Notes under the pieces: generated by a model
Told to the model about the DNA's origin: nothing
The model's input: the letters and a program-made list of their open reading frames with translations, nothing else
Database searches by the model: none
In this document: piece after piece, positions 1-64,000 of the stretch
Layout of the letters: each line of letters starts with the position of its first letter
Position numbering within the stretch: the first letter of the stretch is position 1
Source: Clostridiales bacterium
GTDB lineage: Bacteria; Bacillota; Clostridia; Oscillospirales; Oscillospiraceae
NCBI GenBank assembly: GCA_029265405.1
Contig: JAJUJI010000003.1
Location: forward strand, 124,001 to 188,000
Length of the DNA stretch: 64,000 nucleotides
Direction: 5' to 3'
Made by a program: the position numbers and the translations under genes

Positions 1-292
1 CCCCGGCCCTGGCGGTCAGCTCGGCCTCGACGAACATATGTATGTCCTCCGAGGACGGGTCGATTTCCAGCCTGCCGGACTCCAGGTCGGCCAGTATGCC
101 CTCCAGCCCCGCCATTATCTTTTCCGCATCGTCGGCCGGTATTATGCCGCGGGCGGCCAGCATGGCCGCGTGGGCCATGCTGCCCGCTATATCCTCGCGG
201 AACATGCGCCCGTCTATCCCGACGGAGGAATTGAAATCGTCGGCGGCGGCGGCCGTCCGCTTGGACGAGCGCCCTTCCCAAAGCTTAGGCAT
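1..292 (-). CDS. argH: Argininosuccinate lyase, N-terminal part (gene runs off the window)
   Basis: Argininosuccinate lyase splits argininosuccinate into arginine and fumarate, the last step of arginine synthesis. Reading leftward from the ATG at 292, the first 97 residues are open to the window edge and start MPKLWEGRSS, followed by a DDFNSSVGIDGRM stretch; both are typical of the ArgH N-terminus (K-L-W-x-GR, then the start of the helical domain). The catalytic Ser loop lies outside the window. The ATG begins three bases after the argG stop, so the two genes are surely co-transcribed. The 5' end of the gene is inside the window and its 3' end is missing. Confidence 0.93.
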   Translation of the reverse strand, partial: MPKLWEGRSSKRTAAAADDFNSSVGIDGRMFREDIAGSMAHAAMLAARGIIPADDAEKIMAGLEGILADLESGRLEIDPSSEDIHMFVEAELTARAG

Positions 293-295
293 GGC

Positions 296-1522
296 TTATC
301 TGCCCCGTTCCCTGTCGAGCATGGCCTGCACCTTGACGGGCAGCCCGAACAGGTTAATGAAGCCCTCGGCGTCCTTCTGGTTGTAGTCGGACTTGTCGAA
401 GGTGGCTATCTTCTCGGAATAAAGGCTGAAGGGGCTCCATACCCCGGCGTTTATGACGTTGCCCTTGTAGAGCTTGAGCCTTACCTTGCCGGTCACCCTT
501 TCCTGCGTCTTGTCCACGAAGGCGGCCAGAGCCTCCCTGAGCGGTGTGTACCACTGCCCGTTGTAGATAAGCTCGCCGTAGGTTATGGCCAGCTCCCGCT
601 TCTTGTGCGAGGTGAGCTTGTCTAGGCAGACGGTTTCAAGGGCCTTGTGGGCATGGTAGAGTATCGTGCCGGCGGGCGTCTCGTATACTCCCCTGCTCTT
701 CATGCCCACCAGCCTGTTCTCCACCAGGTCCAGCAGGCCTATGCCGTGCTTCCCGCCTATGGCGTTGAGCTTATATATAATATCGGCAGCCTTCATGCGC
801 TCGCCGTTGAGGGCGCAGGGAACGCCCTTTTCAAAATCTACGGAAACGTATTCCGGCTCGTCGGGCGCCTTGAGGGGCGAAACGCCAAGCTCGAGGAAGC
901 CCTCCTTTTCGTACTTCGGCTCGTTGCCCGGGTCCTCAAGGTCCAGCCCCTCGTGGGACAGGTGCCAGAGGTTCTTGTCCTTTGAGTAATTTGTGGTCCT
1001 GCTTATTTTCAGGGGTATGTTGCGGGCCTCGGCATAGTCTATCTCCTCGTCCCTGGAGGCGATAGACCACTCGCGCCAGGGCGCTATTATCTTCATGTCC
1101 GGGGCGAAATGCTTGATCGTCAGCTCGAAGCGCACCTGGTCGTTGCCCTTTCCGGTGCAGCCGTGGGCTATGGCGTCGGCCCCCTCGGCCAGCGCTATCT
1201 CCACCAGCCGCTTGGCTATGACGGGCCGGGCCAGAGAGGTGCCCAGCAGGTAGCCCTCATAGTCCGCGCCCGCCTTAAGCGCCGGGATTATGAAATCGTT
1301 TACAAATTCGTCCTTCAGGTCCTCAATGTAGAGCTTTGACGCGCCGGTCTTTATGGCCTTTTCCTGAAGCCCCTCCAGCTCGTCGCCTTGGCCCACGTCG
1401 GCCGCCACGGCTATGACCTCGCAGCCCTCGTAGTTTTCCTTCAGCCAGGGTATTATAATGGACGTATCCAGCCCGCCGGAATACGCCAGAACTATCTTTT
1501 TGTATTTTCCGCCCATTTGCAT
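296..1522 (-). CDS. argG: Argininosuccinate synthase
   Basis: Joins citrulline and aspartate, using ATP, to form argininosuccinate in the cytoplasm. At 408 residues it has the usual family length. The N-type ATP pyrophosphatase loop AYSGGLDTS is at residues 13-21, and later blocks such as [13 protein letters not shown] and [13 protein letters not shown] are typical ArgG sequence. The ATG at 1522 sits about five bases behind GGAAGG; a second in-frame ATG two codons later is possible but has poorer spacing. It is the first gene of an argGH operon transcribed leftward from the promoter at 1551-1579, probably under arginine control by ArgR/AhrC (two palindromes upstream). Confidence 0.97.
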
Positions 1523-1550
1523 ATGCCTTCCTTCCGATAGAATATGCGCT

Positions 1551-1579
1551 AATATACATTACATTTGAATAAATGTCAA
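1551..1579 (-). promoter_or_regulatory. SigA-type promoter of argGH
   Basis: On the minus strand TTGACA (1579-1574) is followed after exactly 17 bases by TATATT (1556-1551). This is a near-consensus vegetative promoter about 30 bases ahead of the argG start, with a perfect -35 box. Confidence 0.8.
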
Positions 1580-1612
1580 GAGAATTTTGCAATACGGGAA
1601 TAATTATTCATA
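1561..1612. promoter_or_regulatory. Pair of ArgR/AhrC-box-like palindromes
   Basis: Two AT-rich palindromes flank and overlap the argG promoter. The first, ACATTT-N4-AAATGT at 1561-1576, lies in the spacer and overlaps the -35 box. The second, GAATAATTATTC at 1598-1609, extended to CA on its right side, matches the ARG-box core TGAAT-N4-ATTCA with one mismatch. Paired ARG boxes over the promoter are the classical arrangement for arginine repression. The sites are seen in the sequence; ArgR binding is inferred. Confidence 0.6.
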
Positions 1613-1677
1613 TGGCATGAAAATACGGCCCGCGGGCGGCGGCTTTGGCGGGTCTCGCCGCGGCTGAGCGGCGCGTG

Positions 1678-1706
1678 TTGACACGCGCTGGAAAAGGCCG
1701 TATTAT
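1678..1706 (+). promoter_or_regulatory. SigA-type promoter placing the transcription start at the PPTase ATG
   Basis: TTGACA at 1678-1683, a 17-base spacer, then TATTAT at 1701-1706. Transcription would start about seven bases downstream, at or within a base or two of the ATG at 1713. No Shine-Dalgarno sequence fits between them, so the message may be leaderless. Confidence 0.65.
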
Positions 1707-1712
1707 TTTAAT

Positions 1713-2324
1713 ATGTATATTTTCCGGCTTATCGACATAAACCAATTCGGGGAAGCGGATTATCTTTCAAGCCTTGAGCGCATGTCGGAGGGCAGGCGCT
1801 CAAGGCTTGAAAGGCTGCGCTCCGAAGCGTCCAGGCGGCTCATGGCGGCAGGCGACCTGCTTGCCCGGCTTCTTGCCTCGGAGCTTGCCGGGGCGCGGCC
1901 GGAAGCGCTCACGGTTGAAAGCGGCGAAAACGGGAAGCCGCATATAAAGGAATGTCCCGTGTATATTTCCATATCCCATTCGGGCTCCTTCGCCATGGCT
2001 GCGGCCTCGCTCCGGCCCGTCGGCGCGGACATAGAGAGGCTGAGGCCGCTCAGGCCGGAGGTTGCGCGCCGCTTCTGCTCCGGAGAGGAGCTGGCCTATC
2101 TGCTTTCCGACGAAGCGCTTTATGAACGCCGGGCCGCGGCGCTCTGGACCATGAAGGAGGCGTACGGAAAAATGACGGGCGCGGGCGTCTTTGCGCCCGG
2201 CGGTTTTGCCGCCTCCTTTTCGGGCGGCGAGCCGGTAACCGATTACGGGGCCTACGCCTTTTATTTTCCGCAGCCGCCGGAGGGCTATGCGGCCTGCGTC
2301 TGCGTCGGCGGGCCGGCTTCTTGA
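1713..2324 (+). CDS. 4'-phosphopantetheinyl transferase, Sfp family
   Basis: Transfers phosphopantetheine from CoA to a Ser of carrier proteins (acyl carrier or peptidyl carrier proteins). It has 203 residues, slightly shorter than Sfp. Visible motifs are SHSG at 89-92, GADIE at 104-108 (D106 and E108 would bind Mg) and WTMKEAYGK at 145-153, the family signature. No synthase or carrier protein lies nearby, so it probably serves fatty-acid ACP, taking the role of AcpS, or a distant pathway. The ATG at 1713 is supported because the N-terminus aligns with Sfp-type N-termini, although there is no ribosome-binding site and the predicted transcription start falls on the start codon. Confidence 0.9.
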   Translation: MYIFRLIDINQFGEADYLSSLERMSEGRRSRLERLRSEASRRLMAAGDLLARLLASELAGARPEALTVESGENGKPHIKECPVYISISHSGSFAMAAASLRPVGADIERLRPLRPEVARRFCSGEELAYLLSDEALYERRAAALWTMKEAYGKMTGAGVFAPGGFAASFSGGEPVTDYGAYAFYFPQPPEGYAACVCVGGPAS

Positions 2325-2331
2325 TATGTAG

Positions 2332-2358
2332 GGCGGGATGAAGGCATCCCGCCTTTTT
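2332..2358 (+). terminator. Rho-independent terminator of the PPTase gene
   Basis: A perfect 9-bp stem, GGCGGGATG / CATCCCGCC, with an AAGG loop is followed by five T. It lies eight bases after the PPTase stop and ends just before the stop of the convergent gene. Confidence 0.88.
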
Positions 2359-2359
2359 G

Positions 2360-3739
2360 TCACAGGCAGGGCGTCGCGCAGTCCTGCGAAAGCCGCACGT
2401 CTATCGCGGCCGAGGCGGGCAGGCCGTCCGTGCCCTGATAGACTATGGAGCCGAGGTTCAGCGGCGTCACCGCAGTTACGGCGTTGGTCACCGCAGCCGC
2501 GCCGACGGCCGAGCTTGAAACCAGCGTATAGCTCAGGGTCTTCATAAAGCTGCCGCCCAGCGGCACGAGCACGTTCCTGCATATGACGTCTAAATCAAGG
2601 GGCCCGGCGAGGTCGGCGCCTGCCGGCACGGGCGTCGAGGTTCCGGCGTAGTAGGCCTCGCAGCCGACAAAGCTCGGGAAGCGCAGGGTGACGCCGGCCG
2701 GTATCCTCAGTCTGTCGTAAACGTCCACGACAACGTCCGGCGAGTTTCCGACTCCGCCGAGAGTAAACACAAAGGAGCCCGTGCTGCCGTCCGTCTGGCA
2801 GCATTTCACGGCCCTCAGCCTTACGGCCTCGAGGCCGGCGACGCAGGCGGCCGTGGACTCCGTGCCGGAGGCGTAGGCCCGCGCTAGGTTTGCTATAGAA
2901 TACGCTCCGGGCGCGGATATGCCGGTTATCGGAATGGAATAGGTCACGGTCACCCTGCCCCCGGCCTCGATGGCGCCGAGCTGCCCGCTTATGACTATGC
3001 GGCCCGGCACGCTCGCGTCCACGTCCAACGGCGGCGAAACCGTGACGGCGCCGGCCGAAAGCTGGGGTGGCAGCACAATTGTGTCCTCATAGAACACCTG
3101 GCTAAGTGCGCCTTCGCCAACGTTGTCAACATGGACGGAGTACTGCAGCGCCGCCTGGTTGGACACTATGGAAACCAAGCAGCTTTTGGAAACAAGCAAT
3201 CTTCCGTCCGGGACGCAGCCGGGCACGACGTAGCAGCCCGAGCAGCCGAATTTGTACACGGCCGTCGCGGCCTTGACGCTGATCGGCTGGGCCGCCTCCG
3301 GGTAGTTTCCGATTATTCCTATCCTGTAAACGACGCACACGCCCTTGTCGTAGCGCCCCGAGGACTCTATCTTCAAAAAGACCGTCCCGTTTGGCGCAGT
3401 CCCGAAGTTAGGGTCGGTTTTTATAAGCTCGAAGGCCGCCGGGGAAAAGGGCCCGCAGCCGTCCACCTGTTCTTCGACGGTTATGTTGCCGGGGTTTATC
3501 TCGGCGCATATGGGTATCCCTATCCCGCTGATGCCACGGGTGGCCTGGGCGCAGTCGGTGATAAACTTGTAGGTCCAGTAGGAGCGGTTGAGGGACGCAA
3601 CATAGGCCGGGTTGTTGACGACCGAGCCGTCCGGCAGCGTCTGGCACAGAGGCTGGGCCACGGAAATGCCGTTCAGCGTCCCGCAGCAGCAGAGGTTTTG
3701 ATGGGGCAAGCACTGGCAGGCTTGCGCTGGATTGGCCAT
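2360..3739 (-). CDS. Cys-rich protein with DUF11-like beta domains, no signal peptide; unknown function
   Basis: A 459-residue protein that I do not recognise as a known enzyme. The N-terminus carries dense Cys (CQCLPHQNLCCCG at residues 8-20) and further Cys pairs near 165-175 (CSGCYVVPGC). Residues about 195-310 look like a DUF11-type beta-sandwich repeat (N-V-G-x-G-A-L-S, then a strand pattern ending in NLARAYA), and 315-459 like a second related module opening with VKCC. There is no signal peptide, membrane helix or LPxTG/SLH anchor. The start is firm: AGGAGA seven bases before the ATG at 3739. Cytoplasmically made, Cys-rich, repeat-type proteins occur in spore coats and exosporia, and a SigK-like promoter match lies upstream. 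The role in a spore surface is inference. Confidence 0.75.
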   Translation of the reverse strand: MANPAQACQCLPHQNLCCCGTLNGISVAQPLCQTLPDGSVVNNPAYVASLNRSYWTYKFITDCAQATRGISGIGIPICAEINPGNITVEEQVDGCGPFSPAAFELIKTDPNFGTAPNGTVFLKIESSGRYDKGVCVVYRIGIIGNYPEAAQPISVKAATAVYKFGCSGCYVVPGCVPDGRLLVSKSCLVSIVSNQAALQYSVHVDNVGEGALSQVFYEDTIVLPPQLSAGAVTVSPPLDVDASVPGRIVISGQLGAIEAGGRVTVTYSIPITGISAPGAYSIANLARAYASGTESTAACVAGLEAVRLRAVKCCQTDGSTGSFVFTLGGVGNSPDVVVDVYDRLRIPAGVTLRFPSFVGCEAYYAGTSTPVPAGADLAGPLDLDVICRNVLVPLGGSFMKTLSYTLVSSSAVGAAAVTNAVTAVTPLNLGSIVYQGTDGLPASAAIDVRLSQDCATPCL

Positions 3740-3811
3740 GTCGATTCTCCTGTCGCATAAAGTAAGGCCGAGCCTCGGGTGCTTCCCGTTCCCGAAACTC
3801 AGCCTCCTAAT

Positions 3812-3839
3812 TATTTTATGCGCCTCGAACCGAAGGGTT
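3812..3839 (-). promoter_or_regulatory. Possible SigK-like (mother-cell) promoter
   Basis: On the minus strand CATAAAATA (3820-3812) fits the SigK -10 form CATAnnnTA, and an AC dinucleotide (3838-3837) lies 16 bases upstream, as in the SigK -35 element. I see no good SigA promoter in the same interval. The match is short, so it is only suggestive. Confidence 0.3.
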
Positions 3840-3854
3840 CATTGGGCCGGCGGT

Positions 3855-4667
3855 TCAATGGCGCCGAACCCCGCTCAGATCGATTTGCGCGGCGACCAGC
3901 TCGCCGCTCTCCACGGCCCCCTTAAGCGCGTCATAGACGGCGTTGACGAGGCCCGCCGATGAAAAGGTCGCCCCGGAAACCGTGTCCACCTCCAGCGTTT
4001 GCCCGTCCTTTATCTCATCCAGCACGGACAGGGCCCGGTTAAAATACCGCTCCGTTTCGTTTTCGTCCAATACGGAAATGCCCGTCACCTGCCCGCCGGA
4101 CACCGTGACGGACACCCTTATCGGCCCGTTGAAGCCCTCGGCCGAGCCCTCGTATGCCCCGTCCCTCAGGACCGCGCCGGAAAAGCCCGCCTGTTCCGCT
4201 TCGGCGGCGTCGCTTTCCGCGGCCGCTTCCCCGGCGGCGTGCGAGCCGCCGAGCGCCTCGGCTATCCTGTCGTCGACGGCAATGCCGACGTCGGCCACGT
4301 GCGCGACGACAAGGCAGACAAGCAGCGCCGTCAAAGCCCTGTGCGCCGGCAGCCAGAGCCTTTTCAGGCGCTTTCTGAAAACGTAGGTCAGGGCCAGGAG
4401 CAGGACTGCGATAAAGCAGGCCGTGCCCCAGTTCAATTCAAACAGCTCGGGGGCGGCGGTCATGCCGCCGAGGGCGGTTCCCGCCGGGTTTCCCGCAAAA
4501 ACGCCGTGGAGCAGGCCTGCGGCCAGCAGCGCCCAGCCCAGCTTCCTGTGCCCGCGCGAAAAGGCGCGGTTCAACTTCGGGCCGCCGTATTTTCTCACAA
4601 GGTATTTTGCGGCCGTAAGCGCGGCCAGCAAGACGCTGAGCCACGCCAATATCAAGCTTATAAGCAT
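3855..4667 (-). CDS. Membrane protein: four-helix haem-type (ferric-reductase-like) domain plus FMN_bind domain
   Basis: A 270-residue inner-membrane redox protein. Four hydrophobic segments (about 1-20, 43-60, 80-97, 110-129) carry two H-x13-H pairs, H40/H54 and H109/H123, as expected for b-type haem ligation in ferric-reductase-like domains. After an Ala/Glu-rich linker the C-terminal third is an FMN_bind domain with VSGATFSS at 230-237; the Thr of SGAT is the residue that takes FMN covalently in NqrC/RnfG. It likely passes electrons across the membrane, substrate unknown. The start codon follows GGGAGAG, part of which is paired in the hairpin at 4678-4707. An upstream lipoprotein gene is co-directional. 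Confidence 0.82.
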   Translation of the reverse strand: MLISLILAWLSVLLAALTAAKYLVRKYGGPKLNRAFSRGHRKLGWALLAAGLLHGVFAGNPAGTALGGMTAAPELFELNWGTACFIAVLLLALTYVFRKRLKRLWLPAHRALTALLVCLVVAHVADVGIAVDDRIAEALGGSHAAGEAAAESDAAEAEQAGFSGAVLRDGAYEGSAEGFNGPIRVSVTVSGGQVTGISVLDENETERYFNRALSVLDEIKDGQTLEVDTVSGATFSSAGLVNAVYDALKGAVESGELVAAQIDLSGVRRH

Positions 4668-4677
4668 TTTCCACTCT

Positions 4678-4707
4678 CCCGCATAATATGGTTTCAGCTT
4701 ATGCGGG
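4678..4707 (-). promoter_or_regulatory. Leader hairpin overlapping the Shine-Dalgarno sequence
   Basis: In the minus-strand RNA, CCCGCAUAA (4707-4699) pairs perfectly over 9 bp with UUAUGCGGG (4686-4678) across a 12-base loop. The last GGG of the 3' arm is the first half of the GGGAGAG ribosome-binding site of the FMN/haem gene. No T-tract follows, so it is not a normal terminator. Confidence 0.55.
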
Positions 4708-4790
4708 AAAAATGAATACAGGTGAAAAAAAGCGTAACTTTATTGTTAATTTCGCGGGCCCGCCCTGCGGCGCTTTCATTTCGGCGGCTT

Positions 4791-5270
4791 CTAGCTTGCC
4801 GCTTCTTCAAACTTGAAGATAAAAAGGCTGGACTCCAGGCTGAATATGCCCCTGGCGTCGGCGCTTATTTCAATCGGCTCCGTATCGTCCGTTATTTTTA
4901 TCCGCTCCTCCCCGGACGCCCCGTCCCAGACGTACAGGCCCCAGTTGGGATGGGGCTTGCCGTCGGCGCTGTAGGCCGGGTCGCTCATGTCCGCCTCCAG
5001 CACCGTAAGCACCGCTCCCGGATAGTGGGATATGACCGTGTAGGTCCACTTGCCGCCCCCGTCGTCGGTCATGCTCTCGGTTCTCTCGGAGGCGACGCCG
5101 CTGAGCTGGAACTTGAAACCGCCGTACTCGTAGGTCCGCGTTTCGCCCACAGGGGCGGCGCTTTCCGCGGGCGGGGTCTGGGCCGCGCCCTCCTTTTTTT
5201 CCGCGCAGCCGGCCGCGAGGCAGGCAAGCGCCGCGGCGGCGCAGAGGCAGATCAAAAGCTTTCTTCTCAT
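4791..5270 (-). CDS. Putative lipoprotein, unknown function
   Basis: A 159-residue exported protein. From the ATG at 5270 it begins MRRKLLICLCAAAALACLAAGC, a classic lipoprotein signal with lipobox LAAGC, then a Pro/Ala/Thr linker and a compact beta-rich domain (motifs YGGFKFQLSGV and NWGLYVWDG). The reading frame continues upstream but would run into the tRNA terminator; this ATG has AAGGAG at good spacing and produces the signal peptide, so it is preferred. I do not recognise the domain. It may act with the FMN/haem protein encoded next downstream in the same direction. Confidence 0.8.
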   Translation of the reverse strand: MRRKLLICLCAAAALACLAAGCAEKKEGAAQTPPAESAAPVGETRTYEYGGFKFQLSGVASERTESMTDDGGGKWTYTVISHYPGAVLTVLEADMSDPAYSADGKPHPNWGLYVWDGASGEERIKITDDTEPIEISADARGIFSLESSLFIFKFEEAAS

Positions 5271-5334
5271 TTTCCGCTCCTTTCCCCGCGCCTCCACGCC
5301 GACGCGGACGCCGTTGGTATGGAAACCTAATAAC

Positions 5335-5364
5335 AAAAAGCCCCAATCATCGCGATGACTGAGG
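5335..5364 (-). terminator. Terminator of the tRNA operon
   Basis: On the minus strand, five bases after the tRNA-Gly CCA end, CCTCAGTCATC pairs with GATGATTGGGG (one G-T pair, a CG turn), followed by CTTTTT. It closes the Val-Asp-Phe-Gly tRNA transcript. Confidence 0.8.
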
Positions 5365-5369
5365 TTTCC

Positions 5370-5445
5370 TGGAGCGGGCGACGAGGCTCGAACTCGCTAC
5401 CTCCACCTTGGCAAGGTGGCGCTCTGCCAAATGAGCTACGCCCGC
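5370..5445 (-). tRNA. tRNA-Gly (GCC)
   Basis: A complete cloverleaf reads leftward: acceptor GCGGGCG pairs with CGCCCGC, the anticodon loop is CTTGCCAA with anticodon GCC, the T-loop is TTCGAGC, and CCA is encoded. It is the last gene of the four-tRNA array. Confidence 0.97.
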
Positions 5446-5499
5446 AGCTTGCGCTTGCGGATTACCCTCCGGATAATCCGCAAGGCCGCCCTTGAATTT

Positions 5500-5575
<76 letters not shown>

Positions 5576-5579
5576 ATAT

Positions 5580-5656
5580 TGGCGACCCAGAACGGGCTCG
5601 AACCGTCGACCTCCAGCGTGACAGGCTGGCGTTCTAACCAACTGAACTACTGGGCC
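5580..5656 (-). tRNA. tRNA-Asp (GTC)
   Basis: Acceptor GGCCCAG pairs with CTGGGTC (one G-T), anticodon loop CTGTCAC gives GTC, T-loop TTCGAGC, encoded CCA. 77 bases. Only four bases separate it from tRNA-Phe. Confidence 0.97.
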
Positions 5657-5671
5657 TTATCAGGTTGAAAG

Positions 5672-5747
5672 TGGTGGGAACAACAGGGCTCGAACCTGTG
5701 ACCCCATGCTTGTAAGGCATGTGCTCTCCCAGCTGAGCTATGCTCCC
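5672..5747 (-). tRNA. tRNA-Val (TAC)
   Basis: Acceptor GGGAGCA pairs with TGTTCCC, anticodon loop CTTACAA gives TAC, T-loop TTCGAGC, encoded CCA. First gene of the minus-strand tRNA array. Confidence 0.97.
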
Positions 5748-5834
5748 CTAAGCCGGACCCCTTGCCGCTTGATGCCTTCCGTGCGGCGCGAATTGAATTT
5801 TACAACAGACAGGGGGGATTGTCAACAGCTTTTT

Positions 5835-6584
5835 TTATTTTTTGCAGACGAAAAACAGCCTGTCCTCGCCCTCCGCAGCCTCCCTCAAGGGCAGGCCGCC
5901 GCAAATTTCCACCTCGGCGAAGCCGACCTTTTTCAGCATTTCCCGAAGCTCCGCCGGCGTATAATCGTATTCGGCATGCTCCTCGTATTCCCTCCGCCAG
6001 AGCCCGCCGCGCCCGGCCTCGCGCAAAAAAATATCCATGGCGAAAACGCAGCGCCTCTCCTCCCTGATATAGTCGGCCCTCCAGACGCAGTATACCCCCT
6101 CGGCCTCGTCCACATAGGTTTCCCCGTCCATGCGGCCAAACTTCTCCGGCGTATTTATGTCAAAAACAAAGACGCCGCCTCTTTCAAGGAAAAGAGACAC
6201 CCTCCGGAAGGCTTCCCCGACGCTTTCCGGCGCGATATAGTTGACGCCGTCCATGGAGCAGACCGCCGCCTGCACGGTGCCGTACAAATCCAGCTCCTCG
6301 GCCGCCTGGTTTATGAAAACGGGCGGCACGCCTCCGCTGAAGGCGGCCTTCCTCCCCTCGGCCACCGCCAGCATATCACAGGATATGTCGGCGCCTATCA
6401 CCTCAAAGCCCCTTTCCGCAAGCAGGAAGGAGAGCCGCCCCGTCCCGCAGGCCAGATCCAGAACGGTATCCACCCTGATATCGGCGGAGCGGAAAAGGCT
6501 CTCGCAGCACTCGGCCCAAAGGCGGTACTCGCCCTCGGGCATCAGGCTGTCGTAATATCGGGCAAGGCTGCCATACTCGTTCAA
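5835..6584 (-). CDS. Class I SAM-dependent methyltransferase
   Basis: A 249-residue cytoplasmic methyltransferase with an N-terminal YGSLARYYDSLM segment and the SAM-binding motif VLDLACGTGR at residues 41-50, followed by the acidic GADIS motif. This arrangement is typical of small-molecule methyltransferases near YqeM/UbiE-like groups; the substrate cannot be read. I choose the TTG at 6584 because it overlaps the yerC stop as TTGA, giving a 4-base translational coupling, and the conserved N-terminus begins directly there. In-frame extension upstream would only read through yerC in another frame. Confidence 0.82.
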   Translation of the reverse strand: MNEYGSLARYYDSLMPEGEYRLWAECCESLFRSADIRVDTVLDLACGTGRLSFLLAERGFEVIGADISCDMLAVAEGRKAAFSGGVPPVFINQAAEELDLYGTVQAAVCSMDGVNYIAPESVGEAFRRVSLFLERGGVFVFDINTPEKFGRMDGETYVDEAEGVYCVWRADYIREERRCVFAMDIFLREAGRGGLWRREYEEHAEYDYTPAELREMLKKVGFAEVEICGGLPLREAAEGEDRLFFVCKK

Positions 6585-6880
6585 TCCTCCGACGTTTCCT
6601 CCAATCTCTGGAAGGCCAGGGCGTAGCCTCCGGCGCCGTACTGCAGGGAGCGGTTTACGCGGCTTATTATGGCGCTGCTGGCGCCTGTCTTTTCCATGAT
6701 GGCGTTGTAAATGAGGCCCTCGCTTAGGAGCTTGGCCACCTCGAAGCGCTGCTCCATGGCCATGATCTCCGTAATGCTGCAAAGATCCTCGAGGAAGCGG
6801 CGGATCTCGTCCTCTGTCTTCATCGTGAGGAGCGCCTTATACATCTGCGTTTCGGCGATGCGCCTGTTGTTTTTTTTCAT
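6581..6880 (-). CDS. yerC: YerC/YecD-family TrpR-related repressor-like protein
   Basis: A 99-residue all-helical DNA-binding protein of the Trp-repressor superfamily. The helix-turn-helix reads KLLSEGLIYNAIMEKTGASSAIISRVNRSLQYG, in which the segment TGASSAIISRVNR is the recognition helix region. YerC-type proteins are widespread in Firmicutes and not tied to tryptophan. It is the first gene of a two-gene unit with the methyltransferase (4-base overlap). A strong promoter at 6943-6971 carries an inverted repeat in its spacer, so self-repression is plausible. Confidence 0.9.
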   Translation of the reverse strand: MKKNNRRIAETQMYKALLTMKTEDEIRRFLEDLCSITEIMAMEQRFEVAKLLSEGLIYNAIMEKTGASSAIISRVNRSLQYGAGGYALAFQRLEETSED

Positions 6881-6942
6881 GTGCTGCTACCGTCCCTTCC
6901 GCGGCTTGTTGTTTTTATCGGACCGCGCTGCGCTGCGTTTAA

Positions 6943-6971
6943 ATTGTAGCACATTACTCTACTAATGTAAA
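6943..6971 (-). promoter_or_regulatory. SigA-type promoter of yerC with internal operator-like repeat
   Basis: Minus-strand TTTACA (6971-6966), 17 bases, TACAAT (6948-6943). Within it ACATTA (6951-6956) and TAATGT (6963-6968) form a perfect 6-bp inverted repeat with a six-base centre, lying across the spacer and the edge of the -35 box. That is a natural site for repression, perhaps by YerC itself. Confidence 0.7.
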
Positions 6972-7039
6972 GTTTTATATGGATGCTTTGTACACTATGG
7001 CCTATAACGCCAAGGGCGGGCTTTGCGGAGGCGATATGC

Positions 7040-7720
7040 TTGAGCTATGAAATAAGCTTTACGAACGCGGACTTCGAGCTGCGCCATGGCGGAAAAGCCT
7101 GCGTATCCTGCCGCTTTTCGCGCCCGGTCTTCGCCGGCCCCGGCGCCCGTAGGCTGAACCTATACTGCTCCCGCTTCTTTGCCGTCCTGAAATGCTTCTG
7201 CCAAAAGCGGCTCCTGCCCCTGGCCGCCGAAGCTCCGCAGAGCGGGCGCGGTCCGGTTGCCGTCAGGGCCGGCTGCGCGGTGATGAGCAACGACGAGGGC
7301 TGCCTCAGCCTTTGCTTCGACGTGTCGCTGGGCAAGGGCCCGCCCCGCCGCTACGCCTCGAACTGGGATCCGGAAACGGGCTTCCCCCTTTCGGCTCGGC
7401 GCATAGCCGGCGCGGGGCGCGGGGCGCTGGCGGCCCGCGTAGCCGAGCAGATCGACGGCCGCTCCGGTCCGGGACGGAGCATATATTATAAGGATTATAA
7501 AAGGCTGATAAAAAGGCGCCTGTCTTTGGACAATCTGTTTGTCAGGGACGGCCGGGCCTATATTTTTTTCCAGCCCGGCGAGCTGGCCCCGCCGCTGGAG
7601 GGACTCCAGCTTTTCCCTCTGGGGCCGGCCCGGCGCGGAGCGTCAAACCGCGGCAAGAAAGCGGCCGAGAAAAGCTTTCTCAACGGCGTTTTGCATATTG
7701 TAAAGCGGCCGCCCGGGTGA
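7040..7720 (+). CDS. DUF3298-like protein without signal peptide
   Basis: A 226-residue protein whose middle and end resemble the DUF3298 (RsiV-type, lysozyme-inhibitor-like) domain: SNWDPETGFPLSARRI near 113-128 and LDNLFVRDGRAYIFFQPGELAPP near 178-200 follow the family pattern of N-x-D-x-x-T-G and the late F-x-x-x-E-x-A-P. RsiV-type proteins carry an N-terminal membrane anchor; this one has none. I prefer the TTG at 7040, since GGAGG lies eight bases upstream; an ATG at 6983 in the same frame has no ribosome-binding site and would overlap the yerC promoter region. Function unknown. Confidence 0.65.
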   Translation: MSYEISFTNADFELRHGGKACVSCRFSRPVFAGPGARRLNLYCSRFFAVLKCFCQKRLLPLAAEAPQSGRGPVAVRAGCAVMSNDEGCLSLCFDVSLGKGPPRRYASNWDPETGFPLSARRIAGAGRGALAARVAEQIDGRSGPGRSIYYKDYKRLIKRRLSLDNLFVRDGRAYIFFQPGELAPPLEGLQLFPLGPARRGASNRGKKAAEKSFLNGVLHIVKRPPG

Positions 7721-7738
7721 TATAGTTTTTCTTAAGGC

Positions 7739-7758
7739 GCGCCGGCCCGGGCCGGCGC
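7739..7758. repeat. Perfect 20-bp GC palindrome between genes
   Basis: GCGCCGGCCC joined directly to GGGCCGGCGC forms a perfect palindrome in the 121-base gap after the DUF3298 gene. There is no T-tract on either side, so it is not a standard terminator, though it could cause pausing or bind a dimeric protein. Confidence 0.5.
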
Positions 7759-7841
7759 CCCGCCGCATACAAGGCGCGCCGCCCGCCCATAGGCGGCAGC
7801 CGCGGGTCAAGCGCCTGCGCCGCGGCTACGGAGCTTATATT

Positions 7842-8744
7842 ATGCGCAGATCGAAATTCAGCTTTATTATTGCGGCGGCACTGCTGCTTGCCGCTTTTGT
7901 TTTCTTACCCTCCTGCTCGGCCCTGACCGGCCCTCCCCCCTCCGCCCCGGAGCCTACGGCCGAGCCGACGGTTGAGCCTACGCCCGAGCCTACGGCCGAA
8001 CCGACGGTTGAGCCTGCTTCCGAGCCTACTGCCGAGCCTACGCCCGAAACGACGCCCGAAACGACGCCTGAAACGGCCCCCGAAACGGCGCCCGAGCCCG
8101 CCGGCGAAAACGAAGCTTCGGACACGGTGCTCAGAGGCTCGGAGGACATGGGGCAGGAGTATGTAGACGGCATAACCTTCCTCGGCGATTCAACGACCTA
8201 CGGCATGAAATACTACGGCGTGCTCAGCGGCGGGAAGGACACGAAGCAGGTGTGGACCCCCTCCAACGGCACCTTCACTCTTTCCTACCAGAGCTTTATA
8301 AGCATCGTCTACCCCGAGGACGGGACGGAGCTGCCCATCAGGGACGCGGTTAAGCTGAAAAAGCCCGCCATGATGATAATAACCCTCGGGGTCAACGGCG
8401 TTTCCTTCATGGACGAGGACTATTTCAAGTCCGAATACAAGGACCTCGTTTCGGATATAATGGAAATCAGCCCCGAAACGAAGGTCATATTGCAGTCGAT
8501 TTTTCCGGTGGCCTCAAATTACGACAAGCTCGACAAGATCAACAACGACAAGATAACCAAGGCAAACGCCTGGGTGCTGGAGGTGGCCGAGGAAACGGGC
8601 GCCAAATATCTGGACACCATTTCCGTGCTCATGGGAGACGACGGCTATCTGATAAGCCAATACCAGAACGGGGACGGCATGCACCTGAACACCGACGGCT
8701 TCAAAACGGTGCTGGAATACATCCGGACCCACGGCTGGAAGTAA
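7842..8744 (+). CDS. SGNH/GDSL-family hydrolase lipoprotein
   Basis: A 300-residue exported esterase-like protein. The signal peptide ends in lipobox LPSC with Cys25. Residues about 31-88 form a low-complexity spacer of E-P-T repeats, suited to hold the enzyme away from the membrane through the wall. The catalytic domain shows the SGNH blocks: GDSTT at 115-119 (Ser117), GVNG in the middle (block III Asn) and DGMHL at 278-282 (Asp278, His281). Such enzymes often deacetylate wall or exopolysaccharides; the substrate is inferred only. First gene of a four-gene plus-strand envelope cluster ending at 10858. Confidence 0.88.
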   Translation: MRRSKFSFIIAAALLLAAFVFLPSCSALTGPPPSAPEPTAEPTVEPTPEPTAEPTVEPASEPTAEPTPETTPETTPETAPETAPEPAGENEASDTVLRGSEDMGQEYVDGITFLGDSTTYGMKYYGVLSGGKDTKQVWTPSNGTFTLSYQSFISIVYPEDGTELPIRDAVKLKKPAMMIITLGVNGVSFMDEDYFKSEYKDLVSDIMEISPETKVILQSIFPVASNYDKLDKINNDKITKANAWVLEVAEETGAKYLDTISVLMGDDGYLISQYQNGDGMHLNTDGFKTVLEYIRTHGWK

Positions 8745-8761
8745 AACGGGAGGTGACTGAA

Positions 8762-9247
8762 ATGGCAAGAAAAATGCCTCTCATATTGATTGCCATGCTC
8801 GCGCTTCTTTTTTCCGTCTCCTGCGCGAAAAAGGAAGCCTACCGCGACGACGTGCCGATGGACGAGCTTTCGGCCGCCGTCGAGGAGGGGCTGGACGCCT
8901 CGGGCCTGGCCGCGATGGAGGAAAGCTACCTCAAGGGGGCCATGAAGCTGGACACCTCGCTTTTTGCCGACTACGTAGTCAAGATTAACGCCTACGGCGT
9001 GAACATAGACGAATACGGCATTTTCAAGGCAAAGGACGAGGACTCGGCCGCCTCCGTGAAACAAGCCGCCGAGGACTACCTTAAGCTCCGCAGGGACACC
9101 TGGATGGACGAATACATGCCGGAGGAAAAGCCGAAGCTGGATTCGGCCCGCGTGGAGGCGCGCGGCCTGTACGTGATGTACGCCATACTGTCCGACGACC
9201 AGAGGGACAGGGCCTTCGAGAGCTTTGAAAGCGCTTTGAAAAAATAG
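8762..9247 (+). CDS. DUF4358-type lipoprotein
   Basis: A 161-residue lipoprotein (lipobox SVSC, Cys21) with a DUF4358-like body: DDVPMDELSAAVEEGL and the later AKDEDSAASVKQAAEDYL / GLYVMYAILSDD segments. DUF4358 lipoproteins are common in Clostridia and their role is unknown. The ATG at 8762 is chosen over a GTG nine bases upstream because GGGAGGTG is then correctly spaced. It follows the SGNH gene by 17 bases. Confidence 0.85.
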   Translation: MARKMPLILIAMLALLFSVSCAKKEAYRDDVPMDELSAAVEEGLDASGLAAMEESYLKGAMKLDTSLFADYVVKINAYGVNIDEYGIFKAKDEDSAASVKQAAEDYLKLRRDTWMDEYMPEEKPKLDSARVEARGLYVMYAILSDDQRDRAFESFESALKK

Positions 9248-9268
9248 GAACGGCATGAATAATCTGGG

Positions 9269-9313
9269 CCTCCCGTCAAAGAATATATCACGCCGATATA
9301 TCTTTACGGGAGG
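9269..9313 (+). promoter_or_regulatory. Long hairpin sequestering the Shine-Dalgarno sequence of the SLH gene
   Basis: In the RNA, CCUCCCGU (9269-9276) pairs with ACGGGAGG (9306-9313), AAAGA with UCUUU, and UAUAUC with GAUAUA, giving 19 bp with two single-base bulges and a five-base loop. The 3' end of the stem is exactly the GGGAGG ribosome-binding site of the gene at 9321. No T-tract follows. It looks like a translational switch or RNA thermometer; the two AU-rich inner helices would melt before the GC-rich base. Confidence 0.7.
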
Positions 9314-9320
9314 TTCGATC

Positions 9321-10298
9321 ATGAAGAAATTCAAATCCATATTGGCGCTCTTCCTCTGCGCCCTCACCCTGGCGGCCGCCGCCTACGCGGTAGACGTGCA
9401 GACGGTAAGCGCCGCGGTCAAGACCAACGGAGCTCCGGTGGCCCAAAATATCAGCCTCAAGACATACAGGTCCGTTTCCGTTCAGGGCGTCTTCCAGGCA
9501 GTGGATCCGGAGGGCGACCTGCTCAGCTTCCGGCTGGCCTCCGAACCGGAGAAGGGAACCGTGTCCGTCAGCGGAGACAGGTTCGTCTACACCCCCCGCG
9601 AGGGCAAAAAGGGCAAGGATTGCTTTTCCTACGTCGCCATAGACGAGCCCGGCAACGTGTCCAAGGAAGCGCTTGTCACCGTCCAGATAGAGAAGCAAAG
9701 CGCAAAAATATGCTATACGGACATGGCGGGAAACGGCGCGGCCTATAACGCCGTCAAGCTTTCCGAATACGGCGTTTTTACCGGCGAGAAGCTGGCCGAC
9801 GGCTACCACTTCAACCCGGGGCAGGCCGTGACGCGAGGCGAGTTCCTTACGATGTGCGCGGCTGTGTCCGGCCTTGAACCCCTGTCGGGCATAACAAGGA
9901 CCGGCTTTTCCGACGACGAGGCTATATCCCTGTGGCTCAAGCCCTATGTCTCCGCCGCCCTCATGTCGGGCGTAATACAGGGCTACGCCACCGACAGCGG
10001 CGGCATAGTCTTCTCTCCGGACATGCCCGTCACCCTGGCCGAGGCCGCCGTAATGCTCAACAACGCGCTCGGCATAAGCGACGTAATAAGGACCTCCGCG
10101 GGCTGGAGCGAGGAGTCCGTGCCCGCCTGGGCCAGGCAGGCGGCCGTCAATCTCTACGCCTGCGACGTCTACACCCGCTCCGACTTCGACTCCGGCAAGA
10201 CCCTCACCCGCGCCGACGCGGCCGAGCTGCTCTCAGCCGCAATAGACCTCATCGAGGCCAGGAAGGACAAGGGCTCGCTGCTGAGCTGGGCCTTCTAG
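9321..10298 (+). CDS. Secreted protein with cadherin-like domain and SLH repeats
   Basis: A 325-residue surface protein. Residues 1-24 are a signal peptide (KKFKSILALFLCALTLAAAAYA). About 35-125 match a bacterial cadherin-like/Big_9 domain (AVDPEGDLLSFRLASEP, then FVYTPREGKKGKDCFSYVAIDEPGN). The rest is SLH-type: VTRGEFLTMCAAVSGL, LKPYVSAALMSGVIQGY and MPVTLAEAAVMLNNAL, which anchor proteins to pyruvylated wall polymers. The ATG at 9321 has GGGAGG seven bases upstream; that site is buried in the hairpin at 9269-9313, so translation may be conditional. Confidence 0.88.
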   Translation: MKKFKSILALFLCALTLAAAAYAVDVQTVSAAVKTNGAPVAQNISLKTYRSVSVQGVFQAVDPEGDLLSFRLASEPEKGTVSVSGDRFVYTPREGKKGKDCFSYVAIDEPGNVSKEALVTVQIEKQSAKICYTDMAGNGAAYNAVKLSEYGVFTGEKLADGYHFNPGQAVTRGEFLTMCAAVSGLEPLSGITRTGFSDDEAISLWLKPYVSAALMSGVIQGYATDSGGIVFSPDMPVTLAEAAVMLNNALGISDVIRTSAGWSEESVPAWARQAAVNLYACDVYTRSDFDSGKTLTRADAAELLSAAIDLIEARKDKGSLLSWAF

Positions 10299-10322
10299 CC
10301 GCCCAAAGGCGCGCCGGCGCGA

Positions 10323-10359
10323 AGCCCTCCCGAACCGCATATGCTGGCTCGGGAGGGCT
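10323..10359 (+). promoter_or_regulatory. Hairpin containing the Shine-Dalgarno sequence of the amidase gene
   Basis: AGCCCTCCCGA (10323-10333) pairs perfectly over 11 bp with TCGGGAGGGCT (10349-10359), loop 15 bases. The 3' arm contains GGGAGG, the ribosome-binding site for the GTG at 10364. The stem is followed only by TTTAT, so it could act as a weak terminator for the SLH gene, as a translation block, or as both. Confidence 0.65.
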
Positions 10360-10363
10360 TTAT

Positions 10364-10858
10364 GTGAGAAAAATCATCTATAACAGGGCGGCGGCCTCGG
10401 CCTATGCCCGCCGCTGGGCCCTGTCGCGCAACCCCGCCTTCCTGGACTTCGACGGGCTGGGCGGGGACTGCACCAATTTCGTGTCCCAATGCGTCTACGC
10501 CGGCTGCGGCGTGATGAACTACTCGCCGCGGGGCGGCTGGTTTTACATAAGCCCAGCCAGCCGCTCCCCCTCGTGGACGGGCGTTGAGCCTTTCTACGCC
10601 TTCATAACCTGCAACACCGGGGCCGGGCCCTACGGCGTACCGGTTTCGGGGCTTGAGGCCGGGCCGGGAGACATAGTGCAGCTCGGCGGCGTGGACGGCC
10701 CGTTTTACCACACGCTGTTCATACTGTACGTCTCCGGCGGCGAAACCTACGTCGCCGCCCATACATACGACGCGCTTGAGCGCCCTTTGTCAAGCTACCG
10801 ATACGCCAGGGCCCGTTTCGCGCATATCCTCGGGGCAAGGGCTCCGGGCCCGCCCTGA
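10364..10858 (+). CDS. Amidase_6-domain protein (cysteine peptidase-like)
   Basis: A 164-residue protein spanning the putative amidase domain (amidase_6) seen in Clostridia and bacilli. YNRAAASAYARRWALS is the family opening, GGDCTNFVSQCVYAGC carries the presumed nucleophile Cys, and AAHTYDALERPLSSY near the end provides the His region. No signal peptide is visible, so it would act inside the cell or be released otherwise. The GTG start is set by GGGAGG seven bases upstream; an overlapping ATG two bases earlier gives an immediate stop. It is the last gene of the envelope cluster and ends six bases before the convergent rqcH stop. Confidence 0.82.
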   Translation: MRKIIYNRAAASAYARRWALSRNPAFLDFDGLGGDCTNFVSQCVYAGCGVMNYSPRGGWFYISPASRSPSWTGVEPFYAFITCNTGAGPYGVPVSGLEAGPGDIVQLGGVDGPFYHTLFILYVSGGETYVAAHTYDALERPLSSYRYARARFAHILGARAPGPP

Positions 10859-10864
10859 GCGCCC

Positions 10865-12610
10865 TCAGCCCTTCCGCTTATCCGCCGGCCCGGCGCTCGG
10901 GGCGACGAAAACGGTCCTGTAATCAGTATAAATCACCATGCCCGTCCTTCCGCCGGGCATTTTTTTCACGTTGCGGACCCTGGTATAGTCCACCGGCGCC
11001 TTGGACTCGTTCCTTGCCTTTGAATACCAGGCGGCCAGCGCCGCCGCCTCAAGGATGGTCGCGGCGTCGTCCTCGGCGCAGCGGGCTATGACGTGGCTGC
11101 CGTGCGTCCTTTGCGCGTGCAGCCAGATGTCGTTTTTGCCGGCCTCCTTCAGCGTAAGCCTCTCGTTCTGCGCGTTGTTCCTGCCGACGAGTATCTCGGC
11201 CCCCGTCGAGGAGACAAACCTCAAGGGCCGCGAAGTCGAGGGGCCGCTTTTTTTCTTTCCCCCGCCCCGCTCGGCAATATAGCCCTCCTCGGCAAGCTCG
11301 CGCCTTATTTCCTCCAGATCCCTTTCTCCGTCGGCCCGCTCCAGCTCCTCCAGCACGCTCTCCAGATACTCGAGCTCGGTGCGCGCCTCCTCTATCTGGC
11401 CTCGCAGGATTTTTTCGGCGTTTTTCGCCTTCGCGTAGGCCTTGTAATATTTTTCCGCGTTCTGCTGCGGCGACAGGCGCGGCTCCAGCGGTATCTCCAC
11501 AGCCGCCGGCGGGTCGCTCCAGAAGTCCTCCGCGCGGAGCAGCGAGTCGCCCTTTTTTATCCTGTATATGTTGGCCTTTATTATGTCGCCCCTGCGCCTG
11601 AGCCGCTCCCTGTCCCCGGCCGCCCTCAGCTCCTCCAGCCTTAGCGCCAGCTTCCTTGCGGCCCGGTCGCGCCTGCTTTTTACGCTTTTTACAAGCGCCT
11701 GGCTTCGCTGGGCAAGCCGCTCCAGCCGCTCCCGCTCCGTGTAGAAGGCGTCCAGCAGCTCGGAAAAGGAGCCGAATCGCTCAGGCTCCAGCGCTCTCCC
11801 GTATTGCAGCGGCTCAAAGCAGCATATATCAGCCGGCTTTCCGCTCAGCGGATCCCTGAGCATCACCGGCTCAAGGCCGCCCTCCGTCAGGGCCCCCAGC
11901 TCGGAGAGCAGCACAGCGGAGTCCACGGCGCCGACCGGCGCGTCCGCGCTGCCGGCTGCCCTGAAGGCAAGCTCCCGCGCAAGCAGGGGCGACAGGCCGG
12001 CGAAGGCCGAAACCAGCCACCTGTCCGCCGGCTCCGAGGGCTCGGCGAGGCGGCGGCGCTCCTCAAGCTCCGCCGCGCCCAGCGCAAAGAACAGGGGCTT
12101 GCCCTGCGCCGGAGGGTATTCGTAGAAAAGGCCGGGCAGCAGGCGGCGCCCCCCGCCTTCGTCGCCGCCGGTCTTGCGCAGGCAGTCGATTATCCTGCCC
12201 TCCCCGTCCACAAGCACGAGGTTCGCGCGCCGCCCCAGCATCTCCGCCAACAGCCGCTTCTCCGAGGGGTTTCCCAGCTCGTCGAAGGCCGCAAGCCTTA
12301 TGTCGTACAGCCTCTCCATGTCCGGCTGTATTATGTCAACTATTCTCGCCCCTGCAAGATGCTTGCGCAGCAGCATGCAGAGCATGGGCGGCGCGTCGGG
12401 GTTCTCCCTCTGTATGCCGGTCAGATGGACCCTGGCGCTGCCGCCGCCGGCCGAAATGAGCAGCCTGGCCCCGCCGGCAAGGCCGCCGCCTCTAAGCGCG
12501 AACAAAAAGACGTCTTTTTCCGGCTGAGTTATCCTGTCTATCCTCGCGCCGACGACGTCCCTTTTAAGCTCGCGCGCCACGGCGCTCAGGCACAAAGCGT
12601 CCAGCGGCAT
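10865..12610 (-). CDS. rqcH: RqcH/NFACT protein (Rqc2 homologue)
   Basis: Binds peptidyl-tRNA on split 50S subunits and directs C-terminal alanine tailing in ribosome quality control; older annotations call it fibronectin-binding protein. At 581 residues it has the full order: NFACT-N (1-~185, with LISAGGGSARVHLTG and PPMLCMLLRKHLAGARI), helix-hairpin-helix, coiled coil (~290-440, Arg/Glu-rich) and NFACT-R (~460-575, with LVGRNNAQNERLTLK and DIWLHAQRTHGSHVI). The position of the functionally required Asp-Arg pair reads E99-R100. It is the last gene of the comEA operon, starting one base after the mrnC stop. Confidence 0.92.
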   Translation of the reverse strand: MPLDALCLSAVARELKRDVVGARIDRITQPEKDVFLFALRGGGLAGGARLLISAGGGSARVHLTGIQRENPDAPPMLCMLLRKHLAGARIVDIIQPDMERLYDIRLAAFDELGNPSEKRLLAEMLGRRANLVLVDGEGRIIDCLRKTGGDEGGGRRLLPGLFYEYPPAQGKPLFFALGAAELEERRRLAEPSEPADRWLVSAFAGLSPLLARELAFRAAGSADAPVGAVDSAVLLSELGALTEGGLEPVMLRDPLSGKPADICCFEPLQYGRALEPERFGSFSELLDAFYTERERLERLAQRSQALVKSVKSRRDRAARKLALRLEELRAAGDRERLRRRGDIIKANIYRIKKGDSLLRAEDFWSDPPAAVEIPLEPRLSPQQNAEKYYKAYAKAKNAEKILRGQIEEARTELEYLESVLEELERADGERDLEEIRRELAEEGYIAERGGGKKKSGPSTSRPLRFVSSTGAEILVGRNNAQNERLTLKEAGKNDIWLHAQRTHGSHVIARCAEDDAATILEAAALAAWYSKARNESKAPVDYTRVRNVKKMPGGRTGMVIYTDYRTVFVAPSAGPADKRKG

Positions 12611-12611
12611 G

Positions 12612-13061
12612 TCAGACCGCCCCTCCCCTTTTCGGCGAAGTCCCCCCCATTTGCTTTTCGGGCCCGTCCATTATGAGCCCGAAAAGCTCGGCGGCGCGCT
12701 CCTGCCTGTTTTTTAGGTACAGGTAGCCGAAAAGGGCCTCCAGGCCCGTGGCGGCGTGGTAGTCCGCCGGGTCGGCGTTTTTCGGCATCGTATTGACCTT
12801 GGCGTTGCGCCCGCGCCTGAAGACAGCCGCCTCCTCCTCGGTAAGGCTGGCCAGCAGCTGCTCGGAGTAGGCCGCCTGGGCCCCGGCGTTGACCATTTTC
12901 ACCGCGGCCCTGTGCAGCCCCGCCGCGGTTTCCCTGCCTTCCAGGCAAAGGCGCGTCCTGACCATCAGCTCGAAAACGGCGTCGCCCACGTGGGCAAGAG
13001 CCAGGCTGCCGACGCCTCGTATTTCCTCGTCGCCCATCATGGGCCGCAGATAATTTTTCAT
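12612..13061 (-). CDS. mrnC: Mini-ribonuclease III
   Basis: Processes 23S rRNA precursor ends as a dimer; it has an RNase III domain but no dsRNA-binding domain, and 149 residues is the normal length. The catalytic segment ALAHVGDAVFELMVR (20-34) contains Asp27, and KVNTMPKNADPADYHAATGLEALFGYLYL is the second half of the active site. The ATG overlaps the upstream GerMN stop as ATGA. It usually sits beside cysS in Firmicutes; here it lies between a GerMN lipoprotein and rqcH. Confidence 0.93.
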   Translation of the reverse strand: MKNYLRPMMGDEEIRGVGSLALAHVGDAVFELMVRTRLCLEGRETAAGLHRAAVKMVNAGAQAAYSEQLLASLTEEEAAVFRRGRNAKVNTMPKNADPADYHAATGLEALFGYLYLKNRQERAAELFGLIMDGPEKQMGGTSPKRGGAV

Positions 13062-14374
13062 TTGACTATGATATTCTCGTCCTTATATATGATTATGCCG
13101 CTGTACAGCCTCTTGCCCTCCACTGACAGGACGAGGCCCTGGGCGGCCCCGGCGTCGTAGAGCGTGGCGGCGATGGCCCTTGAGGCGGTATACATGCCCG
13201 CCCTGCTGTTGTTTGAAAATTCCGAGCTCAGATCCAAGCGGCAAATGCCGTCCTTCACCTCGGCCGAGAGCACCCTCGTCCCCTCGGGCACCAGCCTCCT
13301 GTAGCCCCAAAAGCGGTCCAGCCCGATGTAGTAATTCACGACGTAGCTGAGCCACTGCTCGTAATTGAGCGTTCCGGCCGTTACCGTCACCGCCGTCATC
13401 CGCCCGTCGGGGGTGCCCAGATAAAGGTTCAGCGTGCCGCCCGCCCAGTAGTCGCCCCCGCTTTTTATGAATTCCTCGGCCCTTTCCAAAGGCTTGCTTA
13501 TGTCAATATAAGTATAGCTGGGCAGGACCCTGCCCTCCACGGTTATCTGCACCCGGTCTATGTCCGGCAGCAGGGTCAGAGTGTCTACTATGGAGTAGAG
13601 CAGCAGCCGCTCCGAAACCGCCGACAGGGGCCTGTTTAAGTAAAACTCCTCGGAAAAGTCCACCGTGCACAGCCCCTCCTCGGTTTTTACCGACAGGAGC
13701 CGCGCCCCCTCGGGCATGAAGCGGCAGTCGTCGTCCTCAGCCGAGCCGCAGCTTTTCGCGCCGCTGAAGAGCTCCTCCACGGCGTATTCGGCAAGCGGCT
13801 TGCCCGCCGCGACGGTCAGCCGCCTCTCCTCGGCGTAGAGAGTCCTTGATGAGGCGTCGGGGAAATAGAGGGTGATTTTTTCCTCGTACTCTCCCGAGCC
13901 GCCGTTGTCGGTCAGCATCAGGCCGGCTGTCAGACCCTTTTCAAGCGGTACGCTCTCCTGGTATATGTTCACCGAGTCCACCTCGTCCAGGGCGCAGAGC
14001 GTCAGCACCAGGCAGCAGCGGGCTATATTCCTGTCCGCCACGCCCATTTCCGCGTAGCCCGCGGTAAGGTGCACATCCAGTACGCCGCCCTCAAGATTGT
14101 ACGAGCTTATTCGCACGCCGGAGGGAAAGGCCGAAACGAACTCGTCCGAATCCGGGTCCTCGGTCAGCAGGGTCAGCGCCTCGTGCAGCAGGTCCCGCTC
14201 GTTTTCCGCCTTGAAATACAGCCTGCCAACGGCCGAGCCGTCGGAGGAGCTTATCGTCCTGTGCCTGTACCAGACGGCAAGCCCGCCCTCGTCAGCAACG
14301 CTCCTTCCGCCCGCGCAGGCCGCGAGGCAGAGGCACAAGGCCGCCAGGGCCGCGGCCGTAAAACGCTTTCTCAT
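13058..14374 (-). CDS. GerMN-domain lipoprotein (two GerMN domains)
   Basis: A 438-residue lipoprotein (lipobox LAAC, Cys20). Two tandem GerMN modules follow. The first, about 45-145, has LYFKAENERDLLHEALTLL and VLDVHLTAGYAEM; the second, about 165-290, has LYFPDASSRTLYAEERRL and GLCTVDFSEEFYLN. A related third segment runs to the end. The GerMN fold is known from GerM, needed for sporulation and germination in Bacillus, and from LpqB of actinobacteria, which works with the MtrAB two-component system. Here it directly follows a histidine kinase gene (ATGA overlap), the same pairing as MtrB-LpqB, so a role as sensor partner is likely. Confidence 0.85.
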   Translation of the reverse strand: MRKRFTAAALAALCLCLAACAGGRSVADEGGLAVWYRHRTISSSDGSAVGRLYFKAENERDLLHEALTLLTEDPDSDEFVSAFPSGVRISSYNLEGGVLDVHLTAGYAEMGVADRNIARCCLVLTLCALDEVDSVNIYQESVPLEKGLTAGLMLTDNGGSGEYEEKITLYFPDASSRTLYAEERRLTVAAGKPLAEYAVEELFSGAKSCGSAEDDDCRFMPEGARLLSVKTEEGLCTVDFSEEFYLNRPLSAVSERLLLYSIVDTLTLLPDIDRVQITVEGRVLPSYTYIDISKPLERAEEFIKSGGDYWAGGTLNLYLGTPDGRMTAVTVTAGTLNYEQWLSYVVNYYIGLDRFWGYRRLVPEGTRVLSAEVKDGICRLDLSSEFSNNSRAGMYTASRAIAATLYDAGAAQGLVLSVEGKRLYSGIIIYKDENIIVK

Positions 14375-15864
14375 TCCCTTCCGTCCTCCCCGCGCCTGCC
14401 GGCCTGCACGCTGCCCTCGTAAAGGGGGAAAACGACCTCGAAGCGCATGCCGCCCTGCTTCCTCCTGGAGGCGCTTACCGTGCCGCCAAGCTTGAGCACT
14501 GCGTCCTTTACTATGGAAAGCCCCAGCCCGCTGCCCCCTTGCTCGCCGGAGCGGGACTCGTCCACCCTGTAGAACCTGTCGAAGATGTGGGGCAGGCTCT
14601 CCTCGGGTATGCCGACGCCGGTATCGTCCACTATGAACCTGACTTCCTTCTCCTTCTTATACAGCAGGACGGTGGCGCGCCCGCCCTTATTGTTGTATTT
14701 TATGGCGTTTTCAACCAGGTTGAAAATTATCTGATGCAGAAGGTCGGAATCGGCGAGTATGACGCAGCCGTCGTCCAGCGTGCTTTCAAGAAGCACGTCC
14801 TTTTCCTCCGCCAGGGGGCCCAGTATTTTCATAGCCTCGCCCACTACCTTCTTAATGTCCGTGGGCACCAGCCCCACCTGCTTTTTGTTCTCAAGCCGGG
14901 TCAGCTCCAGCAGCCGCTGGGTCACGCGCGAGAGGCGTTCGGCCTCCTTGCCTATGTCGTAGACAAACTCGCGGATGGTGTCCCTGTCCATCTTGTCGTT
15001 CTGCACTATGCTGTCGGACAGCAGCATTATGCCGGCCAGGGGCGTTTTCAGCTCGTGGGATGCGTCCGACACGAAGCGTTGCCGCATCTCCTCTGTTTTT
15101 TGCAGCCTGTCGGCCAGATTGTTGAACTCGGCGGCAAGCTGGGACAGCTCGTCCCGGCCGCGGACCTTGATCCTGTGGCCGTATTTGCCCGCGCCCACGC
15201 TTCTTATCGCGCCGAGTATGGAGCGCAGCTTAACCGTCATGACGCGGGAAATCACCAGCGCCAGCAAAACGGCCATGGCAAAGGCCACGGCTGAAATCTT
15301 GAATATATTGGAGCGCAGGGAGCTTATCAGAGCGGCCTGCTCCGCGTCGTTCTCGGCGATGTACACCGTGCCCGTGAGCTTGCCCTCGTTGATTACGGGT
15401 ATGCAGGCCCTGCTGGAGATGGCCCCGCCGGAAAACCTGGAGTAGAACACGTCCTTCCCCTCAAGGGCCCTGAGTATTTCCGGAAAAAGGGCGTATTTGC
15501 CTATGTTCCCGCTCTCGGCGAGGCTGTCGTAGACTATTTTGCCCTCCCCGTCGGTGACGATTATCCTCTCAAGCTCCATCACGTCCAGCAGGTCCATCAC
15601 CTTGGCCACCTCCTCGCTTCTCAGGGAGCTGAGCGGCGTCAGCGAAGAGGCTATCAGCGAGGCCTGGTTCTTAAGCGAGGCGCATTTTGAATCGAACAGC
15701 ATGTCGCGGTAGCTGACGATGGGATAGATATTTGTGAATATAAGGCAGGCCAGAATTATGACAATATAGCTTACGGCATATTTCAGCTGCAAGCTATATC
15801 TTATATCCGCTATTCTGCGCCCCGGCGCGAAGCCGTCCGGCTCAGTCCTTGAAATAGTAGCCAA
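14371..15864 (-). CDS. Two-component sensor histidine kinase (WalK/PhoR/MtrB-like)
   Basis: A 497-residue membrane kinase. Helix 1 is at about 30-50, an extracytoplasmic sensor region runs to about 190, helix 2 is at about 192-212, then HAMP (~213-265). The phosphorylated His lies in VSDASHELKTPLAGIM; the ATPase domain shows NLVENAIKYN, DDTGVGIPEESLPHIFDRF and GGSGLGLSIV. It partners the response regulator at 15842-16522. The open frame begins with TTG at 15864, overlapping the regulator by 23 bases; this start has poor ribosome-binding spacing, and a start a few codons downstream is possible. The stop overlaps the GerMN lipoprotein start. Confidence 0.92.
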   Translation of the reverse strand: MATISRTEPDGFAPGRRIADIRYSLQLKYAVSYIVIILACLIFTNIYPIVSYRDMLFDSKCASLKNQASLIASSLTPLSSLRSEEVAKVMDLLDVMELERIIVTDGEGKIVYDSLAESGNIGKYALFPEILRALEGKDVFYSRFSGGAISSRACIPVINEGKLTGTVYIAENDAEQAALISSLRSNIFKISAVAFAMAVLLALVISRVMTVKLRSILGAIRSVGAGKYGHRIKVRGRDELSQLAAEFNNLADRLQKTEEMRQRFVSDASHELKTPLAGIMLLSDSIVQNDKMDRDTIREFVYDIGKEAERLSRVTQRLLELTRLENKKQVGLVPTDIKKVVGEAMKILGPLAEEKDVLLESTLDDGCVILADSDLLHQIIFNLVENAIKYNNKGGRATVLLYKKEKEVRFIVDDTGVGIPEESLPHIFDRFYRVDESRSGEQGGSGLGLSIVKDAVLKLGGTVSASRRKQGGMRFEVVFPLYEGSVQAGRRGEDGRE

Positions 15865-16522
15865 CTCCCCATTTTGTCATGATCTTTTCCGGCTCGGCGG
15901 GGACCAGCTCCAGCTTTTCGCGCAGCCTTCTGATGTGCACGTCCACGGTGCGTATGTCGCCCTGGTAATCCTCGCCCCAGACCAGGGAAAGCAGGTTTTC
16001 CCGGCTGTACACCTTGCCCGGGTTCTTCATCAGCAGCTCAATCAGGTCGAACTCCTTGGCGGTCAGCTCGACCTCCTCGCCGTCCTTGTAGGAGGTGCGG
16101 CGCTCGGTGTCTATCTTGATCGGGCCGCTGACCAGCACGCTGGCGCTGGCGGCCTGCTCCTTTATGGAGCTGCGGCGCAGCAGGGCCCTGACCCTGGCCT
16201 TCAGTTCAAGAATGTTGAAGGGCTTTGTGATGTAGTCGTCGGCCCCGTACTCGAAGCCCAAAATCTTGTCCGTATCCTCGCCGCGGGCGGTCAGCATGAT
16301 TATGGGCACCTTTGAAAACTCGCGTATCTTCATGCTGGCGTCCAGCCCGTTCATTTTGGGCATCATCAGATCCATAATGATGAGGTCGTATTCCTCGCTC
16401 CTGGCCATGCTGACGGCCTCCTCGCCGTCGTAGGCGGCGTCTACCCTGTAGCCCTCGTTCTCAAGATTGAATTTTATGCCCTTGACCAGAAGCTTTTCAT
16501 CGTCCACCACAAGAATTTTCAT
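15842..16522 (-). CDS. OmpR/PhoB-family response regulator
   Basis: A 226-residue DNA-binding regulator. The receiver domain has acidic DDE at 7-9, phosphoacceptor Asp in LIIMDLMMPK (near 51) and the KPF lysine near 100. The winged-helix domain ends RTVDVHIRRLREKLE followed by WGVGYYF, typical of PhoB/WalR. The neighbouring kinase gene overlaps its end. Likely targets are wall or envelope genes, by analogy with WalR and MtrA. Confidence 0.95.
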   Translation of the reverse strand: MKILVVDDEKLLVKGIKFNLENEGYRVDAAYDGEEAVSMARSEEYDLIIMDLMMPKMNGLDASMKIREFSKVPIIMLTARGEDTDKILGFEYGADDYITKPFNILELKARVRALLRRSSIKEQAASASVLVSGPIKIDTERRTSYKDGEEVELTAKEFDLIELLMKNPGKVYSRENLLSLVWGEDYQGDIRTVDVHIRRLREKLELVPAEPEKIMTKWGVGYYFKD

Positions 16523-16545
16523 TTGTGTTCATCCTCATTTCCTGT

Positions 16546-16980
16546 TCATTTCACGGTTATGTAATCCTTTATCTTCCCGTATTTGGCCTCGCCTATGCCG
16601 GGAACGTTCATAATTTCGTATTCGTACTTAAAACCCCCGTGCTCGCTTCGGTATGATATTATCCTTTCCGCCAGCTTCTCCCCTATTCCGGGAAGATCGG
16701 CCAGCCGCTCGGCGTCAGCCGTGTTTATATTGATTTTTACCACTTCGGCGGCTTTATAAACCTCCGGCGAGGAGCGCTCGTATGAAATCTCAAACGACAC
16801 CGTTTCGGATTTCAACCCTCCGCGCCCGACGAGCACGCCCAGGCAGAAGGACAGGGCGCATAGCGCCGCCGCCGCGGCCGCAAGCAGGGGCGCGCCTGGG
16901 CCCCCGGCCTTCAGGCCGGGCCTTTTGCCCTCTCCGCCGCGCAAGCTCAACCCCTCCCGAAGTCCCGCCTTCAGCTTCAT
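16546..16980 (-). CDS. comEA: ComEA-like helix-hairpin-helix protein
   Basis: A short membrane-anchored DNA-binding protein: basic N-terminus, one membrane helix at about 32-52, then a ComEA-type double HhH: INTADAERLADLPGIGEKLAERIISYR and YEIMNVPGIGEAKYGKI. It lacks the SLBB domain of classical ComEA. Competence proteins of this kind hold incoming DNA outside the cell. Start is uncertain. ATG at 16980 has no ribosome-binding site and lies at a predicted transcription start (TTGCAA-N18-TAATAT), while a TTG at 16944 has GGGAGG eight bases upstream; both keep the membrane helix. First gene of the operon to rqcH. Confidence 0.82.
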   Translation of the reverse strand: MKLKAGLREGLSLRGGEGKRPGLKAGGPGAPLLAAAAAALCALSFCLGVLVGRGGLKSETVSFEISYERSSPEVYKAAEVVKININTADAERLADLPGIGEKLAERIISYRSEHGGFKYEYEIMNVPGIGEAKYGKIKDYITVK

Positions 16981-17010
16981 TGTAATATATTAAATATCTC
17001 ATAAACGCTC

Positions 17011-17040
17011 TTGCAAATCAAGTAGCAAATTTGTTATAAT
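17011..17040 (+). promoter_or_regulatory. SigA-type promoter of the PBP-fold gene
   Basis: TTGCAA (17011-17016), 18 bases, TATAAT (17035-17040, perfect -10). It lies 70 bases ahead of the gene at 17110. The same TTGCAA, being palindromic, can also serve the divergent comEA operon. Confidence 0.7.
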
Positions 17041-17109
17041 GTATTATGTAAACGGTTTTATGCATTTTATCATTTTTTTAATGCGGCGATAAGGACTGGA
17101 GCGTCGGAG

Positions 17110-18570
17110 ATGCGCATGCGGTTTTTACCTGTTTTCGACAAAACCCCGCCGGAAAAAGCGGGGGGCTTCCTCTCGCGGGCACTTGCGGCCCTGCTGGTTT
17201 TCGCGCTGCCGCTTTACGCGCCCGCCCTTGCGGCGGGCGGGGACGGCCCGGAAAAGCCGGAGCTTGAAGCCGAGGCGGCAATTTTGCTGGACTCCGGCAG
17301 CGGCGACGTGATATTCGAGCAAAACGCCGACGAGCCTCTCTACGCCGGCGGCCTTGCCGCCGTCATGACCGCCCTGCTGGCCGTCGAGGCGGCAGACAGG
17401 GGCGAGGCGAGCCTGACGGACAAAATAACGGCTGCGTCGGACTGCTACTTCGACATAAGCGCCGCCGTGCTGGCCGGCGAAAGGACCAAGGCCATAGCCG
17501 TCGGCGAGGAGCTCAGCCTTGAGGACCTGCTCTGCTGCGCGCTCCTAGGCTCCTCGGCCGAGGCCTGCAACATAATCGCCTGGCATTTGTCGGGCGGCGA
17601 CATCCCCGCCTTCATAGACGAAATGAACAGCCGGGCGCGGGAGCTGGGCTGCTCCGACACCGTATTTGCCAATACCCACGGGCTGCCCGGCGGCGGCCAG
17701 CATTCCACCGCCCGGGACCTTGCTCTCATCGCGCGCGAGGCCGTAAAGCACCCGGAGCTTATGGAGATCTGCGACGCGGTTTCCGTCGAGATAGGCGCCA
17801 CCAACCTCTCCGACATCAGATACATTTCAAGCGACAACTATCTAATACGGCCCGACTATCCGCGCTACTACTATTCCCGCGCCTGCGGCATCAAGAGCGC
17901 CGGGACGGAAAGCCTGGGCTACGGGCTCATCTCCTCGGCCAGCGTGGAGGGAAACTACGTTATCGCCGTTGTCCTCGGCGCGCGCCTTGCCGCGGCGGAC
18001 GGCGGATATTACGACATACAGAGCTTTGTGCAGGCCAGGAAGCTTTTCGACTGGCTTTTTGCCAATTACGAGTACACGGAAATAGTAAGCCCCATAAAGC
18101 CCGTGGCTGAAGTCCCGGTGGAGCTGGGGCTCGGAGCCGATTCGGTTGCGGTAAGGCCGGAAAAGGGCTGCTCGATGTTTGTGCCCAAGGGCCTGGATCT
18201 GGAGGGCGCCTTGTCTGCGAGCATGGACATATACAGCCTCAGGGAGGGCGCGGAGCCCCTGAAGGCCCCCGTCAGGGCCGGAGCGGCGCTGGGCGAGATG
18301 ACTGTTTCCTACGGCGGAAGGACGCTGGGCCCCTTCAAGCTTGTCGCCGTGACGGACGTGGAGGCCTCCAAATATGAGGCGCTGAAAAACGCCGCGCGCG
18401 AGCTGCTGGCCGCGCCCTGGGTGGGCCTGGCCTTCAGGGTCCTGCTCCTGGCGGCCGCCCTGTACGTCGTTTTGGCGGTGCGCTACAACATAGTCCGCGC
18501 AAGGCGCCGCAGGGCCTTCGAGGAAAGGAACGAAAGCGCCGTCACAACCCTTCCCACAAAAAAGCGCTAG
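17110..18570 (+). CDS. D-Ala-D-Ala carboxypeptidase (DacF/PBP5) fold protein, active site lost
   Basis: A 486-residue exported protein: signal/anchor about 21-42, peptidase S11 domain about 50-330, a DacF-like C-terminal beta domain about 335-450 and a C-terminal membrane helix about 440-465 with a basic tail. The fold markers are clear (DSGSGDVIFEQNADEPLY, NTHGLPGGGQHSTARDLALIAREA), but all three catalytic motifs are changed. S-x-x-K reads G81-L-A-A84, S-x-N reads S149-A-E, and K-T-G reads K262-S-A. It is therefore predicted to have no carboxypeptidase activity, and may bind wall peptides or regulate a true PBP. The frame is intact, so this is not decay. Confidence 0.88.
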   Translation: MRMRFLPVFDKTPPEKAGGFLSRALAALLVFALPLYAPALAAGGDGPEKPELEAEAAILLDSGSGDVIFEQNADEPLYAGGLAAVMTALLAVEAADRGEASLTDKITAASDCYFDISAAVLAGERTKAIAVGEELSLEDLLCCALLGSSAEACNIIAWHLSGGDIPAFIDEMNSRARELGCSDTVFANTHGLPGGGQHSTARDLALIAREAVKHPELMEICDAVSVEIGATNLSDIRYISSDNYLIRPDYPRYYYSRACGIKSAGTESLGYGLISSASVEGNYVIAVVLGARLAAADGGYYDIQSFVQARKLFDWLFANYEYTEIVSPIKPVAEVPVELGLGADSVAVRPEKGCSMFVPKGLDLEGALSASMDIYSLREGAEPLKAPVRAGAALGEMTVSYGGRTLGPFKLVAVTDVEASKYEALKNAARELLAAPWVGLAFRVLLLAAALYVVLAVRYNIVRARRRRAFEERNESAVTTLPTKKR

Positions 18571-18678
18571 GGCTGCCGGGCGATATTACGCGGATTTTAC
18601 ATTCCCCTCTTCCGGATTTAACAATCTCCGCCTATACTGGAGTTGAAAACATAACATACGGGCGGGGATGCTTTGGAT

Positions 18679-20424
18679 ATGGACGTTTCCGATAAGCTAG
18701 GGCGGGAATTTCTGGACGTCATGGAGAACAGGCTTATAACGACGGTGTTCCAGCCCATAGTTTCGCTGCGCGACGGCTCGGTTTTCGGCTACGAGGCGCT
18801 CAGCCGTGGGCCGGAAGACAGCCCCCTGCGCAGCCCGGCGGCGCTTTTCGACTGCGCCAAGAGGTTCAACATGCTCTGGGAGCTGGAATGGCTCTGCCGT
18901 GTCACGGCCATAGAAACCGTTTTGAAGGTGAAGCTCCAGAGCAAGATATTTCTGAATGTCAACCCCAAAATAATGCACGACCCGAAATTCAGGCAGGGCT
19001 TCACGCGCGAATATCTCGGCAAATACCGGCTCGACCCGGAAAGAATAGTATTCGAGATAACGGAAAAGGGCGTCATCGGCGACTTTCAGGATTTCATAAA
19101 GACTGTGGAGAACTATAAGGAGCAGAATTTCAAGATAGCCATAGACGACGCGGGGGCGGGCTACTCCGGCCTGAACATGATATCCGACATAAACCCGCAT
19201 TTCATAAAGCTGGACATGCACCTGATAAGGGACATAGACAAGGACTTCACAAGGCAGTCGCTCGTGAGGTCCTTTACGGAGTTTGCCTCACTTACAAACA
19301 CCCGCCTCATCGCCGAGGGCATAGAAACGAAAGGCGAGCTTGCAAAGCTCATAGACATAGGCGTGCATTACGGCCAGGGCTACTACATAGCCAGGCCGGA
19401 GGCGGCCATAGCCCCCATAAGCCCCGAGGTCCTGCAGACCATCAACGACGCCAATTTCAAGCGCAACCATCTGGCCGTCAGAAAATTCGGCGAACTGTAC
19501 GTGAGCAACATAACGGCCTCGCAGCCGGCCTTCAGCCCCGCCATGAACACCATGCAGATCTACGAGTACCTGCAGAAGGACCGCTCGCTTCCGGGCGTCT
19601 GCGTGGTTGAGGACGGGGAGGTGCGGGGCGTTGTGACCAGAGACGAGCTTTACAAGCGCCTGTCCGGCCAGTACGGCTACACGCTCTTTTCAAAAAAGCC
19701 CGTCTCCGCCGTCATGAGCACAAGCTTTTTACAGGTTGACGCCAGCGAGAGCATAGAGAGCGTATCAAAAAAGGCCATGGCAAGGGGCTATGAAAACCTG
19801 TACGACTTCATCACCGTCACACGGGACGGGAAGTACCTCGGCATCGTCACCGTAAAGGACCTGCTTGAAAAGTCCTTCCAGGCGGAGCTATACAACGCCA
19901 TACACTTGAATCCCCTCTCCCGCCTGCCCGGCAACGTGCTGATAGAGAGCGAGCTTGAAAAGTGCATAGACTGCCCCTACGAGTACACGGTGCTGTACTT
20001 CGACATAAACAATTTCAAGGCCTACAACGACGTTTACGGCTTTGAAAACGGCGACAGGCTGCTCAAGTGCTTCACCCAGATATTAAAAAGCCTCATCCCG
20101 CAGGACAGGTTTTTCCTAGGCCACATAGGCGGCGATGATTTCATGGCCATAGTGTCCGACATGGACGTGGAGCGGCTCTGCTCGTCCGTCATAAGCGAAT
20201 TCGACGAGGCGGCGCGGCTCTTCTACAGCATAAACGATCTGGACAGGGGCTACATTATAGCCAGGAACAGGCACGGGATAGAGGAGGTTTTTCCCATGCT
20301 GTCTCTCTCCATCGCCGCCGTTTCCAACCGGGGCTTCAATTCGGTGACAGCCCTGTCCGAGCGCATGGCCGAGCTGAAAAAGACCTGCAAGCAGAGGCCG
20401 GGCAGCAACTACATACTGGGCTAG
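18679..20424 (+). CDS. EAL - CBS pair - GGDEF cyclic-di-GMP protein
   Basis: A 581-residue cytoplasmic signalling protein. The EAL phosphodiesterase domain (about 15-255) keeps its key residues: YEALSRG, NVNP, FEITEKG, DDAGAGYSGL, FIKLD, EGIE and GYYIARP. Two CBS motifs follow (about 270-410), which usually bind adenine nucleotides. The C-terminal GGDEF domain (about 425-580) reads GGDDF, a conservative variant, with no inhibitory RxxD site visible. It probably degrades c-di-GMP under nucleotide control. The ATG at 18679 is chosen; a TTG at 18673 in the same frame is an alternative, both behind GGGGA. Confidence 0.93.
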   Translation: MDVSDKLGREFLDVMENRLITTVFQPIVSLRDGSVFGYEALSRGPEDSPLRSPAALFDCAKRFNMLWELEWLCRVTAIETVLKVKLQSKIFLNVNPKIMHDPKFRQGFTREYLGKYRLDPERIVFEITEKGVIGDFQDFIKTVENYKEQNFKIAIDDAGAGYSGLNMISDINPHFIKLDMHLIRDIDKDFTRQSLVRSFTEFASLTNTRLIAEGIETKGELAKLIDIGVHYGQGYYIARPEAAIAPISPEVLQTINDANFKRNHLAVRKFGELYVSNITASQPAFSPAMNTMQIYEYLQKDRSLPGVCVVEDGEVRGVVTRDELYKRLSGQYGYTLFSKKPVSAVMSTSFLQVDASESIESVSKKAMARGYENLYDFITVTRDGKYLGIVTVKDLLEKSFQAELYNAIHLNPLSRLPGNVLIESELEKCIDCPYEYTVLYFDINNFKAYNDVYGFENGDRLLKCFTQILKSLIPQDRFFLGHIGGDDFMAIVSDMDVERLCSSVISEFDEAARLFYSINDLDRGYIIARNRHGIEEVFPMLSLSIAAVSNRGFNSVTALSERMAELKKTCKQRPGSNYILG

Positions 20425-20447
20425 CCCGGGCCCGCCGAATATGAAAA

Positions 20448-20489
20448 AGCGGCGCCGAAAGCAAGGGCTTCCGGCGCCGCTGCGTTTTT
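20448..20489. terminator. Bidirectional terminator
   Basis: AGCGGCGCCG (20448-20457) and CGGCGCCGCT (20472-20481) form a perfect 10-bp stem, with T7 on the plus side and T5 on the minus side. It ends both the EAL protein gene and the convergent EF-G-like gene. Confidence 0.9.
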
Positions 20490-22550
20490 TTATTCGGCTT
20501 CGGCGCTGAGCTTGGCTTCCTCGATGACCTTGGCCTGGTTGGCGGCGGGCATCTCCTCGTAGCGCACGAATTTGAAGCTGAAGGAGCCTCTGCTCTGGGT
20601 CATGGAGCGCAGGTCTATGGCGTAGCTGCCCATCTCGGCCATGGGCACCTCGGCCTCTATCTCCTGCCTTCCGGCCCCTATGGGGTTCATGCCCATGACC
20701 CTGCCGCGGCGCTTGTTCAGGTCGCCTATTATGTCGCCCATGTAGCTGTCAGGCACGGTGACCTTCAGAAGGCCTATGGGCTCGAGTATAACGGGCGAGG
20801 CCTGGGGCAGCCCGTTTTTGTAGGCGAGGCTCGCCGCGGTCTTAAAGGCCATTTCCGAGGAGTCCACCTCGTGGTAGGAGCCGTCCACCAGCGTAGCCTT
20901 CAGGTACACCACCGGATAGCCGGCCAGCACGCCCTTCTGTATGCTCTCGCGCAGACCCTTTTCAACGGCGGGGAAATACTGCTTGGGCACGCTGCCGCCG
21001 AAAATGTTTTCCGCGAAGGTCAGATCCTCAGTTTCGCCCGGCTCGAACTCTATCCACACGTCGCCGTACTGCCCGTGGCCGCCGGACTGCTTCTTGTGCC
21101 GGCCCTGCACCTTGACCTTCTTGCGTATCTTCTCCCTGTACGGCACCTTCACGGGGCTCAGCTCCACCTCGACGCCGAACTTGGTCTTGAGCTTGGAGCA
21201 GAGCACATCCAGATGTATGTCGCCGGCGCCAGAGAGCACGAGCTGGTGCGTTTCGGCATTGTTTTCCATGGTAAAGCCGGGGTCCTCCTCGGCAAGGCGC
21301 ATCAGGCCGTTGGCTATCTTGTCCTCCTGGCCCTTGACCTTGGGAGATACGGCCATGGAATAGCAGGGCTCGTCGAAGGCTATCCTTTCGGCGCTGACTA
21401 CGGCCTTGGGGTCGCAGAGCGTGTCGCCCGTCTTGCTGTCGGCAAGCTTTGAAACGGCGCCTATGTCGCCGCAGGGTATGGTCTTGACCTCTATGCTCTT
21501 TTTGCCCAGCATGTTGTATATGTGGCCCAGCTTTTCCGTTCCGCCCGTGCGGCTGTTGGTGAGCACCATGTCCGCGTCCGCCTTTCCGCGCAGCACCTTG
21601 AAGAAGCTGAACTTCCCGTACTGGTCGGAGAGGGTCTTGTATATGAACAGGCAGGTCTGGCCGCCCTCGTCGCAGGCTATCTCGACCGTTTCGCCCGCCG
21701 CGTTCACGGCCAGCTCGGCCGGCCTCTCCGCCGGGGAGGGGAGCAGGTTCACTATCGCGTTAAGCAGCAGCTCCGTGCCGACGCCAAGATAGCCGCTTCC
21801 GCAAAGCACGGGGACGAGCGAAGCCTCCCTGACGCCCTTTTTCAGGCCGGCCAGTATCTCCTCCTCCGTAAAGGGCTCGCCCTCGAAGTATTTTTCCATC
21901 ATTTCCTCGGAGGTCTCGGCCACGGCCTCGGCAAGCGCGCCGTGCATCTGCTCAAGCGCGCCCTTCATGGACTCGGGCACGGGCGCCTCCACGGTCTTGT
22001 TCTTTTCGGTTTTGTAGGCCTTTCCGAGTATCACGTCGACTACGCCGGCCACCTTGCCGCCCTCGTAGAAGGGCAGGGCTATGGGGCAGACGGTATGGCC
22101 GAATTTTTCGCGGAGAGCGTTATACGTGGCCGTAAAATCTCCGTTTTCCTCGTCGAGCTTTGAAACGTAAAAGACCTTGGGGAGCTTCTTTTCCTCAAGA
22201 TAGTCCCAGGCCTTTTCGGTGCCGACGGATAGGCCGCCCTTGGCGGCGCAGACGATTATGCCCGCGTCGGCCACCCTGACGGCCTGCCTGACCTCGCCGG
22301 CGAAATCGAAATAGCCCGGAGTGTCGATTATATTGATCTTGACGCCCTTGTACTGGGCGAAAACCGTGGCGGCCGAAATGCTTATCCCGCGCTTTATCTC
22401 CTCCGGGTCGTAGTCGGACACGGTGTTGCCGCTGCCGACGTTGCCCAGCCGGTCGGTGCCGCCCGTAAGATACAATATGCTCTCCGTCAGGCTGGTTTTC
22501 CCCGTCCCGCCGTGGCCGAGCAGGCATATATTCCGGATCTTCTCTGTCAT
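20490..22550 (-). CDS. EF-G-like translational GTPase paralogue
   Basis: A 686-residue protein with the five-domain EF-G layout, probably a ribosome-associated paralogue and not the main EF-G. The P-loop is GHGGTGKT (12-19) instead of AHIDAGKT, switch I keeps RGISI, and the G3 motif is DTPGYFDF (77-83), so the catalytic His of DTPGH is Tyr80. The G4 motif NKxD reads SKLD (130-133). Domain IV shows GGHGQYGDVWIEFEP and domain V ends with FSFKFVRYEEMP. This variant set is typical of the clostridial EF-G-like group. The promoter is at 22606-22634, with AAGGAGAG upstream of the ATG. The real fusA/rpsLG cluster is not in this window. Confidence 0.9.
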   Translation of the reverse strand: MTEKIRNICLLGHGGTGKTSLTESILYLTGGTDRLGNVGSGNTVSDYDPEEIKRGISISAATVFAQYKGVKINIIDTPGYFDFAGEVRQAVRVADAGIIVCAAKGGLSVGTEKAWDYLEEKKLPKVFYVSKLDEENGDFTATYNALREKFGHTVCPIALPFYEGGKVAGVVDVILGKAYKTEKNKTVEAPVPESMKGALEQMHGALAEAVAETSEEMMEKYFEGEPFTEEEILAGLKKGVREASLVPVLCGSGYLGVGTELLLNAIVNLLPSPAERPAELAVNAAGETVEIACDEGGQTCLFIYKTLSDQYGKFSFFKVLRGKADADMVLTNSRTGGTEKLGHIYNMLGKKSIEVKTIPCGDIGAVSKLADSKTGDTLCDPKAVVSAERIAFDEPCYSMAVSPKVKGQEDKIANGLMRLAEEDPGFTMENNAETHQLVLSGAGDIHLDVLCSKLKTKFGVEVELSPVKVPYREKIRKKVKVQGRHKKQSGGHGQYGDVWIEFEPGETEDLTFAENIFGGSVPKQYFPAVEKGLRESIQKGVLAGYPVVYLKATLVDGSYHEVDSSEMAFKTAASLAYKNGLPQASPVILEPIGLLKVTVPDSYMGDIIGDLNKRRGRVMGMNPIGAGRQEIEAEVPMAEMGSYAIDLRSMTQSRGSFSFKFVRYEEMPAANQAKVIEEAKLSAEAE

Positions 22551-22605
22551 GTCAGTATATCTCTCCTTAAAATATTAACACTCAAAACGATATAAACAGC
22601 AAGTT

Positions 22606-22634
22606 ATTTTACTATGATTGATAACAAATTGCAA
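22606..22634 (-). promoter_or_regulatory. SigA-type promoter of the EF-G-like gene
   Basis: Minus-strand TTGCAA (22634-22629), 17 bases, TAAAAT (22611-22606), followed by an AT-rich leader of about 55 bases and AAGGAGAG. Confidence 0.65.
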
Positions 22635-22664
22635 TACCTTGTTTATACAGCCGCGGAGCGGCCC

Positions 22665-24956
22665 TCAGCCGTCCGACGCCGCGTCCGACAAAAGCACGGA
22701 GGCCGCGGCCCACAGCGCCATGAAAAGCGTCACGTTTCCGACGGAGGCCGACTGGAAGGCGGAGCGCGCCAGCGCGAAGAAAACCAGCAGGAGGCCAAGC
22801 GCGGAGCCGGCCGCCGACATGATGAGCAGCCTGCTCGCCCCGGCTACGAAGCGCCTTGCCGTCTGGGCCAGCTCAACGAAGCGGCCCAGGGAGTCCCTGC
22901 TCATGACAGCGGCGGGGCCCGCGTCCCCCGCTCCCGTCTCGCCCTCCGAGGACAGGGCGAACCTTTCCTCATAGGCCGGGAAGCTGAAGCTCTCCGTGGG
23001 TATCTTGAACTTGGTCTTGAGCATGGCGGGGCTTATGTTGAAGTCCCTCACGGCAAACAGAGGGGTCAGGCCGGAGCGGAGCAGCGACACCAGCGAGTTT
23101 TGCACCATGTCCACCGGGGTATAATTTATTATGAACACGCCCGCCAGCTCCCCGCCTATGGCCGAATACACGGCCCCCGAAACGTCCAGGTTAGGCGGCA
23201 CGCGGATGCCCATGAGGTTCATGAAGGCCGGAGTGCCCACAAGGACATTATTGCCCTTAATCATCGCGCCTATGCCGCCTCCCTCATAGAAGGAGAAATC
23301 CTCGACCCTGTAAATCGGGCAGGCGTATTCGCGCAGCAGCTCCCCGAAGATTCGCGACAGGATGGAGCCGGAGGCTACAATAAGGCTGCCGGTATAGGAG
23401 ATGACCGTTTCCACCGGCGCGCTCGAGAGGACTTTAACGCCGTTGAGCGAAACGGTGCTTTCCGGAAACAGATCCGAATCCCTGATGACAAGGCCCGAGG
23501 CTCCGCCCGCCTCCTTAGCCCCGGCCCAGCCGGCTATGGCCGCCCCGCCGTCTGCCAGACGCCGGGCCGCCAGCGAAAAGGGACGGGCGTAGGCCAGCGC
23601 GGCGGTCATGGAGGCCGCCGCGGCCGACATCGCCGCAAGGCAGTGGAAATATGTCCTGCCGGAATTCACGGCGTCGGCAACCAGCGCGAAAAGCAGCGAC
23701 GCGGCAATCAGCATAGGCGCCAGCAGGGCGTAGGCCCTGTCGGCGGCGCTCGGGGCGCCGCATTTTGATATGAAGCCCGCGGTCGGCCCCAGCCGCCTGC
23801 GCAGCACGGTCTCCCCGTCCTCCCCGCGCTCCTCGGCGGAAACCACGGTCGGCAGCCTTGCCGCCTTGAGTGTCTTGAGGGTGGCGCGCCAGGCCGTCCT
23901 CTTCATTTTTTCACCCAGCATATTGAAAAGCAGGGTGCAGGCGGCCGCCGCGCAGTAGGGCTGCCCCGTCCAGTCGGCCCCGCCTATTATGATGGTTACG
24001 GCGTCGAGCACCGAGGCCAGGCAGGCGAAGGCCGAAAGGCTGGCCGGGCTGAGCCTGCCCCTGAATGCGTCCTCCACACCCCGCACCAGCGCGTCCACGC
24101 CCAAAAGCATTGCCGCCAGCAGCAGCATAAGAAAGGAAGCCGCCTGCCTGAGCCTGTCGTCCGGCAAAAGCAGCGGCACGCGGATTCCCGCATGCCCGGC
24201 AAGGAGCAGCAGCGCCATTGCGGCGCAGAGGACGAATACCATAGCCGTCCTCCTGCGGAGGGATGGGATGCCGGAGGCGTATGTATTCAGGGCCTCGCCC
24301 ACGCTCAGCTCCGGACCCCGCGCGGGCTTTTTTTCGTCCTCGGCCCCGCCCTTTCCCGCATTCCTCTCCGCCCTTTGCCGCCGGGCCTCGCGCCCTGCCC
24401 TGCGCCGCTCGTCTTTTCCAAGAGCCCTTTCTATCTCGGCCTTAAGCTCGGCGCTGCGCGCCGCGCTTAAGGAGGCGTACAGCTCCCCCTCCTCTCCGGC
24501 GGCACGCGGCATGGAGGCCGGCTCCGGCTCGGGCTCCGGCTCGGGCTCCGGCTCCGGCTCGGGCTCCGGCTCCGGCTCCGGCTCGGGCTCCGGCTCGGCA
24601 AGCAAGTCGCCGTCCGGGGGGGCCGCCTCCTCCGACTTTACGGGCGGCTCCGGCGCGCCGTCTGCGGGGTCTGCATGCCCGGCTGTCTCCGGCTCCCTGG
24701 GCCTGCCGAGGACGGCCGCGATGTCCTCCAGCCTAGCCTCCGGCTCAGGCTCCTCAGGCCGGCCCTCCTCATTCAGCTCGTTCTCCACGCTGAGCCGCAT
24801 TTCCCTTATGATGGCCTCGGCCTGCCTTTCAAGCTCCTCCTTGGACAGCCTGCGCTCGTTGCGTATGAAAGCCTCGCTCTTATACTCGGCAAGTATGGCT
24901 TCCAGAGCATATTCGCGCCCTTCTTCGCTATTAACCTGTTCGAGCAAGTCCGTCAT
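22665..24956 (-). CDS. Large membrane protein with degenerate P-type-ATPase-like core and Glu-Pro repeat
   Basis: A 763-residue protein. Residues 1-~235 are cytoplasmic, charged, and contain (EP)13 at 121-146. Several membrane helices follow (about 238-258, 270-290, 305-340, 408-430, 438-458) and a pair near the C-terminus. The region from about 480 resembles P-type ATPase P/N domains: LVIRDSDLFPESTVSL stands where DKTGTLT is expected, EGGGIGAMIKGNNVLVGTPAF looks like the N-domain nucleotide fold, and LRSGLTPLFAVRD stands where the GDGxND region begins. The phosphorylated Asp motif and the GDGxND motif are absent, so it cannot be a normal pump. Function unknown. The gene lies just downstream of rlmB in the same direction. 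Confidence 0.7.
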   Translation of the reverse strand: MTDLLEQVNSEEGREYALEAILAEYKSEAFIRNERRLSKEELERQAEAIIREMRLSVENELNEEGRPEEPEPEARLEDIAAVLGRPREPETAGHADPADGAPEPPVKSEEAAPPDGDLLAEPEPEPEPEPEPEPEPEPEPEPEPEPASMPRAAGEEGELYASLSAARSAELKAEIERALGKDERRRAGREARRQRAERNAGKGGAEDEKKPARGPELSVGEALNTYASGIPSLRRRTAMVFVLCAAMALLLLAGHAGIRVPLLLPDDRLRQAASFLMLLLAAMLLGVDALVRGVEDAFRGRLSPASLSAFACLASVLDAVTIIIGGADWTGQPYCAAAACTLLFNMLGEKMKRTAWRATLKTLKAARLPTVVSAEERGEDGETVLRRRLGPTAGFISKCGAPSAADRAYALLAPMLIAASLLFALVADAVNSGRTYFHCLAAMSAAAASMTAALAYARPFSLAARRLADGGAAIAGWAGAKEAGGASGLVIRDSDLFPESTVSLNGVKVLSSAPVETVISYTGSLIVASGSILSRIFGELLREYACPIYRVEDFSFYEGGGIGAMIKGNNVLVGTPAFMNLMGIRVPPNLDVSGAVYSAIGGELAGVFIINYTPVDMVQNSLVSLLRSGLTPLFAVRDFNISPAMLKTKFKIPTESFSFPAYEERFALSSEGETGAGDAGPAAVMSRDSLGRFVELAQTARRFVAGASRLLIMSAAGSALGLLLVFFALARSAFQSASVGNVTLFMALWAAASVLLSDAASDG
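24519..24596. repeat. Hexanucleotide repeat coding (Glu-Pro)13
   Basis: Thirteen near-perfect copies of CGGCTC / GGGCTC in a row inside the degenerate P-type-ATPase-like gene. Codon alternation (CCG/CCC for Pro) breaks perfect identity but the tract could still gain or lose units by slippage; any such change keeps the frame. Confidence 0.85.
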
Positions 24957-25014
24957 GAACGCAGCTCCCGTCGTTTATCCGGCGCTGGACGGGGGAGTCC
25001 GTCCCTGCCGCCGG

Positions 25015-25776
25015 TCACAGTCTTTGTCTTACGGCTTCGTACAGCGCCACCGCGGCGGCGGCCGAAGCGTTCAGCGAGGCTATTTTGCCGCGCATAGGAA
25101 TGGATATGAGGAAGTCGCAGGCCTCCCTCGTCAGCCGCGAAAGACCCCGCCCCTCGGAGCCTATGACTATGGCCGCCCCGTCCCTGAAATCGGCCTGCCA
25201 GAGGCTTTTTCCGCCCTCTGCCGCCGTTCCGTATATCCATACGCCCCGGCTTTTGAGCTTTTCCAGCGCCGAGGCGAGATTCGCCACCCTCGCCACCGGC
25301 AGATGCTCCACCGCCCCGGCCGAGGTCTTTTCCACCACTGCCGTGACGCCGGCGCTCCTGTGCCTGGGTATGACGACCCCGTGGGCGCCGGCCGCCTCCG
25401 CCGTCCTGATTATGGCTCCAAGGTTATGCGGGTCGGTTATCTCGTCGCATATGACTATCAGGGGCTTCTCGCCCGCAGCCTCCGCCGCCCCGAGAATGTC
25501 CTCCACCGAGGCGTATTCCTTCGCCGCGGCCACGGCTATTACTCCCTGGTGCGAACGCGTCAGGCTCATCATGTCCAGCTTGCGCCTGTCCACCTCGGAA
25601 ACGGCCGCGCCCGCCGCCCTGGCCCGGGCGGCAATGAAGCCCAGGGCCTTGTCCGCCTCGCCTCTGGCTATATACACCTTGTCCAGCGGCCTGCCGGCCT
25701 TGAGGGCCTCCATGACCGCGTTTTTGCCTTCTATGCGCCCCTCGTCGGGCGCTTCGTCCCGCCTGTCCCCGTTCAT
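25015..25776 (-). CDS. rlmB: 23S rRNA (guanosine-2'-O)-methyltransferase, TrmH/SpoU family
   Basis: Methylates the ribose of a 23S rRNA guanosine (G2251 in E. coli numbering). An N-terminal substrate-binding domain (IEGKNAVMEALKAGRPLDKVYIARG) is followed by the knotted SPOUT domain with DEITDPHNLGAIIRTAEAAGAHGVVIP, IVIGSEGRGLSRL and ISIPMRGKIASLNASAAAAVALYEAVR, the three TrmH motifs. The ATG at 25776 follows AAAGGA at ideal spacing and gives 253 residues; an ATG five codons upstream is possible. Its neighbour in Firmicutes is often cysS/mrnC, not seen here. Confidence 0.93.
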   Translation of the reverse strand: MNGDRRDEAPDEGRIEGKNAVMEALKAGRPLDKVYIARGEADKALGFIAARARAAGAAVSEVDRRKLDMMSLTRSHQGVIAVAAAKEYASVEDILGAAEAAGEKPLIVICDEITDPHNLGAIIRTAEAAGAHGVVIPRHRSAGVTAVVEKTSAGAVEHLPVARVANLASALEKLKSRGVWIYGTAAEGGKSLWQADFRDGAAIVIGSEGRGLSRLTREACDFLISIPMRGKIASLNASAAAAVALYEAVRQRL

Positions 25777-25883
25777 AAAAATCCTTTGCATTCCGTATTT
25801 TGAAATTCACAGTGCATTCTAACACATACTACATGCCAAAAAAAGCATTTTTTCAATAAGGGCGGCAAAAAGCCGCCTTTTAA

Positions 25884-25912
25884 TGGACTTTTTGCCCGGC
25901 CTGGCGTATACT
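25884..25912 (+). promoter_or_regulatory. Candidate promoter of the rhomboid-fold gene
   Basis: TGGACT (25884-25889), 17 bases, TATACT (25907-25912), about 55 bases before the ATG at 25968. A short GGCGGC-A5-GCCGCC stem with four T (25861-25881) precedes it. Confidence 0.5.
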
Positions 25913-25967
25913 GCTCGCAGGGCCGCCCGGCCACTTACGACAGCGAAAGGACTGAGGATTTCGTCTT

Positions 25968-26822
25968 ATGTCATTTTTCAATAAGTTCAACAGGCTGGTG
26001 GACCGGTTCTGCTTCAGGCATCCGGGCTTCGGCATCCGGAATATGATGCTGTTCATTATTATAGGAAACGCCGCGGTATACCTGTTTTCGCTCATGGACA
26101 CCACCGGCAGCTTCCTGTACTACCTGTATTTTTCGCCCGCCCTGGTGCTGAGCGGCCAGCTCTGGCGGCTCGTGACCTTCGTCTTCGTGCCGGAGGCCAC
26201 GAATCCCCTGTTTGTGGCCCTGTTCCTGTACTTCTACTATTTCATAGGCTCGGCGCTGGAGCGCCAGTGGGGGGCGGGCAAGTTTACGCTCTACTACCTG
26301 TCCGGCATGGCGCTGACCGTCGTTTACGGCTTCATAGCGGGAGCCGTCTCGGGCTTTTCCGCTCAGCTCTACATCGGGGCAAGCTATATAAACCTATCCA
26401 TGTTCTTCGCCTTCGCCACCTATTTCCCGGACACCACCATGCTGCTGTTTTTCATCATCCCCGTAAAGATAAAGTGGCTGGCCTACATCAACGCGGCCTT
26501 CTTTATCGTATCCATGGTCATGGGCAGAACCCTGCTGCCTCTGGTGGGCATAGTCAACTACCTGCTCTTTTGCGGGGATCTGCTGCTGCCTTCCATTAAA
26601 ATTTTGAAATACCGGAGCTCCGCAAACGTTGTCAATTTCAAAAGGGCGGCGAGGCAGGCGAAACGGCGGCAGGAGAGGGCTCCCTATACCAGAAAGTGCG
26701 CCGTCTGCGGCAGGACGGACGCGGAGCACCCGGAGCTGGAATTCCGCTACTGCTCCAAATGCGAGGGCTACCACTGCTTCTGCCAGGACCATATAAACAG
26801 CCACGTCCATTTCAAGGAATAG
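25968..26822 (+). CDS. Rhomboid-fold membrane protein lacking the catalytic dyad, with C-terminal zinc-finger-like tail
   Basis: A 284-residue polytopic membrane protein. Six hydrophobic segments between about 25 and 215 follow the rhomboid order: the W-R-L-V-T-F-V-F segment (about 66-73), the loop LERQWGAGKFTLYYLSG and a GAS-Y-x-x-L helix followed by YFPDTTMLLFFIIPVKIKWLAY. In active rhomboids the GxSG serine motif and a His in the last helix form the dyad; here GASG reads GASY and the last helix (VNYLLFCGDLLL) has no His, so proteolysis is unlikely. The tail CAVCGRTDAEHPELEFRYCSKC plus nearby Cys/His could bind zinc. Function unknown. Confidence 0.8.
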   Translation: MSFFNKFNRLVDRFCFRHPGFGIRNMMLFIIIGNAAVYLFSLMDTTGSFLYYLYFSPALVLSGQLWRLVTFVFVPEATNPLFVALFLYFYYFIGSALERQWGAGKFTLYYLSGMALTVVYGFIAGAVSGFSAQLYIGASYINLSMFFAFATYFPDTTMLLFFIIPVKIKWLAYINAAFFIVSMVMGRTLLPLVGIVNYLLFCGDLLLPSIKILKYRSSANVVNFKRAARQAKRRQERAPYTRKCAVCGRTDAEHPELEFRYCSKCEGYHCFCQDHINSHVHFKE

Positions 26823-26839
26823 CGCGGAGCCTGATGCGG

Positions 26840-26867
26840 GGAAGGGCCTTGCGGCCCTTCCTTTTTT
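26840..26867 (+). terminator. Terminator of the rhomboid-fold gene
   Basis: A perfect 9-bp stem GGAAGGGCC / GGCCCTTCC with a TTGC loop, then six T. 18 bases after the stop codon. Confidence 0.92.
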
Positions 26868-26886
26868 GTTCCGCGAGGGCCCGGCC

Positions 26887-28308
26887 TCAGGCGCAGAGGT
26901 CGATGATGACCTGGGCGAAAATTTTGCAGGCGGCTAGCAGGTCTTTAACGCGCAGGCGCTCGTTGGCCCCGTGTGGATTGGCCTGGAAGCCGGGCATGGC
27001 CGCGCCGAAGGCGACGCCGCCCTCTATGCCGTGCACATAGGTGCCGCCGCCCATGGACAGGCACTCGCCCCTGTTTCCCGTATACGCCTCATAGGCCCTG
27101 AGCAGCGTTTTGACAAAGGGGCTGTCCGCCGGCGTATGGTGCGGAGGCGACATTTCGCCCGACACCTCGAAACCTGCCTCTACGAGCCTGGCCTCGACGA
27201 CCCTTTTGCAGTTTTCATCGTTTGCGCAGACGGGCACTCTCGCGTCGAAGCGCCCGGCTATGCGCCCGGAATCCATCTCCAGCAGCGTGAAGGCCAGCGT
27301 CAGCGGGCCGGATATCCCGTCCTCCATGGCTATGCCGGCGGCTGAGCCCCGCCAGTCCCCGTGGGGAAAGAGCGCGCCCAGCCGCCTCAGCGCCCTTGCC
27401 GAGCCGCACTCGGCCAGCGGCAGTGCGGCCAGCAGCTCAAGCAGCGCCGTCAGCGCGTTGAGGCCCAGCTCCGGCGTGGAGGCGTGGGCCGAGCGGCCCT
27501 CGACGGCAATCTCCGTTCCCGCGTCCGTTTCCTTCAGCCTCAGCCCGACCCCCAGTCTTTCGGCGGCGGGGCGGCACAGGGCCTCGACCGCGCCCAAGTC
27601 AAGCCCCGCGACGACGGCTGCGGCCTCCGCCGGCACCACGTTCAGCCTTTCGCCCCCCGAGAGGCTCAGCACCCTCGGCAGGGCCGCTTCCCCGGCGGGA
27701 TCCAGCCTGAAGGAAAAGCTCGGCCTGTAGAGGCCCTTTTCCACGTTGTAGACCGGGAAGGAGGCGTCGGGCGAAAAGGTGTTCGGCGCCGGCTTATTAC
27801 GCCGGTAATAATAGGCGATGTCGCGCGAGCCGGACTCCTCGTCCGTTCCCAAAATGAGCCTGGCGTTCCTCCTCATCGCGATGCCGGACTCGCGGCACAG
27901 CTCCCTTGCGCACTCCATGGCGTAGACGGCGGCGACGGCCGGGCCCTTGTCGTCGTCCGCGCCGCGCCCGTAGAGGCAGCCGTCCTTCACGACGGCCCTG
28001 TACGGCTCCGTTTCCCAGCCCTCGCCCTCGCCCACCACGTCCAGATGGGCCAGTATGTCCAGCGCCGCCTCGCAGCCGTTGATGTCCGCCGTAAGCACGT
28101 AGCCCTCGTGGTTTCGTACGATGAGGCCGCGCTCGCGGCATATTTCCATGGCCTCCCTCAGGGCGGCCGCCGGGCCCTCCCCGAAGGGCATGCCCTCCCC
28201 GGGCTCGCCGGCGACGCTCCTTATCGCCACAAGCCGCGAGATGTCGGCTATGATGTCAGCCTCCCTGCCGTCCACCCATTTTTCTATTCTCTCTTTTATA
28301 TTTTCCAT
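26887..28308 (-). CDS. pepV: PepV-type dipeptidase (peptidase M20)
   Basis: A zinc aminodipeptidase of 473 residues, the normal PepV length. Metal and catalytic segments are all present: LAHLDVVGEGEGW (metal His and Asp), YGRGADDDKGP (bridging Asp), ILGTDEESGSRD (catalytic Glu pair) and late GFQANPHGANERL (metal His). The central lid domain carries the transition-state His in SAHAS. It has no signal peptide, so it hydrolyses dipeptides in the cytoplasm after peptide uptake. It ends near the terminator of the convergent rhomboid-fold gene and lies downstream of the SLH gene in the same direction (24-base gap). Confidence 0.93.
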   Translation of the reverse strand: MENIKERIEKWVDGREADIIADISRLVAIRSVAGEPGEGMPFGEGPAAALREAMEICRERGLIVRNHEGYVLTADINGCEAALDILAHLDVVGEGEGWETEPYRAVVKDGCLYGRGADDDKGPAVAAVYAMECARELCRESGIAMRRNARLILGTDEESGSRDIAYYYRRNKPAPNTFSPDASFPVYNVEKGLYRPSFSFRLDPAGEAALPRVLSLSGGERLNVVPAEAAAVVAGLDLGAVEALCRPAAERLGVGLRLKETDAGTEIAVEGRSAHASTPELGLNALTALLELLAALPLAECGSARALRRLGALFPHGDWRGSAAGIAMEDGISGPLTLAFTLLEMDSGRIAGRFDARVPVCANDENCKRVVEARLVEAGFEVSGEMSPPHHTPADSPFVKTLLRAYEAYTGNRGECLSMGGGTYVHGIEGGVAFGAAMPGFQANPHGANERLRVKDLLAACKIFAQVIIDLCA

Positions 28309-28332
28309 ATTATTCCTTTCACTCCGGCCCCG

Positions 28333-29436
28333 TCAGCCGCCGGCTTCCTCAAGCATGGCGACAAGCCTTACGGCCACGGCGCAGAGCTCGGCCCTCGTCG
28401 CCGTGCCCTTGGGGTCGAACACGCCGCTGCCCTTGCCGGTCATTATCCCCAAATCGGCGGCTTTTACTACTCCCTCGGCCGCCCAGGAGCTGATTTCGCC
28501 CGCGTCGGCAAAGCGCTCTATGCCCGTCCCCTGCCCCTCGCAGGCTATCCCCGCGTAAGCGGCGAAGCGGCTTATAATAACGGCCATCTGCTCCCTTGTG
28601 ATGGCGCTGTCGGGATAGAACCTGCCGCCGTCGCCCTGCGCGAGGCCCGCCCCGGCGGCCCAGGCCACGTAAGGCCCGTACCACGCGGCCATGTCGGCGT
28701 CCGAAAAGCCGCTCTCGGCGTAGGCGGAGGTGTCGGCCCGGCAGAGCCTGCCCAGTATCGTAACGAAGGCGGCCCGCGTTACCGGGGCCGAGGGCGCGAA
28801 CCTGTGCCCGCCCACTCCGTTGACTATGCCCTGCCCGGCAAGCTCAAATATGTATTCCGCCGCCCAGTGGTCCTCGCCCACGTCGAGAAAGCTCTCCCTC
28901 AGCGGTATCTGGCCCGAGGCCTCGTATTTGTAATAGCCGTCCGCCATGCCCCAGGAGCCGTCCTCGTACAGCCTTACATAGGCCGAGCTCTTCTCGGCGG
29001 CGAAGTATTTGTTGCTCAGCCTGAGCAGCTCGCCGCTTTTGCAGGTTTCTCCGGTGGATATGTTTATCACCTCGCCCGAGGTGATATAGAGCCTTCCCGT
29101 TCCGGAGAAAAGGATGAAGCAGCAAAACTCGTCCAGAGTAAGCACCCCGCCCTCCTTGAAGTCCAGGCTCGTGAATTTCGGCGCGTATGAAAAGCCCGTC
29201 CTGGGGGTCGCGATGGCGCCCAGCCTCTGCGAGGCCTTTTGCTCCACCGCCCCAAGCGCGGCCCTCGTCCTGCCCTCGGCCAGGCCGAGCAGCTTGTCGG
29301 TCACGGCGCCCTTCAGGCAGCTCAGGGAAACCAGCGGGTCGTCGGCCCCGCCCGCAACCGCGGCGGCGGCGAGCAGGCTCAGGCCGGCCAGCAGCAGCGC
29401 GGCGAGCAGAGCGGAAATGAATCTTTTCAACTTCAC
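28333..29436 (-). CDS. S-layer-homology (SLH) domain surface protein
   Basis: A 367-residue exported protein. From GTG at 29436 it has a signal peptide (KLKRFISALLAALLLAGLSLLAAAAVAGG). Residues about 75-190 form a unique N-terminal domain, and three SLH repeats follow: HWAAEYIFELAGQGIVNGVGG, WYGPYVAWAAGAGLAQGDGG and SWAAEGVVKAADLGIMTGKGSG, each with T-R-A/E-x-x-A-V-x-I helices. SLH triplets bind pyruvylated secondary wall polymer. The GTG is chosen because AAAGGA lies just upstream and the signal peptide then starts correctly; the frame runs further upstream without sense. Confidence 0.88.
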   Translation of the reverse strand: MKLKRFISALLAALLLAGLSLLAAAAVAGGADDPLVSLSCLKGAVTDKLLGLAEGRTRAALGAVEQKASQRLGAIATPRTGFSYAPKFTSLDFKEGGVLTLDEFCCFILFSGTGRLYITSGEVINISTGETCKSGELLRLSNKYFAAEKSSAYVRLYEDGSWGMADGYYKYEASGQIPLRESFLDVGEDHWAAEYIFELAGQGIVNGVGGHRFAPSAPVTRAAFVTILGRLCRADTSAYAESGFSDADMAAWYGPYVAWAAGAGLAQGDGGRFYPDSAITREQMAVIISRFAAYAGIACEGQGTGIERFADAGEISSWAAEGVVKAADLGIMTGKGSGVFDPKGTATRAELCAVAVRLVAMLEEAGG

Positions 29437-29575
29437 GGCTTCCTTTGTTTCAATGATATGTACCAGCTTAGCACATAAAGCGTTTTTTTTCAACCGCGCG
29501 CGGCCGGCCGCGCTATCACCCGCGGCGGCGGCCGCGCATATTACTGTATTGACTATGATTGCAGGAGCTTGGGAC

Positions 29576-30616
29576 ATGAATGAAAATATAAGGCAAAGCT
29601 TTTTTTTGGGGGCAAACTCCTACGGCGGCTTTTGCTCGCTGTACCGCGAATATGTCTTATCAGGCGATATGGAGCGGCTTTACATACTCAAGGGCGGAGC
29701 CGGCTGCGGCAAATCCACCTTCCTTCGCGCGGTGGCGGATAAGCTCTCCGCCGAAGGCTTCGCCGTCAGGCTGATATACTGCTCCGGCGACCCGGACTCG
29801 CTGGACGGGATAGACGTCCCCGCGCTGAAAACCGCCGTTTTCGACGGCACCGCGCCCCACGTGCTGGAGCCCGAGTACGCGGGCGAGCGGGATTTTTACA
29901 TCGACCTCAGCCGCTTTTACAAAAAGAGTACAAGCGGTCTGAAGGAGCTTGCCGACGGCTGCAGGGCGAAATATAAAAGAGCCTATTCCTATCTCGCGGC
30001 GGCCGGCAGCCTGAGCGGGGCGCTTGCGATACCGGAGGAGGCCGCGGCGGCCATAGGCCGCAGGGCGGGCGGCATAATAGCCCGCGAGCTTAAGAAAACC
30101 GGCAGAAGGCGGGGCAGGACCGAGCGCCTTTTTGCCGACGCCTTCACCTTCAGGGGCTTCGTTTCGCATCTCGACACGCTGACGGGCGCCTTAACAAGGA
30201 TAATAAGCCTTGACAACGCGGCGGGAGCCGCCAAATATCTGCTGGCTCCCATAGCCGAGGCCGCCGCCGCCAGAGGCTACGACCTGATAGTCTGCCCATC
30301 CCCCCTCGCGCCGGAGGAGCCGCGCCACCTCATACTGCCTGAGCTGTCCCTCGGCTTTGTCAGCGCGCGAGGCGGAAGACGGCTGCATCTGGACAAGACC
30401 GCGCTCGATGCCATGGGCGCGGACGAGAGGCAGAGCTTCAGGGAAACCCTGGCGCTAAGGGAGCAGGCTCTCTTAAAGGCCCAGGCCGAGCTGAAAGCCG
30501 CCAAGGCGCTGCACGACGAGCTGGAGGCGCGCGTCAATCCCAACGTGGATTTCGGCGGAATAAGGGATCTGGCCGCCGAGTACGCCGGGCTTATCCTTTC
30601 GGAGCTGAAGGCCTGA
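29576..30616 (+). CDS. P-loop ATPase-like protein (PRK06851 type), unknown role
   Basis: A 346-residue cytoplasmic protein beginning NIRQSFFLGANSYGGFCSLYREYV, which precedes a Walker A motif GGAGCGKST near 43-51. Then LIYCSGDPDSLDGIDVPAL and FDGTAPHVLEPEYAGERDFYIDLS follow; the last resembles the family in which the ATPase ends on a conserved P-H-x-x-x-P pattern. The C-terminal half shows DLIVCPSPLAPEEPRHLILPELSLGFVSA. Families of this type are conserved in spore-forming Firmicutes without known function. ATG at 29576 has AGGAG eight bases upstream; the open frame further upstream lies antisense to the SLH gene and is rejected. Confidence 0.78.
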   Translation: MNENIRQSFFLGANSYGGFCSLYREYVLSGDMERLYILKGGAGCGKSTFLRAVADKLSAEGFAVRLIYCSGDPDSLDGIDVPALKTAVFDGTAPHVLEPEYAGERDFYIDLSRFYKKSTSGLKELADGCRAKYKRAYSYLAAAGSLSGALAIPEEAAAAIGRRAGGIIARELKKTGRRRGRTERLFADAFTFRGFVSHLDTLTGALTRIISLDNAAGAAKYLLAPIAEAAAARGYDLIVCPSPLAPEEPRHLILPELSLGFVSARGGRRLHLDKTALDAMGADERQSFRETLALREQALLKAQAELKAAKALHDELEARVNPNVDFGGIRDLAAEYAGLILSELKA

Positions 30617-30654
30617 GCGCGCAGCAAAAAAACGCAAAAGGCCGCTTTACGCCC

Positions 30655-30683
30655 TTGCAAGGCCCCGTCGCCGGTGATATACT
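30655..30683 (+). promoter_or_regulatory. SigA-type promoter of proBAC
   Basis: TTGCAA (30655-30660), 17 bases, TATACT (30678-30683), about 58 bases before proB. I see no T-box or other riboswitch in this short leader. Confidence 0.7.
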
Positions 30684-30741
30684 TAAGCTTAATATTCAAG
30701 GGCTTAACGGCAAATATTTACAGGGTTGTTGAGGCTTACAT

Positions 30742-31533
30742 ATGAAAAAGGACTACAAATGCATAGTCGTCAAGGTCGGCACCTCGACGCTGACGCATAA
30801 GACCGGCAAAACGAACATAAGGCGCATGGAGGAGCTTGTTTCCGTCCTGTCGGACCTTATGAACTCCGGGCGCAGGGTGGCCCTTGTCACCTCGGGGGCC
30901 ATAGGCGTCGGCATAGGAAAGCTCGGCCTTGAAGCGAGGCCGTCCGATACGGCGGGCAAGCAGGCCGCGGCCACGGTGGGCCAGTGCGAGCTGATGTTCA
31001 TGTACGACAAGATGTTCTCCCAGTACGGCCACACCGTGGGGCAGCTTTTGATAACGCGCGCCGACATGGACAACGCTAAGCGCCGCTACAACCTTCTTCA
31101 GACCTTCGACAGGCTTTTCAGCTTCGGCGCGATACCGATTATTAACGAAAACGACGCCGTCGCGGGCGAGGAGAGCGTCTACGGGGACAACGACAGGCTG
31201 TCCGCCGCCGTTTCCACCCTGATCGCGGCCGACGCCCTGATAATACTCACGGAAACCGACGGGCTTTACACCGCCGACCCCTCGGTCAGCGAGGAGGCCA
31301 GGCGCATACCCGTCGTCGAGGAGATAACGGACGAGATACTCGCCTTCGCCGAAGGCACCACGACAGGCCTCGGCACCGGCGGCATGGCCACCAAGCTCGT
31401 CGCCGCCGAAATATGCACGAGGGCCGGCATAGATACCTATATAATATGCGGGAAATCGCCCCGCGACATCTACGAGGTGCTCGACGGGGGCGACGTCGGC
31501 ACCTATTTCAAGGCCAAGGGCCAGGACCAATAA
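30742..31533 (+). CDS. proB: Glutamate 5-kinase
   Basis: Phosphorylates glutamate in the first step of proline synthesis. The 263-residue form has only the amino-acid kinase domain: VVKVGTSTLT, VTSGAIGVGIGKLGL, PIINENDAVAG, GDNDRLSAAVSTLIAADALIILTETDGLY and GTGGMATKLVAAEI. The C-terminal PUA domain present in many ProB proteins is missing, as in other short clostridial forms; the feedback-inhibition pocket is in the kinase domain. Operon proBAC: gap of 15 bases to proA. Start ATG follows TGAGG. Confidence 0.96.
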   Translation: MKKDYKCIVVKVGTSTLTHKTGKTNIRRMEELVSVLSDLMNSGRRVALVTSGAIGVGIGKLGLEARPSDTAGKQAAATVGQCELMFMYDKMFSQYGHTVGQLLITRADMDNAKRRYNLLQTFDRLFSFGAIPIINENDAVAGEESVYGDNDRLSAAVSTLIAADALIILTETDGLYTADPSVSEEARRIPVVEEITDEILAFAEGTTTGLGTGGMATKLVAAEICTRAGIDTYIICGKSPRDIYEVLDGGDVGTYFKAKGQDQ

Positions 31534-31548
31534 AGGGAGGCGCAGAAT

Positions 31549-32787
31549 ATGCTTGAAAGGCTGGGCGAAAACGCCAAAGCCGCGGCCAGGGCGCTGGCTG
31601 TCGCGGACACCTCTTTGAAAAACGGGGCGCTGCTCGCCGCGGCGGACCTGCTGGAGGCGGAAACGGAGGCCATACTGGCTTCCAACGCCGAGGACATAGA
31701 ATACGGGAAGCGGGCGGGCCTGAGCGAGGCGCTGCTGGACAGGCTGAAGCTGGACAGGGCCCGCGTGAAGGGCTTTGCCGACGGGATGCGCGACGTCGCC
31801 GCCCTTCCGGACCCGGTGGGGCGCGTCCTCGGCGAGACGGTAAGGCCCAACGGCCTCAGGCTGGTCAAGGTCGCCGTACCCATAGGCGTCATCGCCGTCA
31901 TCTACGAGGCGCGGCCCAACGTCACGGCCGACGCGGCGGCCCTCTGCCTGAAGGCCGGCAACGCGGTCATACTGCGCGGAGGCAAGGAGGCCATAAATTC
32001 CAACAAAACCATTGCCGAAACCATGCGCAGGGCCATAGAAGGCGCCGGCCTGCCGGCCGACTGCGTGCAGCTTGTGGCCGACACCTCCCGCGAGAGCGCC
32101 GCCGCCCTCATGCGGCTCAACGGCTATGTGGACGTGCTGATACCCAGGGGCGGGGCCGGGCTGATAAAATCCGTCGTGGAAAATTCCAGCCTGCCCGTTA
32201 TAGAGACGGGGGCGGGAGTCTGCCACATTTACGTGGATAAGGCCGCCGACCCGCGCATGGCCGCCGACATCATATTCAACGCCAAGACCTCCCGCCCCTC
32301 GGTCTGCAACGCCGCCGAGTGCATGCTCATACACCGCGATATAGCCGAGGCCGCCCTGCCGCTCATAGCGGAGGCTCTGAAAACCAAAAACGTTGAGATA
32401 CGCGGCGACAGGCGCACGCTTGAGCTGGCGCCCGGCGCCGTACCCGCCCGCGAGGACGACTGGGGCCGCGAGTTCGGCGACTACATCATAGCCTCAAAGG
32501 TCGTCGAGGACATGGACGAGGCCATGGAGCACATATACAGGTACGGCACGAAGCACAGCGAGTGCATAGTGACGCAGGATTTGCAGGCGGCCGCGCGCTT
32601 CCAGAAGCACGTGGACGCGGCCGCGGTCTACCACAACGCCTCCACGCGCTTTACCGACGGCGGCGAGTTCGGGCTCGGCGCGGAGATAGGCATCTCCACC
32701 CAGAAGCTGCACGCGAGAGGGCCGCTCGGGCTCAACGAGCTTACCTCCATGAAATATATAGTGTACGGCAGCGGACAGGTGCGCTGA
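31549..32787 (+). CDS. proA: Gamma-glutamyl phosphate reductase
   Basis: Reduces glutamyl phosphate to glutamate semialdehyde with NADPH. Its 412 residues show the ProA landmarks IGVIAVIYEARPNVTADAAALCLKAGNAVILRGGKEA, RPSVCNAAECMLIHRD (catalytic Cys) and the late FTDGGEFGLGAEIGISTQKLHARGPLGL. GGGAGG sits eight bases ahead of the ATG. Likely channels its substrate from ProB, encoded just upstream. Confidence 0.97.
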   Translation: MLERLGENAKAAARALAVADTSLKNGALLAAADLLEAETEAILASNAEDIEYGKRAGLSEALLDRLKLDRARVKGFADGMRDVAALPDPVGRVLGETVRPNGLRLVKVAVPIGVIAVIYEARPNVTADAAALCLKAGNAVILRGGKEAINSNKTIAETMRRAIEGAGLPADCVQLVADTSRESAAALMRLNGYVDVLIPRGGAGLIKSVVENSSLPVIETGAGVCHIYVDKAADPRMAADIIFNAKTSRPSVCNAAECMLIHRDIAEAALPLIAEALKTKNVEIRGDRRTLELAPGAVPAREDDWGREFGDYIIASKVVEDMDEAMEHIYRYGTKHSECIVTQDLQAAARFQKHVDAAAVYHNASTRFTDGGEFGLGAEIGISTQKLHARGPLGLNELTSMKYIVYGSGQVR

Positions 32788-32812
32788 AATACGCTCAAAG
32801 GATGTAGATAAA

Positions 32813-33598
32813 ATGATTTACGGCTTCATCGGCCTGGGCAACATGGCCTCGGCCATAATCGGCGGCATGAGGGCCGCCTCCCTCTGCGCGGACGGCGGGA
32901 TTATAGGCTTCGACATAGACCCGGCGAGGGCCACGGCGCTCGGCGTCGCACCCTGCCGGAGCGCGGCCGACTGCGCCGCCCGCTCCGACGTGACGGTGCT
33001 GGCCGTAAAGCCGCAGACCCTCGAGTCCGTGCTGGGCGAGATAGCCTGCGCCCTCGGCCCGGACAGGCTGCTGGTTTCGATAGCCGCCGGCAAGCCCATA
33101 GCGTTTTACGAGAGCCGCGTCGGCGGCGTCCCCTTCGTGAGGGTTATGCCCAACATTAACGCCGCCGCCAGGGCCGCCGCCTCCGCCGTCTGCGGCGGAA
33201 CGCTTGCCCGCCCGGAGCATGTGGAAACGGTCAAGGGGCTGTTTGCCTCCGTCGGCGGCGTTTTCGAGCTGCCGGAGAGCCTTTTTCCCGCCTTCGGGGC
33301 CATAGCCGGGGCCGCCCCCGCCTACGTGTACATGTTCATAGACGCGCTGGCCGGAGCGGGAGTCAGGGCGGGCATACCGAAGAAGCTCGCTCTGGAGATA
33401 GCCGCCCAGACCGCTCTGGGCAGCGCAAAAATGCTCACGGAGAGCGGCGCGCACCCCATGGAGCTGGCCGACCGCGTCTGCTCGCCTGGCGGCACCACCA
33501 TAGAGGGTCTGCACAGGCTGCGTGAAAGGGGCTTTGAGAGCGCCGTCTACTCGGCCATAGAGGCGGTTATCGAGAAGGACAGAAAAATCGGGGGCTGA
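32813..33598 (+). CDS. proC: Pyrroline-5-carboxylate reductase
   Basis: Last step of proline synthesis. 261 residues: Rossmann motif GFIGLGNMASAIIGG at 4-18, VLAVKPQ near 60, VRVMPNINA and the C-terminal dimer domain GSAKMLTESGAHPMELADRVCSPGGTTIEGL, the family signature. AAAGGATG precedes the ATG. Ends the proBAC operon; a terminator follows. Confidence 0.96.
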   Translation: MIYGFIGLGNMASAIIGGMRAASLCADGGIIGFDIDPARATALGVAPCRSAADCAARSDVTVLAVKPQTLESVLGEIACALGPDRLLVSIAAGKPIAFYESRVGGVPFVRVMPNINAAARAAASAVCGGTLARPEHVETVKGLFASVGGVFELPESLFPAFGAIAGAAPAYVYMFIDALAGAGVRAGIPKKLALEIAAQTALGSAKMLTESGAHPMELADRVCSPGGTTIEGLHRLRERGFESAVYSAIEAVIEKDRKIGG

Positions 33599-33647
33599 GC
33601 CTTCCGTCCGCCGGCCAGTAATAATCCCTGAAATTCGGCATAAAATA

Positions 33648-33682
33648 ACCGGAGCCGCCGTCGCGGTTCCGGTCACGTTTTT
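33648..33682 (+). terminator. Terminator of proBAC
   Basis: ACCGGAGCC (33648-33656) pairs with GGTTCCGGT (33665-33673) with one G-T pair and an 8-base loop, followed by CACG and T5, then a second T6 run at 33686-33691. Confidence 0.72.
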
Positions 33683-33693
33683 CCGTTTTTTGA

Positions 33694-34035
33694 CTATTTC
33701 CCGGCCGCTTGCGCCTGCGGCGCGGGAGCCGAGGTGAAATCGTTGAAGGTTATGCGGTTGTTCTTGCAGAAGGTCCTCAGGCCGCTCTTGTAGCTCTCCC
33801 AATACTTTTCGTCCATCTTCTCCTTGGTGATGACGTAGGGGTATTGCTGGCTTTTCACCTTGATCGTCAGCATCTCCTTAATTTCCTTTTTCAGCAGCTT
33901 CTTTACCTCAGTCGCCGAAAAGGTGATCTCCGTAATATCGCTTGCCCTTATGTTTACTCGGGTAGCCGATGTGCCCATAACGATCCCACACACAATTTCA
34001 GTCTTGTCGATGAAAATGCGCTCCTTGGATGCCAT
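33694..34035 (-). CDS. Small hypothetical protein, possibly PH-like fold
   Basis: A 113-residue cytoplasmic protein, unknown. The first 80 residues alternate short hydrophobic strands (ERIFIDKTEIVCGIVMG, RVNIRASDITEITFS, TIKVKSQQYPYVI) and then a long amphipathic helix (DEKYWESYKSGLRTFCKNN), the order seen in small bacterial PH-like domains. The tail is Ala/Pro/Gln-rich. The start at 34035 follows GGGGAGTG; upstream in-frame codons lack a ribosome site. It has its own divergent promoter next to hppA. Confidence 0.6.
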   Translation of the reverse strand: MASKERIFIDKTEIVCGIVMGTSATRVNIRASDITEITFSATEVKKLLKKEIKEMLTIKVKSQQYPYVITKEKMDEKYWESYKSGLRTFCKNNRITFNDFTSAPAPQAQAAGK

Positions 34036-34081
34036 CCTTTTCACTCCCCAAATAATATGTAATATCCTATGCGGCCAAATT

Positions 34082-34110
34082 ATTTTACTTGTTTGCACCA
34101 TAAATATCAA
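34082..34110 (-). promoter_or_regulatory. SigA-type promoter of the small hypothetical gene
   Basis: Minus-strand TTGATA (34110-34105), 17 bases, TAAAAT (34087-34082), about 46 bases before the ATG at 34035. Confidence 0.65.
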
Positions 34111-34143
34111 TAGCTTTTTCTATTATTTTGTCAATCTTATATC

Positions 34144-34173
34144 TTGTTCCAGCGCAAAATACTATGCTATACT
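34144..34173 (+). promoter_or_regulatory. SigA-type promoter of hppA
   Basis: TTGTTC (34144-34149), 18 bases, TATACT (34168-34173), about 57 bases before the GTG start of hppA. Back to back with the promoter at 34082-34110. Confidence 0.6.
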
Positions 34174-34230
34174 GGACGGGCGGCTTATTAAAGATAAGCA
34201 AAAAAGCAAAATTCGGGAGTTGATGTTTTA

Positions 34231-36324
34231 GTGGAAAACCTCTATTGGGTAAGCTTTGCGGCTGCGGTAGTCGCTCTGCTGTTCGCCTTCATCCAGAGCA
34301 GGCGGGTTCTGAAGGCCGATGAGGGAACGGCGAGGATGGCCCAGATTTCCCGCTATGTCCGCACCGGCGCCCAGGCGTATCTCAAGCGGCAGTACAAGAT
34401 AATTGCGGTATTCTTCATCTGCATGTTTGCGCTTCTGTGCGTCATGGCGGCCTTCGGCAAGCTGACCTGGTTCGTTCCCTTCGCTTTCGTGACCGGCGGC
34501 TTCTTCTCCGGCCTTTCCGGCTTCATCGGCATGAGCATAGCCACGCGCGCCAACGCGCGCACCGCCGCGGCCGCCCAGAAAGGCCTGAACCGCGGCCTGC
34601 GCGTGGCCTTCTCGGCGGGCAACGTCATGGGCTTCACCGTCGTGGGCCTGGCGCTGCTGGACCTTTCCCTCTGGTACGCCATCCTTAAAATAGGCTTCGG
34701 CGCTTCTCTTGAGACGATTACCTCCACCATGATCACCTTCGGAATGGGCGCCTCCTCCATGGCTCTGTTTGCCCGTGTGGGCGGCGGCATCTTCACCAAG
34801 GCCGCCGACGTAGGCGCCGACCTTGTGGGCAAGGTCGAGGCCGGCATACCCGAGGACGACCCGCGCAACCCCGCCGTTATAGCCGACAACGTCGGCGACA
34901 ACGTCGGCGACGTGGCGGGCATGGGCGCCGACCTTTACGAGAGCTACGCCGGCTCTATCCTCTCCTCCTGCGCCCTCGGCGTCGTCGCCTTCAACCAGAT
35001 TCCCTCCGTAGACCGCGTCGCGGCGGTAGCTATTCCTCTTATAATAGCGGCTCTGGGCGTCGTCTGCTCCATTATCGGCACCTTCTTCGTCCAGACCAAG
35101 GAAGAGGCCAGCCAGAAGCAGCTCCTCAGGGCGCTCGGCAGGGGCACCAACTTCAGCGCCATAGTAATAGCCGTTTTGTCCTTCTTCGTCGTGTGGCTCA
35201 TACTGGGCATAGAGTTCTACGGCATCTACCTGGCCATACTGGCCGGCCTTGTAGCCGGCGTGCTCATAGGCCGCTTCACCGAATACTACACCTCCGACAC
35301 CTACAAGCCCACCAGGGAGCTTGCCTCCAAGTCTGAAACCGGCACCGCCACGATAATGATAGGCGGCCTGGGCCTCGGCATGATGAGCACCCTGCTTCCC
35401 GTAATCACTGTCGGCATAGCGATAATAATAGCCTACTTCTGCTCCACCATTCCCGATCCCGGCAACACCAACCTCGGCCTGTACGGCATAGCCGTCGCCG
35501 CCGTCGGCATGCTTTCCACCCTCGGCATCACCCTTTCCACCGACGCCTACGGCCCCGTGGCCGACAACGCCGGCGGCATAGCGGAGATGTCCGGCATGCC
35601 CAAGGAGGTGCGCGAGCGCACCGACGCGCTCGACAGCCTCGGCAACACCACCGCCGCCACAGGCAAGGGCTTCGCCATCGGCTCGGCAGCGCTTACGGCC
35701 CTGGCCCTCATAGCCAGCTTCAAGGACAAGCTTGACGCCATCGGCGCGGACTACAACATCAGCCTTATGAACCCCAACGTGCTGGTCGGCATCTTTGTAG
35801 GCGCCTGCCTGCCCTTCCTCTTCTCCGCCCTGACCATGGGCGCCGTCGGCCGCGCCGCGCAGAGCGTCGTCGTCGAGGTGCGCCGCCAGTTCCGCGAGAT
35901 AAAGGGCCTCATGGAGGGCGAGGCGGAGGCAGACTACGCCTCCTGCGTGGATCTTTGCACCAAGGCTTCCCTTAAGGAAATGATAGTGCCCACGATAATA
36001 GCCATCATCTCCCCCATCATAATTGGCGTCGTGCTGGGCGGCAGCGGCGTTATGGGCCTGCTCTGCGGAGCCACCGCCAGCGGCTTCATCATGGCCATCT
36101 TCATGGCCAACTCCGGCGGCGCGTGGGACAACGCCAAAAAGTATATCGAGGGCGGCCACCACGGCGGCAAGGGCGGCGAGCAGCACAAGGCCGCCGTCGT
36201 CGGCGACACCGTGGGCGACCCCTTCAAGGACACCTCCGGCCCCTCCATCAACATCCTTATAAAGCTGCTGTCGATGGTCTCCATAGTCTTCTCGGGCCTG
36301 ATAGCGGCCGTGCACATCTTCTGA
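34231..36324 (+). CDS. hppA: Membrane-bound ion-translocating pyrophosphatase, K+-dependent type
   Basis: Hydrolyses pyrophosphate and pumps H+ or Na+ out of the cell. The 697-residue protein has about 16 membrane helices and the substrate loops GGGIFTKAADVGADLVGKVEAGIPEDDPRNPAVIADNVGDNVGDVAGMGADLYESY (begins near 188), split here by helices, and late NSGGAWDNAKKYIEGG. The motif GNTTAATGKG at 471-480 has Ala at 475 where K+-independent forms have Lys, so K+ dependence is predicted. GTG start follows GGGAG at long spacing. Saves energy from pyrophosphate in an anaerobe; monocistronic with its own terminator. Confidence 0.96.
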   Translation: MENLYWVSFAAAVVALLFAFIQSRRVLKADEGTARMAQISRYVRTGAQAYLKRQYKIIAVFFICMFALLCVMAAFGKLTWFVPFAFVTGGFFSGLSGFIGMSIATRANARTAAAAQKGLNRGLRVAFSAGNVMGFTVVGLALLDLSLWYAILKIGFGASLETITSTMITFGMGASSMALFARVGGGIFTKAADVGADLVGKVEAGIPEDDPRNPAVIADNVGDNVGDVAGMGADLYESYAGSILSSCALGVVAFNQIPSVDRVAAVAIPLIIAALGVVCSIIGTFFVQTKEEASQKQLLRALGRGTNFSAIVIAVLSFFVVWLILGIEFYGIYLAILAGLVAGVLIGRFTEYYTSDTYKPTRELASKSETGTATIMIGGLGLGMMSTLLPVITVGIAIIIAYFCSTIPDPGNTNLGLYGIAVAAVGMLSTLGITLSTDAYGPVADNAGGIAEMSGMPKEVRERTDALDSLGNTTAATGKGFAIGSAALTALALIASFKDKLDAIGADYNISLMNPNVLVGIFVGACLPFLFSALTMGAVGRAAQSVVVEVRRQFREIKGLMEGEAEADYASCVDLCTKASLKEMIVPTIIAIISPIIIGVVLGGSGVMGLLCGATASGFIMAIFMANSGGAWDNAKKYIEGGHHGGKGGEQHKAAVVGDTVGDPFKDTSGPSINILIKLLSMVSIVFSGLIAAVHIF

Positions 36325-36346
36325 TACAAGCGCATGCCGTTTGAGC

Positions 36347-36378
36347 GCGGCGGGCATCGAAGGATGCCCGCCGCTTTT
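36347..36378 (+). terminator. Terminator of hppA
   Basis: A perfect 12-bp stem GCGGCGGGCATC / GATGCCCGCCGC with a GAAG loop, then four T. Confidence 0.9.
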
Positions 36379-36556
36379 CTATATGCCCCGGGGACACGGC
36401 GGAAAAACCGGCGCCGGTATAAATGGCTATGCCGAAAGCGCGGAAATATGATAATATTGCCCTGAGGAAAACGCTCCGCACAGCCCGCCGCTCCCGCCGG
36501 CATACGGCGCGGCGGCTCTATCCGGCCAAAAACGATCGAAAGGATTGGTCTGTCAT

Positions 36557-37444
36557 ATGAACCTTTCGCAGATCCAATACTTTTTGGCGGCTTCGGATAC
36601 GCTGAATTTCACAGCGGCCGCCAAGTCGCTCTATATTTCCCAGCCGGCGCTGAGCAAGCAGATAAAGCTGCTGGAAGCTGAGCTGGGCGTTATGCTCTTT
36701 TGCCGCGAAAAAGGGAAGGTGCGCCTGACGCGGGCCGGGGAAAGCTTCCGTGGCGACCTGGCTGCCGTCCTGCGCGAGCTGGACCGCGCCGTGGCCAACG
36801 TCAGCCTGCTCGGGAAGAAGCAGGGCGGGCGTCTGAGGATAGGCTGCTTTCAGGGAACGGCAATCGACGACCTGATCTATCTCATATCGGAACGCTACAG
36901 GCAGACCCAGCCGGAGACCGAGCTTGTCTTCCGGCGCGGCGGGTTCAGCGAGATCCGCAGCGCGCTGATGGACGGCGAGGCCGACGTGATACTGACGATC
37001 GATTTCGACGCGGCGGGTCTCCAGGGCTTCCGCTCCCAGGTGATCTGCACAAAAAAGCTGGCCTTCGTCTACTCCGAAAAGTCTCCCCTGGCGGCCGAGC
37101 CGGAGCTTTCGGCAAAAAGCTTTGCGGGCGTCCCGCTTCTCGTGCTGAGCGCCGGCGCCGACAGGGACGCATCTCCCCCCTCCCTGCCGGCTTTTTTGAA
37201 GAAGCTGGGGCTTGCCCACCAGAAAATCGAGGCCTACGGCAACTGGGACACCCTGCTGACATATCTGAAAATGGGGCGCGGCTTTGCCGTCATGCTCGAC
37301 GGGGCCTGCGGCAAGATAAGCGGTCTGAGGCAGTTTTTGCCGCCGCCGGAGGATTTCCGGGGGAGCGTGGTGGCCGTCTGGAAAAACGACAGCCCCATGA
37401 CGGAGGAGTTTGTCCATAACTTGCAGTTATTGGCTGGTAACTAA
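36557..37444 (+). CDS. LysR-family transcriptional regulator
   Basis: A 295-residue regulator. The N-terminal winged helix reads LSQIQYFLAASDTLNFTAAAKSLYISQPALSKQIKLLEAELGVMLF, the LysR signature, followed by the linker helix. From about 88 a two-lobed effector domain opens GGRLRIGCFQG. The effector is unknown. ATG at 36557 gives the conserved start (MNLSQIQYF); AAAGGA is 12 bases upstream. The co-directional arylsulfotransferase-like gene starts 87 bases downstream, the obvious candidate target, though LysR genes are more often divergent from their targets. Confidence 0.93.
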   Translation: MNLSQIQYFLAASDTLNFTAAAKSLYISQPALSKQIKLLEAELGVMLFCREKGKVRLTRAGESFRGDLAAVLRELDRAVANVSLLGKKQGGRLRIGCFQGTAIDDLIYLISERYRQTQPETELVFRRGGFSEIRSALMDGEADVILTIDFDAAGLQGFRSQVICTKKLAFVYSEKSPLAAEPELSAKSFAGVPLLVLSAGADRDASPPSLPAFLKKLGLAHQKIEAYGNWDTLLTYLKMGRGFAVMLDGACGKISGLRQFLPPPEDFRGSVVAVWKNDSPMTEEFVHNLQLLAGN

Positions 37445-37531
37445 TGGGTATTTCTATTTCCGGCCTTGTTTTTGCTAAAATTATCCCAACCCAGCGGCAA
37501 GCTGAACGATTATTTTGGAGGATTGGGAGAA

Positions 37532-39655
37532 ATGAAGCAAAAAATCTTGGCGATCCTGCTCGCGGCGGCGCTGCTCTGCGCTCTGGCGCCGCTTCAAGCG
37601 GCGGCAGCGAGCCCTCTAGAGGCGATCCCCGCAACCGCTGCCTTGAGCATAGACGGAAAAGCGGCAAGCTGCGGCGCATACAATATCCAGGGAGCCAACT
37701 ATGTCCTGCCGGGCGACCTGGCCGCCCTCCTCAGCGGCACGAATAAAAGGTTCGACGTTGTTTACGGCAAGGACGGCAGCGTCGCCGGCCTGAGCGCCGG
37801 CAAGGCCTATACCGGCGCCCCCGCGGGAAAAGGCCCTCAGGCCGGCGGGCCGCTTCCGGCCGAGCTGACGACGGTCGAGCTGTCGGTAGACGGCAAGACG
37901 GTCTGTCTTGACGGATACGCCGTCGGTGGCGGCGTCTACCTCAAGCTCCGCGACCTGGCCCGGCTTCTGGACTTCAGCATCGCCTGGGACGCCGCGGCAA
38001 GAGCGGTCCTTGTTGACACGTCGGAGGGCTATATGGCTGCAAAATACGCCAATACATATTTTGATTTCACCGAAGAAATAGCCGCGTTCAACGCCAAGTC
38101 GCCGAGCTTCACCTGCCCGGCTGCGGCCGATATAGGCGTCACGGTGGCGGATGAAAAGGGCGCGACCGGCGTGGTCATCGTCGCGTCCTCGGACCCGGAA
38201 AACAAAACGGACTATTACCTCAACGCGCTGGTGGCGGGCAACAAGCTGCTTTTTGAGGGCAGGGACGTAAAGTCGGTAAGCGTCAGCTCCGGCTCCGGCT
38301 CGACGGACATTCAGGTGAGCGGCGGAAAATTCGAGGTTACTCCCCGGCCGATAAACGCCGACGAGCCGGAGGACGAGATAATCACCATAACAAAAACGGA
38401 CGGCTCCGTCTGCAGGATACATACGGTCAACGAATACATGCCGGGAATGAACGTGGCTATAGGAAGCAAAAAGCCGCAGGCCGGCGTATACACCTTCCTG
38501 GTGGACGATTTCATGCTGCGCGTATCTACGGAGGGCAATATCGTCTACTACCGCAACATGGAGCTCCCCGGGGGCAATATGGCCGAAAATTTCGCCGCGC
38601 AGGACACGCCGGACGGCCGCTTCTACACATATATGCTCGAATTGAACGCCAAGCGGCGCGGCATGGGCTATGTCAGCGGCATGTACGTCATCATGGACGC
38701 AAATTACCGCGAGCTCGATTACGCCACCCTTCTTCCCAACGACGAGGCAAACCATACGCACGGCGAGGGCTATCTGGACGAGCACGAATTCGTGCTGCTC
38801 GGCAGGGACCACTGGCTCAGCCTGAGCTACACGGCCATGAAGGCGGGCAATCTAAAGACCGGCGGGCTTGAGGGCGGAAGCGCCGCCTATGTGCAGGCCG
38901 GCATCATCCAAGAGGTGAAAAACGGCAAGGTCGTAAACGAATACAACACCACGGATTACCCCTGCCTCTACGAGGCGGCGCGGGAATCGGCAAACTACGC
39001 CGGCAGCAGCGACAGCTCGCCAAGCGGCTACGTGGATTACGCCCACATCAACAGCATCTTTGTAGACCCGAAGGACGGCAACCTGCTGGTTTCCATGCGC
39101 AACCAGTACGCCGTCTACAAGATAAACCGCGCCACCGGCGACCTGATGTGGGCGCTCGGAGGCCTCATGAATTCGTTCTCCGGCCTGGGCGATTATTATG
39201 ACGCAAACGGGAACCTTTTCGTGGCGCAGCATTACGCCAGGTACATGGACAGCGCCATCGCCGGAAACGACAGCACAGTGACGGTCTTCGACAACCACAC
39301 GAGCTATGGGGGCAATACGACAAGGATGTTCAACATCGAGCTGGACGAGAGCCGCAAAACCGCAGCCGCCGAGGTAATAAACGGCAGCGACCTTGACAAG
39401 CTGACGGACAAAAAGCACTGGTCCACGCACTGCGGCGTATACGAGGTCCAGGCCAAGGGCTCGGCCTTCATGGGCTGGGGCTCGAACATCATGCTGAACA
39501 TGAGGGCGGAAACCATACCCACCCACGCTCTGCTGACGGATTACGACACGGCCGAAAATGTCGTCACCTTTGAGCTCAGCGTCGAGCGCAACAGCCATTA
39601 CCTGAACAGCTCGTCGCCCTGCTTTGCCTACCGCGCCTATAAAAATTCCTTCTGA
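37532..39655 (+). CDS. Secreted arylsulfotransferase-family protein with copper-amine-oxidase-N-like stalk
   Basis: A 707-residue exported protein: signal peptide 1-27, a copper-amine-oxidase-N-type repeat pair (about 30-185, YNIQGANYVLPGDLAALL and GYAVGGGVYLKLRDLARLLDFSIAWD), a spacer beta domain, then an arylsulfotransferase beta-propeller from about 320. Its markers are YAHINSIFVDPKDGNLLVSMRNQYAVYKINRATGDLMWALGG, split over blades, HTHGEGYLDEHEFVLL, FVAQHYARYMDS and VTVFDNHTS; the family uses a conserved His as sulfate carrier. Such enzymes move sulfate between phenolic compounds, e.g. in gut bacteria. ATG at 37532 follows GGAGG. Confidence 0.85.
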   Translation: MKQKILAILLAAALLCALAPLQAAAASPLEAIPATAALSIDGKAASCGAYNIQGANYVLPGDLAALLSGTNKRFDVVYGKDGSVAGLSAGKAYTGAPAGKGPQAGGPLPAELTTVELSVDGKTVCLDGYAVGGGVYLKLRDLARLLDFSIAWDAAARAVLVDTSEGYMAAKYANTYFDFTEEIAAFNAKSPSFTCPAAADIGVTVADEKGATGVVIVASSDPENKTDYYLNALVAGNKLLFEGRDVKSVSVSSGSGSTDIQVSGGKFEVTPRPINADEPEDEIITITKTDGSVCRIHTVNEYMPGMNVAIGSKKPQAGVYTFLVDDFMLRVSTEGNIVYYRNMELPGGNMAENFAAQDTPDGRFYTYMLELNAKRRGMGYVSGMYVIMDANYRELDYATLLPNDEANHTHGEGYLDEHEFVLLGRDHWLSLSYTAMKAGNLKTGGLEGGSAAYVQAGIIQEVKNGKVVNEYNTTDYPCLYEAARESANYAGSSDSSPSGYVDYAHINSIFVDPKDGNLLVSMRNQYAVYKINRATGDLMWALGGLMNSFSGLGDYYDANGNLFVAQHYARYMDSAIAGNDSTVTVFDNHTSYGGNTTRMFNIELDESRKTAAAEVINGSDLDKLTDKKHWSTHCGVYEVQAKGSAFMGWGSNIMLNMRAETIPTHALLTDYDTAENVVTFELSVERNSHYLNSSSPCFAYRAYKNSF

Positions 39656-39708
39656 AACCGAAACCGGGAGCGGCCAGGGCCTTCGCGCCGCAAAAGCCCG
39701 GCGCGGCT

Positions 39709-39748
39709 GCGGCAAAGCGGAAAGCTCTTTCCGCTTTGCCGCCTTTTT
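39709..39748 (+). terminator. Terminator of the arylsulfotransferase gene
   Basis: A perfect 15-bp stem with arms at 39709-39723 and 39728-39742, loop GCTC, then C and five T. Confidence 0.93.
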
Positions 39749-39775
39749 ATCCTCCGGCAGGCCCTGATTTTGCCT

Positions 39776-39813
39776 GAAAACGCCGAAAAGTCCGGAATTT
39801 CCGGACTTTTCGG
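39776..39813 (-). terminator. Terminator of tRNA-Ser
   Basis: A perfect 13-bp palindromic stem, CCGAAAAGTCCGG / CCGGACTTTTCGG, with a five-base loop, then CGTTTT on the minus strand, nine bases after the tRNA 3' end. Confidence 0.82.
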
Positions 39814-39822
39814 ACAGATTGT

Positions 39823-39908
39823 TGGCGGAGAGAGAGGGATTCGAACCCCCGGTGCTTTCGCACAACGGTTTTCAAGACCGTCACCATCGACCACTCGGAC
39901 ATCTCTCC
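39823..39908 (-). tRNA. tRNA-Ser (TGA)
   Basis: 86 bases with the long variable arm of class II tRNAs. Acceptor GGAGAGA pairs with TCTCTCC, anticodon loop CTTGAAA gives TGA, the variable arm is TGTGCGAAAGCAC, T-loop TTCGAAT, encoded CCA. Confidence 0.97.
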
Positions 39909-40020
39909 ATCCGTATTTCAAGCTTAAAAATACTAGCACAGGCCGGAAGCTTTGTCAATGCGGTTTTGCCGGGACTATGTACGGAAGGGCGGCCGCCCTT
40001 CCGCAGCAGCGCGGCGCGCC

Positions 40021-40257
40021 TCAGGAGGGGCGGCTCCCGCCGTCCGGCGGCGAGACGGCAAAGCCCAGGCCTTTTATGCGTCTCTCAAGCTCCTTTTCGT
40101 CAAGAGCCTCGCCGTCGTAATCCACGCAGATCAGGCCGGTTTCCCTGTTCACCGCAACCGACCTGACGCCCCGCAGCCCGTCCAGACCGCGCTTGAGCTT
40201 CTTTGCGCCGTGCGCTCCGACGGCGTCCGCCGAAAAGCGCGCGCAGGACTCAGACAT
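40021..40257 (-). CDS. Heavy-metal-associated (HMA)-fold protein without CxxC
   Basis: A 78-residue protein with the beta-alpha-beta-beta-alpha-beta pattern of HMA domains: KKLKRGLDGLRGVRSVAVNRETGLICVDYDG then KELERRIKGLGFAV. The metal-binding M-x-C-x-x-C of this fold is replaced by DAVGAHGA, so it should not bind copper or zinc in the standard way. GAGGTG lies eight bases before the ATG. Last of four tiny overlapping or adjacent genes. Confidence 0.7.
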   Translation of the reverse strand: MSESCARFSADAVGAHGAKKLKRGLDGLRGVRSVAVNRETGLICVDYDGEALDEKELERRIKGLGFAVSPPDGGSRPS

Positions 40258-40435
40258 TGTGGTTCACCTCGTGGATGTCCTCCTTTATGGGCTTGGCCCG
40301 CGCCTTTCCGCGCTTGGCCCTGCCCTGAAGCTCCGGTACGGGCCCCGCCTCGTTTTTCGGGAAATGGGTTATGCTGTTGCTCTCCGTCCCGTGCGGCGCT
40401 TTGGGGTCCGGCCTTCTCATTCCGGCCTTGGCCAT
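40250..40435 (-). CDS. Small hypothetical protein (61 residues)
   Basis: Basic, Pro/Lys/Arg-rich and probably largely unstructured (PDPKAPHGTESNSITHFPKNE, then AKRGKARAKPIKEDIHEVNHNV). Supported as a gene by GGAGGAGG ahead of the ATG at 40435 and by coupling: it overlaps the upstream gene by 19 bases and the downstream HMA-like gene by 8. Not recognised. Confidence 0.6.
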   Translation of the reverse strand: MAKAGMRRPDPKAPHGTESNSITHFPKNEAGPVPELQGRAKRGKARAKPIKEDIHEVNHNV

Positions 40436-40578
40436 TTTTCATCCTCCTCCGCGCGCGGCGGCTCCTTCAGCCCGAATACAGCCCTCGCGCTTTCAGCGTT
40501 GGGGTCGTGCTTGACGCGCCCGGAGCCGAAGGCTCCGTCCTCACGCCCCGCGCCTTTTCCGTTTTTCGCTTTAAACAT
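40417..40578 (-). CDS. CPC_1213-like small protein (53 residues)
   Basis: A short gene running from ATG 40578 to TGA 40417. The core VKHDPNAESARAVFGL (22-37) matches what I recall of the clostridial CPC_1213 small-protein family; the remainder is Gly/Lys-rich at the start and acidic at the end. GGAGG lies four bases before the ATG. It starts 18 bases after the upstream HMA-like gene. Function unknown. The family name is from memory and should be checked. Confidence 0.6.
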   Translation of the reverse strand: MFKAKNGKGAGREDGAFGSGRVKHDPNAESARAVFGLKEPPRAEEDEKWPRPE

Positions 40579-40596
40579 TCTTCCTCCGTCCCGGCT

Positions 40597-40800
40597 CTAT
40601 ATTATTTTAAAGCCCGCGCCCTCAAGGCGGCTCCTTATTTGGCTCTCGGTGGCCGGCTCGCCGTACTCTACCCTGACCGAGCCGGCGGCCATGTCCACTC
40701 CCACCCCTCCGACGCCCTCTATTTTCCCGAGGACGTTTTTTATCTGCGTCTTTGTTTCCTTGTTTTGCACTCCCGCCACGACGCAAAACATGGTGTTCAT
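40597..40800 (-). CDS. Heavy-metal-associated (HMA)-fold protein without CxxC
   Basis: A 67-residue protein: NTMFCVVAGVQNKETKTQIKNVLGKIEGVGGVGVDMAAGSVRVEYGEPATESQIRSRLEGAGF follows the HMA pattern in order (split here for reading: VAGVQ, LGKIEGVGGVGVD, VRVEYGE, IRSRLEGAGF). Where metal chaperones have GM-x-C-x-x-C it has GVQNKET. Start at 40800 behind AAAGGAGG. First gene of the four-gene micro-operon. Confidence 0.7.
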   Translation of the reverse strand: MNTMFCVVAGVQNKETKTQIKNVLGKIEGVGGVGVDMAAGSVRVEYGEPATESQIRSRLEGAGFKII

Positions 40801-40923
40801 ATCCGCGCCTCCTTTCCCTCGCGTAAAGCCTTTGCAGGCGGCGTTTTTCCGCACTGTTATTTTTCGCCGGCCGCGCCCGGGTATGCAAGGCATTTTAAGG
40901 CGGAAATCCGCGCGTATTTAAGG

Positions 40924-40952
40924 TTTCCTTTTTTGTGTGGCCGTGATATAAT
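40924..40952 (+). promoter_or_regulatory. Candidate promoter of bioY
   Basis: A perfect -10 TATAAT at 40947-40952 with a weak -35 TTTCCT 17 bases upstream. A TTATATTATAA palindrome (40960-40970) lies between it and the gene. No BirA box is seen. Confidence 0.5.
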
Positions 40953-40993
40953 AAGCGCGTTATATTATAAGATAGAAAAGGTGAATATCGACG

Positions 40994-41527
40994 ATGAAAA
41001 CTAGGGATCTTGTCTATATTGCCGTACTCGCGGCAATCCTCTGCGTTTTTTCGCCCTGGGCCGTACCCATAGGGCCCGTGCCGGTATCGCTTGCGACCTT
41101 CGCCGTCTATTTCGCGGCGGCCTCGACAGGCTGGAAGAGGGGCACGGCGGCGGTGACGCTGTTCCTGCTTATCGGCGGCATAGGCCTTCCTGTCTTTTCC
41201 GGCTTCCAGGGCGGCCTGCACAAGCTCATCGGGCCGACCGGCGGCTACCTCATCGGGTACATACCCTGCGCCTTCCTCACCGGTTTCATAGCCGACAGGC
41301 TGGAAAAGCGCAGGTGGGCCTATCCGCTGGGCATGATAGCGGGGACGGCCGTGCTTTATCTGATGGGCACCGCCTGGTTCGTATACATCAGCGGAAACGG
41401 CTGGCTTGCTTCCCTTTCAATATGCGTGATACCCTTCCTGTTCGGCGACGCGATAAAGATTGCCGTCGCCGCCGCAGCCGCAGCCGCCGTAAGGCCCCTG
41501 CTTAAAAAGCACGCCCTTGCCGCCTGA
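40994..41527 (+). CDS. bioY: Biotin transporter substrate-binding component
   Basis: The membrane S-component that captures biotin for an ECF transporter. 177 residues, six helices, with the family segments VPVSLATFAVYFAA and GGLHKLIGPTGGYLIGYIPCAFLTGF. No ecfAAT or biotin synthesis genes are nearby, so it probably uses a shared ECF module encoded elsewhere. AAGGTGA precedes the ATG. Confidence 0.95.
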   Translation: MKTRDLVYIAVLAAILCVFSPWAVPIGPVPVSLATFAVYFAAASTGWKRGTAAVTLFLLIGGIGLPVFSGFQGGLHKLIGPTGGYLIGYIPCAFLTGFIADRLEKRRWAYPLGMIAGTAVLYLMGTAWFVYISGNGWLASLSICVIPFLFGDAIKIAVAAAAAAAVRPLLKKHALAA

Positions 41528-41553
41528 GACGGACTCAAAAGGACGGGGCAATA

Positions 41554-42318
41554 ATGATATTCTGGTTTTCCGCCACGGGCAATTCGCAATACGCGGCCGA
41601 AAGGATAGCGGCGGCGGCGGGGGAGCCGTCCGCGTCAATCGGCGCGGCGCTGAAAGGCGGCCGCTTCGACTGGGACATAAGCGGCGACGGGCTTCTCGGC
41701 TTCGTCTTCCCCACCTTTGCCTGGACGCTGCCGGCCCCGGTATACATGTTCATTGAAAGGCTGAGGCTGACCGGCCTGGAGGGGCAGACCGTATTCGGGG
41801 TGCTCACCTGCGGGGAAAGCTCCGGCCAGGCGGGCCAGGCGCTGCGCCTCGCGCTGAAGGCCAGGGGCATCCCCCTGCACGGAGGCTTCGAGCTGGTCAT
41901 GCCGGACAACTTCATACTCTGGTCGGAGCTTCCCGGCGAGGCGGAGCTTAAAAGGCGGCTCGAGGCCTCGGAAACCGAGCTTGAGCTGATAATCAAAAGA
42001 ATAAAAGCCCGGAAGCTCGGCAATATAGACGGCCCCGCGCCGCAAAGCCCGTTCATGCCCCTGCGCGAGGCCGGCGGCTCGAGGGCGGCCGGCGCCTTTT
42101 GGGCGACGGAGGCCTGCACCGGCTGCGGGCTTTGCGAAGGGCTCTGCCCGCTGTCCTGCATAAAAATGAAGGGCGGCAGGCCCGAATGGGCGGGCGGGTG
42201 CTGCCTGTGCCTTGCCTGCCTGCACCGCTGCCCGGCGGCCGCCATAGAGCACGGCGAGGAAACGAGGGGCAGGAAGCGCTACTCGCATCCGGGCGCGGCG
42301 CTTAAGCCGGAGGGCTGA
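41554..42318 (+). CDS. EFR1-type flavodoxin/ferredoxin protein
   Basis: A 254-residue electron carrier. The flavodoxin-like part opens IFWFSATGNSQYAAERIA (FMN phosphate loop) with PTFAWTLPAPVYMFIERL next; the C-terminus has two [4Fe-4S] clusters: CTGCGLCEGLCPLSCI and CCLCLACLHRCPAAAI. EFR1 proteins are common in anaerobic Firmicutes; the partner is unknown. AAAGGA precedes the ATG, 26 bases after bioY, so the two may be co-transcribed. Confidence 0.93.
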   Translation: MIFWFSATGNSQYAAERIAAAAGEPSASIGAALKGGRFDWDISGDGLLGFVFPTFAWTLPAPVYMFIERLRLTGLEGQTVFGVLTCGESSGQAGQALRLALKARGIPLHGGFELVMPDNFILWSELPGEAELKRRLEASETELELIIKRIKARKLGNIDGPAPQSPFMPLREAGGSRAAGAFWATEACTGCGLCEGLCPLSCIKMKGGRPEWAGGCCLCLACLHRCPAAAIEHGEETRGRKRYSHPGAALKPEG

Positions 42319-42351
42319 TTCTCTGCTTTGGGAGCGCGTCAGGCTTAAAAT

Positions 42352-42385
42352 AAAAAAGAACGGGGCCGGGGCCCCGTTCTTTTTT
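42352..42385. terminator. Bidirectional terminator
   Basis: AAGAACGGGGCC / GGCCCCGTTCTT stem with a GG turn, A6 before and T7 after. It serves the EFR1 gene and the convergent CD1247-like gene. Confidence 0.93.
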
Positions 42386-42410
42386 ATTTTTGATTAAATT
42401 TTTGATTAAC

Positions 42411-42872
42411 TCAATCGTCCTCGTCCTCGTCTTCGCCGCAGCAGCCGCACTCGTCGTCCTCGTCGTCCTCGTCGTCCTCGTCGTCCTCGTCAAACTCAAG
42501 CTCCAGCTTTTCGCCGCAGTTGGGACAGTCTATCTTGCCCAGGGACGCCACGTCCTCGTCTATGGTTATCTCGTTCCCGCAGGACGGGCACTTGACCTCG
42601 AAAAACATGGGCTCGTCGTCCTCGTCCTCGTTGTCCTCGTCCTCGTCGTCCTCGCCGTAGACCTCGTCCTCCAGGAGGGCAAGATCCTCGCTGAGCTCGT
42701 CTATCTCGTCGGCAAGGTCCAGCGAGTTTTCGCCCAGGTCGGCTATTTCCTTGGCCATATCCCCCAAAACGTCGATGATCTCCTTGAACAGCTTCCCTTC
42801 CGGCTTGTCCTCGTTGATTTTCATTCCTTCGCAAAGACCCTTGATGTAGGCTACCTTTTCCGAGATGGTCAT
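42411..42872 (-). CDS. CD1247-like zinc-ribbon protein with acidic tail
   Basis: A 153-residue cytoplasmic protein. The N-terminal helical domain (1-~68, KVAYIKGLCEGMKINEDKPEGKL) is the CD1247 N-terminal domain. A zinc ribbon follows with C95/C98 and C116/C119 (CPSCG, CPNCG), flanked by Asp/Glu runs, and the C-terminus is almost all acidic. Known in Clostridia, role unknown, possibly RNA or ribosome related. Lies 61 bases downstream of efp and likely shares its transcript. Confidence 0.88.
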   Translation of the reverse strand: MTISEKVAYIKGLCEGMKINEDKPEGKLFKEIIDVLGDMAKEIADLGENSLDLADEIDELSEDLALLEDEVYGEDDEDEDNEDEDDEPMFFEVKCPSCGNEITIDEDVASLGKIDCPNCGEKLELEFDEDDEDDEDDEDDECGCCGEDEDEDD

Positions 42873-42933
42873 AATGTCTGCTACCTCCGTTCCGCTTTTA
42901 AGCTATGCTTATTCTGCCCAGACTTGCCTCCCT

Positions 42934-43497
42934 TTAACCTTTCGCGCGCTCGAGATACTCGCCTGTGCGTGTGTCTATCTTTATTTTATCGCCTATGTTT
43001 ATAAACAGCGGCACCTTGACCTCGGCCCCGGTTTCGACCGTCGCGGGCTTCATGACGTTGGTGGCGGTGTCGCCCTTGAAGCCGGGCTCCGTTTCTGTGA
43101 CGACCAGCTCCACAAAGGTGGGCGGCTCGACGCCGAAAACGCTGCCCTTGTAGGACTGCACCTTGCAGACCATGTTCTCCTTGACGAATTTGAAGCCTTC
43201 GCCCAGCATGGAAGCGTCTATGGGCACAAGCTCGAAGCTCTCCGGATCCATGAAATAGTACAGGTTCCCGTCGTTGTAGCTGTACTCCATGTCCTTCCTC
43301 TCCACGTAGGCGTTTTCAAACTTCTCGCTGGGATTGAAGGTAGTTTCGGTTACGGCGCCGGTTATTACGTTTCTCATTTTGGTGCGGACGAAGGCGGCGC
43401 CTTTTCCGGGCTTTACGTGCTGGAACTCTATCACCTGCATTACATTGCCGTCCATCTCAAAGGTAACGCCGTTTCTGAAATCACCGGCAGAAATCAT
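42934..43497 (-). CDS. efp: Translation elongation factor P
   Basis: Relieves ribosome stalling at polyproline. 187 residues, three beta-barrel domains. The modified loop reads [14 protein letters not shown] with Lys32 at the tip, the type found in Firmicutes. AGGAGA lies nine bases ahead of the ATG. Notable need for it here: the genome encodes Pro-rich (EP)n and TETP repeat proteins. Confidence 0.97.
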
Positions 43498-43543
43498 AAA
43501 AAAGAGTCTCCTCTCAAACAGTATTGGCTTGTCAAGCTATTTT

Positions 43544-43572
43544 ATAATACGCGCCCGCTTTTTGCAAGACAA
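43544..43572 (-). promoter_or_regulatory. SigA-type promoter of efp
   Basis: Minus-strand TTGTCT (43572-43567), 17 bases, TATTAT (43549-43544), about 47 bases before the start. Confidence 0.6.
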
Positions 43573-43612
43573 ATAATCGGGGCCCGCCTGAAAATCCCCC
43601 AAACATCCCCAA

Positions 43613-44680
43613 TCATAAGACTAGCAGAGCCTTGTCCGCCTTCGTAAGGTTCACGTTCCCCTCCTCGGTCAGGACTATCACGTCCTCAATCCTGACTCCG
43701 AAGCGGCCGGGCAGGTAGATGCCCGGCTCGGCGGAAATTACGGATCCGGCGGGCATGGGCGTCTTGCCGGAGGGGTTGGCCGTCGGCGCCTCATGCACGT
43801 CCAGCCCGACGCCGTGGCCGAAGCCGTGGCCGAAAAAGCGGCCGTAGCCGGCCTCCTCTATTATGTCCCTTGCGGTCCTGTCTATCTCAAAGCCCGTCAT
43901 GCCTGCGCGCGCCCCGGCTATCGCCTCGGTCTGCGCCCTCAGGACTGTGGAGTACACAAGCTCCATTTCCTCCGTCGCCCCGCCGACGGCCACGGTCCTT
44001 GTCATGTCGGAGCAGTAGCCCTCATAGCGGCAGCCGAAATCCATGGTGAGGAAATCGCCCCTTTTTACCGGCGCGTCGCCGGGCGCTCCGTGCGGCAGGC
44101 TGCTTTTCACCCCGGCAACCACGATGGGCTCGAAGGCTATGCCCTCGGCCCCGGCCCTGAGCATGCGGTATACGAGCTCCGCGGCTATCTCCCTTTCCGT
44201 CATGCCCTCCCTTATTATGTCCAAAACCTCATAATAGGCCCGCTCCGCTATCCGCTGAGCCTCGGCAAGCTTTTCAAGCTCGGCGGCGCTCTTTACCGTC
44301 CGGAGCGCTGCGAGCAGCTCCTGTGCGGGAACCAGCTCGGCGCGCAGCCTTTCCCCGGCCTCCAGGAAGTCGGCGTGGCTCATGGCCTTCTCCTCTATGC
44401 CCACTCGCCTGAGCCCCTCGGCGTCTATAACGGCGTTTATCTTGTCGTAATAGGCCGAGGCGCTGTCCGTCATCTCTATCCGCGCGCCCTCTATGCTTTT
44501 CTCCGCAGCCTCTATATAGCGGGAGTCCGTATAGAAATAAGCGCTCCGCTCCGTCACCAGAGCCATGCCAGCCGAGGAGTGGAAGCCGGTGGCGTACCTC
44601 CTGCCGGATTCGCCGGTTATCAGCATGGCGTCCAGCCCCCTCGGGGCCAGGCTCTCCCTTATCCTTTCAAAATTGTTCAT
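43613..44680 (-). CDS. Xaa-Pro aminopeptidase (M24 family)
   Basis: Cleaves N-terminal residues before Pro. 355 residues: an N-terminal creatinase-like domain (1-~125) and the pita-bread metallopeptidase domain with LTMDFGCRYEGYCSDMTRTVAVG (two metal Asp), FGHGFGHGVGLDVHE (metal His), SAEPGIY (metal Glu) and GVRIEDVIVL (metal Glu). A co-directional neighbour of efp in many Firmicutes. No signal peptide. Confidence 0.94.
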   Translation of the reverse strand: MNNFERIRESLAPRGLDAMLITGESGRRYATGFHSSAGMALVTERSAYFYTDSRYIEAAEKSIEGARIEMTDSASAYYDKINAVIDAEGLRRVGIEEKAMSHADFLEAGERLRAELVPAQELLAALRTVKSAAELEKLAEAQRIAERAYYEVLDIIREGMTEREIAAELVYRMLRAGAEGIAFEPIVVAGVKSSLPHGAPGDAPVKRGDFLTMDFGCRYEGYCSDMTRTVAVGGATEEMELVYSTVLRAQTEAIAGARAGMTGFEIDRTARDIIEEAGYGRFFGHGFGHGVGLDVHEAPTANPSGKTPMPAGSVISAEPGIYLPGRFGVRIEDVIVLTEEGNVNLTKADKALLVL

Positions 44681-44776
44681 GCGCTTTACCTCTCAAAATC
44701 AGTAATTCCCTTGCCCGTAAGACAATATATTTATTATAGCCTGCCTCTTCTATCCTGTCTACGGAGGGGCCTTATT

Positions 44777-45490
44777 ATGACCTTATACATATCCGCCGCG
44801 CCCGAGCATATTGCCGAGGTCAGGGCGCTGGGCAGGCCCCTGCTGCACATGGCCTATTCCTTCGCCGCCCCCTTCCCCGAGGGCCTGGAGGCGTCCGGGG
44901 GCCTCATGGCCCTTTGGGGCGACCTGCGCGCCTCGCGCGCGCCGGACATAATCGCCGAGTGCCGCCGCAGGGGCTACAGGGGCGCGCTGGCCGGCTACGG
45001 CTACTCCTCGCGCCTTGAGGCCATGCGCCTGGCCGAGGCGCTGGGCAGGCGCGGCCTCAGGCTCTACCTCACGGAGGAGGCCTGGTGCGCCGACTGCGGG
45101 GCCTGGTGCGTGGCTTCCACCGCGGTATCCGGCGGCAGCCTCGAGGGCCGCCTTAAGGAGGCCGCAAGGCGCTGCGGAGCCTCCCGCCTGGCCCTGGACC
45201 TGCAGCGCCTGCGCCATATTTTCCCGCTGCCCTCCCCCGACGGGAACGGAAGGCAGCTTGAGGATGCGGAATTTGAGGGCCTGCGCGCCGCGGCCGACGG
45301 CCCGGAGCGCGTTTCCGGCGAGCTGTGCTGCAAGTATTTTACCGTCTCGGACGGGGAAGGCTCCCGCTTCGTGCTTTTCGACGACCTGGAAACGCTTAAG
45401 CTTAAGCTTGAGCTTGCCGGCTCGCTGGGCATACGGGAGGGCTTTGTCATGTATCCCGAATGGGACCTGGAGAGCCTGCGCGGCCTGTAG
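44777..45490 (+). CDS. Conserved-looking protein of unknown function, perhaps TIM-barrel fold
   Basis: A 237-residue cytoplasmic protein with no recognised domain. It alternates strands and helices in barrel fashion: HMAYSFAAPFPEGL, IIAECRRRGYRGALAGYGYS, ASRLALDLQRLRHIFPLPSPDG and, at the end, FVLFDDLETLKLKLELAGSLGIREGFVMYPEWDLESL, the last recalling the final strands of GH18-like barrels. A Cys pair ADCGAWC lies mid-sequence. ATG at 44777 has GGAGGGG seven bases upstream. The frame is open upstream but antisense to the M24 gene and rejected. Confidence 0.65.
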   Translation: MTLYISAAPEHIAEVRALGRPLLHMAYSFAAPFPEGLEASGGLMALWGDLRASRAPDIIAECRRRGYRGALAGYGYSSRLEAMRLAEALGRRGLRLYLTEEAWCADCGAWCVASTAVSGGSLEGRLKEAARRCGASRLALDLQRLRHIFPLPSPDGNGRQLEDAEFEGLRAAADGPERVSGELCCKYFTVSDGEGSRFVLFDDLETLKLKLELAGSLGIREGFVMYPEWDLESLRGL

Positions 45491-45504
45491 GAAAGGCAAG
45501 GCGC

Positions 45505-45542
45505 TATAAGGCCCGATTATCCACGGATAATCGGGCCTTATA
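45505..45542. terminator. Bidirectional terminator-like hairpin
   Basis: An almost perfect 18-bp stem with a two-base loop (arms 45505-45522 and 45525-45542), whose inner part is GCCCGATTATCC / GGATAATCGGGC. AT-rich flanks stand in for a T-tract. It lies between the convergent unknown gene and rpsU. Confidence 0.7.
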
Positions 45543-45555
45543 TATAAAAGTCATA

Positions 45556-45741
45556 TCAATAAGATCTCTTGTTCTTATTCTTCCTTGCGGCCTCGGATTT
45601 CTTGCGGCGCTTTACGCTGGGGCTCTGATAATATTCCTTTTTCCTGAGATCCGACAAAACGCCCGCCTTAGCGCAGTTTCTCTTGAACCTCTTTAAAGCG
45701 CTGTCCAACGATTCGTTTTCCTTAACTCTGACTTCCGACAT
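45556..45741 (-). CDS. rpsU: Ribosomal protein S21
   Basis: A 61-residue basic small-subunit protein: [26 protein letters not shown] then [22 protein letters not shown], the S21 consensus. GGAGGGAGGG is directly ahead of the ATG at 45741; an upstream in-frame start would add unrelated residues. Follows leuS by 37 bases. Confidence 0.97.
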
Positions 45742-45778
45742 TTGTTTCCCTCCCTCCGAGTGGGCCTTAACTATTGCA

Positions 45779-48235
45779 TTATAATCCGCCGTCCGGCCTG
45801 TTGTCAAGTTTTTTCGGCTTCAGTATGAGATTGACAAGCTTATTTTTGACAACTATTGCCTTGGCAAGCTCCATGCCTTCCATCAGATTTTTAACTTTTT
45901 CCTCTCCTGACGCCGCCGCCACCACGGTCTCGTCGTCGGCGTCCGCCGGCACGGTGACGGTGCCCTTGAGCTTGCCGTTTACCTGTATGGCTATGGTCTT
46001 TTCCGTTTCGACCGTCTTGCTCTCGTCATAAGCCGGCCAGGGCTGCCGGCAGCACAGGCCCGCGCCGCCAAAGCCCATAAGCTCCCAAAGCTCCTCGGCT
46101 ATATGCGGCGCGAAGGGTGAAAGCAGCGTAAGCAGCGTCCTGAAGTCGCCCCTGCCGGCCCCCTTTTCGTAGAACTCGTTGACAAGCGCCATCATTGCCG
46201 CTATGGCGGTATTGAACTTCATGGCCTCTATGTCGTCGCCGACCTTCTTGATGGTCCTGTGCAGAGACGCCTCGTTTGCCTTCAGATGCTCCTCCCCGCC
46301 GGACTTGTCGGAGGCCAGCTTCTCGCCCAGGTTCCAGACGCGGTCCAGAAACCTCTTGCAGCCCTTGACCGCCTCGGAGGACCAGGTGGCCGCCTTCTCG
46401 AAATCGCCTATGAACATGATGTAGAGGCGCATGGTGTCCGCGCCGTACTGGTTTACTATGTCCGTGGGGTTTATCACGTTGCCCCTGGACTTGGACATCT
46501 TCTGCCCGTCCTCGCCCAGTATCATGCCGTGGCTGGTGCGCTTGGCGTAGGGCTCCGGCGTCGGCACGACGCCTATGTCGTAGAGGAACTTATGCCAGAA
46601 GCGGGAATAGAGCAGGTGCAGCGTGGTGTGCTCCATGCCTCCGTTGTACCAGTCCACCCGGTTCCAGTACTGAAGGGCCTCGCGGGAGGCCAGGGCCCTG
46701 TCGTTGCGCGGGTCCATGTAGCGCAGGAAGTACCAGGACGAGCCGGCCCACTGGGGCATGGTGTCCGTCTCGCGCTCGGCCTTCCCGCCGCACTTGGGGC
46801 AGACGGTTTCAACCCAGTCCCGCATCTTGGCAAGGGGCGACTCGCCGTTGTCGGTCGGCTCGTAGGACTCCACCTCCGGCAGCAGCAGCGGAAGCTGCTC
46901 CTCCGGCAGGGGCACGTAGCCGCAGCGCGGGCAGATTACTATGGGTATGGGCTCGCCCCAGTAGCGCTGGCGGGCGAAGACCCAGTCGCGCAGCTTGTAG
47001 TTTACCTTTTCGCGGCCGAGGCCCTTGGCCGCGAGCCAATCCGTCATCCGTCTTTTCGCTTCCTCCACCGGCAGGCCGTTAAGGAAGCCGGAATTCACCA
47101 TTACTCCCTCGTCGCAGTCCTCGTAGGCGGCCTTTTCCACGTCGCCGCCCTTGACCACCTCTATCACCGGCAGGCCGAACACGCGGGCAAACTCCCAGTC
47201 CCTCTGGTCGTGCCCGGGCACGGCCATAATGCAGCCGGTTCCGTAGGTGGCAAGCACATAGTCCGAAATATAAATGGGTATCTCCGCCCCGGTCACGGGG
47301 TTCACGGCTCGCACTCCCCTGAGCTCCACGCCCGTTTTTTCCTTTGACAGCTCCGTGCGCTCAAGCTCGGACTTTCTAGCGGCCTCAAGCCTGTAGGCCT
47401 CAACCTCGCCGAAGTTCGTTATTATGCGCGCCCACCTGTCCACAAGCTCGTGCTCCGGCGCCATGACCATGTAGGTCGCGCCGAAGAGCGTGTCCGGCCG
47501 GGTGGTGAATACCGTCATCGTGTCGCCCGCCGTGGTGGCGAAGTCCACCTCCGCGCCGGTCGAGCGGCCTATCCAGTTTTTCTGCTGCGTCTTGACCCTT
47601 TCTATGAAGTCCAGCCCGTCCAGATCGTCTATAAGCCTCTGGGCGTACTTGGTGATGCCGAGCATCCACTGGCTCTTTTCCTTCCGGATGACCTCGCTGC
47701 CGCAGCGCTCGCAGACGCCGTCCACCACCTCCTCGTTTGCAAGAACGCACTTGCAGGAGGTGCACCAGTTGACCGGCATCTCGGTCTTGTAGGCCAGCCC
47801 GTTTTCAAAGAGCTTCAGAAAAATCCACTGCGTCCACTTGTAATACGAGGGGTCCGTCGTGTCTATGACCCTGTCCCAGTCGAAGCTGTAGCCCAGGGTC
47901 TTGAGCTGCTCCGTAAAGCGCTTTATATTCCGCTCGGTCACTGTCCTCGGGTGCAGCCTGTGCTTTATGGCGTAGTTTTCCGTGGGCAGGCCGAAGGCGT
48001 CGAACCCTATGGGGAAAAGGACGTTGTAGCCCTCCATCCTGCGCTTCCTTGCCACTATGTCCATGGCCGTGTAGGGGCGCGGATGCCCGACGTGCAGCCC
48101 CTCGCCGGAGGGATAGGGAAATTCCACAAGCGCGTAGAACTTGGGCTTTCCGCCTCCGTTCACGGCCGCGTAGGTCTTTTCCTCCTCCCATATCTTCTGC
48201 CATTTTTTCTCTATTTTATGGAATTCGTACTTCAT
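45779..48235 (-). CDS. leuS: Leucyl-tRNA synthetase
   Basis: 818 residues, bacterial type. Class I motifs: HVGH at 48-51 within [19 protein letters not shown], and KMSKS in the segment [14 protein letters not shown]. The editing domain shows [20 protein letters not shown] with the conserved T-R-P-D-T. A zinc-type insert [22 protein letters not shown] lies near 150-175. ATG at 48235 is used; a TTG five codons upstream overlaps rsfS. Located directly after rsfS. Confidence 0.97.
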
Positions 48236-48246
48236 AGCCGCAAACC

Positions 48247-48603
48247 TCAATCGCTAATCAAATTTGAAACGTCTACCTTCTCCGCGTCGCCCCATAGACG
48301 CTCCAGATCATAAAACTTGCGCGTTTCCTCCAGAAACAGATGCGCCACGGCGCAGCCGAAGTCCATCAGCACCCAGCCTCCGGCCCGGTAGCCCTCCACC
48401 CTAAGGGGCGGCTCCCCCGCCTCGGACAGAACCTTTCCCGTCTCGTCGGAGAGGGTCTTTATGTGCGTGGTGGACGAGGCGGTGCATATGATGAAATAAT
48501 CCGCGATTATTGTGATCTTCCCGGTTTTCAGCACGGCTATGTCCCGCGCCTTCTTGCCGTCCAGGGTCTTGACTATCAGCTCCATTACTTCCTCAGGCCG
48601 CAT
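48247..48603 (-). CDS. rsfS: Ribosome silencing factor RsfS
   Basis: Binds L14 and blocks subunit joining under starvation. 118 residues: [40 protein letters not shown] and [33 protein letters not shown], the family body. GGAGGTAAAC precedes the first ATG. It keeps its usual association with nadD and yqeK (here fused and three genes upstream) and precedes leuS. Confidence 0.96.
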
Positions 48604-48636
48604 GTTTACCTCCGTATTTCTTTAGTTAAAACCTTC

Positions 48637-50100
48637 TCAGCCGGCGGCGCCTTCCTCAGCGGCCGCTCCGGCCTCCGTTTCCCCTCCGGAATAGAAGAGG
48701 CCGGGCGTCTCGGCGGGCGCTTCGCTCTCCGCCCGGGCGGCTCCGTCCGAGGGGGCCTCGGGCGCCCCTTCGGACGCGCCCGGGGCGGTTTCCGGCGCGG
48801 GGCTTTCCTCCGGAGGCTCCCGCGCCTCCGCCGCTCCGCCGGCGGACTGCCCAGCCTCCGCTCCGGACTTCTTCAGCCCGGCTATATACTCGTCGTAGTC
48901 CAGGAAGGAGGAATAGCCTCCCGCTATTTCGCCGCCGGTGGCGTAGAGCTTTCCTTCGGCGTCCCTGGTTATTATATCCATATCCTCGGCCCTTACGGCC
49001 TCATAGTTCGGGTTGAGCTTCTCGTTGACCATTTTCACCCATTCGTCCACATAAATGGTGCCGTATGAAAAGCCCCTTATCGAATCGTAGTAGTTCGAGG
49101 GCAGCGTGTCGAAGCTTATGTCCTCCTCGGCAAGCTTCAAAAGCTCGCCGCCGTACCAGGCCAGGTTTTTCAGCGTCAGATCCGTCTTTACATAGCTCTT
49201 GAATATGCCTATATAATCGTCCAGCTTCGTGACCAGGTTTGAAAGCGAGAGGCATTGCCGCGCAACGGTCTTGAGAAAGGCGTGCTGTATGTTTATCCTC
49301 TCTATGTCGCCGTAGTTCGCCCCGTTGTTGTTCTGCCTCCAGCGCACCACCTTTACGGCTTCCGCGCCCGTGAGGTGCCGCCGGCCCTTGGGAAAGTGTA
49401 TGTGCAGGTTTTGGGTCGGGTCGTCGTAGTCCATATCGTAGGGTATGTCGAAATCCACGCCTCCCAGAGCGTCCACCAGCGCGGTGAAGGCCTTTATGTT
49501 CACCACCATGTAGCTGTCGATGTTGAAGCCGGCCATATCCGAAACGGCCTCCATCAGGGCGTCTATGCCTCCGCCCAGAGTGTAGACCGCGTTTATCTTT
49601 TTTGTGGAAACGTAGCCGTAATACACGTTGGCGCAGGTGTCCCTGGGTATGCTGACTATGTTCAGCTTATGGTTTTTCGAGTCCAGCCTTCCTATCATCA
49701 GGGTGTCGGTGTTGCCCTGCCCCTGGTCGAAGCCTGCAAGCAGAAAGGTATACATTCCCTCGCGCCTGCCCGAAGCGGGGCTCGGCGTCGCGCCGGAGGC
49801 GGGCCCTGCCGAGCCCGGAGCTGCGGAGGCCGCGGCGCCGGAAAAGCCTCCTTCCCCGGCGGAGGCGGTGGTCGAGGCCCTGGGCGGGGCGGGCTCCGGC
49901 GGCTTTAAAAAGGCCCTATGCAGGATAAGGCCGCAAAAAGCCAGCGCCATTACCGCGGAGGCGGCGGCCAGTGCCCTCCGCTTCCGCGCATCACGACCGC
50001 TCATGATTCCCGGCGAGCCTTCGGCAGGCTCGCTCCCTGCCCCGGCCCGGTTTACGCCTCCGGACGGCCTTTTCCCGCCCGGACCGCCGAAAAGCTTCAT
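48637..50100 (-). CDS. LytR-CpsA-Psr (LCP) family wall-polymer ligase, first of two
   Basis: LCP proteins transfer teichoic-acid or polysaccharide precursors onto peptidoglycan. 487 residues: cytoplasmic N-terminus, one membrane helix at about 42-62, an Ala/Pro-rich spacer and the LCP domain about 115-300 with FLLAGFDQGQGNTDTLMIG, LNIVSIPRDTCANV, LGGGIDALMEAVSDMAGFNIDSYMVV and VVRWRQNNNGANYGDIERINIQHAFL, where the Arg/Asp residues bind the lipid pyrophosphate. The tail is Glu/Pro/Ala-rich. Very similar in sequence to the gene upstream (50211-51917), so a duplication. Confidence 0.9.
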   Translation of the reverse strand: MKLFGGPGGKRPSGGVNRAGAGSEPAEGSPGIMSGRDARKRRALAAASAVMALAFCGLILHRAFLKPPEPAPPRASTTASAGEGGFSGAAASAAPGSAGPASGATPSPASGRREGMYTFLLAGFDQGQGNTDTLMIGRLDSKNHKLNIVSIPRDTCANVYYGYVSTKKINAVYTLGGGIDALMEAVSDMAGFNIDSYMVVNIKAFTALVDALGGVDFDIPYDMDYDDPTQNLHIHFPKGRRHLTGAEAVKVVRWRQNNNGANYGDIERINIQHAFLKTVARQCLSLSNLVTKLDDYIGIFKSYVKTDLTLKNLAWYGGELLKLAEEDISFDTLPSNYYDSIRGFSYGTIYVDEWVKMVNEKLNPNYEAVRAEDMDIITRDAEGKLYATGGEIAGGYSSFLDYDEYIAGLKKSGAEAGQSAGGAAEAREPPEESPAPETAPGASEGAPEAPSDGAARAESEAPAETPGLFYSGGETEAGAAAEEGAAG

Positions 50101-50210
50101 ACGGCATATCCTTTCCCGACGGGGCGCGGCGCCCCGTTATATAAGCTCCCTTATGTTACCTCCGCATAAGCCATATATGTGGGAATTTTGCCCCTCGCGG
50201 GGTTTTATTT

Positions 50211-51917
50211 TCACGCGCCGCCGGCCGCGCTTCCGTCCGGCGTCTGAGCCGGCGCCTCGGTCGGAACCGGCGCCTCGGTCGGGGCCGGCGTTTCCGTCGC
50301 CGCGGGCGTTTCCGTCTCGTCCGGCGTTTCCGTCGCCGCGGGCGTCTCCGTCTCGGCCGGCGTCTCCGTCGCGGCCGGCGTCTCCGTCGCGGCCGGCGTT
50401 TCCGTCGCGGCCGGCGTTTCCGTCTCGGCCGGCGTCTCCGTCGCGGGCGGCGTTTCCGTCTCGGCCGGCGTTTCCGTCGCGGGCGGGAGAGTCACGGCCG
50501 GGGTGTCGGCTCCTCCGGAGGACGAGCCCGAACCGTTCGATTTCCCGTAGCCGAGGCTGGCGATGTACTCGTCGTAGTCGAGGAAGGAATCGTAGCCGCC
50601 GGCTATCTCGCCGCCCGTGGCGTAAAGGTTGCCCTTGGCGTCCCTCGTTATGATGTCCATATCCGAGGCCGTTACTTCCTTTTCATAGGGATTGAGATAT
50701 TCGTTGACCATCTTGACCCAGTCGTCCACCAGTATGGTGCCGTAGGAAAAGCCCTTTATCGAGTCGTAATAGTTGGAGGGCACCTTGTCGAAGGTTATGT
50801 CCTCGGGCTTCAGCTTCAGCAGCTCCTTGCCGTACCAGGCCATGTTCCCGGTGGTGAGGTCGGTTTTGACATATTCCTTGAATATTTTGGCGTAGTCGTC
50901 CACCTTAGTAACAAGGTTGGACAGGGACAGGCACTGCTTGGCCACCGTCATGAGGAAGCTCTGCTGGGTCTTTATCCTCTCTATGTCGCCGTAATTTGTT
51001 CCGTCGTTGTTCTGCCTCCAGCGCACCACCTTTACGGCGTCGGCCCCGGAAAGCTGCTGGTAGCCGGAATTGAAGTGTATGTGCAAATTCTGCCTCGGGT
51101 CGTCGTAATCCATATAATGGGGTATGTTGAAATACACGCCGCCCAGGGTGTCCACTATGGCGGTGAAGGCCTCTATGTCCACCATCACGTAGTTGTCTAT
51201 GGGAAAGCCGGTCATGTCGGCAAGGGCGGCCATCAGGGCGTCTATGCCGCCGCCCAGGGCGTAGACCGCGTTTATCTTCTTGACGCTGTATTCGACGTTT
51301 GCGCAGGTGTCCCTGGGTATGCTTATTATGTTAAGCTTATGGTTTACGGAGTCGAAGCGGCCCAGCATTATCGTGTCGGTATTCGCCTGGAGCTGGTCCA
51401 GTCCCAGCAAAAGGAAGGTATATACGCCCTCCTTCCTGCCTCCGTACTTTTTCACCGAAGCGCCGTCCCCGCCGGCAAGCGGGTTGCCCGACGAGTCGGT
51501 AAGCGAGGGCGCATTCGCACCGCCGGAGCCCGATATGTCCGGCGGCCTGACCAGCGCCTTGTACAGCAGAAAGACGCCGGCTACGGCCGTCAGCGCGACG
51601 GCCAGCACGGCTATCCTTTTTCTTTTTTTGTATTTCTGATAGTTCTCTATAAGGGAGTCTATCTCTTCCTGCTCTTCCCTGGTCCTGACCTTGTCCTCCG
51701 CGCCGCCCTCCGGCCCCGCAGCCCGGGCGCCCCTCTTAGTTTTATTCTTCGCCGAAGCGCCCATATCGCTATCCTTTTCCGCGGCGCCGGCCCCGGGCCG
51801 GCCGCCCGGCTCCTCCGCCGCCGCAAGCTCTGACAGATCCGTCAGCTTTATGGTGTCCGACAGGTCGATTTCTCGGTTTGCCGGCCTCTTTTTTCCAGTT
51901 CCGCCGTAGAGTTTCAT
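50211..51917 (-). CDS. LytR-CpsA-Psr (LCP) family wall-polymer ligase, second, with TETP repeat tail
   Basis: 568 residues with a longer cytoplasmic N-terminus (about 1-100, acidic and basic blocks), one membrane helix near 104-124 and an LCP domain (about 170-360) almost parallel to its neighbour: LLLGLDQLQANTDTIMLG, LNIISIPRDTCANV, LGGGIDALMAALADMTGFPID, VVRWRQNNDGTNYGDIERI. The C-terminal 100 residues are a Pro/Glu/Thr repeat of 6-residue units that would span the wall. The two genes are separated by 110 bases holding GC hairpins. Confidence 0.9.
   Translation of the reverse strand: MKLYGGTGKKRPANREIDLSDTIKLTDLSELAAAEEPGGRPGAGAAEKDSDMGASAKNKTKRGARAAGPEGGAEDKVRTREEQEEIDSLIENYQKYKKRKRIAVLAVALTAVAGVFLLYKALVRPPDISGSGGANAPSLTDSSGNPLAGGDGASVKKYGGRKEGVYTFLLLGLDQLQANTDTIMLGRFDSVNHKLNIISIPRDTCANVEYSVKKINAVYALGGGIDALMAALADMTGFPIDNYVMVDIEAFTAIVDTLGGVYFNIPHYMDYDDPRQNLHIHFNSGYQQLSGADAVKVVRWRQNNDGTNYGDIERIKTQQSFLMTVAKQCLSLSNLVTKVDDYAKIFKEYVKTDLTTGNMAWYGKELLKLKPEDITFDKVPSNYYDSIKGFSYGTILVDDWVKMVNEYLNPYEKEVTASDMDIITRDAKGNLYATGGEIAGGYDSFLDYDEYIASLGYGKSNGSGSSSGGADTPAVTLPPATETPAETETPPATETPAETETPAATETPAATETPAATETPAETETPAATETPDETETPAATETPAPTEAPVPTEAPAQTPDGSAAGGA
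50290..50487. repeat. 18-bp tandem repeat (11 units) coding the TETP tail of an LCP protein
   Basis: Eleven 18-base units of the form GTYTCCGTCBCSNCSGGC lie in register. Reading on the minus strand each gives a six-residue unit of Thr, Glu, Thr, Pro, Ala and Ala/Glu. Differences between units are mainly at single positions, so length variation between strains by unequal recombination is likely and remains in frame. Confidence 0.9.
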
Positions 51918-51950
51918 TTCTTCTATGTATGTTCCTTTCCTCGCGAGGCT

Positions 51951-53153
51951 TCAGTCTGAGACGTTGCTTCGGCCGGCGCCGGCGTTTCGCTCTTCAAGCA
52001 GAAAGGCCAGCGCTTCCTCGGACAGGCGGTGCGGCTTTCCGCCGCGCCTTCTTATATTCTCAAGGCACCCCTTAAGGCTGCGGATCATCGCCCCGTCCAA
52101 ATCCTCGAAGGCAAGCTTTCTGAGCTCGCCCACTCCGTCGAAGCTTCTGGCCGGCTCTATGGTGTCGGCCAGGTAGATTATCTTTTCCAGCAGGCTCATG
52201 CCCGCCCTGCCGGTCGTGTGCCACCTTATGGCCTCGCGTTCGGCCTCCGATATGCCGAAGAGCCTGTAGGCCAGGGCGGCGCCCGTTTCGGCGTGCAGCA
52301 GGCTCTCGAAGGCAGGGTCGAAATTCTCAATTGTTATATCATATTTGGCGCACAATAGCAACTGTTCGCTTGCGCCGAGCTTCTTTGTCAGGTCATGGAG
52401 TATGGCGGCCGACTCGGCCTCCCTGACGTCGGCGCCCCAGCGCGCGGCAAGCCTTGCCGCCGTTTCGCGGCAGCCGGCTACATGCGCGAGCCGCCCTTCT
52501 CCTATCCAGGGCCTGACAAGCTCCCAGAGCGCGTCCGGCTCTGGCAGCGCGCCGTAGAGCCTATGCTCGAGTATATAGGCGTACACCGCCTTGTCCAGAT
52601 ACGCGCCCCCTTCGCCGCGCTTGAGCCGCGCCCTCAGCTCCGTGGAGGATATGGGCACCGGCTCGGCGTCGATATACCGGGCCCTTATCCCGAAGCGCCG
52701 CAGGTAGTCCCCGGCGAGCCTCTCAAGCTCCCCCGCGTCCTCCCCGCCGCGCGAAAATACGGCGAAATTCAAATTCTCCGCCAGCCAGCCGCTCCTGCGC
52801 CACTGGGGAAGGGATTTGAACATGTCGCCGCCGCATATAAGCCAGAGCTCCGCGCCGGGATAGGCGGCCATAAGCTCGGCCGCGGTGTCCGCCGTGTAGC
52901 TTATGCCGCCGCGCCTTATCTCAAGGTCGGAAACCAGCGCGCTTGCCTCTGCGATGCCTCGGGCGGCCAGCCTCGTCATTTCAAGCCTGTGCTCGGTTCC
53001 GGCCGTGTCCGGCGGCAGCTCCTTGTGGGGCGGCCGCGCGGTGGGTATGAACAGGAGCAGGTCGAGGCCCAGCCTGCGCGCGGCCAGAGCCGCCGCGGCC
53101 GTGTGGCCCCTGTGGGGCGGGTCGAAGGTGCCGCCAAGAAAGCCTATTTTCAT
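51951..53153 (-). CDS. nadD: Fused nicotinate-nucleotide adenylyltransferase (NadD) - YqeK HD hydrolase
   Basis: A 400-residue fusion. Residues 1-~198 are NadD, which makes deamido-NAD: GGTFDPPHRGH at 7-17 and ISSTELR at 168-174 (the phosphate loop and the ISSTxxR motif) are intact. Residues ~205-385 are YqeK-type HD domain: H224, ILHDLTKK with H253-D254, H287, H312 in the segment IRWHTTGRAGMS, and D330 in IYLADTIEP, all of the expected metal ligands; YqeK hydrolyses Ap4A. The genes are neighbours in most Firmicutes and here share one frame without a stop. Both halves look active. Confidence 0.93.
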   Translation of the reverse strand: MKIGFLGGTFDPPHRGHTAAAALAARRLGLDLLLFIPTARPPHKELPPDTAGTEHRLEMTRLAARGIAEASALVSDLEIRRGGISYTADTAAELMAAYPGAELWLICGGDMFKSLPQWRRSGWLAENLNFAVFSRGGEDAGELERLAGDYLRRFGIRARYIDAEPVPISSTELRARLKRGEGGAYLDKAVYAYILEHRLYGALPEPDALWELVRPWIGEGRLAHVAGCRETAARLAARWGADVREAESAAILHDLTKKLGASEQLLLCAKYDITIENFDPAFESLLHAETGAALAYRLFGISEAEREAIRWHTTGRAGMSLLEKIIYLADTIEPARSFDGVGELRKLAFEDLDGAMIRSLKGCLENIRRRGGKPHRLSEEALAFLLEERNAGAGRSNVSD

Positions 53154-53156
53154 TTT

Positions 53157-53462
53157 CTATTCGTCCGGGTCAATTTTATGAGCCTCCGGGTCCGGGTTCC
53201 GCCTGTAGAGCACGAACCGGCTCCCTATCGCCTGCACGCCCTCGGCCCCGGTCCTTTCCGCAAGCTCCCGGCAGGCCTCCTTTGCCGAAAGCCGGGAGTT
53301 TTCCAGCACCCTGCACTTTATAAGCTCCCTGGCCCGAAGCGCCTCGTCCGCCTGCGCCGCCACGTTTTCCGTTATGCCGCCCTTGCCTATAAGCACTATC
53401 GTCTCAAGGCCGTTTGCCAGGCTTCTCAGCCTGGCCCTCTGTTTTCCCGTAAGCATGCTCAT
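53157..53462 (-). CDS. yhbY: YhbY-type CRM-domain RNA-binding protein
   Basis: A 101-residue ribosome-assembly factor: LTGKQRARLRSLANGLETIVLIGKGGITENVAAQADEALRARELIK contains the G-x-x-G loop GKGG of CRM domains. The ATG overlaps the rdgB stop as ATGA; an ATG two codons later is possible. Neighbour of nadD as usual. A short gap of three bases separates it from the nadD-yqeK start. Confidence 0.93.
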   Translation of the reverse strand: MSMLTGKQRARLRSLANGLETIVLIGKGGITENVAAQADEALRARELIKCRVLENSRLSAKEACRELAERTGAEGVQAIGSRFVLYRRNPDPEAHKIDPDE

Positions 53463-54055
53463 TCCCCGTTTTTCAAATATTCGGAAAGCTTCCGCTTCAT
53501 TTCCGCCAGCGCCCTGGCCCTGTGGGATATTTTGTTTTTTTCCGCCGCGTCCAGCTCCGCCATCATTCTCCCGTCGGGCAGCATGAAAATGGGGTCGTAG
53601 CCGAAGCCGCCAGCGCCCCTCGGCTCATGGGCGATGAAGCCGCGGCATTCCCCCATGGCGGTGAGCGCGTTCCCGCCCGGAAAGGCGGCCGCTATGCAGC
53701 AGACGTATTTGGCCGCCCGGTTGCTTAGGCCCTCCATCTCCCTGAGCAGCAGGAGGTATCTTGCCGTGTCGTCCGCCGCCGCGGCCCCGCCGTAGCGGGC
53801 GCTGTAGATACCGGGCGCACCGCCCAGCGCCTCGACCGCCAGTCCCGAATCGTCCGATATGGCCGGCAGGCCGGAGGCCTCCATGACGGCCCGCGCCTTG
53901 AGAAGGGCGTTTTCCTCGAAGGTTGAGCCGGTTTCCTCCACCTCTACGTCCACTCCCGCCTCGGCCTGGGACAGCACGCCTATGCCCAGCCCGGACAATA
54001 TGTCCCTCATTTCCTCCAGCTTCTTCCGGTTCCTGCCCGCCAAAACGAAGGTCAT
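53459..54055 (-). CDS. rdgB: XTP/dITP diphosphatase (RdgB/HAM1)
   Basis: House-cleaning enzyme that hydrolyses non-canonical purine triphosphates. 198 residues: FVLAGRNRKKLEEM, ETGSTFEENALLKARAVME, SDDSGLAVEALGGAPGIYSARYGG and GFGYDPIFMLPDGRMMAELDAAEKNKISHRARAL, the complete family signature. Confidence 0.96.
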   Translation of the reverse strand: MTFVLAGRNRKKLEEMRDILSGLGIGVLSQAEAGVDVEVEETGSTFEENALLKARAVMEASGLPAISDDSGLAVEALGGAPGIYSARYGGAAAADDTARYLLLLREMEGLSNRAAKYVCCIAAAFPGGNALTAMGECRGFIAHEPRGAGGFGYDPIFMLPDGRMMAELDAAEKNKISHRARALAEMKRKLSEYLKNGE

Positions 54056-54076
54056 GCCTTTTTCTCCTTTCCGCCC

Positions 54077-54985
54077 TTATTCCAGCAGCGCCCTGACGAA
54101 GGAATCCGCCTCGAAGGGCAGCAGGTCGTCTATCTTTTCCCCGACCCCCACGAGCTTCACCGGCACCTTCAGCTCCCTGGCCACGGCAAAGACTATGCCG
54201 CCCTTTGCCGTGCCGTCCAGCTTGGTCAGCGCAAGGCCCGTCAGCGGGGCCGAGCCGGCAAACTGCCTGGCCTGTATCAGCCCGTTCTGGCCGGTCGCGG
54301 CGTCTATCACCAGCAGGTTTTCGCGCGCAGCGCCCGGCAGCTCCCTGTCTATGATGCGGCTTATCTTGCCCAGCTCGTTCATCAGGTTGGTCTTGTTGTG
54401 CAGGCGCCCGGCCGTGTCCACTATGATTATGTCCGCGCCCCTGGCCTTGGCGGCCGCTATGCCGTCGTAGACGACGGCGCCGGGGTCCGAGCCCTCGGCG
54501 TGCCTGACGAGGTCCGCCCCGGCCCTGTCGGCCCAGACGGAGAGCTGCTCGGCTGCGGCGGCCCTGAAGGTGTCCCCCGCGCAAAGCAGCACCTTTTTCC
54601 CCTCGCTGACATATCTTGCCGCCAGCTTGCCTATGGTGGTGGTCTTGCCCACGCCGTTTACGCCTATTACCAGTATGACCGAGGGCCTGGTGTCCGTTTT
54701 GAGCGAGCAGTCCCCGAGGTCCAGTATCTCCGCCAGTATGCCCTCAAGCGCCCTTTTGATCTCCTCCGGGCCCCGCAAGCCCTCCTTCCTTGCCGTCTGG
54801 CGCAGCTTTTCCACCGTTTCGGCGGCCAGCTCGGCGCCAAGGTCGGCAAGTATGAGGGTCTCCTCCAGCTCCTCGTAGAAGGACTCGTTGGCCCCGGTGA
54901 AGCTGCCGAACAGCCCCATAAGCTGGGAGGCTATACCGCTGCGGGTCTTTGCCAGCCCGTTTTTTATTTTATCGAAAAATCCCAT
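54077..54985 (-). CDS. ftsY: Signal recognition particle receptor FtsY
   Basis: SRP receptor GTPase guiding nascent membrane proteins. 302 residues, the short form with no acidic A-domain: N domain 1-~95, then G domain with GVNGVGKTT at 108-116, DTFRAAAAEQL, DTAGRLHNKTNLMNEL and TKLDGTAKGG. The membrane helix at the N-terminus (GFFDKIKNGLAKTRSGI) is amphipathic, as in FtsY of Firmicutes. Follows smc with a 29-base gap, the standard smc-ftsY order. Confidence 0.97.
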   Translation of the reverse strand: MGFFDKIKNGLAKTRSGIASQLMGLFGSFTGANESFYEELEETLILADLGAELAAETVEKLRQTARKEGLRGPEEIKRALEGILAEILDLGDCSLKTDTRPSVILVIGVNGVGKTTTIGKLAARYVSEGKKVLLCAGDTFRAAAAEQLSVWADRAGADLVRHAEGSDPGAVVYDGIAAAKARGADIIIVDTAGRLHNKTNLMNELGKISRIIDRELPGAARENLLVIDAATGQNGLIQARQFAGSAPLTGLALTKLDGTAKGGIVFAVARELKVPVKLVGVGEKIDDLLPFEADSFVRALLE

Positions 54986-55014
54986 GCTTTAATCCCCATG
55001 CGGAGCTTCCTCCG

Positions 55015-58000
55015 CTATTTTTCAATATATTTGCCGGGCTCCACGCTGAGCACCTTCGATATGCCCTTCTGCATGGTAACGCCGTAGAGCTCGTCGGCCT
55101 CCTCCATGGTGCCCCTGCGGTGGGTTATGACAAGAAACTGCGTGCTTTCCGACATTTTTCTGATGTATTCGGCAAAGCGGGCGACGTTTACCTCGTCCAG
55201 CGCGGCCTCTATCTCGTCCAGCACGCAAAAGGGCGTGGGCCGGACCTTCAGTATGGCAAAATACAGCGCTATGGCCACGAAGGCCCTCTCCCCGCCGGAC
55301 AGCAGCGACAGGCTCCTTGCGGTTTTGCCCGGCGGCTGTATTTTTATCTCTATGCCGCAGTTGAGTATGTCCTTTTCGTCCTCAAGGATAAGCTCGGCCC
55401 TGCCTCCGCCGAAAAGCTCCGCAAAGGTTTCGGAAAACTTTTCCGCTATGGCCCTGAACTCGGCGGCAAAGAGCTTCTCCATCTCCGCCGTTATGCCGTT
55501 TACGAGGGCCTGCAGCTCCTTCTTGGCCTTTTCTATGTCGTCCCGCTGCTCGGTGAGGAAGGCGTACCTCTCGCTGACGCGCTCGTATTCCTCTATGGCG
55601 CCGAGGTTCGGGCTGCCGAGGGCCGCCAGCTCCCTGCGCAGCTCGGCCACTCGCCGGGCGGCCTTCGGCACGCTTTCCAGCTCCAGCCGCAGCTTCTGGG
55701 CCGACGAGCGGTTAAGCTCGTAGCTGTCCCAGAGCTTGTCCACAAGCTGCTTTTCCTCGGCCTCGCAGGCCAGCTTCCTCTGGTTTATCTCGGCATAGCG
55801 CCTTTCAAGCTCTATAATAAGCCTGCTTTTCTCCTGGGCCTCCTTTTCCGCCCTGGTCTTGCCGGCCTCGCAGGCCAGCTTTTCCTCCGTCAGCGCGGCC
55901 AGGCGCCCTCTCGCCGCCTCGGCCCGGCGCCTAAGCGCCTCGGCCTCCGCCCGCTTTTCCGAGGCCGAGGCCTCAAGCGCCCCGATTGAAGCCTCAAGCT
56001 CTTTTATCTCAAGAAGCTTGCCCTCCGTCTCGCCGCCGAAGCCCCGGAGCAGCCCCTCAAGCTCCTTTATGCCCCTTGAAAGCTCCGAGGCCTCGGCCCG
56101 GAGCGAGGCCTCGGAGGCTCCGGCGGAGCCGAGCCCGTCCCTAAGGCGCGCCAAACGCTCCTCCGTTTCGCGCCTTGGGCCGATGAGCCGCTCCGCTTCC
56201 CTCCTGAGGCCGGCGGCGGCGCGCCTGCGCCGTCCGGCCTCGGCCTCGGCCTCGGCGAGCGCGGCCTCGCTTTCGGCAAGGCCCGCCTCCGCCTCCGCGC
56301 GGGCCCTCTCCGCCGCCTCGAGGCTCTCCTTCACCGAGTCGCGCAGCAGCTTTCTCTGCCCGGCCTCCGCCCTTAGCCTTATAAGCTCGTCCTGAAGGCT
56401 CCTCAGCTCGGCCTCCGCCGCCTCGCCCTCGAATTCGGCCGCCGCCAGCTCCCTTTCCGCCTCGGCCAGCGCCCGGCCGGCCTCCGCCGCCCGGGCCGAC
56501 AGGCCCTTGAGCTCCGCCCGCAGCCGCTCCAGCTCGCCGGCTCTCGACAGTATGCCGGCGTTTCTGGCGGAGCTTCCGCCGGTCATCGAGCCTCCGGCGT
56601 TTATTATCTGCCCGTCCAGCGTGACTATCCTGAAGCGGGCGGAGTATTTTCTCGAAAGGCGTATGGCGCTGTCCAGATCCTCGGCCACAACCGTCCTGCC
56701 CAGGAGGTTGGAAACCACGCTCTTGTACCTGTCCTCGCAGGAAACCAGCTCCGAGGCCAGGCCCTCCGCGCCCTCCTCGCCGGCAAGGCCCCTCTCGTTA
56801 AGCTCGTTCGGCTTTATCACGGACAGCGGCAGGAAGGTCGCCCGCCCGGCGTTCCTTCTCTTGAGATGCTCGATGGCGGCCTTGGCGTCCTCCTCCCTGT
56901 CCACGACTATGCTTTGCAGGGAGGCGCCCAGCGCCGTTTCGACGGCCAGCGCGTATTTCGGGACGGTTTTTATAAGGTCGGCCACGGCGCCGTGTATGCC
57001 GCGCAGCGAGCCGCGCTTTTTTTCTCCAAGTATCTCCCTGACCGCCCCGGAAAAGCCCTCCAGCTCCCTTTGCATGCCCTCCAGCACGCTTATCCTGTAG
57101 GAGACCCCGCCTTCCCGCTCCTTGAGCTCCTTCAGGCTCCGCTCCGCCTCGCCGAGCCTTTTTCGCCTCGCCTCGGCCCTGAGCCTGAAGCCCCCGAGCG
57201 AGTTTTCGGCGCCGCGGACGGCCTCCTCAAGCTCCGCTATGCTCGCGGAAAGCCGGTCAAGACTCTCCTCCTCCTCACGGAGCCGCCCGGCTAGCCGCCG
57301 CCTTTCTGCCTCGGCCGCCTCGTCCCTCTGCTTCCGGCTTCTGCCGGAGTCCCTGATGGCGCTTATCCTGGCCTCGGCCGCGGCGGCAAGGCTCTCCTCG
57401 CCGGCCGCCTCGCTGAGCAGCGCCTCCAGCTTCAGCTTAAGCCCCTCGGCTTCGGCCTCGGCAGCGGCGGCGGCCTCCGCGAGCCGCGCCTTCTCCGCGG
57501 CCAGCTTCTCAAGCTCGCCTTCCGTCGCGGCAAGCCGCGCGGCGCGCGCCGCTATCCTTTCGCGCAGCTCCCCGTCCCGGCTTTCACGCTCGGCAAGCTC
57601 GCGCCTGAGGCTCTCAACGCGCAGGGCCGCGTTTTTCGCGTCGTTGACGCGCAGGGCGGCCTCGCCCTCCAGGCGTGCGGCCTCGCCCTCCAGGCCGGAA
57701 GCCTCGCCGCGCAGCTCGTCGGCCCGCAGGTCCAGCTCCCTCATTTTCGCGCCGGAGTCCTCGGAGGCCGCGTACAGCCCCTCGAGGGCCTTTTTCTCCT
57801 CCTCCAGCCTTTCGGCGGCCTCGCCGCACTCGCCGCCGATAAGGCGAAGCCTCTCCTTTATCCTGTCGAGGCTGTCCATCCACAGCGATATCTCGAGGCC
57901 GCGCAGCTCGTCGCGCAAAAGCAGGTACCTTTTGGCCGTTTCGGCCTGCTTTTTAAGGGGCGCGACCTGATGCTCCAGCTCGGCTATCTTGTCGTTCACG

Positions 58001-58569
58001 CGCAGCAGGCTTTCCTCGGTTTTCTCAATCTTGCGCTGGGCCTCCTCCTTCCTGTACCTGAACCTGGATATTCCGGCGGCCTCCTCGAACACCTCGCGCC
58101 TGTCGGTGCTCTTGGCCGAAAGTATCTCGTCCACCCTGCCCTGGCCTATGACGGAATAGCCGTCCCTTCCGAGGCCGGTGTCCATGAGCAGCTCGTTTAC
58201 GTCCTTCAGGCGCACGGGCGCCTTGTTTATAAAGTACTCGCTCTCGCCGCTCTTGTAAAACCTGCGGGTTATCATGACCTCGCGCGAGTCCGTCTTGAGC
58301 AGGCCCTCGCTGTTGTCTATTACCAGCGACACCTGGGCGAAGCTCGCGCCCGCCCTCTGCCCGTTCCCGCCGAAGATGACGTCCTCCATTTTCGCGCCGC
58401 GCAGAGCCTTGCTGCTCTGCTCGCCCATGACCCAGCATATGGCGTCAGAAATGTTGGACTTCCCGCTGCCGTTTGGTCCCACTATGGCGGTAAGCTTTTT
58501 TTCAAAGTTCAGCCTGACTTTATCGGGAAAGGACTTGAAGCCCTGTATTTCAAGCGCCTTTAAATACAC
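55015..58569 (-). CDS. smc: Chromosome segregation ATPase SMC
   Basis: 1184 residues. The head Walker A GPNGSGKSNISDAICW is at 31-46, Arg-finger/Q-loop region VINGQGR follows. Long coiled coils (about 170-500 and 680-1010) are rich in Ala/Glu/Arg. The hinge (about 510-660) reads GIHGAVADLIKTVPKYALAVETALGASLQSIVV and DGQIINAGGSMTGG. The signature LSGGERAFVAIALYFAILKVRP and Walker B FCVLDEIEAALDE are at about 1093-1128. All motifs are intact. It condenses the chromosome with ScpAB, not in the window. Confidence 0.97.
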   Translation of the reverse strand: MYLKALEIQGFKSFPDKVRLNFEKKLTAIVGPNGSGKSNISDAICWVMGEQSSKALRGAKMEDVIFGGNGQRAGASFAQVSLVIDNSEGLLKTDSREVMITRRFYKSGESEYFINKAPVRLKDVNELLMDTGLGRDGYSVIGQGRVDEILSAKSTDRREVFEEAAGISRFRYRKEEAQRKIEKTEESLLRVNDKIAELEHQVAPLKKQAETAKRYLLLRDELRGLEISLWMDSLDRIKERLRLIGGECGEAAERLEEEKKALEGLYAASEDSGAKMRELDLRADELRGEASGLEGEAARLEGEAALRVNDAKNAALRVESLRRELAERESRDGELRERIAARAARLAATEGELEKLAAEKARLAEAAAAAEAEAEGLKLKLEALLSEAAGEESLAAAAEARISAIRDSGRSRKQRDEAAEAERRRLAGRLREEEESLDRLSASIAELEEAVRGAENSLGGFRLRAEARRKRLGEAERSLKELKEREGGVSYRISVLEGMQRELEGFSGAVREILGEKKRGSLRGIHGAVADLIKTVPKYALAVETALGASLQSIVVDREEDAKAAIEHLKRRNAGRATFLPLSVIKPNELNERGLAGEEGAEGLASELVSCEDRYKSVVSNLLGRTVVAEDLDSAIRLSRKYSARFRIVTLDGQIINAGGSMTGGSSARNAGILSRAGELERLRAELKGLSARAAEAGRALAEAERELAAAEFEGEAAEAELRSLQDELIRLRAEAGQRKLLRDSVKESLEAAERARAEAEAGLAESEAALAEAEAEAGRRRRAAAGLRREAERLIGPRRETEERLARLRDGLGSAGASEASLRAEASELSRGIKELEGLLRGFGGETEGKLLEIKELEASIGALEASASEKRAEAEALRRRAEAARGRLAALTEEKLACEAGKTRAEKEAQEKSRLIIELERRYAEINQRKLACEAEEKQLVDKLWDSYELNRSSAQKLRLELESVPKAARRVAELRRELAALGSPNLGAIEEYERVSERYAFLTEQRDDIEKAKKELQALVNGITAEMEKLFAAEFRAIAEKFSETFAELFGGGRAELILEDEKDILNCGIEIKIQPPGKTARSLSLLSGGERAFVAIALYFAILKVRPTPFCVLDEIEAALDEVNVARFAEYIRKMSESTQFLVITHRRGTMEEADELYGVTMQKGISKVLSVEPGKYIEK

Positions 58570-58618
58570 CAGATAGCACGCTCCACACGTTATTCAGCTT
58601 ATCCAAAAACAGATGATA

Positions 58619-59626
58619 CTATATAAGCTCCAATATTTCAATTCCGCCGGGGGCCGTTTCCGCGCCCCTGACCGCGACCCTCTCCAGGCCGAATTCCGAC
58701 CTGAGCGCCTCCAGGTTCTCCCTTTTGTGCCCCGCCATGAACGAAACGCAGGAGGGGTGCACGCCCAGCGCGACGCGCCTTGCTTTCGGAAGGGCGCTCA
58801 GCAGGCTGCGCGCCTTTTCCAGATACAGCCGGGAATAGACGAGCTGCCCCAGCGCCGGATGGTACGCCCCCCCGGCGGCCTCGCCTCCGGAAAGCTCCTC
58901 GGTAGGATTGAGCCCGAGCCTGATTACGGGTATGCCCGCCGCCCGGAAAACCGGCACGATGCGCGCGCAGAGCTCCACGGCCTCGGCCACGGTATGCTCC
59001 CTGTACAGGCCCCGCCGCCACAGCTCGTAAAGGGCCGAGCCCCTGATTATCACGGTGGGATAGAGCCTGACCCCGTCCGGGGCAAGGGCGGCGAGTTTTT
59101 TTGCCGTTTCAAGGTCCGAGTCCGGGCTCGAGGCGGGAAGCCCCGTCATCATCTGCAAAATGAGCTTCATGCCCGCCTCCTTTACAAGCCCCGCGGCCCT
59201 TACGGTATCCGCCGCGCCGTGGCCCCGGCCCGAGGCGGCCAGCACCGCCTCGTCCATGGACTGGGCGCCGAGCTCCACCGTCGATACCCCGCAGGAGGCC
59301 AGCAGCTCCAGCGCCGGGCGGTCCACCGCGTCGGGCCTTGTGGAGACCCTTATCCCCTCCAGAAAGCCGTTCTCCAGCCAGGGGCGGGCCGCCTGAAGCA
59401 GCTCGAGCTGCCTTTCGCGCCCTATGGCCGTAAAGCTGCCGCCGTAGAAGGCCAGCTCCGCCCCGCAGGGCGCAAGCGCCCCCGCGCTTTCCAGAGCGGC
59501 CCTCACCTCCGCCGCGCCGGCAGGAACAAGGCTGCCCGAAATTTTGCGTTGGTTGCAGAAAACGCAATCGTTTGGGCAGCCCAGATGTGGGACAAATATG
59601 GGTATTATCCGTCTTTTCGGCGTCAT
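58619..59626 (-). CDS. Elp3/YhcC-type radical SAM protein
   Basis: A 335-residue radical SAM enzyme with the Elp3-like cluster motif C17-x3-C21-x2-C24 in HLGCPNDCVFCNQRKIS, then FYGGSFTAIGRERQL and STRPDAVDRPALELLASCGVSTVELGAQSMD, where the Arg-Pro-Asp and Q-S segments follow the Elp3 pattern; a C-terminal RadicalSAM_C domain is present. It lacks the GNAT domain. Located between rnc and smc, its common place in Clostridia; the reaction is unknown (tRNA modification is suspected). ATG overlaps the rnc stop as ATGA. Confidence 0.9.
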   Translation of the reverse strand: MTPKRRIIPIFVPHLGCPNDCVFCNQRKISGSLVPAGAAEVRAALESAGALAPCGAELAFYGGSFTAIGRERQLELLQAARPWLENGFLEGIRVSTRPDAVDRPALELLASCGVSTVELGAQSMDEAVLAASGRGHGAADTVRAAGLVKEAGMKLILQMMTGLPASSPDSDLETAKKLAALAPDGVRLYPTVIIRGSALYELWRRGLYREHTVAEAVELCARIVPVFRAAGIPVIRLGLNPTEELSGGEAAGGAYHPALGQLVYSRLYLEKARSLLSALPKARRVALGVHPSCVSFMAGHKRENLEALRSEFGLERVAVRGAETAPGGIEILELI

Positions 59627-60351
59627 ATGCCTTCCTTCCCCGGGGCCGCCCGCGTCGCTCCGCCCATGCTCTCCCAGGCCGCGCGGGCCGCCGCCTGCTC
59701 GGCCTCCTTTTTTGTCCTTCCGCTGCCCTCGCCGGCGGCCCGGCCGCAAACAAGCACCTCGGCGGTGAACAGCTTCATGTGGTCCGGCCCGCTCTCCCCG
59801 GTAAGCCGGTAGGTGGGAGTCTCGCTCCCGTTTTTCTGCACAAGCTCCTGAAGGGCGGTTTTATAGTCGGAAACGGCCGCGCCGCCGGCCCTCCGCTCGG
59901 CCAGCAGAAGGCTCTCCACGAGCTTTCTCGCCCGCTCCTCGCCCCCGTCCAGATAGACGGCGGCTAGCAGGGCCTCGAAGGCGTCGGCCAAAATGGAGGC
60001 GCGGTCCCTGCCCCCGCCCTGCTCCTCGCCCCTGCCCAGCATAAGCCAGCGGCCAAGGCCCAGCTCCCTCGCGGCCCGCACAAGGCTGCTTTCGCACACC
60101 AGCTCGGCGCGCAGCCTGGTCATCTCGCCCTCCGGCTTTTCGGGGCAGGTTCTGTACAGGTACTCGGCGGTAATGAAGCCCAGCAGGGAATCGCCCAGAA
60201 ACTCCAGCCTCTCGTTGCAGGCGGCCCTTCCGGCCCCCCTCTCGTTGGCGTAGGAGCTGTGGGTAAGCGCCTGCTCCAGCAGGCTTCTTTTTTTAAAGAC
60301 GTATCCTATTCTTTTCTCAAGCTCTGTCATATGCCAAGCGCGTCCTTCCAT
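59623..60351 (-). CDS. rnc: Ribonuclease III
   Basis: Cuts double-stranded precursor rRNA and regulatory RNA. 242 residues: catalytic domain with CNERLEFLGDSLLGFITAEYLY (signature, E50 and D54), ILADAFEALLAAVYLDGG, then the dsRNA-binding domain from about 160 (YKTALQELVQKNGSETPTYRLTGESGPDH ... GEGSGRTKKEAEQAAARAAW). ATG at 60351 has GGAG seven bases upstream; an ATG seven codons later is possible. Confidence 0.96.
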   Translation of the reverse strand: MEGRAWHMTELEKRIGYVFKKRSLLEQALTHSSYANERGAGRAACNERLEFLGDSLLGFITAEYLYRTCPEKPEGEMTRLRAELVCESSLVRAARELGLGRWLMLGRGEEQGGGRDRASILADAFEALLAAVYLDGGEERARKLVESLLLAERRAGGAAVSDYKTALQELVQKNGSETPTYRLTGESGPDHMKLFTAEVLVCGRAAGEGSGRTKKEAEQAAARAAWESMGGATRAAPGKEGI

Positions 60352-60378
60352 GCTTTCGCTCCGCGCCGCCGGCGGCGC

Positions 60379-61416
60379 TCACTCTGCCCCCGCGGCCTCA
60401 GCGGGGGGCTGCATGTCCTCAAGGCGGGCGGTTATTTCCTCCGCAAGACCGGAGGCGGCTATTTTCGCAGCCTGGCCTATCGCGTTTTTTATCGCCCTGG
60501 CGTCGGAGGAGCCGTGGGCCTTGATAACGGGCTTGGCTATGCCGAGGAACATGCTGCCGCCCACCTCGCCGTAGTCCAGCTTGCTTTTCAGGCCCGCCAG
60601 CTCCTTTTTAAGGAGCTGGGCGGCCAGCTTCGTGCGCGTGCTTTTGTAAAAAATATCCTTGAGCTCGCCCATGAGGTACTGCGCCGTGCCCTCCATGCCC
60701 TTGAGCAGCACGTTGCCGGAAAAGCCGTCGCAAACTATCACGTCGGCCCTGCCGTCAAACACGTCGCGGCCCTCTACGTTGCCGACGAAGCTGAGCTTGC
60801 CCTGCCTGTCGGCCTCCTTGAGCAGCCTGTATGCCTCCCGGAGCATGTCCGTGCCCTTGGATTCCTCCGCCCCGATGTTCAGCAGCGCCACGGAGGGTCG
60901 CTCCTTGCCCAGCACGCACCTGGCGTAGGCCGAGCCCATATAGGCAAACTGCAGCAGGTACTCGAGGCTGCACTCGGCGTTGGCCCCGCTGTCGAGCAGC
61001 ACGCTGCCCCCCGTCCTTGTGGGTATGACGGGCGCGAGCGCCGCGCGCCGTATGCCCCGTATGCGCTTTACGACAAGCGTCGCTCCCGAGAGCAGGGCCC
61101 CGGTGCTTCCGGCGGACACGACGGCCGCGCCTGCCCCGTCCCTGAGCATGTTGAGCGCGACCGCCATGGACGAGTCCCTCTTTTCCCTGACGGCTCTGGA
61201 CGGGTCGTCCTCCATCGTGATTACCTCGGTGGTGTTGGCGATCTCTATGCCCTTGGGAAGATTGCTTATCCCCAGCTTCTGGAAGCAGCGGAGCAGCTCC
61301 TCCCCGCTTCCCGCTAGGATAACGTCCGTTTTAAGCTCCGCAGCCGCGGCTACCGCGCCCTCGACTACGGAAAGCGGGGCGTTGTCCCCGCCCATGGCGT
61401 CTACTATAATTTTCAC
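60379..61416 (-). CDS. plsX: Phosphate acyltransferase PlsX
   Basis: Makes acyl-phosphate from acyl-ACP for phosphatidic acid synthesis at the membrane. 345 residues: IIVDAMGGDNAP opening, VVSAGSTGALL, LDSGANAECSLEYLLQFAYMGS, FVGNVEGRDVFDGRADVIVCDGFSGNVLLKGMEG (the active-site region). The GTG at 61416 overlaps the trmFO stop as GTGA and has GGAGG seven bases upstream. The usual acpP gene between plsX and rnc is absent here. Confidence 0.95.
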   Translation of the reverse strand: MKIIVDAMGGDNAPLSVVEGAVAAAAELKTDVILAGSGEELLRCFQKLGISNLPKGIEIANTTEVITMEDDPSRAVREKRDSSMAVALNMLRDGAGAAVVSAGSTGALLSGATLVVKRIRGIRRAALAPVIPTRTGGSVLLDSGANAECSLEYLLQFAYMGSAYARCVLGKERPSVALLNIGAEESKGTDMLREAYRLLKEADRQGKLSFVGNVEGRDVFDGRADVIVCDGFSGNVLLKGMEGTAQYLMGELKDIFYKSTRTKLAAQLLKKELAGLKSKLDYGEVGGSMFLGIAKPVIKAHGSSDARAIKNAIGQAAKIAASGLAEEITARLEDMQPPAEAAGAE

Positions 61417-62732
61417 GGTCTGTCCTCCAGCCTCAGCCTGCCGCAAAGCCCGTCTATAATCTCCAGAGCGCGCCTTGACAGCTCGGCGTTTTTGTTGCGT
61501 TTCCCCTTTACCTTGTATTCCAGCGGGCTTATTATCCCGAAATTAATATTCATCGGCTGAAAATCCCGCACCGACGGGTCGCTTACATAGGCGGCGAGCG
61601 CGCCGATGGCGGTCTTTCTCGTGAAGTCCAGCGGAGGCAGCCCGCGCAGCTCCCGGGCCGTTTGCAGGCCGCAGAGCAGTCCGGAGGCCGCCGACTCCAC
61701 ATACCCCTCCACGCCCGTTATCTGGCCGGCGAAGCGCAGCTCCGGCCTGGACCTGAGCCTGTACCGCTGGTCCAGCAGGCGCGGCGAGTCTATATAGGTG
61801 TTGCGGTGCATCACGCCGTAGCGCACGTATTCGGCGTTTCTCAGGGCGGGTATCATGGAAAACACCCTCTTCTGCTCGCCGAAGGTCAGATGGGTCTGGA
61901 AGCCCACGATGTTGTAGAGGCTGCCCTCGAAATTATCCCTCCTGAGCTGGACTACGGCGTAGGGCTCCCGGCCCGTAGCGGGGTCGATTATGCCCCTGGG
62001 CTTAAGCGGCCCGTAGCGCAGCGTGTCCTCGCCCCGCCGGGCCATCACCTCCACGGGCATGCAGCCCTCGAACACCTCCGCGTCGTCAAACCCGTGCACG
62101 GGCGCCTGGAGCGCCGTGCAGAGCTCCCTGCGGAAGGCAAGATACTCCTCCCTCGTCAGCGGGCAGTTGATATAGTCCGCCTCGCCCTTGCCGTAGCGCG
62201 AGGCCATGAAGGCCCTGTCCATGTCTATGCTTTCATATGTGACTATCGGCGCGGCCGCGTCGTAAAAATTCAGGTATTTGCCGCCGAGCACTCCCGCTAT
62301 GGACTCGGCCAGCGCCTCGGAGGTCAGCGGCCCGGTGGCTATTATCGCTATGCCCTCGGGTACGGACTCCGCCTCGCCCTCAACCACGGTTATGCCGGGG
62401 TGGCCTTTTATCCTCCCGGTCACGGAGCGGGCAAAGCCCTCCCTGTCTACGGCCAGGGCGCTTCCGGCCCCGACCCGGTTTTCGTCCGCCGCCGCCATAA
62501 TGACCGAGCCGAGCCTTCTCATCTCCTCCTTGAGCAGGCCCACGGCGTTTGTAAGCTCGGCGCTCCTCAGGGAGTTGGAGCAGACCAGCTCCGCGAAATC
62601 GTCCGAAGCGTGGGCGGGCGTCCTCTTATGCGGCTTCATCTCGCGCAAAAGAACAGGCACGCCCCTTTGGGCAAGCTGCCAGGCGGCCTCGCAGCCGGCC
62701 AGCCCGGCGCCTACGACCGTAACGGCCTTCAC
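61413..62732 (-). CDS. trmFO: Folate-dependent tRNA (uracil-5-)-methyltransferase
   Basis: Makes ribothymidine 54 in tRNA from methylenetetrahydrofolate and FADH2. 439 residues, the family norm: FAD motif VTVVGAGLAGCEAAWQLAQRGVPVLLREMKP, then ELVCSNSLRSAELTNAVGLLKEEMRRLGS, GEADYINCPLTREEY, GCMPVEVMARRGEDTLRYGPLKPRG and QMNINFGI type end. GTG at 62732 overlaps the topA stop as GTGA. Standard topA-trmFO order. Confidence 0.96.
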   Translation of the reverse strand: MKAVTVVGAGLAGCEAAWQLAQRGVPVLLREMKPHKRTPAHASDDFAELVCSNSLRSAELTNAVGLLKEEMRRLGSVIMAAADENRVGAGSALAVDREGFARSVTGRIKGHPGITVVEGEAESVPEGIAIIATGPLTSEALAESIAGVLGGKYLNFYDAAAPIVTYESIDMDRAFMASRYGKGEADYINCPLTREEYLAFRRELCTALQAPVHGFDDAEVFEGCMPVEVMARRGEDTLRYGPLKPRGIIDPATGREPYAVVQLRRDNFEGSLYNIVGFQTHLTFGEQKRVFSMIPALRNAEYVRYGVMHRNTYIDSPRLLDQRYRLRSRPELRFAGQITGVEGYVESAASGLLCGLQTARELRGLPPLDFTRKTAIGALAAYVSDPSVRDFQPMNINFGIISPLEYKVKGKRNKNAELSRRALEIIDGLCGRLRLEDRP

Positions 62733-64000
62733 GGCGCTTCACCCGCCGCCTTTTTGGAGGCCCGCTTCCTTCTCGGAGCTTCCCCGGCGTCCGCCCCGGA
62801 CTGGGAGGAGGCCCTTTTGCGCGCCCTTCCGGAGGCAACGCCCCCGGCCTCCGCGGCTTCGCCGGAGCCCGCCCTTTTCGCCTTCCTTTTGGCGGCCACC
62901 GCCTCGGCCTGCGGCGCTTCCTCGCCGCCCCCGGCCGGCTCCGCCGTTTCCCCGGCGGCCGGGGGAGCCTGCTTTTTCCTGTAGCCGCGCCTGTCCTCGG
63001 GCACGAAGGCCGAGCACTCCTCGTTTATGCAGAAGGGCTTCATGTAGCCCCTGCCGGATTTTTTAAACAGGGTCTTGCCGCAGACGGGGCAGTCGTCCTT
63101 CACGGGCACGTCCCAGGTCATGAAGCCGCAGCCGGCGCCCTTTTCGCAGGCATAGTAGGTGTAGCCCTTTTTTGAGCTGCGCTTGAGTATCCTGCCGCCG
63201 CATTTCGGGCATCTGCCGGGCATCTCCACGACGATAGGCTTTGTAAAATCGCAGGCCGGATAGTTCGGGCAGGCCAGAAAGCGCCCGAAGCGGCCGGATT
63301 TGACGACCATCCTGCTGCCGCATTTGTCGCATGTCTCGTCGGACACCTCGTCCGGTATCTTTATCCTCACGCCCTCGAGGGCCGACTCGGCCCTTTTCAT
63401 GGAGCCGTCGAAGCCCTCGTAGAACTCCGAGAGCACGGAGCGCCACTCCCTCCTGCCCTCCTCCACGGAGTCCAGGTTTTCCTCCATGCGGGCGGTGAAG
63501 GCCAGGTCCACTATGTCCTCGAAGCGCTCCTTCATGAAGCCGGTGACCACCTCGCCGAGGGCCGTGGGCCTCAGGCTCTTGCCCTCCTTGACGACGTATT
63601 CCCTGTCGAGGATGGTGGATATGGTGGGCGCGTAGGTGCTGGGCCTGCCTATGCCCTTTTCCTCCATGGCCCTGATGAGCGTGTCCTCGGTGTATCTGGC
63701 GGGAGGCTGGGTGAACTTCTGCTCCCTGACAAGCTCCTTCAGAATCAGCGCGTCGCCCTCCTTCAGCTCCGGGAGCGGCTTTCCCTTCGCGCCCTCCTCG
63801 TCGGGCTGGCTGTCGTACACCCTGGTAAAGCCGGGAAAGCGCAGGGCCGAATGGTTGGCCCTGAAGGTGTAGCCGGCCGACTCGACGTCTATGGTCAGGC
63901 TGTCGTAGACCGCGCTTGCCATCTGGCTGGCTATGAAGCGGCTCCAGATGAGCCTGTAGAGCCTGTACTGCTCGCTCGTAAGGTCCTTCTTCACGCGCTC
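62729..64000 (-). CDS. topA: DNA topoisomerase I, C-terminal part (gene runs off the window)
   Basis: Type IA topoisomerase that relaxes negative supercoils. Only the C-terminal 423 residues are in the window (the open frame continues past 64000). It begins in the core (ERVKKDLTSEQYRLYRLIWSRFIASQMASA), continues through RYTEDTLIRAMEEKGIGRPSTYAPTISTIL, and carries three zinc ribbons: CDKCGSRMVV...CPNYPAC, CPKCGGRILK...CEKGAGC and CPVCGKTLFK...CINEEC. A Lys/Ala/Arg/Gly-rich tail of about 80 residues follows, likely DNA-binding. The catalytic Tyr is outside the window. Confidence 0.96.
   Translation of the reverse strand, partial: ERVKKDLTSEQYRLYRLIWSRFIASQMASAVYDSLTIDVESAGYTFRANHSALRFPGFTRVYDSQPDEEGAKGKPLPELKEGDALILKELVREQKFTQPPARYTEDTLIRAMEEKGIGRPSTYAPTISTILDREYVVKEGKSLRPTALGEVVTGFMKERFEDIVDLAFTARMEENLDSVEEGRREWRSVLSEFYEGFDGSMKRAESALEGVRIKIPDEVSDETCDKCGSRMVVKSGRFGRFLACPNYPACDFTKPIVVEMPGRCPKCGGRILKRSSKKGYTYYACEKGAGCGFMTWDVPVKDDCPVCGKTLFKKSGRGYMKPFCINEECSAFVPEDRRGYRKKQAPPAAGETAEPAGGGEEAPQAEAVAAKRKAKRAGSGEAAEAGGVASGRARKRASSQSGADAGEAPRRKRASKKAAGEAP

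Follow-up and report, generated by a model that had tools for sequence, protein, structure and literature searches.

The window (the whole stretch of DNA that was analysed, 64,000 nucleotides from a Clostridiales bacterium) contains on its minus strand a gene for a membrane protein that resembles the P1B-type ATPases in its predicted fold and lacks their catalytic motifs. The frame begins with an ATG, contains zero internal stops between positions 22665 and 24956 and encodes 763 aa, in agreement with an earlier reading made from the letters alone (the sequence-only reading), which had described it as intact over 2.3 kb. In its own genome the gene is present as a single copy, the sole other match being weak and directed to the EP stretch. 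The gene, its parts and its two flanking genes are as follows.

22665..24956, minus strand: pseudo-P1B-ATPase gene, 763 aa (intact ORF, family alignment)
24879..24911, minus strand: N-terminal tail motif YALEAILAEYK, residues 16–26, a local form of [FY]S[LVI][ED][DE]ILAE[FYVI]
24519..24596, minus strand: (EP)13 in the low-complexity linker, residues 121–146, not conserved as such
22668..24314, minus strand: membrane core, residues 215–763, with eight membrane helices and the P/N head (AlphaFold2)
23757..23861, minus strand: actuator domain remnant, residues 366–400, a beta hairpin without TGES (predicted secondary structure)
23577..23582, minus strand: PF of M4, residues 459–460, at the place of the CPC metal site (family alignment)
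23463..23480, minus strand: DSDLFP, residues 493–498, at the place of DKTGT (hhalign)
23121..23420, minus strand: N-domain-like part, residues 513–612, with GGGIG and VLVGTPAFMNLMGIR, without HP (VIA-align, conservation)
23037..23051, minus strand: VRDFN, residues 636–640, at the place of TGDN (hhalign)
22899..23036, minus strand: shortened stretch at the expected site of motif III and GDGxND (28-residue hhalign gap)
25015..25791, minus strand: rlmB, 23S rRNA Gm2251 methyltransferase, directly upstream (TIGR00186 above cut-off)
20490..22550, minus strand: EF-G paralogue, the next gene downstream (NF009381 above cut-off)

The sequence-only reading had described a long N-terminus with (EP)13 and three strings following the order of a P-type ATPase. 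Exactly 13 EP repeats are found at residues 121–146, and the three strings are all present in that order. Relatives carry other low-complexity linkers at the (EP)13 place, and the repeat itself is a local feature.

Relatives were found at 23 loci in named genomes of Clostridia, Clostridiales, Oscillospiraceae and Ruminococcaceae, including Sporobacter termitidis. Excluding L023, which is cut by its contig, 22 of them were aligned with the window protein (alignment A1), to which they are 28–44% identical. The family profile matched 190 of the 200 genomes of the taxonomic family to which the window belongs (127 of the 129 good ones) and 261 of the 297 genomes of the order, which we take to be GTDB Oscillospirales; a few of the weakest of these matches may be true pumps. 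In genomes of the class outside this order, matches were weak (best E 1.5e-11), and the six that were read are true P1B-ATPases with DKTGT. For conservation analyses, 102 profile hits were reduced to 93 that lack DKTGT and combined with the window protein to give 94 rows; L024, L025, L035 and duplicate sequences were dropped, and no row of the order was dropped for having DKTGT. One further strong family hit (L098) was not part of the length comparison and is probably the same gene as L061.

The family has no name in Pfam or NCBIfam. A Pfam search of the window protein gave no match even at E 10, and across 23 family rows it gave only stray matches and no model for the family. NCBIfam matches of the window protein fell mostly on the EP-rich linker; among the A1 rows, matches at E 0.1 or better were obtained to TIGR01525 in 7 of 23 and to PRK10671 in 11 of 23, the best at about 1e-6. 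A phmmer search of the window protein against the PDB yielded no match better than E 0.35, and most of these weak matches fell on low-complexity sequence; the 23-row profile reached CopB (3skx) at E 0.07 only. Because these searches were weak or empty, the relationship had to be sought by profile–profile and fold comparison, both of which the sequence-only reading had named as checks on its suggestion of a P-type ATPase origin.

In hhalign comparison with nine true P1B-ATPases, the core of the window protein and its 22 relatives was matched with a probability of 98.3% over 486 columns, and the 94 family rows with one of 99.8%. Controls with the P1B alignment reversed gave 0.3% (first family core alignment) and 0.9% (94 rows), so the resemblance, at 98.3% against 0.3%, goes beyond chance. 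An AlphaFold2 model of residues 215–763, built with 23 sequences (pLDDT 88.4, pTM 0.83), led to the same group: copper P1B-ATPases rank top in a Foldseek search of the PDB (4bbj, E 3.3e-16, TM 0.56), and VIA-align superposed the model on 3rfu_A with a Z of 23.8 over 484 residues. The rmsd of that whole-chain superposition is high (9.4), which suggests that in the model the domain arrangement differs from that of P1B pumps. The N domain alone aligned with the CopA N domain (2voy_J) at Z 15.3 and an rmsd of 2.1 over 109 residues. The model contains eight long membrane-type helices or helix pairs, of which the second is kinked and the fourth of M1–M6 is broken, as in P1B pumps. The predicted overall fold and helix order (MA, MB, M1–M6, N and P domains) are thus those of a P1B-ATPase, where an unrelated fold would have contradicted the claim. 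What the protein shares with CopA-type P1B-ATPases (TIGR01525/PRK10671; 3rfu, 4bbj) is the set of eight membrane helices with a kinked MB and the M4 proline, an N domain with a glycine turn, and the P-domain order. Unlike them, it has no actuator domain, DKTGT, TGES, TGD, GDGxND, CPC or SEHP, no HMA domain was found in it, and a disordered tail is placed in front.

The losses were assessed position by position, using P1B motif definitions given in sections of PMC10170112. A string search of the whole window protein found no DKTGT, TGE, TGD, GDG or HP. The sequence-only reading had regarded both the phosphorylation motif and the hinge motif as gone; this holds for the hinge, with no TGD or GDG string anywhere in the protein, and for the phosphorylation motif in part, since its Asp is kept in this protein and only the remainder of DKTGT is lost. 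In the hhalign alignment, D493 stands opposite the phospho-Asp and the motif reads DSDLFP; the place of TGD reads VRD, that of SEHP reads SGSI, and a gap of 28 residues lies opposite VGDGINDAPAL...GGGTDIAV. The actuator domain, which in a true pump comprises well over 100 residues (as judged from the sequence of an rlmB-linked CopA, see below), is represented by a hairpin of about 40 residues without TGE(S); the window stretch 363–404 corresponds to 41–55 residues in the 94 rows. The CPx/SPC metal site of M4 is likewise missing. The window protein reads RPF there, and among the 94 rows the M4 proline 459 is P in 80, position 459 is C in 2, and no C occurs at 458 or 460.

As to whether orthologues constantly lack DKTGT, a point the sequence-only reading had singled out, the motif is absent from the window protein, from the 94 family rows and from 14 further members found through rlmB, i.e. 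from every member of the order that was read. Six profile hits that have it (L084–L089) are P1B pumps, all from genomes outside the order. In L074 and L075, the string DKTGS stands at the very start of reading frames that the edge of the locus truncates, and is remote from the P site. With its actuator domain and hinge lost, as well as the motifs for catalysis and for the metal site, the protein should, as judged from its sequence, be incapable of the P-type pump cycle, and we hold it to be nearly certain that this is a dead pump.

Several residues of the P/N head are retained. Position 493 is D in 76 of the 94 rows and position 495 in 85, F497 is F in 88 and P498 is P in 90; D638 is kept in 93, and G561 and G574 in all 94 each. 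The position of the nucleophile is therefore not fixed, and the second Asp, the FP and the motif II Asp are nearly fixed. The high retention of D495 and D638 is what could be cited for a residual HAD-type chemistry, in which DxDxFP would restore the DxD of HAD phosphatases and the head would hydrolyse a small phosphate ester. Only DxD-like residues are left of the HAD phosphatase set (DxD, motif II S/T, motif III K/R, motif IV acids), however: 18 of the 94 rows lack a D at the position of the first Asp, which is the nucleophile, the motif II Thr is lost and the stretch for motifs III and IV is shortened. We regard such an activity as very improbable.

Purifying selection, on which the sequence-only reading had made its conserved pseudo-pump depend, was estimated from the core. 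The five closest pairs gave dN/dS values (Nei–Gojobori) of 0.035, 0.033, 0.021, 0.043 and 0.085, at a pS of 0.56–0.75, so that dS is high and partly saturated in these pairs; the next three pairs are fully saturated. The linker evolves faster than the core. Catalytic residues are thus lost across the clade under purifying selection, as expected of a pseudo-enzyme, and together with the P1B-like predicted fold and the absence of DKTGT from the order members read, the low dN/dS sustains the idea of a conserved pseudo-pump. The loss of catalytic motifs might also mark a pump gene decaying towards loss, but the frame is intact, dN/dS is about 0.02–0.085 and the gene is kept across the order, which leaves this explanation with practically no probability.

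In relative entropy over the 94 weighted rows, two segments stand highest, P1 at 1.94 bits and N at 1.79 bits; the membrane helices range from 1.25 to 1.67 bits and the actuator remnant is lowest (1.09 bits). The second half of the P domain (1.37 bits) does not exceed the membrane helices, apart from D638 and its neighbours. As the P1 and N segments are the most conserved, a working surface in the cytosolic head is mildly favoured, from sequence conservation, over a conserved ion path. The same figures bear on a reading in which the membrane part serves as a passive cation channel or facilitator freed from ATP control. In its favour, the protein retains the full set of eight helices together with the MB kink and the M4 proline. 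Against it, the CPC metal site has been lost, conservation in the membrane helices is below that of the P1 and N segments, and a channel would have no need of a conserved head. This possibility appears quite unlikely.

The genomic setting of the gene is highly conserved. In 57 of 58 loci of the order, rlmB lies directly upstream on the same strand, and in the 58th the contig ends there. Of these loci, 23 (close relatives) and 20 (distant relatives) were chosen by the protein and 15 by rlmB, with adjacency in 23/23, 20/20 and 14/15, respectively; because the third set was chosen by rlmB and not by the protein, the adjacency in it is not a selection artefact. The third set derives from 17 genomes of the order scored as lacking the gene, 15 of which have rlmB above the cut-off. 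With a broader profile, the next gene after rlmB is a family member in 14 of them; in the remaining one (L130), the contig ends inside the next ORF. An EF-G paralogue is found within 2.5 kb downstream in 22/23 close, 8/20 distant and 4/15 rlmB-chosen loci, some of which are cut by contig ends. Two other genes of the window were noted. At 25968–26822 (plus strand) lies a gene for a conserved 284-aa membrane protein with a Cys-rich C-terminal end and no Pfam or NCBIfam match, which is found near the locus in 18 of the 23 close loci (some cut). The gene at 18673–20424 (plus strand) encodes a protein with an EAL-like N-terminal and a GGDEF C-terminal part (NCBIfam) and adjoins a D-Ala-D-Ala carboxypeptidase-like gene.

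This setting could indicate a translation-linked membrane factor acting with RlmB and the EF-G paralogue, for instance one that recruits ribosomes or rRNA modification to the membrane, or one that senses an ion required by ribosomes. It is rlmB, directly upstream on the same strand in 57/58 loci, and the EF-G paralogue, downstream in 34/58, that speak for such a factor, yet the latter was found in only 8/20 distant and 4/15 rlmB-chosen loci (some cut), operon position alone suggests co-expression and not joint function, and the tails outside the family that share the N-terminal motif (see below) belong to envelope and not to translation proteins. We consider a translation-linked factor unlikely.

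The same gene order also bears on the suggestion of the sequence-only reading that the protein regulates an active pump, here taken as a regulatory subunit that would act on a P1B-ATPase in the same cell through mixed dimers or competition for a chaperone. Three P1B-ATPases above the TIGR01525 cut-off are encoded in the own genome, and the match of the model to P1B folds spans its whole length; in the loci read, however, the gene is linked to rlmB rather than to a gene for a pump, a Pfam search of the protein detects neither HMA nor any other domain, and nothing was found linking the three P1B-ATPases of the own genome to the pseudo-pump gene. This role is, in our view, improbable.

With respect to origin, a P1B tree of 25 pseudo-pump rows and 18 true P1B rows (two true rows were left out for lack of columns) places all pseudo-pump rows on one side of a 100/100 branch and hence is consistent, at the level of sequence, with one origin of the clade. 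In another order of the class, a CopA gene follows rlmB in 5 of the 14 genomes with rlmB over the cut-off, representing five genera; the rlmB regions of seven others of these 14 (L217–L223) gave no P1B match. These five CopAs (L144, L147 and L207–L209) resemble the pseudo-pump in their place after rlmB, with 12–29 bases separating the rlmB match from that of the pump, and in being P1B homologues. Unlike it, they have intact catalytic motifs: DKTGT is present in all five, and TGES, CPC, SEHP and GDGxND in four (L144 and L207–L209). The CopA of G476 is 53–60% identical to the other four. Among 74 rlmB loci of the class outside the order of the window (for which the 60-locus set includes five too short to tell), the rlmB–copA pair occurs in two, both from the same family.

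Family-profile scores of the five rlmB-linked CopAs (102–146 bits) overlap those of other CopAs, with 75–115 bits for seven unlinked ones of the same order and 122–141 bits for three pumps of the class chosen for their score; these scores are suggestive of ancestry and not decisive. The CopA of L144 (2.5e-33 with the family profile) had been tried as a missing link and was rejected: among nine other true P1B-ATPases, four score higher and five lower. In the RlmB tree, the best branch comprises 39 of the 42 rows of the order of the window and no other row. The P1B tree does not join the rlmB-linked CopAs to the pseudo-pump family, nor does the RlmB tree join their order to that of the window, and in the RlmB tree no well-supported branch opposes one origin. 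The pairing of rlmB with a P1B pump in the other order is possibly the ancestral arrangement.

A second characteristic of the family is the motif near the N-terminus, which reads YALEAILAEYK in the window protein and FSLEDILAEF or YSVDDILAEV elsewhere and is followed by the long low-complexity linker. In the 23 A1 rows, L18, I21, L22 and A29 are invariant and E19, E24 and K26 nearly so; with a loose pattern, the motif is found in 68 of the 94 family rows and not in the other 26. In a full-length model it forms an isolated low-confidence helix (residues 18–31), which neither supports nor excludes docking. A literature search of open-licence papers with 7-letter fragments of the motif found none.

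A degenerate DNA search of 13 genomes revealed two in which LspA ends in this peptide, and a search of the 297 genomes of the order added a third LspA as well as an ABC-2 permease and a sortase with the motif near the N-terminus (identities by Pfam). The LspAs with a C-terminal motif are from genomes G003, G004 and G014. At their loci (L229 1492–2472, minus strand; L233 1489–2364, minus strand; L292 1604–2557, plus strand), LspA carries a long low-complexity C-terminal extension ending in an F/Y-S/T-L-E-D-I-L/I-A-E-F peptide, as in the pseudo-pump tail. The ABC-2 type permease (L301 1224–2534, minus strand) has a disordered N-terminal tail that begins MSDKFSIDDILAEIGS, and the sortase-domain protein (L302 453–2492, minus strand) a low-complexity N-terminal tail with YTVDEILAEFDG.

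In the 297 genomes, the degenerate pattern gave 70 matches, many of them the family itself, against 7 for the backwards pattern, a control that is not codon-aware. Twenty unclear places were fetched. Two of them, L300 and L309, belong to the family, a third, L293, resembles a family N-terminus lying at the edge of a contig but gave no profile hit, and three are the tails of envelope membrane proteins described above (L292 LspA, L301 and L302). The remaining 14 fall within unremarkable proteins, among them EF-Ts (four places) and an F420-ligase-like protein (two places), one of each tested by Pfam, and appear chance-like. Other matches were left unread, e.g. those in G386, G356, G321, G446, G333 and G303 and the second in G225. 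A six-frame scan of 1.17 million residues of fetched loci hit 70 distinct places, of which 68 belong to the family and 2 to LspA; since the motif was the reason for fetching both LspA loci, this count reflects the specificity of the pattern and not the frequency of the motif in LspA. In a survey of LspA from 26 genomes of the order, G003 and G004, included as known cases, have the motif, and among the other 24 only G007 has it, in a weaker form. All five non-family cases were found by searching for the motif.

Taken as a whole, we propose that the gene encodes a P1B-derived pseudo-enzyme, a core gene product serving as a membrane scaffold or sensor with a docking tail, an explanation that we see as evenly balanced between being right and wrong. 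A copper-type P1B-ATPase would have become a pseudo-enzyme, probably in a single event no later than the base of the order, and would have been kept as a core gene. The analysis shows the descent, the predicted fold with its eight-helix body and N and P domains, the motif losses, the conservation, the linkage and the tail motif, whereas a ligand, a hub and the recruitment of enzymes are inferred. The body would no longer pump and would anchor the protein in the membrane, with the P/N head and the long disordered N-terminal tail predicted to face the cytosol. The conserved head probably serves to bind a ligand, which may be nucleotide-like, or a protein, and the tail may be a docking peptide for a cytosolic partner shared with the tails of LspA, the sortase and the ABC-2 permease. 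A hub recruited by the tail might then gather envelope machinery, or the state of a small molecule might be reported to that machinery. The scaffold or sensor role, which the sequence-only reading had also suggested, fits the evidence, and our confidence in it falls just short of even. We put forward only tentatively, and think it clearly more likely wrong than right, the specific form in which a core membrane scaffold, through a tail motif common to LspA, the sortase and the ABC-2 permease, works with a cytosolic hub that gathers envelope enzymes in Oscillospirales-type Clostridia. The rlmB/EF-G setting stands against an envelope role and points at translation instead.

No precedent for an order-wide bacterial pseudo-P-type ATPase was found in the open-licence literature searched. 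A parallel is an apicomplexan guanylyl cyclase with an appended P4-ATPase-like domain (PMC7858053). There too a P-type ATPase module is tied to a non-transport output, namely signalling; the module differs in its P4 class and its fusion to a cyclase, and its ATPase domain is reported to contain a conserved residue that is required, which implies that it is not a dead pump.

The order makes up much of the gut Clostridia, and the pseudo-pump gene is a near-universal, unnamed core gene of it and thereby a concrete target; the shared tail motif offers a direct bait for the partner. If the proposal is true, it would reveal a cytosolic hub not previously described as well as a pseudo-P-type ATPase spread across a bacterial order. 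P-type ATPases are defined by their phosphorylation cycle, and this deep, order-wide clade, in which the pump body persists after loss of the actuator domain, the phosphorylation motif and the hinge, shows that in bacteria the fold can be retained for a non-pumping use.
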